In this document: in pieces, positions 1 to 21,523 of the stretch
Position numbering within the stretch: the stretch's first letter is position 1
Layout: each line of letters opens with the position of its first letter
Origin: Actinomycetota bacterium
GTDB taxonomy: Bacteria; Actinomycetota; Actinomycetes; Actinomycetales; Microbacteriaceae
Assembly (NCBI GenBank): GCA_009703545.1
Contig: WLFX01000004.1
Coordinates: 1 to 21,523, forward strand
Direction: 5' to 3'
Length of the DNA: 21,523 nucleotides
Notes under the pieces: generated by a model
Told to the model about the DNA's origin: nothing
The model's input: only the letters and a program-made list of their open reading frames with translations
Database searches by the model: none
Position numbers and translations under genes: made by a program

Positions 1-67
1 CCGTCATCGGCGTTGTCCTGCTCGCGCGCCACCACCCCCAAACCCTGCGATAGCCAAAGCGATAGTT

Positions 68-1225
68 ATGGTGGACAAACGACTGACGATCCTCATCGGC
101 GCGGACACTTTTCCACCAGATGTGAACGGCGCGGCGAAATTTGCTGAGCGCCTCGCGGTCGGGTTAGTGAGGCGTGGACATCGCGTGGTGATTGTTGCAC
201 CATCACCGGACGACAAATTCGGTCTACGTGTCGAAAATCACGACGGAGTGGACCTCGAGGTTTACCGACTCCGGTCCTGGAAGTGGTTCAATCATCCGTG
301 GGCGCGTTTTGCCTTGCCCTGGGAGGTTCGCCCCGACACCCGTGCGATTCTGGATGAGGTGAAACCCGACGTGGTCCACATCCAGTCGCACATCAACGTT
401 GGGTGGGGTTTGGTCCGTGAAGCACACGACAAGGGCATCCGAGTGATCGCCACTAACCACTTCATGCCTGAGAACACCGCTCAGTTCCTACCCCTGCCTC
501 AATTTGGCGTCGACTGGCTGACCCGCGCGCTATGGAAAGTCGCGATGAAGACCTATGCCATGGTCGATGAAGCGACAACGCCGACGCGAAAGGCGGCCGA
601 GTACTTGGAACGAGCCGTTCATCGATCCGACGTTCACGCGATTTCGTGTGGGCTCGATATCTCGAACTATCGCCCGGTTTTGGGGAAGCGGAAAGATCCC
701 TACGCGATCTTCCTCGGTCGGGTTGAACAGGAAAAGCGAATCGAAGAATTGATGTACGCCCTTGCGCGATTCCCGAAGGGTACTCTGCGTGTTGTCATCG
801 CGGGTTCTGGCGACGACCAGGGACGGCTCGAAAAGATTGCGCGGGACAACGGAATCTCGGACCGCGTCTCATTCCGAGGGCACGTCGACGAACCAACACT
901 GCGAACGCTCCTGTCCGAGGCGGCCGTGTTTGTGATGCCGTCTATTGCCGAATTGCAATCAATCGCGACGATGGAGGCTATGGCGAGCGGACTACCCATA
1001 GTTGCAGCAAACGCGATGGCACTTCCGCACCTGGTGCACGACGGCGACAACGGTTATCTTTATGAACCCAGGGACATCTCAGGACTTGCCGACTCCATTG
1101 CACGTATTCTCAATAGTTCTGACAGTGAGTATCGCGCCTACCAACGCGAGTCACTTGCGATTGTGGCCGACCACGATATCTCTACGACTCTTGACCGTTT
1201 CGAGCAGATATACCGCGGCTCGTAA
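68..1225 (+). CDS. GT4-family glycosyltransferase (GT-B fold)
   Basis: Retaining glycosyltransferase that probably transfers a hexose or mannose from a nucleotide sugar to a lipid or glycan at the inner face of the membrane. The 385-aa length is usual for GT4. The N-terminal acceptor domain carries NGAAKFAERLAVGLVRRGH (residues 20-38), and the sequence around VVHIQSH (102-108) is typical. The C-terminal donor domain has FLGRVEQEKR (215-224) and the EX7E signature (E295 and E303) in MPSIAELQSIATMEAMASG, followed by GDNGYLY. There are no membrane segments. The ATG at 68 fits the start of the domain; GTG at 71 is an alternative, and the frame is open to the window edge, so a longer form cannot be excluded. 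No clear Shine-Dalgarno precedes it. Sugar and acceptor cannot be read from sequence; PimB- or MgdA-like enzymes are the closest general type. Confidence 0.88.
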   Translation: MVDKRLTILIGADTFPPDVNGAAKFAERLAVGLVRRGHRVVIVAPSPDDKFGLRVENHDGVDLEVYRLRSWKWFNHPWARFALPWEVRPDTRAILDEVKPDVVHIQSHINVGWGLVREAHDKGIRVIATNHFMPENTAQFLPLPQFGVDWLTRALWKVAMKTYAMVDEATTPTRKAAEYLERAVHRSDVHAISCGLDISNYRPVLGKRKDPYAIFLGRVEQEKRIEELMYALARFPKGTLRVVIAGSGDDQGRLEKIARDNGISDRVSFRGHVDEPTLRTLLSEAAVFVMPSIAELQSIATMEAMASGLPIVAANAMALPHLVHDGDNGYLYEPRDISGLADSIARILNSSDSEYRAYQRESLAIVADHDISTTLDRFEQIYRGS

Positions 1226-1250
1226 TCCCTCTCGGTAGGCTGGAGTTCTC

Positions 1251-1324
1251 GGGGCGATAGCTCAGCTGGTTAGAGCAGCGGACTCATAATCCGTCGGTCG
1301 CGGGTTCAAGCCCCGCTCGCCCTA
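1251..1324 (+). tRNA. tRNA with anticodon CAU (Met or lysidine-Ile2)
   Basis: A 74-nt cloverleaf can be folded by eye. The acceptor GGGGCGA pairs with TCGCCCT (first pair G-U), the D-stem starts GCTC, the anticodon stem-loop is GCGGA-CTCATAA-TCCGT, and the T-arm is GCGGG-TTCAAGC-CCCGC, with discriminator A at 1324. CCA is not encoded (CTA follows). The anticodon CAU fits elongator Met or the Ile2 tRNA whose C34 is converted to lysidine by TilS; initiator is unlikely because the first pair is G-U and the anticodon stem lacks the three G-C pairs. It starts 25 bp after the glycosyltransferase stop; TAGGCT at 1236-1241 is a possible -10 box without an obvious -35. Confidence 0.93.
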
Positions 1325-1361
1325 CTAGACACCTATCGCACCATGGAGAGAGGCACCTTCG

Positions 1362-2150
1362 ATGGTCACGTACCTGAAGCCGGGACCGGCACCGAGCGTT
1401 GAGCACTTTTACCACTTCGTTGTTCAATACCTCCTACCCCTTTTCGAAAAGGAACTGACGGACGGCGTCGTAGGGAAGGGATACATCGTGCGCGATTGTG
1501 GGCCAATGAACGTCTGGTTTGATTTTGTATTTGGCCCTGATGCGTTCACAATCATGTCTCGCGAAAAGTTTCGAACCGCTCCTGCATGGCGATTTTGGGA
1601 CCGGTACATTCAAATGGACACGTTCGCAGATAGCAAGGGACTGTTGATCGACGTCACTCGCTTCCGCGACGTCGTGACTGCATTTCGCGAAAAGTTTGTT
1701 CCGGGGGGCACAACGTGCGACACGGTGACAGTGTTGGATCGAGGTCTGCCCCCAGCGTATTACCTCAATGGCAGCGCTGAAAAAGCCGGTGGTGGCTCAA
1801 TTCGGCGTTCGATTAGCAATCTTGACAAACTTTCACAAATGATTTCCGAAAGAAAGCCAGTAAATCTTGTGGACTTTGCCGAGATGTCGCCGGCGGACCA
1901 AATGGAGGCGATTAGCCGCACAACAGTGTTGATCGGACAACATGGCGCGGGGCTCTTGCAATCGATTTTCTTGCAGGAAGACGCCCCGTTGGTTGAATTG
2001 AAAGACACCACAAAACCTAAAATGCATTTCCGTATCCTCGCTGAAAGTTTAGGTCGCGAGTATCGAGCTTTCTACCTTGACGAAAGACATGCCACCCTCT
2101 CACCGCAGATGCTGAATGAGATTGTCGATTATGTCGTCGACCGCGCGTGA
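1362..2150 (+). CDS. GT61 / DUF563 glycosyltransferase
   Basis: Member of the glycosyltransferase 61 (DUF563) family, which includes plant beta-1,2-xylosyltransferase, xylan-decorating enzymes, eukaryotic EOGT and bacterial capsule or LPS enzymes. The family signature is seen as TTVLIGQHGAGLLQSIFLQ (HGAG at 194-197) followed by APLVEL. The N-terminal EHFYHFVVQYLLPLFE (14-29) matches the usual start of the domain. At 262 aa it is shorter than many relatives and holds little besides the domain, so it may be trimmed at the N-terminus. The ATG is preceded by GGAGAGAGG at 1345-1353, a good ribosome binding site. It lies just after the tRNA and is convergent with the UDP-glucuronate decarboxylase gene 22 bp away. 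Base composition looks lower in GC than neighbours. Donor and acceptor are unknown; UDP-xylose is a reasonable guess from context. Confidence 0.82.
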   Translation: MVTYLKPGPAPSVEHFYHFVVQYLLPLFEKELTDGVVGKGYIVRDCGPMNVWFDFVFGPDAFTIMSREKFRTAPAWRFWDRYIQMDTFADSKGLLIDVTRFRDVVTAFREKFVPGGTTCDTVTVLDRGLPPAYYLNGSAEKAGGGSIRRSISNLDKLSQMISERKPVNLVDFAEMSPADQMEAISRTTVLIGQHGAGLLQSIFLQEDAPLVELKDTTKPKMHFRILAESLGREYRAFYLDERHATLSPQMLNEIVDYVVDRA

Positions 2151-2172
2151 TGCGGCAGACGTAATCATTGTC

Positions 2173-3099
2173 TTAAATTCGCTGTCGAATATCAGCAATC
2201 GTGGCCGCCAGCCCGTCGGTGCGCCCCGTGTGAGGACTCCAATTGAGAACCTCTTCAGCGCGGCTAATGTCGGGCTCCCTAATCAACGGATCATCCTCAG
2301 GCAAGGGCAGGTAGGAAACTTCGCTCGTCGATTCTGTCAGGTGAATGATTTCGGCCGCAAGTGCGACCATCGTTATCGGTTGAGGGTTTCCTAGGTTTAC
2401 TGGACGGTGCTCCCCGGATTGCAAAAACAGGGCGATGAATCCCGAGATTAGGTCATCCACGTAGCAAAAGCTGCGCACTTGTTCTCCATCGCCATAAATG
2501 GTGAGCGGGTCTCCACGCAGCGCTTGCGTGATCAACTGAGGAACTACCCGACCGTCATCTAACGCCATTCGTGGCCCGTACGTATTAAAAATACGTGCAA
2601 TTCGAATATCAACCGAGAACTCTCTGAAATAGTCGACAAACAAGGTTTCCGCTACACGTTTGCCTTCGTCGTAACAAGCTCTGATGCCGATTGGATTCAC
2701 GTTTCCCCAATACCCTTCCGATTGTGGAGACTCGCGCGGGTCGCCATAAACTTCCGAGGTAGATGCCTGAAGCACGGGAATATCCAGTTTCTTGGCAAGT
2801 TCTAACGAATTAATCGCGCCCAGAACCGAGGTCTTGGTCGTTCGAGTCGGAAATCGCTGATACTGAATTGGTGAAGCGGGACATGCGAGGTTGAAGATTC
2901 CATCGACCTCAACATCAAAAGGCGTCGCGACGTCCCATTCGAGAATTTCGAAATCACCGAGCGTTCCAAGGTCTCGCACATTGTCACGTGACCCGGTCGA
3001 AAAATCATCCAGCGCGATGACGGAATGCCCGGATTGGAGGAGGCGTTCACAGAGATGCGAGCCGAGAAAACCGCCTCCACCCGTAACCAAATATCGCAT
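2173..3099 (-). CDS. UDP-glucuronate decarboxylase (UDP-xylose synthase), SDR family
   Basis: Converts UDP-glucuronate to UDP-xylose with NAD+ as a catalytic cofactor, supplying a sugar donor in the cytoplasm. The extended short-chain dehydrogenase fold shows TGGGGFLGSHL (6-16) for NAD binding. It also has the decarboxylase-type string NLACPASPIQYQ (70-81), ASTSEVYGDP (112-121) with the catalytic Ser/Thr, Y143 and K147 in CYDEGKR, RIFNTYGPRM and the C-terminal YGDGEQVRSFCYVDDL. This pattern separates it from dTDP-glucose dehydratases and UDP-glucose epimerases. Length 308 aa is normal for the bacterial soluble form. No Shine-Dalgarno precedes the ATG, but a -10-like TATGCT lies 6 bp upstream, consistent with a leaderless transcript. 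It could be a close relative acting on another UDP-uronate. Confidence 0.88.
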   Translation of the reverse strand: MRYLVTGGGGFLGSHLCERLLQSGHSVIALDDFSTGSRDNVRDLGTLGDFEILEWDVATPFDVEVDGIFNLACPASPIQYQRFPTRTTKTSVLGAINSLELAKKLDIPVLQASTSEVYGDPRESPQSEGYWGNVNPIGIRACYDEGKRVAETLFVDYFREFSVDIRIARIFNTYGPRMALDDGRVVPQLITQALRGDPLTIYGDGEQVRSFCYVDDLISGFIALFLQSGEHRPVNLGNPQPITMVALAAEIIHLTESTSEVSYLPLPEDDPLIREPDISRAEEVLNWSPHTGRTDGLAATIADIRQRI

Positions 3100-3105
3100 G
3101 GTTCG

Positions 3106-3111
3106 AGCATA
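3106..3111 (-). promoter_or_regulatory. candidate -10 of a leaderless promoter
   Basis: On the minus strand TATGCT ends 6 nt before the ATG of the UDP-glucuronate decarboxylase gene, which would place the transcript start at or next to the start codon. No Shine-Dalgarno is present in the 6-nt gap. The -35 region is poor, so the call rests on the -10 box and spacing. Confidence 0.35.
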
Positions 3112-3185
3112 CCGATTCCGAACAAGTGGGTTGAGTAAAGCGGAGAACGCAAACTGGTCGGCGCAACGGATTGTCCGGCGATTCG

Positions 3186-3554
3186 TTAGTGCGACGAGAT
3201 GGTTCGTATGACGTACGTCTTGCGAATCGTCTCATGAATCGTCCAGGTTCCCGACCAACCCGATGGCGTGACGAAAACGCTTCCAGACCCGAGTTCGCAG
3301 GTTTGGCCCTCATCGGTCGTAATTGTCGCCATCCCAAACAATATCTGTGCTACCTCGTCATAACCGTCTCGTGTTGCCGTGAATGTGCCGGGTGAGCACT
3401 CCCACACTCCCAACTGGACGTGTCCATCGGAGGATTCCCACAACGTGAGCGATGACTCAGTTTGTCCGGTCAGGCTGGTCGGCTTGGACGAGGCGACAGG
3501 CAACGTTATCGACGCTGCGTCGGCCTCGTGAATAGTCGGTATACCGTTTGCCAT
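3186..3554 (-). CDS. small cupin-domain protein (cupin_3 / EutQ-like)
   Basis: A single small cupin barrel of 122 aa. The signature is seen as LGVWECSPGTFT, then DEVAQILFGMATITTDEGQ, LGSGSVFVTPSGWSGTW and a final RKTYVI, the pattern of the cupin_3 group related to ureidoglycine aminohydrolase and EutQ. Many members are unassigned and some isomerise or hydrolyse small nitrogenous metabolites. The start was placed at the second in-frame ATG because AGGAG sits 4 nt before it; a longer reading to 3593 has no such site. It lies 72 bp after the amidase gene on the same strand, so it may be the last gene of the uptake/hydrolysis operon. The gap holds a short inverted repeat (GCAAC/GTTGC), too weak to call a terminator. 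Function is not known. Confidence 0.78.
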   Translation of the reverse strand: MANGIPTIHEADAASITLPVASSKPTSLTGQTESSLTLWESSDGHVQLGVWECSPGTFTATRDGYDEVAQILFGMATITTDEGQTCELGSGSVFVTPSGWSGTWTIHETIRKTYVIRTISSH

Positions 3555-3626
3555 GATTCTCCTAGTGAGCCGTGAGTCCATCGTGCCATGCAATGCAACC
3601 TGGCGTTGCGCTGGAACGAGTTGACG

Positions 3627-4433
3627 TCAGTAAAGGTCTCGTCGTCGGTCGCCGAGAACGTTGTTGCGCGGACTGATGTCCTTCAACCGAGATAGGTCGG
3701 TTTCAATGTCGGCCACTTCGACACCTTCACCACGGAAAAGTGGCGTGATGGGATAGCCGTCAGGATCAATCACGCACGAGTTGTCTACCCAGTCGACGCC
3801 ACGCTCTAAGCCGGTTCGGCAGGCAATCGCGACATAGAACCGGTTGGTGCTTGCGCCGGCCATTGCGCGCAAGAGCTCTCCGTTAAACGGTCCGTAGTGG
3901 CTGGGCGCTTCGAAGCCGGCGGGCCAATTTGTCGGGGCCGCAACGACGTCCGCGCCTTCGAGTGCACAGTGTCGAAGCAGCTCTGGAAATTCAAGGTCGT
4001 AACAGATTGCGAGCGCAACGCGCCCGATTGGCGTATCGACGACGGGAGGAAGGGACGCGCCTTCCACAAAAAGTTCCTTCTCCGTGTTCCATAAATGGGT
4101 CTTCACATAATCAGCGATGAGTTTCCCGCCTGAAAACAACGCCGCTTTGTTTAACGCTTTGCCGTTTTGAATCTCGGCATACCCGGTCACTATGACAATT
4201 TCAAGTTCGTCCGACAGGGTAGCGATTCGATCCAACCCGGTTCCGTCGGAAAGCGCAAGGGAGAGTTCGGCAGCGTCACGAAAGCCATAGCCGGTGGTGG
4301 CAAGTTCCGGAAACACAACCATTTCCGCTCCTGAATCTTTAGCCTGCGTTGCGAGCCGCCGAATCGACGCAACGTTGACAGGCACATCCCCAATCTGAGG
4401 ATGTGCCTGTGCAACGGCGATTCGATGTTTCAC
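3627..4433 (-). CDS. nitrilase-superfamily carbon-nitrogen hydrolase (amidase-like)
   Basis: Cytoplasmic hydrolase of amide or carbamoyl C-N bonds. The Glu-Lys-Cys triad is visible: E43 in FPELATTGYG, K111 in YVKTHLW and C144 in AICYDLEFPE. Length (268 aa) and the C-terminal region fit aliphatic amidase, omega-amidase or N-carbamoyl hydrolase branches rather than true nitrilases. The start is GTG at 4433, whose first base is also the last base of the upstream permease stop (TAGTG on the minus strand), so translation is probably coupled. Sitting between an NCS1 permease and a cupin and downstream of an amidohydrolase, it likely performs a later step on the imported compound. The substrate cannot be read from sequence. 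Confidence 0.9.
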   Translation of the reverse strand: MKHRIAVAQAHPQIGDVPVNVASIRRLATQAKDSGAEMVVFPELATTGYGFRDAAELSLALSDGTGLDRIATLSDELEIVIVTGYAEIQNGKALNKAALFSGGKLIADYVKTHLWNTEKELFVEGASLPPVVDTPIGRVALAICYDLEFPELLRHCALEGADVVAAPTNWPAGFEAPSHYGPFNGELLRAMAGASTNRFYVAIACRTGLERGVDWVDNSCVIDPDGYPITPLFRGEGVEVADIETDLSRLKDISPRNNVLGDRRRDLY

Positions 4434-5854
4434 TAGTGCTTGGCCGACAAGCTTCCTTCGGCCTTAGCGAGTTCAGCTTCCTTCTTCAGGTCAATACCGC
4501 GCGCCAAGATGAGGTACACGATTGCCGATACGGGCAGACCGATGAACAGCGAGTAATCAACGCCTCCGAGCGACGCCGCGATTGACCCCGTGAAGGGGAC
4601 CGTGACGAAGAACGGGATCATGGTCAGGAAGCCGATGAGGTACGCGAGGTTACCGCGCCATCCCCAACGACCGTAAATTCCACCTGCGCGGAAAAGGTCC
4701 TTGATGACGTAGGTACCCTTTCGAACGTAGAAGTAGTCCACGAGATTGATTGCGGTCCAGGGAGTGAAGAGGTAAGCGAGGAACACGAGAGCGTTGCTGT
4801 AGAAAACATTGAAGGACGCTTCCCCAACGACGGCAGCCGTCAACCACACCGCAACACCCATCACAACCAACGTAATGATGCGGAGCGTCTTGGTCGGCTT
4901 CACAGGGATGAACGAGTCGATGATTGAAATCATCGCGAGGCTTCCTCCATATGCGTTGATTCCCATCACTGCGAGCAGTCCAATCAGCGTGAGCAATACG
5001 GCAACGTTTCCAAATCCAGGGAAGATTGTGTCTCCGACTGTCGCGAATGCGTCGATGGGGGACAGGGTTCCGTCGGGACCCGACGCAAGTGCGCCGAGGC
5101 CGAAGACCCAGATGCCACTTAACGCCGAGGGAACGTAGGTCCAGATGAACGTTGAACGAACACCAACGCTGCTGGGGAGGTAACGCGAGTAGTCAGAGAC
5201 GTACGGCGCCCATCCGAGTTGGAATCCAGCGATGATGACAAACGCTGTCATGAACGCGGGGAGGTTGAATGTGCCCAGATCGAATGCATCAGGGGGAAAA
5301 CTCCCGCGCATGACCACACCTGCCGTCAGAATCACCAACAACACGAGAGTCGGAATGAACAACACGCGGTTAATCCAGTGAATTTGGGCGTAACCAAACA
5401 CCGCGATTACGGTCGCAACAACCGCGGCGATAATGAAACCGATGCTGGAGTCGATCGCCGGAAGAAGGCGATTGATTGCGGCACCCGACAGGATTGCATC
5501 CGACGTGTTGTATGCCCAGTAGTTAACCAACGCAAAAATCCAGACCGTAATGGCGGCGCCAATATAGCCGAACTGAGCGCGCGACTGAATCAGCTGGGGA
5601 AGTCCGAGCTGCGGACCCTGGGCGGAGTGGAAGGCCATGAAAAAGGTACCGAAGAGTGACCCGAGGACGATCGCGATGAGTGTCCAGATGACATTTCCGC
5701 CGATGGAGAGCGCAACGACACCAGTCGCCATTGCGGTCAGATTGACATTGCCAACGAACCACACGTTGCCCAAGTCTCGGGCTTTGCCGAATCGTTCGTT
5801 GTGAGGGATCCAGTCGACGGATCGTTTCTCAACTTGTGCAGGATTACTGCTCAT
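4433..5854 (-). CDS. NCS1-family nucleobase/hydantoin-type permease
   Basis: Integral membrane transporter of 473 aa with about 12 hydrophobic segments. NCS1 proteins import cytosine, purines, allantoin, hydantoins, thiamine or related compounds with H+ or Na+. Recognisable features are the hydrophilic N-terminus ending in NVNLTAMATGVVALSIGGN, the GTFFMAFHSAQGPQLGLPQL stretch of helices 2-3, GWAPYVSDYSRYLP in the middle, and TPWTAINLVDYFYVRKG near helix 10. The start is the ATG of MSSNPAQ at 5854, preceded by an AAAGGAAAGAG stretch; the frame extends upstream but that part reads as the complement of the amidohydrolase 3' end. It is 23 bp after the amidohydrolase stop and shares one base with the amidase start, so all three are probably one transcript. 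Confidence 0.9.
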   Translation of the reverse strand: MSSNPAQVEKRSVDWIPHNERFGKARDLGNVWFVGNVNLTAMATGVVALSIGGNVIWTLIAIVLGSLFGTFFMAFHSAQGPQLGLPQLIQSRAQFGYIGAAITVWIFALVNYWAYNTSDAILSGAAINRLLPAIDSSIGFIIAAVVATVIAVFGYAQIHWINRVLFIPTLVLLVILTAGVVMRGSFPPDAFDLGTFNLPAFMTAFVIIAGFQLGWAPYVSDYSRYLPSSVGVRSTFIWTYVPSALSGIWVFGLGALASGPDGTLSPIDAFATVGDTIFPGFGNVAVLLTLIGLLAVMGINAYGGSLAMISIIDSFIPVKPTKTLRIITLVVMGVAVWLTAAVVGEASFNVFYSNALVFLAYLFTPWTAINLVDYFYVRKGTYVIKDLFRAGGIYGRWGWRGNLAYLIGFLTMIPFFVTVPFTGSIAASLGGVDYSLFIGLPVSAIVYLILARGIDLKKEAELAKAEGSLSAKH

Positions 5855-5877
5855 GGTTTTTCTCTTTCCTTTGTTGT

Positions 5878-7485
5878 TCAGTGCACATCGTTGTGACTGA
5901 AGATTTTGACGCCATCGCGCCAGAGCGCGGTGACCGTGACATCGTGAATAGATGTTGGTTCCATCTCGAAGATGTCTGCGCTGAGCTGCACGATATCCGC
6001 GACTTTGCCCACCTCGAGTGTCCCCCACAACTTTTCTCGACCCGCTTGAACGGCGCAACCCGCGGTGTATGCGACGATTGCTTCTTCCAATGAGATACGC
6101 TCGTTCGGATTCCACGCCCCAATAGACAAGTCGCCAGGAACCATGCGCGTCACGGCAACCTCCATGCATTCCAGTGGGTTTTGCGTTGAAACCGGCCAAT
6201 CAGAACCCATCGAGATTCGACCACCCGCATCAAGGATTGAGCGAATCGGGTATTGCCACATCTCTCGTTCTGGACCGATGCGTGGTGCCGTGAGTTCACT
6301 TTGGAGAGGGTCGTTGCACGCCCACAAAGCCTCGAAATTAGCAATCACGCCGAGTGACGCAAATCGCGTGATGTCGGCCGGGTTCAGCATCTGGACGTGG
6401 GTAATGACCGGCCGTGGATGGCTCGCCTTGCCATTGACACGTTGGGCGTGTTCGATTGCATTCAATGCTTCCGTAAGACCCTCGTCACCGATTGCGTGAA
6501 TGTGCGCCTGGAATCCCAACCCGTCGATGGCAGCAACACATTCACCTAGCTCTGCCCAGTCCCAACAGGGCATACCGTGATTGTGAGGATCGCCCACGTA
6601 GCCATCGACGACCGCGGCGGTGGCCCCTTCGATAACCCCATCGGCAAAGAATTTGATCGTGTTACACGACAGCATCAGAGAATCGCCAATCGCGCTGCGG
6701 GCATCGGCAAACCATTCGAGTTGGTCTCGCCAGGTGCGCGGATCAGCCCGCAGGGCGAGATTAAACCGAACATTCAGGGTTCCGCGCTTGTTCGCTTCAA
6801 TGTAAGCCGCGATCATCGGCGGATCGACCCACGCATCTTGAACCCAGGTGATGCCGTGTCGCGCGAATTCGGCACACGCCAATTCGAGTGCGCGCACCTG
6901 CTGGTCCATCGAAAAAGCCGGAACGTGTTTCAGAATCATGTCGACCGCATCCCATTCCCGCATCGTTCCCATGGGGCTGCCGTCTGGCCTCCGGACAATC
7001 CATCCGAGTTCAGGATCCGGGGTGTCTGCCGTAACCCCGGCAATCTCGAGTGCTTTCGAATTGCACCACACCGTGTGGTAATCCGTCGCCCTTAGCACAA
7101 TCGGTCGATCAGGGACAACAGAATCGAGCCACGCTGCGTCGAACTCACCGTTCGGGGCGAGCCATGATTCATAGGAGCCTCCGACAATCCACTCCGCATC
7201 TGGGTTTGCATTCGCGAACTCTTTCACTGACGCGAGCAACCCATCAATCCCGTCAACACCCTTCAATTGGGGGCCGAGAAATTCGTAGCCACCGAAAACG
7301 GGATGGGCGTGGCCATCTCCAAACGAGGGCAAAAACAACGAGCCACCGGCGTCGAGCACGTCGTCGCCGGAATCGGGCGTTTGGTCAAGAGCGGTGATTA
7401 TTCCGTCCGAGATGCGAACCGAGTGTGCCCATGGGGCTGAAGGGGCGCCTGTGAAAACCCGAGCGTTGACAATCGAAAAAGGCAC
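5878..7485 (-). CDS. amidohydrolase family 3 (YtcJ / N-substituted formamide deformylase-like)
   Basis: Metal-dependent hydrolase of 535 aa, the usual length for the YtcJ/NfdA branch. Expected metal-site residues are present: the HxH pair H59 and H61 in GDGHAHP, K278 in NTIKFFADGVIEG, H328/H330 in AHIHAIGD, H363 in ITHVQM and D429 in MGSDWPVS. The C-terminal LEVGKVADIVQL is the typical return to the small beta-domain. Characterised relatives cleave N-substituted formamides and other amides, but most members have no known substrate. The start is GTG at 7485 with GGAG 6 nt upstream. It is the first gene of a minus-strand set with an NCS1 permease and an amidase, implying breakdown of an imported amide-like compound. 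The 5' leader can fold over the start codon. Confidence 0.88.
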   Translation of the reverse strand: MPFSIVNARVFTGAPSAPWAHSVRISDGIITALDQTPDSGDDVLDAGGSLFLPSFGDGHAHPVFGGYEFLGPQLKGVDGIDGLLASVKEFANANPDAEWIVGGSYESWLAPNGEFDAAWLDSVVPDRPIVLRATDYHTVWCNSKALEIAGVTADTPDPELGWIVRRPDGSPMGTMREWDAVDMILKHVPAFSMDQQVRALELACAEFARHGITWVQDAWVDPPMIAAYIEANKRGTLNVRFNLALRADPRTWRDQLEWFADARSAIGDSLMLSCNTIKFFADGVIEGATAAVVDGYVGDPHNHGMPCWDWAELGECVAAIDGLGFQAHIHAIGDEGLTEALNAIEHAQRVNGKASHPRPVITHVQMLNPADITRFASLGVIANFEALWACNDPLQSELTAPRIGPEREMWQYPIRSILDAGGRISMGSDWPVSTQNPLECMEVAVTRMVPGDLSIGAWNPNERISLEEAIVAYTAGCAVQAGREKLWGTLEVGKVADIVQLSADIFEMEPTSIHDVTVTALWRDGVKIFSHNDVH

Positions 7486-7531
7486 CTATTGCTCCGTCCG
7501 GAATCGGCATTGATTCGACCTCCACAATAGG
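7485..7531 (-). promoter_or_regulatory. possible structured 5' leader over the amidohydrolase start
   Basis: On the minus-strand RNA, CCTATTG (7531-7525) can pair with CAATAGG (7491-7485), whose last G is the first base of the GTG start codon. Inside it GAATC pairs with GATTC around a 6-nt loop. The ribosome binding site GGAG lies just inside the outer stem, so folding would occlude initiation. No known riboswitch class is recognised, and a 7-bp inverted repeat over this distance could be chance. Confidence 0.3.
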
Positions 7532-7586
7532 GGAAAACCTCGGTCTGGAACAAGCCGATTCGACGGAACTGCGAAGGGACGCTCTA

Positions 7587-7592
7587 TAGACT
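7587..7592 (+). promoter_or_regulatory. candidate -10 for the second GT4 gene
   Basis: TAGACT (with overlapping TATAGA at 7585-7590) lies 9 nt before the ATG at 7602. No Shine-Dalgarno is seen between them, which fits a leaderless or near-leaderless transcript. The -35 region is weak. The 116-bp gap must also hold the divergent promoter of the amidohydrolase operon. Confidence 0.38.
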
Positions 7593-7601
7593 GACGACAC
7601 A

Positions 7602-8777
7602 ATGCACGTGCTCATTTTCTGCGAACAGCACCCCTTCACCCTCGGTGGCGCACAAGTGTCGGTGAATCTGCAAGCCGAGTTTCTCGAGCGCGCAGGGCAC
7701 ACCGTAACCTTCGTTTCGCCAGCGCTACGCAGTGGACCTGTGGATGACAAGCGGTATATCGATTTGCCCTCGTTTGCAGTGCCTACTGTGGCGGAATACA
7801 CGTGGATGTGGCCTCGACAGTCGCATTTGACTCAGATCGCCTATGCCCTCCGAAACCGACCACCGGTTGACATCGTCCATGTTCAATCCGATTTTTGGGG
7901 AGCGGCACTTGGCTACAGATTTGCCCATGAGAACGGAATACCGATCGTACACACGATGCATCACCGCTTAGACGTTGGCGTTGACGGTTCTATCCCGTTT
8001 CCTGGACTCTTTTACGCGATGTTGGGACAGTGGCAGAAGTGGTCACTCGGTTCTCGTTTTGACAAGCGACCACGCAGGGCGTTCGACTATCTGGCGGGGT
8101 ACGCGCATCACGCCGACGTCGTTACGGCGCCATCGGGGCACTTTGCCAGGTTGTTGACGCACAACGACGTCACGTCGCGTCGTAACTCCGAAATCGCGGT
8201 TGTCCCAACGGGAATCAACGATGACGTCCTTGACGCCGTGGCTCACACGCCCCGCATCAAACACGCGACGCCCGTTTATGCGTGGGTTGGGCGCTTCTCG
8301 CCAGAAAAGCGTCTTCTCGAATTTTTAGACGGAGTCGATCGTGCGACCGAGCAATTGTCCGTTGTCATTGCGGGCGGTGGCGCACTGGAAAAGAAGGCAA
8401 AAGCTAGGGCCGGGGAAAATGTGGTGTTCCTCGGAGCGCTGCCATATGACCGTGCGATTGACGTCATCGCCGAGGCCGATTTCCTCGTGCAGTCATCGAA
8501 CGATTTCGAAACCCAAGGAATGACGGTCACCGAGGCGGTCTCGTTGGGAACCCACGTCATCGTTGTCGATGCAGAGATTGCAGGGGACTTGCCGGCAGGC
8601 TCATACACGTTGACGACAGACCTCACCGCCGCGGCAATGGGGCGGGCGTTGGATTCGACAGCGCGTAATCACGTTCCCTCTGCGGGAATGAGAAATTTGG
8701 AACATCTCGTCGAATTTCGTCAGTCCCGACGAACTGAGACGATGTTGGACCTGTACCGACGCGCTATCGCACGGTGA
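7602..8777 (+). CDS. GT4-family glycosyltransferase
   Basis: Second GT-B fold glycosyltransferase in the window, 391 aa. The N-terminus HVLIFCEQHPFTLGGAQVSV (2-21) has the glycine-rich acceptor-domain loop; VDIVHVQSDFWG (89-100) is the usual end of the first Rossmann half. The donor domain has VGRFSPEKRLLEFL (229-242), VVIAGGG (254-260) and the EX7E pair E303/E311 in NDFETQGMTVTEAVSLGTHV. The family acts on phosphatidylinositol mannosides, glycolipids or cell-wall polymers; this one is not close enough to a named enzyme to assign. It shares little sequence with the GT4 at the window start, so it is not a recent duplicate. No Shine-Dalgarno precedes the ATG. A DUF1684 gene follows after 40 bp. 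Confidence 0.87.
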   Translation: MHVLIFCEQHPFTLGGAQVSVNLQAEFLERAGHTVTFVSPALRSGPVDDKRYIDLPSFAVPTVAEYTWMWPRQSHLTQIAYALRNRPPVDIVHVQSDFWGAALGYRFAHENGIPIVHTMHHRLDVGVDGSIPFPGLFYAMLGQWQKWSLGSRFDKRPRRAFDYLAGYAHHADVVTAPSGHFARLLTHNDVTSRRNSEIAVVPTGINDDVLDAVAHTPRIKHATPVYAWVGRFSPEKRLLEFLDGVDRATEQLSVVIAGGGALEKKAKARAGENVVFLGALPYDRAIDVIAEADFLVQSSNDFETQGMTVTEAVSLGTHVIVVDAEIAGDLPAGSYTLTTDLTAAAMGRALDSTARNHVPSAGMRNLEHLVEFRQSRRTETMLDLYRRAIAR

Positions 8778-8817
8778 GCCTCACCAACCCGCACGTTTTA
8801 CTCGGCAGAATTGGGTC

Positions 8818-9621
8818 ATGACTGAGGCGAGCGAACGATTTTCGTTGTTTCATTCGCGCCGTGAAGCGCAGGTCAGAGAGCCATTCGGCAGTCTTGCGCT
8901 GGTCTTGACCCAGTGGATTGATTCCGAACAGACCGTGTGGGGAATCCCCGGAACCTGGGCGCCGAGAGCGGATGGCGGTAAGGGCCTTCAACTCACCTCA
9001 ACTGAGTCTGACGGAATCACGGTGAACGGTCAGGTCGTTGATGGATCAGTTTTGGTCAACGGGCCGGGTGAAGACGCGTCGACGATTCGCTTTTCGGAAA
9101 CACGCAGCGGGACGATCATTGCCGAGGACGGCCTGTATGGGCTGCGCGTCTGGGACGCACAGAGTGAATGGGTCATCAATTATGGCGGAATCGATGCGTA
9201 TGATTACGACGGCGACTGGGTCGTCACCGGTCGGTGGAAGCCGAATCCCGTTGGAACAACCCTCGATGTTGACAAGAAACTTGGGTCGAGCAAAGTGGAA
9301 GTGATTCCCGGTGAAATCGAATTCACGCACGGTGAGCACACGGTATCTCTCGTGACGATTGGCACCGGCAAGGCGTTGCAAATTGTTTTCGCTGACCACA
9401 CAAACGAGTCTGAAACCTATTCGGTCGGACGCTTCCTTTTTGTTGTACCTAACAGCGACGGAACGGTCACGATGGATTTCAACCTCGCGGTGCTGCCGCC
9501 CTGTGCGTTCTCATACAACTTCAATTGCCCGATACCTCCGAAACAGAATCGTTTGCCGTTTCCCGTGAGAGCGGGCGAAAAGAACGTCCTCGCGCGCGAC
9601 GGATCTCTTCTTCATCACTGA
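8818..9621 (+). CDS. DUF1684 domain protein
   Basis: A 267-aa soluble protein of the DUF1684 family, whose function is not established. The family is recognised from the N-terminal FGSLALVLTQWI (23-34) followed by IPGTW, and the conserved C-terminal block SVGRFLFVV (202-210), DGTVTMDFNLA (214-224), PPCAFSYNFNCPIPPKQNRL (227-246) and RAGEK (251-255). Two conserved Cys (229, 237) are kept. No signal peptide or membrane segment is seen. No Shine-Dalgarno precedes the ATG; CAGAAT at 8806-8811 could be a -10 box placed for leaderless transcription. It starts 40 bp after the GT4 stop and may or may not share its transcript. No functional link to the neighbours can be shown. Confidence 0.82.
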   Translation: MTEASERFSLFHSRREAQVREPFGSLALVLTQWIDSEQTVWGIPGTWAPRADGGKGLQLTSTESDGITVNGQVVDGSVLVNGPGEDASTIRFSETRSGTIIAEDGLYGLRVWDAQSEWVINYGGIDAYDYDGDWVVTGRWKPNPVGTTLDVDKKLGSSKVEVIPGEIEFTHGEHTVSLVTIGTGKALQIVFADHTNESETYSVGRFLFVVPNSDGTVTMDFNLAVLPPCAFSYNFNCPIPPKQNRLPFPVRAGEKNVLARDGSLLHH

Positions 9622-9642
9622 TTCCCGTCAGTACCCGGTCGA

Positions 9643-9672
9643 TTGGACTTTTTCTCGCCTCACGCGCATACT
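9643..9672 (+). promoter_or_regulatory. candidate promoter for the DUF3145 gene
   Basis: TTGGAC (9643-9648) and CATACT (9667-9672) are separated by 18 bp and lie in the 107-bp gap after the DUF1684 stop. The start would be near 9680, giving a leader of about 50 nt that carries the strong AGGAGG before the ATG. Confidence 0.4.
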
Positions 9673-9728
9673 TAAGTCTCCATCCGTGGTGCCGTTCGAG
9701 GGGAAGTCGTACGGCTCGAGGAGGATGG

Positions 9729-10241
9729 ATGAACAACGTACACGGAGTGATTCATGTTCACTCGTGCCCAGTTGCGCTCGCACCGCACGTCGCATGGACG
9801 CTCGGACACATTCTGGGGTCAGAAACTCACATCGAATGGGGCGATCAGCCTCGCGAGGAGGGAAGCGTTTGCGCGACTGTGGCCTGGACCGGGCCGAGTG
9901 GGTCTGCCGCTCGATTCGCCTCCGCGCTACGCGGCTGGGATCGCACTCGATTTGAGGTGTGGGAGTCGACCACTAGGAATCGAGATGGGGTGCGGTATGT
10001 CCATACGCCGAGCCTCGGCATATTCTTCACTCTGACAGATGCTGCGGGTAATGCGATGGTTGGTGAAGACAGAGTTCGATACGCCATCGAGATGGCTCGC
10101 GGCGATGCGACCGAACTGGAACACGAGTTGTCACTCGCTCTTGGTGCGGCGTGGGATGAGGAACTCGAACCGTACCGTCGCAGTATGGAGCCACGCATAT
10201 CGGTTAAACGTCAGGTTCGAGCGGGCGCTAGATCGATTTGA
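9729..10241 (+). CDS. DUF3145 domain protein
   Basis: A 170-aa protein of the actinobacterial DUF3145 family, recognised by its start MNNVHGVIHVHSCPVALAPH, then WTLGHILG and the C-terminal ELSLALGAAWDEELEPYRR. Its biochemical role is unknown; genes of this family are commonly found beside the fabD-fabH-acpP-fabF cluster in Micrococcales, which suggests a link to lipid synthesis. The start was set at this ATG because GAGGAGG lies 4 nt upstream and the family sequence begins here; the frame is open further upstream to 9525 but that portion reads like non-coding translation. It converges on fabF and the two coding ends overlap by 14 bp (10228-10241). Confidence 0.85.
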   Translation: MNNVHGVIHVHSCPVALAPHVAWTLGHILGSETHIEWGDQPREEGSVCATVAWTGPSGSAARFASALRGWDRTRFEVWESTTRNRDGVRYVHTPSLGIFFTLTDAAGNAMVGEDRVRYAIEMARGDATELEHELSLALGAAWDEELEPYRRSMEPRISVKRQVRAGARSI

Positions 10242-11457
10242 CGACGATGACAGCGTTGTGGCCACCAAACCCGAACGAGTTACTGATTGCGACGATCGAG
10301 TCCGTTAGTGGGCGAGGTTCAATAACGACATCAAGCGGGATTGCCTCGTCCTGATTGTCGAGGTTGAGGGTCGGCGCGGCAATTTTTTCATACACTGATA
10401 GGACCGTGAACATCGCCTCCAGCGCTCCGGTTCCACCCAGAAGATGTCCGGTGGCCGATTTGGTTGCCGACACCGGGATTTCCTTGACGCGGTCCCCAAA
10501 TACCTTGTGGAGTGCGGTGTATTCCGCGATGTCGCCAACGGGCGTGGACGTCGCGTGAGCGTTGATGTAATTGACGTCAGCCGGGGTCACCCCGGAATTC
10601 GTGAGCGCGTCGAGAACCGCGCGAGCGGCGCCGTTGCCCTCCGGGTCTGGTGCGGTGATGTGATGTGCGTCGGATGACACCGATCCACCCGCAATTTCGG
10701 CGTAAATTTTTGCTCCGCGTGCTTCGGCATGTTCCTTGGTCTCGAGAATCAACACGGCAGCACCCTCGCCGAGGACAAACCCGTCGCGGTCCTTGTCGTA
10801 GGGTCGCGACGCGCGGGCGGGGTCATCATTGCGCGTCGACAGCGCGTGCATCGCCGCGAAAGCAGCGATGGGAAGTGGGTGAATGACCGATTCGGTTCCG
10901 CCGCATATGACGACATCGGCTATGCCAGCGCGAAGGTGGTCGACGGCGTTAGAAATCGACTCGGTGCCGGACGCACACGCTGAAACACACGTTCGAGCAC
11001 CGCCACGCGTTTGCAGGTCCATCGATATTGCCGCGGCTGCCGCATTGGGCATGAGCATCGGGATCGTCATCGGAAGAACCCGACGCGGACCCTTTTCTTT
11101 GAGCACGTCCCACGCGTCGAGAAGCGTGTTGAGGCCACCGATTCCTGTCGCAAAATCGACGAGAACGCGTTCCTTGGGGTCGGTCGGCGCACCCGCATCA
11201 GCCCACGCTTCACGCGCGGCAATAACCGCGAGTTGAGCTGAGGGGTCAAGGCGCTTAATTTCGATCCGCTCAAGAACTTCGGTGGCAGGGACTTTCACTC
11301 GACCGGCAAATTTAACGGGAAGCTCATGCGTCTCAACCCATTCTTCGGTGAGGAGACGGATGCCGCTCTCGCGACGGAGAAGCGCTTCCCACGTGTCGCG
11401 AGCGTTCCCGCCGAGGCACGAGGTTGCGCCGATACCGGTCACAACGATTGTCGTCAT
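10228..11457 (-). CDS. fabF: beta-ketoacyl-ACP synthase II
   Basis: Elongating condensing enzyme of type II fatty-acid synthesis: it joins acyl groups with malonyl-ACP, releasing CO2. The Cys-His-His triad is visible: C161 in VSACASGTESI, H301 in NAHATSTPVGD and H338 in KSATGHLLGGTGALE, with the FGFGGHNA loop near the C-terminus. Length 409 aa is standard. It is the last gene of the minus-strand fab cluster, 72 bp after acpP, with a GC-rich hairpin in the gap. GGAAGAG lies upstream of the ATG. In mycolic-acid bacteria this family is called KasA/KasB; nothing here suggests mycolate specialisation. Confidence 0.96.
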   Translation of the reverse strand: MTTIVVTGIGATSCLGGNARDTWEALLRRESGIRLLTEEWVETHELPVKFAGRVKVPATEVLERIEIKRLDPSAQLAVIAAREAWADAGAPTDPKERVLVDFATGIGGLNTLLDAWDVLKEKGPRRVLPMTIPMLMPNAAAAAISMDLQTRGGARTCVSACASGTESISNAVDHLRAGIADVVICGGTESVIHPLPIAAFAAMHALSTRNDDPARASRPYDKDRDGFVLGEGAAVLILETKEHAEARGAKIYAEIAGGSVSSDAHHITAPDPEGNGAARAVLDALTNSGVTPADVNYINAHATSTPVGDIAEYTALHKVFGDRVKEIPVSATKSATGHLLGGTGALEAMFTVLSVYEKIAAPTLNLDNQDEAIPLDVVIEPRPLTDSIVAISNSFGFGGHNAVIVVKSI

Positions 11458-11496
11458 CTGGTTACTCTTCCGTTTTGTGCTGGAGATGCGTGAATA

Positions 11497-11518
11497 CGGC
11501 GGGGCCTAAACCCCGCCG
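11497..11518 (-). other. perfect GC hairpin between acpP and fabF
   Basis: CGGCGGGG and CCCCGCCG form a perfect 8-bp stem around a 6-base loop. It begins 12 bases after the acpP stop in transcript direction. No U-run follows, so it is not a classical intrinsic terminator; it could be a partial terminator, a pause or an RNA-stability/processing element that sets acpP above fabF. Confidence 0.6.
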
Positions 11519-11529
11519 CATGAATCGTT

Positions 11530-11778
11530 CTAGGACTGTGCCGAAACGATGTAGTTCACGGCGTCATCGACCGTTTTCAGTTCGGAAACCTTGTCGTCAG
11601 GAATCTTGACGTCGAATTGTTCTTCCGCATTCACGACAATCGTCATCATCGAGATCGAGTCGATGTCGAGATCATCCGCGAAGGACTTTCCGAAGACGAC
11701 GCTCTCTACGGGGACGCCCGTCTCGTCGTTGACGAGAGCGGCAAGGCCGGCGAGGACCTCATCTTTGGACTGAGCCAT
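11530..11778 (-). CDS. acpP: acyl carrier protein
   Basis: Small acidic carrier (82 aa) that holds growing acyl chains on a 4'-phosphopantetheine arm. The attachment serine is S41 in ADDLDIDSISMM; the usual DSL is DSI here, a form I believe is seen in other actinobacterial ACPs. The flanking helices (FGKSFADDL before, EEQFDVKIPDDKVSELKTVDDAVNYI after) match AcpP. The Shine-Dalgarno AAGGAG is well placed before the ATG. It lies 60 bp after fabH, and the gap holds a good candidate promoter, as expected for a protein needed in large excess over the enzymes. Confidence 0.96.
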   Translation of the reverse strand: MAQSKDEVLAGLAALVNDETGVPVESVVFGKSFADDLDIDSISMMTIVVNAEEQFDVKIPDDKVSELKTVDDAVNYIVSAQS

Positions 11779-11813
11779 TATTTCTCCTTAGGTGGGTTGG
11801 TATACCGTTCATC

Positions 11814-11842
11814 ATTTTACGGTGTCGGTGCCCTTCTGTTAC
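11814..11842 (-). promoter_or_regulatory. candidate acpP promoter
   Basis: On the minus strand GTAACA (11842-11837, overlapping the fabH stop codon) and TAAAAT (11819-11814) are separated by exactly 17 bp. The start would fall near 11807, giving a leader of roughly 28 nt with AAGGAG before acpP. A short palindrome GGTATACC lies just downstream and could be a protein site. Confidence 0.5.
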
Positions 11843-12846
11843 GGAAGGCGGACAATTTGCGCCGCGTAAACGAGACCGGCGCCAAAACCAATGATGAGCG
11901 CGTAACCACCGCTCAGCTCTGGGTTTTCGGCAAGCACCCGGTGCATCGCAAGTGGAACGGACGCAGCCGAGGTGTTGCCTGTCGTCTCGATATCGCGTGC
12001 GATTACGACGCTGTCAGGCACGTTGAGTTGCTTGGCAAATTCGTTAATAATGCGCATATTGGCCTGGTGGGGAATAAAGGCGGCGAGATCGGCGGCCGTG
12101 ATGCCAGCCGCGTCGAGTGCCTCTTGCGCGACTTTGGCCATTTCCCAGACGGCCCAACGGAACACGGTTTGTCCATCTTGCCGCAGAGTTGGGAACTCGC
12201 CGTCTCGGTCGTCGAACGCCTCACGCGTGGGACGGTCCATACCGACTGCGTCCCATTTGCCACCGTCGGATCCCCAAATAGTCGGTGAGATTCCCACGCT
12301 GTCGGCCGGACCGACGATGACCGCACCGGCGCCGTCGCCCAACAGGAACGAGATGGTTCGATCGGTCGGCTTGGCGTAGTCGCTGAGTTTCTCTGCGCCG
12401 ATGACGAGTACATATTTGGCAGCGCCCGCTCGAACAAGGGCGTCGGCTTGGGCGATTCCGTAACAGAATCCGGCGCACGCAGCCGAGACGTCATAGGCTG
12501 CGGCCGGTGTGGCGCCGATGCGATCGGCAACTAAGGCGGCCATCGATGGTGTCAAAACATTGTTCGAGATCGTCGCGATGATGACGGCCCCAATATCGCT
12601 GGCTGAGATCTTTGCATTCGCGATGGCCTCGTTCGCAGCGCTGGTAGCGAGGTCCGCTGCACTGACGGACGCGCTCGCGCGCGTGCGACTAATGACACCA
12701 GTGCGTTGACGGATCCACTCATCACTTGATTCGATTGGTCCGACGATGTCGTCATTGGGGACGTTGACATCTCCACGAGCCGCTCCGACGGAAACAATGC
12801 GTGTGAAGGGAGACCCCACCGCTTGGTGAAGAGTTGGCTGGGTCAT
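11839..12846 (-). CDS. fabH: beta-ketoacyl-ACP synthase III
   Basis: Starts fatty-acid chains by condensing an acyl-CoA primer with malonyl-ACP. In actinobacteria the primer is often branched (from Val, Leu or Ile), giving iso/anteiso acids. The catalytic triad is seen as C124 in VSAACAGFCYG, H260 in FIPHQAN and N291 in TTGNTSAASVP; length 335 aa is typical. The start is the ATG that overlaps the fabD stop by four bases (12843-12846) and follows GGAGG, indicating translational coupling; the open frame continues to 13017 but that portion is the complement of fabD coding. The stop codon overlaps the -35 of the proposed acpP promoter. Confidence 0.95.
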   Translation of the reverse strand: MTQPTLHQAVGSPFTRIVSVGAARGDVNVPNDDIVGPIESSDEWIRQRTGVISRTRASASVSAADLATSAANEAIANAKISASDIGAVIIATISNNVLTPSMAALVADRIGATPAAAYDVSAACAGFCYGIAQADALVRAGAAKYVLVIGAEKLSDYAKPTDRTISFLLGDGAGAVIVGPADSVGISPTIWGSDGGKWDAVGMDRPTREAFDDRDGEFPTLRQDGQTVFRWAVWEMAKVAQEALDAAGITAADLAAFIPHQANMRIINEFAKQLNVPDSVVIARDIETTGNTSAASVPLAMHRVLAENPELSGGYALIIGFGAGLVYAAQIVRLP

Positions 12847-13757
12847 GATGCCTCCAATAGTTCGATGGCCGCGACGAGGTCGTCGGGGGATTTGACGGCG
12901 ACCGTCGGGATTCCCTTGAGGCCACGTTTCGCGAGACCGACGAGCGCTCCGGCCGGCGCAAGTTCGATAACCCCCGTGACTCCATCGTGCACGAATGCGT
13001 CCATACACAGATCCCAACGGACTGGGCTGCTGACTTGTCCAATGAGAAAATTCATGTAGTCGATACCACTGGACACCCGTGAACCGTCTCGGTTGGTGTA
13101 AATCGCGATTGTTGGGTTGGCCGGCGACACCGTCGAGGCTGCTTCGCGCAGTGTGTCGACCGCTCCCGCCATAAAGGCCGTGTGGAACGCGCCAGCTACC
13201 TGTAAGGGGATGACACGCGTCCCGGGAACGGGTTCTTCAGCCAGCACGGCGAGTGCGCTCAGTTCGCCAGCGACGACAACCTGGCCGCCACCGTTCATGT
13301 TCGCGGCGGTTAGCCCGAGTTCACTAAGTCGTGCTTGTAACACGTCAAGCTCTGCGCCAAGAACAGCGCTCATTCCCGTTGCGACCTTGGACGCTTCGTT
13401 CGCCATTGCTTTGCCACGCACACCAACGAGTCGAATCGCGTCGACGTCGGATAGGACTCCGGCTAGGCACGCAGCGGCGAATTCACCCACCGAGTGACCC
13501 GCGACACCCCCAACCAGATTGCGTCGACCTTCGAAAAGCAGAGCGCCCGTGACAATCGATGCCGCCACGATGAGCGGTTGTGCAATTTCGGTGTCGCGAA
13601 TCGTGTCTGCATCCGAGACCGTCCCGTGGGCAACCAGGTCAACACCGGCGGCCTCTGACAACGTTCCAAGGTGATCGCGGAAACCGTCGATTTCGAGCCA
13701 TGGCTCCAAGAACCCGGGAGTTTGCGAACCTTGGCCGGGCGCAACGACGATAATCAT
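12843..13757 (-). CDS. fabD: malonyl-CoA:ACP transacylase
   Basis: Loads malonyl groups from CoA onto AcpP. GQGSQ (8-12) forms the oxyanion-hole loop, S89 in GHSVGE is the nucleophile, R114 in GVRGKAM binds the malonyl carboxylate and H192 in GAFHTAFM is the base. Length 304 aa is normal. It starts only 9 bp after the aceE stop, with AGGG overlapping that stop as its ribosome site, so it is very probably co-transcribed with aceE. The PucR-type regulator gene found before fabD in Streptomyces coelicolor (fasR) is absent here. Confidence 0.95.
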   Translation of the reverse strand: MIIVVAPGQGSQTPGFLEPWLEIDGFRDHLGTLSEAAGVDLVAHGTVSDADTIRDTEIAQPLIVAASIVTGALLFEGRRNLVGGVAGHSVGEFAAACLAGVLSDVDAIRLVGVRGKAMANEASKVATGMSAVLGAELDVLQARLSELGLTAANMNGGGQVVVAGELSALAVLAEEPVPGTRVIPLQVAGAFHTAFMAGAVDTLREAASTVSPANPTIAIYTNRDGSRVSSGIDYMNFLIGQVSSPVRWDLCMDAFVHDGVTGVIELAPAGALVGLAKRGLKGIPTVAVKSPDDLVAAIELLEAS

Positions 13758-13766
13758 CGGGCTACC

Positions 13767-16493
13767 CTAGGCGTCCCCACCGGTGTTTCCGGTGGTTCCC
13801 GCGGTGACGTCGTCGAGACGGTAACGCTCGAAGGCGTCGATCACAACCGCTCGGTCCACCTCTCCGCGCTGGGCGAGTTGTTGCAAGACGCGAACGACGA
13901 TCGACTGAGTGTCAATTGCGAAGTGACGTCGAGCTGCGGCGCGCGTGTCCGAGAATCCGAAGCCATCACCACCAAGCGTCGCAAAATCAGTCGGTACATA
14001 TGGTCGAATTTGATCGGCTACGGCGTGCATGAAGTCACTCACGGCAATGACTGGTCCGCGTTCATTGCGAAGTTTCTCGGTCACGTACGGAACGCGGGGG
14101 AGTTCCTTCGGGTGTAAGAAGTTGAAACGGTCAGAATCACGACCGTCACGTCGAAGTTCATTCCACGACGTCACTGACCACACGTCAGCTGCGACATTCC
14201 AATCGCTGGCAAGAATCTTTTGAGCCTCGAGCGCCCATGGAACAGAAACGCCACTGGCCAGAATTTGTGCCGGAATCGTACCCTTCGCCGCTGCGCGATA
14301 TTTGTACATGCCGCGCACGAGACCGTCGATATCGATACCGGACGGTTCTGCCGGCTGGAGCATTGGCTCGTTATACACCGTGAGGTAGTAGTACACGTTG
14401 GGGTCTGAGTGGGTGCCGCCGTACATGCGGTCAAGACCGGCCTTGACGATGTGCCCAATCTCGAAAGCGAATGCTGGGTCATAGGCAATGACGGCATCAT
14501 TCGCCGAGGCAATGAGGTGTGAATGTCCATCGGCATGTTGTAAGCCCTCACCCGCAAGTGTGGTTTTGCCGGCGGTCGCCCCGATGATGAAGCCGCGGGC
14601 CATTTGGTCTCCGGCGAGCCACATCTGGTCGCCGGTTCGTTGGAAACCAAACATCGAATAGAGCACATATACGGGAATCATGACTTCGCCCTGTGTCGCA
14701 TACGATGTTCCGGCCGCAACGAATGCGGCCATCGCCCCGGCCTCATTGATTCCGGTGTGGAGAATTTGACCTTCGACACTTTCCTTATAGGCAAGCAACA
14801 GGTCGCGGTCCACCGAGACATAATTCTGTCCGAACGGGTTATAAATCTTTGCGGTGGGGAAATACGAGTCCATTCCAAAGGTGCGTGCTTCGTCAGGGAT
14901 GATCGGCACGAAGCGCTTACCCATGCTCTCGTCGCGAAGAAGGTCTTTCAACAGGCGAGCAAACGCCATCGTCGTCGCAACTTCCTGCTTGCCGCTGCCC
15001 TTCTTAGTCAACTCGTAAAGTTTTGGATTCGGAAGGGCAATCGGTGCGGGCTCATGTCGCCGCTGCGGCAACGCTCCACCTAGCTCACGTCGCTTGTTGA
15101 GCAAATACTGGATGGCTGGGTCATCGGGACCGGGGTGATAGTAGGGTGGTCGGTAGGGGTCCGCTTTCAATTGCGCGTCCGAAATCGGAATGCGCAAGTC
15201 ATCACGGAACGACTTCAGCACATCGAGGGACAACTTCTTCATCTGGTGAACGGCGTTACGACCCTCAAACGACTTTCCTAGGCCGTAACCCTTCACCGTT
15301 TTCGCGAGAATCACGGTCGGCTTGCCCTTGTGGGACAAGGCTTCTGCGTAAGCCGCATAGAGCTTTCGATAGTCGTGTCCACCGCGCTTGAGGGACCAAA
15401 TCTGGTCGTCCGTCCAATCGGCAACCATTGCTGCTGTTCGGGGATCGCGCCCGAAGAAATTCTCGCGGATATAGGCGCCCGATTCGGCTTTGTACGTTTG
15501 GAAATCGCCGTCCGGAGTGGCGTTCATGAGGTCGCGAAGGGCGCCATCGGTGTCGTTGAGAATGAGCGAATCCCACTCGCGTCCCCACACAACCTTGATG
15601 ACATTCCACCCTGCGCCGCGGAAGAACGACTCCAGTTCTTGGATGATTTTTCCATTACCTCGGACGGGGCCGTCGAGTCTCTGAAGATTGCAGTTCACCA
15701 CGAACGTGAGATTGTCGAGGCCGTCATTCGCCGCGAGTTGAAGTGCGCCACGAGATTCAACCTCGTCCATTTCGCCATCACCGAGGAATGCCCACACGTG
15801 CTGATCGGAGCAGTCCTTGATTCCGCGGTTTGTCATGTACTTGTTGAATTGGGCCTGATAGATCGCGTTGATTGGACCGAGGCCCATTGATACCGTCGGG
15901 AACTGCCAGAAATTAGGCATCAGTCGAGGGTGCGGGTACGACGACAAACCACCGGCAAAATGCGACTTTTCCTGACGGAAGCCATCCAGCTGGTCTTCCG
16001 ACAAGCGACCTTCGAGGAAGGCGCGTGCGTACATCCCTGGAGCGGCGTGCCCCTGATAGAAAATTTGGTCACCTCCACCGGGGTGATCTGGTCCGCGGAA
16101 GAAATGATTGTGACCGACTTCGTAAAGCGACGCGCTCGAGGCATACGAACCAATGTGACCACCAACTCCGATACCGGGACGCTGGGCTCTGTGCACCATG
16201 ATTGCGGAGTTCCATCGGATCCACGCTCGGTACTGGCGCTCAATGTCCTCATCGCCCGGAAACGCAACTTCATTCTCGGGAGCAATCGTATTCAGGTAAT
16301 CCGTGGTCGGCACCATGGGAACGCCAAGGTGCAATTCTTTAGAACGCTTCAAGAGTGCGAGCATCAACTCGCGACCGCGTTCGTGACCCTGCGCCGAAAC
16401 GACGTCCGTAAGGGACTCTTGCCATTCGACCGTCTCGTCTGGATTGCTGTCCAACGTTGACGACGAATACGGGTCTTGGTCGTTCACGCTCAT
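13767..16493 (-). CDS. aceE: pyruvate dehydrogenase E1, homodimeric type
   Basis: Thiamine-diphosphate enzyme that decarboxylates pyruvate and acetylates the lipoyl group of E2, feeding acetyl-CoA to the TCA cycle and lipid synthesis. At 908 aa it is the single-chain type of proteobacteria and actinobacteria. The ThDP/Mg motif runs from GDGEMDE (238-244) to VVNCNLQ (265-271). Other family blocks are [20 protein letters not shown] (112-131), [36 protein letters not shown] and [24 protein letters not shown]. The ATG of MSVNDQ is chosen because GGAAG lies 8 nt upstream; a TTG five codons earlier is less likely. In actinobacteria such as Corynebacterium, AceE works in a joint pyruvate/oxoglutarate dehydrogenase complex. 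No E2 or E3 gene is in the window. Confidence 0.97.
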
Positions 16494-16559
16494 AAATAGA
16501 TCTTCCAATCAAAGGTGGCGAGGAAGTGGCGCTGTCAGGGTTGCGACGACGTCCACCCA

Positions 16560-16588
16560 ATCCTAGACCGCTGTGCGCCACTCGTCGA
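16560..16588 (-). promoter_or_regulatory. candidate aceE promoter
   Basis: On the minus strand TCGACG (16588-16583) and TAGGAT (16565-16560) are spaced by exactly 17 bp. Transcription would start near 16552, leaving a leader of about 60 nt with GGAAG before the ATG. The site lies back to back with the tRNA-Val promoter. Confidence 0.5.
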
Positions 16589-16596
16589 TGTTCCCC

Positions 16597-16602
16597 TATG
16601 AT
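16597..16602 (+). promoter_or_regulatory. candidate -10 of the tRNA-Val promoter
   Basis: TATGAT, a five-of-six match to the -10 consensus, lies 10 bp before the mature tRNA 5' end. No convincing -35 is seen at 17 bp spacing. Confidence 0.5.
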
Positions 16603-16612
16603 TAAACGGTCA

Positions 16613-16686
16613 GGGCCTGTAGCTCAGTTGGTTAGAGCGCCACGCTTACACCGTGGATGTCGGGAGTTCGAGTCTCTCCGGGCTCA
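16613..16686 (+). tRNA. tRNA-Val (anticodon UAC)
   Basis: A 74-nt cloverleaf: acceptor GGGCCTG with CGGGCTC (two G-U pairs), D-stem GCTC, anticodon arm CCACG-CTTACAC-CGTGG with anticodon TAC reading GUA/GUG codons, and T-arm GGGAG-TTCGAGT-CTCTC, with discriminator A. CCA is not encoded (CTC follows). Its last 11 bases are also the first 11 bases of the 88-bp repeat that continues downstream. Confidence 0.95.
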
Positions 16687-16763
16687 CTCACCTTTTTCTT
16701 CGAAATCGCCTGCAGAGCGAGACAATATCTCGCGAACGTCCGCAGGACCTTCGCGGGGCTCAC
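16676..16763 (+). repeat. 88-bp direct repeat, copy 1 (starts inside tRNA-Val)
   Basis: The repeat begins with the last 11 bases of tRNA-Val (16676-16686) and ends at the second GGGCTCAC (16756-16763). It matches copy 2 in 87 of 88 positions, the difference being G at 16753. Inside are TTTTTCTT (16693-16700) and a nested stem-loop: outer CCTGC/GCAGG (16709-16713 with 16742-16746) and inner GCGAGA/TCTCGC (16717-16722 with 16728-16733). No credible protein is encoded. Confidence 0.95.
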
Positions 16764-16800
16764 TCCTAAGATTTTTCTTTTGGGTGCACTGTCTATCAGA

Positions 16801-16825
16801 CGGAAGAATCCACTGGATTCTTCCG
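16801..16825. other. 11-bp perfect hairpin between the two repeats
   Basis: CGGAAGAATCC and GGATTCTTCCG form an 11-bp perfect stem with loop ACT. It ends at the base immediately before repeat copy 2. The nearest T-run on the plus strand (16843-16847) is 17 bp further on, so it is not a standard terminator, though it may stop or process the tRNA transcript. The rest of the 62-bp spacer (16764-16825) has a TTTTTCTT at 16772-16779 and no gene. Confidence 0.8.
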
Positions 16826-16913
16826 CTCCGGGCTCACTCACCTTTTTCTTCGAAATCGCCTGCAGAGCGAGACAATATCTCGCGAACGTCCGCAGGACCT
16901 TCACGGGGCTCAC
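16826..16913 (+). repeat. 88-bp direct repeat, copy 2 (carries tRNA-Val 3' end)
   Basis: Second copy at an offset of exactly 150 bp, with one substitution (A at 16903). It reproduces the tRNA 3'-terminal CTCCGGGCTCA (16826-16836), the T-run and the nested stem-loop. The final GGGCTCAC is at 16906-16913. The remaining bases up to the regulator stop at 16990 show nothing recognisable. Confidence 0.95.
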
Positions 16914-16989
16914 ATGAGTTCATCTGTCAAAATTTCTGATCGAAAATGCATCGCCGTCCACAAACGCACGTCGATGTGTCCGGTCTATT

Positions 16990-18903
16990 TTAAACATCGA
17001 TGACGTGCACGAGGGTGTCGATGAACCCTTCAAAGGTGGTCGAATTCTTGATGACGTCGGCCATGCGAGCTCGATCCGAAAACACGTCGACGAACTGTTC
17101 AAACACCTCTTGGAATTCTTCGCGCCCGCTCGCTGCGAAGGCGATAAACGCGACAACGTTGACTCGCTGGTCGCCCCACGGTGTCGCTACCTCATTGACC
17201 GCGAGGGCAATCGTCGGTCGTTGAGCGGTCATCGACATCGCGTGCGGGACCGCGAGCCCTTCGACAAACACGGTCGACGACATTTGCTCGCGCTCGATTG
17301 CGCTCTCAACATAGCCGTCGTCGATAATTCCGTGCGATTTCAGTGCTTCGCCAAGCGTGCGGATTGCCGACTCTGGTCCGTCAAACGTGACGTTTCGAAA
17401 GAACATGTCCGCGCGGAAGTATTTGAGTAATTGCTCACGAATGAGGTTTCGACGACGGCCTCGGCGTGCCCGAGACGTTACTCGACGAACCGCATCGATA
17501 TCGGACTCGGAGAGGAACGGTTGCACCTGCACGATTGTGTCGAGTTCAAAAGGGAGAGGTATCGTCGTGATGACAATGTCGGTCGTGATGTCACTCGCGC
17601 GAACATCCGTGCGTGTAATTACAGATTCGATGGTGATTTCTCCGCCAAGGATCTTCTCGATACTTTCCCTCATCACAATGTGCAGGTCGTAATACGAGGG
17701 GCTCACGATTGTTGCCGAAACCCGGTTCTTGGCCTGAGCTTGTCGTTCGAGGTGGCTTCCGATGTGCAGCGCGATATAGGAAATCTCATCTTCGTCAATC
17801 GTGATGTCGCGTTCCTTTTGAATAGTCGACGCGATGAACACGGCGATATCCCAGACAAGTGGGTACGACGACTTGATGGATTTTTGCAGCGGGTTTCGCG
17901 ACGGAGAATCGAATTTGGCGCGGGTCACGAGGTGCCCGATGTGTAACGCGAGCCGTCCGATGAGGTCACTATTGCGGAGGTCGATGAGGTACTCGTCATA
18001 AACCAGTTCAACCGCGCGAGTGGTTAGCGCAACATCTTCGCCATCTACTGTCGGCGTGCCGGCCGAACCGCCAGAACCGGGAGTGATGATTCTGGTCGCC
18101 AGCTGGCGAGCGAGGTACCATTCTTCGCGCGCGCCGAGGTCGATCGAGAAGTGACGTTTGGCCAACTCACGGACGATACCTGAAACGAAGGTGGTGTCAT
18201 CATCAAACTCAATCTCGATATCGGGCAGAGTCAAACCATTACGAACTCGATCGACCGCGATAGCGAGATGTAAGAGCACCGAATCGATTCCGTATTCGTT
18301 AATGAAGTAACGGTGATAGTCGAGTCGTTCAATCAGATCTGTTTTGAACTCGACGAGGGTCGGAATTTCGAATCGAAGAGCAATGGTGTCAAGGCTTAGC
18401 AAACCCGAATTCGTCTCGTCGTGAACAAGCGTCGATAGCAATCGACGAAGTTGTGACTCATCGCCCCGCAGGGTAAGAACATTGTCGACTCTGTCGATGG
18501 CAACTCCCGAATCCACTGCGTTCTGTCTGATGCGCTTGATATCCGATTCAATCGTCGCAGCCGAGACGTGCAGCGACAACGAGAGGTCGTCAATCGACAA
18601 ACCGGTGCTGGTCGACGCGAGTCGATGAACGATATGGTGCTCGCGTTCGCGGGGAGTGGATGGAAAAGATTCGGGCTTCGCATCGAGCTCTGAGCGGTAT
18701 GTGAAGTAGGCATCACGGTTGAGGCGGTAGCCGGTGCTCGTCGCGCTGATGATGTCGTAGGGATGGGCTGCGGACTTCGCCGCTGCAACATAGGAACGGA
18801 CGCTTCGAGTGGACACACCCATGTTCTCGGCCAGGAAGGACGCGGTGAGTGAGTCATCAGTCGACCGCAACAATTCCAAGAGAGCGAGATATTTGTCAGA
18901 CAT
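16990..18903 (-). CDS. BglG/MtlR-type PTS-controlled transcriptional regulator
   Basis: Multidomain regulator of 637 aa whose activity is set by phosphorylation from the PTS. Visible order: N-terminal HTH (about 5-60, AENMGVSTRSVRSYV); a second HTH (about 100-135, GLSIDDLSLSLHVSAATIESD); PRD1 (about 185-285, H212); PRD2 (about 295-390, H321/H324 and H380); a IIB-like domain (about 396-470); and a IIA domain of the mannitol/fructose type (about 495-637) with H554 in EGLAVPHAMS. The IIB-like segment reads ATIVSPSYYDLH with no Cys at the expected phosphorylation position, so this input may be lost. The DNA-binding HTH pair indicates an MtlR-like activator rather than an RNA antiterminator. Divergent orientation from the PTS operon supports control of it. 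Confidence 0.88.
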   Translation of the reverse strand: MSDKYLALLELLRSTDDSLTASFLAENMGVSTRSVRSYVAAAKSAAHPYDIISATSTGYRLNRDAYFTYRSELDAKPESFPSTPREREHHIVHRLASTSTGLSIDDLSLSLHVSAATIESDIKRIRQNAVDSGVAIDRVDNVLTLRGDESQLRRLLSTLVHDETNSGLLSLDTIALRFEIPTLVEFKTDLIERLDYHRYFINEYGIDSVLLHLAIAVDRVRNGLTLPDIEIEFDDDTTFVSGIVRELAKRHFSIDLGAREEWYLARQLATRIITPGSGGSAGTPTVDGEDVALTTRAVELVYDEYLIDLRNSDLIGRLALHIGHLVTRAKFDSPSRNPLQKSIKSSYPLVWDIAVFIASTIQKERDITIDEDEISYIALHIGSHLERQAQAKNRVSATIVSPSYYDLHIVMRESIEKILGGEITIESVITRTDVRASDITTDIVITTIPLPFELDTIVQVQPFLSESDIDAVRRVTSRARRGRRRNLIREQLLKYFRADMFFRNVTFDGPESAIRTLGEALKSHGIIDDGYVESAIEREQMSSTVFVEGLAVPHAMSMTAQRPTIALAVNEVATPWGDQRVNVVAFIAFAASGREEFQEVFEQFVDVFSDRARMADVIKNSTTFEGFIDTLVHVIDV

Positions 18904-18936
18904 TGTGACTTAACGATACCGAACGCCGTGAATCTA

Positions 18937-18954
18937 CTTCCGCGAGAGCGGAAG
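18937..18954. promoter_or_regulatory. inverted repeat in the divergent control region
   Basis: CTTCCGC and GCGGAAG form a perfect 7-bp inverted repeat around GAGA, 34 bp upstream of the regulator start. It may be a second regulator site or a hairpin in the leader of the regulator mRNA. Confidence 0.45.
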
Positions 18955-18968
18955 CATCCCTAAGGCTG

Positions 18969-18991
18969 ATTTGCCCCACAGGTAGGCAAAT
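18969..18991. promoter_or_regulatory. candidate operator for the MtlR-like regulator
   Basis: ATTTGCC and GGCAAAT are perfect inverted 7-mers with a 9-bp centre, 38 bp before the IIB start. The outer TTG...CAA arms resemble the general form of Bacillus MtlR sites. It lies between the divergent genes, where an activator of the PTS operon would be expected. Confidence 0.5.
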
Positions 18992-19028
18992 TGCTGAAAC
19001 AGTTGAGACATTCAATGAGGAGGTGGCG

Positions 19029-19379
19029 ATGACGCAGGTCCTCGTCGTGTGCGCTGCAGGTGCGTCCAGCACGTTCCTTGTGCGTCGATTGACCGACCTC
19101 GCATCAGCCGCCGGACTCACGTGGAGTTTCGCACCATCGTCTGTTGACTCCGTCCGTGACGATTCGACAGCGATTGTTGCGGTCTCCGCCCATGTCGCAA
19201 CCCCCGAGGTGCTGGATACACTGACGACGAGGGGAATAAGCCACGTCGTACTACCGGACACCGTTCGTGGAGGATTTGGCGCGGAGGACGCGTTGGCTGA
19301 AATCCTCAATTTTGTGGGCCACAATGATGGGCACGCGGGTTCAATTGTCGGGCCCCACCGTGTGGAGGGAACCAACTAA
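19029..19379 (+). CDS. stand-alone PTS enzyme IIB (lactose/cellobiose-like fold)
   Basis: A 116-aa cytoplasmic phosphocarrier. The start TQVLVVCAAGASSTFLVRRL has the phosphorylatable C8 in the P-loop-like turn of the lactose/cellobiose IIB family; the following strand AIVAVSAHVATPEVLD and the helix after it fit the same fold. It receives phosphate from a IIA and passes it to a sugar during transport. No matching IIA or IIC of this type is in the window, so its partner is unknown. ATG at 19029 is preferred because AGGAGG ends 5 nt upstream; GTG at 19023 is in frame but overlaps that site. Its stop shares one base with the HPr start (TAATG). Confidence 0.8.
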   Translation: MTQVLVVCAAGASSTFLVRRLTDLASAAGLTWSFAPSSVDSVRDDSTAIVAVSAHVATPEVLDTLTTRGISHVVLPDTVRGGFGAEDALAEILNFVGHNDGHAGSIVGPHRVEGTN

Positions 19380-19645
19380 TGGCTTCTCGTAGTGCGACGA
19401 TCGCCTCTGGGCACGGGCTTCACGCTCGTCCGGCCGCTATGTTTGTGCAAGCCGTCAACGACTCAGGGCTGTCGATCACGATTGAAAAGGACGGCCGCGA
19501 GGCGCCGGCCGGCAGCATTCTGGGCGTAATCTCGCTCGCAATCAATCAGGGGGATGCCGTCACTCTCACTGCTGACGGCGATAACGTCGATTCGGTTTTG
19601 GATTCACTGGTGACTTTTCTCGAAACGGATCACGACGCCGAATGA
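19379..19645 (+). CDS. ptsH: HPr phosphocarrier protein
   Basis: General PTS carrier of 88 aa that passes phosphate from enzyme I to the sugar-specific IIA domains. The active histidine is H15 in GHGLHARPAA, with R17 beside it. S46 in APAGSILGV occupies the regulatory serine position used by HPr kinase in Firmicutes, although that kinase is usually absent from actinobacteria. Length and the C-terminal LTADGDNVDSVLDSLVTFLE match HPr. It overlaps IIB by one base and enzyme I by four (ATGA), so the three are translationally coupled. Confidence 0.95.
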   Translation: MASRSATIASGHGLHARPAAMFVQAVNDSGLSITIEKDGREAPAGSILGVISLAINQGDAVTLTADGDNVDSVLDSLVTFLETDHDAE

Positions 19646-21309
19646 CGAACAAAGTGGTCATTGTCACGGGCATCGGCGTAGGTCGAGGACTCGTGGTCGG
19701 TGACGTTCGACGAATGCCGGATCCTCTTCCCGAACCAGAGACAACGAATAGCGCAAAGACCGCAGATGTGGAATTAGTCCGCGCATCGAATGCGCTAGGT
19801 GAGACCGCAGTGGACCTTCGTGCTCGAGGAGCGCAGGCTGGCGGACTCGCGAAGGATGTATTGGATGCTCTAGCACTGATGGCCGAAGACACGATGTTGC
19901 GTGCTGATGTGAAGGAACGGATCGATCGCGGCTCCACCGCTGAGCGCGCGGTTTTTGATGCCTTTGCTGGTTTTGCAGCGACGATGAAAAAAGCGGGTGG
20001 CTACATGGCCGAGCGTGCAGGAGATCTCGCCGATGTCGCCAATCGTGTCATTGCGAGAATCATGGGAGTTTCTGCCCCAGGTGTACCGCAATCGGAGACT
20101 CCGTTTATTCTCGTCGCTCGAGACCTCGCGCCCGCCGATACCGCGTTGCTCGATTTCGATATCGTTCGTGCGCTCGTCACCACCGACGGCGGTCCGACTT
20201 CACACACCGCAATTTTGGCCCGTGAAAAAGGCCTTCCCGCAATCGTTGGGGCTACATTGGCGAACGTTCTCGTGGATGGCGACATTGTCATTGTTGACGC
20301 CGGCAAGGGTGAAATCGTTCTCCACCCCGATGCCGCTCGCATTGCTGCCGCCCTTGTGGAGGCGCAGTCTCGACAAGCAGCCCGGGATGGCGCGACGGGA
20401 CCGGGTCGAATGGCGGATGGCCATGAAGTTCAGTTACTGGCCAACGTTGGTTCCTCGAAGTCTGCCGCTGCGGCGGTCGACGCTCACGCCGAAGGTGTCG
20501 GGTTGTTCCGTACTGAATTCCTATTCCTTGACAACGACGCTGCCCCGACCGTCGAGGCGCAACGAGCCGAGTACACCGCGGTGTTTGACAAATTCCCAGG
20601 CCAAAAAGTTGTCGTTCGGGTTCTTGACGCGGGTGCGGACAAGCCTCTGTCTTTCTTAACCGACGAGGGCGAAGAGAACCCGGCGCTCGGTCGCCGAGGG
20701 ATTCGGGCGTTGTTTGCTCACGAAGACATTCTCCGCGGTCAGTTGACAGCAATCGCTCAAGCCGCCGCCACGTCACTCGCCGACGTCTGGGTCATGGCAC
20801 CGATGATATCCACCGTCGAAGAAACCGAAGCGTTCGTGGGTATCTGCCGTGAACTCGGAATTCACAAGGCCGGCGTCATGATCGAGGTCCCCTCCAGCGC
20901 ACTTCTCGCCCATCACATCCTTGAGATTGCAGACTTCGTTTCAATAGGCACCAATGACCTCACTCAATACACTTTTGCTGCGGACCGCCTATTGGGCACC
21001 GTCGCAAACCTGCAAGACGCGTGGAATCCCGCGGTACTTCGCCTCATCCGCGAGGTTGGCCTTGCAGGGGAAGTGACAAAGAAACCGGTAGGAATCTGCG
21101 GAGAAGCGGCCGCTGACCCCTTACTTGCCGTCGTCCTCGTCGGACTCGGTGTCACGTCGTTGTCAATGTCACCCACTGCCCTCGCCGACGTGCGAGCCGA
21201 AATTTCGCGCTTCACGCTTTCCGAAGCGCGCGAACTTGCCGAGAGAGTTCTCTCGACGAGAAATGCAGCTGACGCCCGAAATGTGGCGTCTGCTGTGCTC
21301 ACCCAGTAA
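19642..21309 (+). CDS. ptsI: PTS enzyme I (phosphoenolpyruvate-protein phosphotransferase)
   Basis: Takes phosphate from phosphoenolpyruvate and passes it to HPr. The N-terminal HPr-binding and swivel region ends with the active H188 in TTDGGPTSHTAILAREKGLP. The C-terminal PEP-binding barrel has GVGLFRTEFLFL (286-297), VVRVLDAGADKP (324-335), ENPALGRRGIR, the IEVPSSALLA helix, SIGTNDLTQYTFAADR (434-449) and the acid/base C486 in VGICGEAAADP. Length 555 aa is a little under the usual 570-575, and the N-terminus is short. It starts inside the HPr stop. A 31-bp gap with AAAGGAG separates it from mtlA. Confidence 0.96.
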   Translation: MTNKVVIVTGIGVGRGLVVGDVRRMPDPLPEPETTNSAKTADVELVRASNALGETAVDLRARGAQAGGLAKDVLDALALMAEDTMLRADVKERIDRGSTAERAVFDAFAGFAATMKKAGGYMAERAGDLADVANRVIARIMGVSAPGVPQSETPFILVARDLAPADTALLDFDIVRALVTTDGGPTSHTAILAREKGLPAIVGATLANVLVDGDIVIVDAGKGEIVLHPDAARIAAALVEAQSRQAARDGATGPGRMADGHEVQLLANVGSSKSAAAAVDAHAEGVGLFRTEFLFLDNDAAPTVEAQRAEYTAVFDKFPGQKVVVRVLDAGADKPLSFLTDEGEENPALGRRGIRALFAHEDILRGQLTAIAQAAATSLADVWVMAPMISTVEETEAFVGICRELGIHKAGVMIEVPSSALLAHHILEIADFVSIGTNDLTQYTFAADRLLGTVANLQDAWNPAVLRLIREVGLAGEVTKKPVGICGEAAADPLLAVVLVGLGVTSLSMSPTALADVRAEISRFTLSEARELAERVLSTRNAADARNVASAVLTQ

Positions 21310-21340
21310 CACACACAGAAAATAGAAAAGGAGCGAGTCA

Positions 21341-21523
21341 ATGACGACTTCGTCATCAGCACGAGTAGGGATCCAGAAGTTCGGATCCTTCCTCTCGGGC
21401 ATGGTTATGCCCAACATCGCGGCATTTATTGCCTGGGGCCTCATCACGGCCTTCGTCATCCCAACTGGATGGCTTCCTGCACTCGGAGCTAACCCATTGG
21501 ACGCAGATGGAAACGCACTCAAC
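21341..21523 (+). CDS. mtlA: mannitol-specific PTS permease IIC(B), 5' part only
   Basis: The first 61 codons of a membrane permease, cut by the window end. The translation begins [20 protein letters not shown] and continues [19 protein letters not shown], the characteristic first helix of MtlA, which imports mannitol and releases mannitol-1-phosphate. AAAGGAG lies 7-8 nt before the ATG. Whether the protein also carries IIB and IIA domains cannot be seen. As the last visible gene of the operon it identifies the probable substrate and supports calling the divergent regulator MtlR-like. A related hexitol specificity is possible. Confidence 0.85.

Follow-up and report, generated by a model that had tools for sequence, protein, structure and literature searches.

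Hairpin units ending in copies of the host gene's 3' end, behind tRNA-Val and other genes of Microbacteriaceae: a candidate family of tiny mobile elements

The window analyzed here, a stretch of 21,523 nt, is a contig of the 1.0 Mb, 65% complete genome G000 of an uncultured actinobacterium of the family Microbacteriaceae. It carries a tRNA-Val(TAC) gene between a divergent aceE gene and a convergent gene for a regulator with PRD and PTS-EIIA domains, which we take to be of the MtlR/BglG type (Table 1). An earlier note, drawn from the letters of this DNA, had described a tandem array of tRNA-sized units behind this tRNA, each ending in the tRNA 3' end, and ARAGORN, Rfam and motif counts bear this out: the copied sequence is the 3' end of tRNA-Val(TAC) itself, CTCCGGGCTCA(C), and in unit 1 the copy begins at the base right after the hairpin. 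The motif GGGCTCAC starts at 16680, 16756, 16830 and 16906, with the claimed spacing of 76, 74 and 76; together with a fifth, unrelated copy at 17699 this makes five occurrences in the window against 0.67 expected, and none of 100 shuffles reaches five. Units 1 and 3, likewise rightly called near-identical, form an 88-bp direct repeat at 99% identity, giving the array the pattern B-A-B. The tail copy of unit 2, the 12-nt CTCCGGGCTCAC, is longer than the motif of the note. A further element pointed out there, TTTTTCTT, does lie 13, 16 and 13 bp past the motif start in the three units, but it is not conserved: the homologous type A unit of G006, G007 and G013 lacks it.

Table 1. Coordinates of the genes, units, hairpins and tail copies in the window
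Feature	Positions	Strand	Basis
Flanking gene, pyruvate dehydrogenase E1 (aceE), divergent, left border	13767..16508	-	Pfam PF17831
tRNA-Val(TAC) gene	16613..16687	+	ARAGORN; Rfam RF00005, 67.3 bits
Unit 1, type B, 76 bp, final bases GGGCTCAC	16688..16763	+	
Hairpin of unit 1, 25 nt, loop GCA, one C:C mismatch in the stem	16731..16755	+	
Copy 1 of the tRNA-Val 3' end, 8 nt	16756..16763	+	
Unit 2, type A, 74 bp, final bases CTCCGGGCTCAC	16764..16837	+	
Type A box CTGTCTATCAGAC in unit 2	16789..16801	+	Pattern search
Hairpin of unit 2, 25 nt, 11-bp stem, loop ACT	16801..16825	+	
Copy 2 of the tRNA-Val 3' end, 12 nt	16826..16837	+	
Unit 3, type B, 76 bp, nearly the same as unit 1	16838..16913	+	99% over 88 bp
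Hairpin of unit 3, 25 nt, one further mismatch near the foot	16881..16905	+	
Copy 3 of the tRNA-Val 3' end, 8 nt	16906..16913	+	
Flanking gene, PRD / PTS-EIIA regulator, convergent, right border	16990..18903	-	Pfam PF00874, PF00359, PF08279

One reading of such an array, which we hold to be unlikely, is that of a conserved RNA or terminator module: a hairpin in the tRNA trailer with a role in termination, 3' processing or an rtT-like RNA, which would be inherited vertically and have its copies maintained via gene conversion. The same layout at E. coli tyrT/tyrV speaks for it. Against it, no intrinsic terminator (a GC-rich hairpin followed directly by a T-run) was found within 16480-17010. In the Rfam search of the window only the tRNA exceeds the threshold, the single match on the array region is antisense and far under its gathering score, and at four loci of relatives nothing but tRNA lies over the gathering score. 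A tRNA-like fold of a unit was also considered and rejected, as the acceptor pairing is not consistent.

The same locus was compared across 15 genomes of the genus, most of them fragmented MAGs and five at least 90% complete. Fourteen have tRNA-Val(TAC), and copy number behind it varies: one to three units are present in eight genomes and none in six (G002, G003, G008, G010, G011 and G014), a patchiness that tells against a conserved RNA module. Besides the B-A-B array of G000 there are A-B in G006, A-A in G005, one type B unit in G009 and a single type A unit in each of G001, G007, G012 and G013. Two observations do favor such a module, namely that the Val(TAC) units with an exact copy keep to 73-77 bp and that sister species share units (67/74 positions identical between G000 and G012, 66/73 between G001 and G005); on the other hand, in G012 and G013 the tail copy of unit A has decayed while the hairpin was kept. 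On the tree of aceE plus regulator, in which G004 is absent, unit presence requires at least five changes. Moreover, unit A of G006 and that of G013 are identical at 69/74 positions, including 24/25 in the 5' part, while their flanking genes show 46.1% third-codon-position identity, and the closer relatives of G013 (G000, G007 and G012) have only 8-10 of those 25 positions in common with it. Thus, as judged from these alignments, unit similarity is at odds with the species tree at tRNA-Val(TAC), and the same probably holds at tRNA-Arg(CCT). This conflict, along with the differences among species in the presence, number and kind of units, lends weight to the earlier suggestion of a recombination or insertion hotspot.

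The exact box pattern CTGTCTATCAGAC occurs in seven of 40 genomes, six of the genus and one of another family, and in the 15 genus genomes it is restricted to the tRNA-Val locus; the idea of a dispersed element marked by the box CTGTCTATMAGAC was accordingly dropped, the exact box not being dispersed. Similarly, TCCGGGCTCAC is found at 35 places elsewhere in the genus, and only at tRNA-Val is such a hairpin found upstream of it (G005:C58 left out).

Within the genus, units stand behind six tRNA genes: Val(TAC), Val(CAC), Val(GAC), Arg(CCT), Ala(GGC) and Ala(CGC). The 3'-flank scan behind this list covered 180 tRNA entries, comprising most tRNA-model listings of G000, G001, G007 and G009 and other fetched loci, and may count a few tRNAs twice where loci were cut; 175 of the 180 were screened for hairpins. 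Four tRNA-Pro rows, one tRNA-Leu row and a second tRNA-Val row of G009 beside N runs were set aside; the same was done with a match of 8 nt lying 197 bp downstream of Val(GAC) in G005. In G007 and G009 the Val(CAC) unit sits between tRNA-Val and a tRNA-Gly on the same strand, where a terminator would hardly be expected. In G010, Val(CAC) is followed by a 17-bp hairpin that lacks a copy and looks like an ordinary terminator.

A covariance model of the upstream stretch and hairpin, from which the tail copy was excluded, was searched at E <= 0.01 in 398 genomes of the family, 10 of them of the genus. It matched 20 of the 398, including eight of the 10. One of the 31 genus matches is the reverse of another, and the remaining 30 of 30 are all located downstream of a tRNA, including some within stretches of G009 duplicated beside N runs. 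Six matches fall at five loci that were absent from model building: Arg(CCT) in G004, G005, G006 and G014, the last with two tandem units, and Ala(CGC) in G005. Twelve genomes outside the genus were matched, of which five have the full plan, belonging to two other genera: a unit behind Val(GAC) in G207, three tandem units behind Ser(GGA) in G389, units behind both Gly(CCC) and the protein-coding gene ftsY in G298, two ftsY units in G334 and one ftsY locus in G155. The identity of ftsY was read by eye from the translated C-terminus in G334 and G155 (GGFILAVQERTGIPIKLIGQGEGIDDLTGF...VEQLVG*) and from the same tail sequence in G298. In the other seven (G082, G159, G194, G212, G219, G233 and G255) no tRNA lies directly upstream of the match, and these matches may be ordinary terminators. 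Thus, the units are not confined to one locus, and the recurrence of similar ones at other genes suggests, at the level of sequence, a family of tiny mobile elements; the presence of related hairpins at genes that are themselves unrelated is hard to reconcile with an RNA or terminator module.

Several other repeats lie behind genes in these genomes. Behind Val(GAC) of G010 (L251:1810-2060) are three 79-bp tandem units with other hairpins, two of which terminate in 27 nt copied from the tRNA end and the third in a shorter copy. At the tRNA-Pro genes (CGG and GGG; loci L082 in G000:C62, L298 and L295 in G009, and L292 in G007) a terminator-like hairpin and a 9-10 nt tail copy lie 131-159 bp downstream, a plan that differs from that of the 25-nt hairpin units, so these were not assigned to them. 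Two loci of G212, from another genus, have tandem repeats of about 60 bp with a GTCCACTGGAC palindrome, apparently behind a protein gene (L368, L376). Val(CAC) is inverted relative to the Gly-Cys-Val(GAC) cluster in G005 (L249), G010 (L251) and G006 (L252), with G001, G007, G009 and G012 as the reference for orientation. In G009, duplicated tRNA stretches adjoin runs of 100 Ns (L055, L237 and L323); these duplications beside the gaps are probably scaffolding artefacts. A scan of the 398 family genomes with the tRNA-Val end pattern gave 30 loci, of which the tRNA-bearing ones are the genus arrays, G299 and G318. In G318 the match lies 49 bp behind tRNA-Ser, and no copy of the tRNA-Ser tail was seen there.

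The unit plan is as follows: a 25-nt hairpin with an 11-bp stem and a 3-nt loop, followed from the hairpin foot by the 3'-end copy of the gene behind which the unit stands, with a unit size of 66-82 bp over many loci. We aligned 21 hairpins gap-free (alignment A3), leaving out the near-duplicate unit 3 of G000, second Val(TAC) unit of G005 and second Ala unit of G009. The layout consists of a C, ten stem bases, a triloop (ACT, ACC, ACA, GCA, GCC or AAC), the complement and a G, such that columns 14-38 are paired in 21/21 sequences and the next pair outward in 0/21, with a C-G closing pair and a final G in all 21. Of 220 stem cells 97.3% are paired, as opposed to 77.0% after shuffling. The stem sequence drifts with complementarity kept: double-sided changes affect 49 cells against 14.0 in shuffled alignments (0/500), though two of five covariation measures do not rise above the shuffles (45/500 and 433/500). 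Such compensatory change speaks for an RNA module. However, only 2/220 cells are G-U and 6/220 mispaired, and this near-absence of G-U points to a DNA palindrome more than to an RNA stem, the numbers being small. The processed small RNAs of about 75 nt envisaged in the earlier note are not supported, given the rarity of G-U and the Rfam result. Upstream of the hairpin there is a weak box, counted from the alignment as CTGTY in 9/21 and GAC at the hairpin edge in 14/21. The second Val(TAC) unit of G005 has a stem of about 15 bp, longer than the others, and no tail copy.

In most units the tail copy agrees with the gene behind which it stands. When the start of the copy was allowed to lie up to 2 nt from the hairpin foot, 12/12 positions agreed with the unit's own tRNA in 22 of 33 units, whereas 629 comparisons with other tRNAs gave 12/12 in two and 11/12 in nine; this scoring omits unit 3 of the window, which has an extra mismatch. 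An exact match of at least 8 nt to the tRNA end follows 23 of 34 hairpins, compared to 10 of 660 control points, and those ten are probably neighboring or duplicated tRNAs. A full tally of the 34, which adds to the 23 two Val(GAC) units and one copy at offset 2, comprises 26 exact copies, five with 1-4 mismatches (G012, G013, the first Ala unit of G009, the second Arg unit of G001 and the Arg unit of G005) and three without a clear copy (the second Val(TAC) unit of G005, its second Val(CAC) unit with 7 nt, and Ala(CGC) of G007 with 6 nt). The type B copies have only 8 nt in the tRNA and are not distinct in the 12-nt test.

The strongest single case is provided by the Arg(CCT) units of G006 and G007, whose aceE and regulator genes are 44.8% identical at third codon positions. 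Over the 36 nt that end at the hairpin foot these units differ at one position; however, the acceptor stems of the two tRNAs differ (GCCGCTG/AGCGGCA in G006 versus GCCTTTG/AAGGGCA in G007) and each tail copy is exact to its own tRNA (AGCG and AAGG, respectively). From the sequences, duplication of the target would fit this directly, vertical descent would need gene conversion, and an attachment core carried in from outside would misfit. G014, the clade-mate of G007, has a different Arg unit; a third Arg hairpin of G014, found with a loose pattern, was left out. In the opposite direction, the Arg copies of G001 (second unit) and G005 have the same 2/12 differences from the tRNA, as vertical descent predicts and against insertion.

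The match of the tail to the local tRNA variant, with the rest of the unit in common, also weighs on the possibility that the units are attachment-site scars, i.e. integrative elements that carried a copy of the gene 3' end and were reduced to their ends. Elements with tyrosine integrases typically insert into the 3' portion of a tRNA gene and bring along a copy of its tail, and the second unit of G005 is separated from the regulator gene by about 1 kb of additional DNA carrying small ORFs (L051:1815-2860), both of which would be in keeping with this origin. Nevertheless, we regard it as very improbable: units of 66-82 bp have one kind of hairpin at many loci, and each attachment core would need its own integrase. 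Most tyrosine recombinases found are of XerC/XerD length, a call made by length alone, and the five fetched integrase loci that are unlike XerC/XerD by length have no tRNA. No phage or plasmid match was obtained. Pattern searches of viral contigs gave five matches without a tRNA and 14 read as without an 11-bp stem, and one search gave none. Single copies of GGGCTCAC occur in two integrase loci (L185 and L187).

Orthologous loci with and without units were compared at two tRNA genes. At Val(TAC), comparison of the filled allele of G012 with the unfilled ones of G014 and G003 shows that the native flank resumes past the tail copy, and the unfilled alleles have no hairpin. At Val(CAC), the distal flank likewise resumes past the copy in the filled allele of G007 relative to the unfilled one of G012, although this pair is not clean, with about 35 nt right behind the tRNA of G012 matching neither flank well. 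The direct repeats that flank the clearest inserts measure 19 bp (Arg, G007), 24 bp (Val(CAC), G007), 24 bp (Arg, G001) and 29 bp (Ala(CGC), G005), and these four start in the T-arm region of the tRNA and run past its end. Tandem arrays aside, repeats span 8-25 nt at the other loci of the genus, which makes 8-29 nt for the genus as a whole; those at ftsY measure 10-18 nt, and that at Gly(CCC) of G298 reaches 56, a variability unlike that of a standard transposase. By contrast, the copied stretch begins, within the gene, 43-57 nt ahead of the hairpin in 15 of the 16 cases for which a repeat was found, the other being Gly of G298 at 98; the Ala unit of G009, which has a mismatch in its first copy and for which no repeat was found, is not among the 16. 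A long copied tail goes with a short lead and the reverse, and the unit size stays at about 75.

This constant spacing is not predicted by plain insertion; it would be by a duplication of fixed length or by an enzyme that measures distance. It speaks for a scheme in which slippage or repair duplicates the gene together with the hairpin in tandem, with one breakpoint at the foot of the hairpin and a second in the gene 3' end, some 50 nt ahead of the hairpin. The Val(TAC) array of G005, the Arg array of G014 and the Ser array of G389 do look like plain tandem copies, and in G001 the sequence past the last Val(TAC) copy resembles a unit lead. A plain case is seen behind tRNA-Lys(TTT) of G299 (L134), where the T-arm and 3' end are duplicated in tandem over 75 bp with no hairpin. 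We nonetheless consider tandem duplication quite unlikely as the general explanation, for the unfilled orthologues (Val(TAC) of G014 and G003, Val(CAC) of G012) lack a hairpin to start from, and in the Val(TAC) pair it is native flank that follows the tail copy. Furthermore, at single-unit loci such as Arg of G007 and ftsY of G155, what follows the copy soon departs from the unit lead, and the hairpin ends in G in 21/21 whatever base precedes the copied stretch, which argues against a common microhomology.

The unfilled alleles without a hairpin, the host-specific tails and the units common to distant species favor insertion with target duplication. Thus, we judge it just about probable, from sequence comparison, that each unit is a hairpin-ended, non-autonomous cassette, inserted at the 3' end of a gene with duplication of the target. 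The right end of the cassette would be the sharply bounded 25-nt palindrome, often with a weak box upstream. Insertion at the gene 3' end, that of tRNA genes in the genus, with target duplication would leave the gene intact and place its tail copy beyond the hairpin. Arrays such as B-A-B might then form by repeated insertion or by exchange between direct repeats, while recombination between the direct repeats would remove units. The cassette is presumed to move by means of a putative trans-acting enzyme that would recognize the hairpin, with the palindrome acting as DNA. In line with what is expected of a transposable element, the same element is found at non-homologous sites, namely behind the six tRNA genes listed for the genus and, in the two other genera, behind tRNA-Ser, tRNA-Gly and tRNA-Val genes and ftsY. 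Against the cassette, no circle, excision or fresh insertion event came to light, three of 34 hairpins lack a clear copy, and units are frequently shared by sister species. In its precise 3' end, its ragged 5' lead and the variability of its repeat, the cassette is reminiscent of target-primed insertion. A further-reaching proposal, tentative and rather doubtful, is that the units represent a bacterial mobile element of a new class. Such an element would be a cassette of under 60 bp with a 25-nt DNA hairpin of which the structure and not the sequence is kept; its insertion at gene 3' ends would duplicate a variable length of the target and leave the 3' end precise and the 5' lead ragged, with a SINE-like or target-primed resemblance.

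If mobile, the cassettes would be among the smallest mobile DNAs known to us, targeted to gene 3' ends in actinobacteria with small genomes; every event would preserve the gene and add a spare version of its tail, which would explain the origin and spread of copied tRNA tails as seen in rtT-like arrays, partial tRNAs and candidate integration hotspots. If they are instead a vertically inherited RNA module or the product of a recurrent duplication of fixed length, they would constitute a tRNA-trailer feature with an unusually free drift of the stem. With the list of loci and the covariance model, these readings can be put to the test.

A literature search at the level of titles found nothing on such hairpin units; several known systems nevertheless share parts of the plan. 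The repeats at E. coli tyrT give rise to rtT RNA, and the parallel drawn to them in the earlier note stands as regards the layout: as in rtT (rttR, tpr), tandem units follow a tRNA and each ends in a copy of its 3' end, with three units at tyrV, each with 19 nt of tRNA-Tyr, and a further copy between tyrT and tyrV. It does not extend to unit size, which is 178 bp in E. coli as against 66-82 bp here, or to the hairpin, as the 40 nt that precede the E. coli tail copies contain nothing comparable to the 11-bp hairpin; here, moreover, similar units recur at many genes. Phages, ICEs and tycheposons exploit the 3' ends of tRNAs and leave behind partial copies of them, but the present units are under 100 bp, have no gene or integrase, and have one kind of hairpin at many genes. 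REP-RAYT/BIME, RUP, RPE, Correia elements and MITEs are small non-coding palindromes presumably moved in trans. The units resemble REP/BIME and the miniature palindromic elements in being small non-coding palindromes. They differ from REP/BIME in that no Y1/RAYT transposase (PF01797) was found in the 15 genus genomes, five of them at least 90% complete, that no dispersed copies occur at the model threshold (30/30 genus matches being behind tRNAs), and that the stem sequence is not conserved and the target duplication is variable. Finally, the attC cassettes of integrons form serial arrays with a hairpin at the unit end whose structure is kept while its sequence varies. The units described here differ in that the tail copy belongs to the host gene and that the list of window ORFs has no integrase beside the array, but they parallel the attC arrays both in standing in series and in keeping hairpin structure over sequence.
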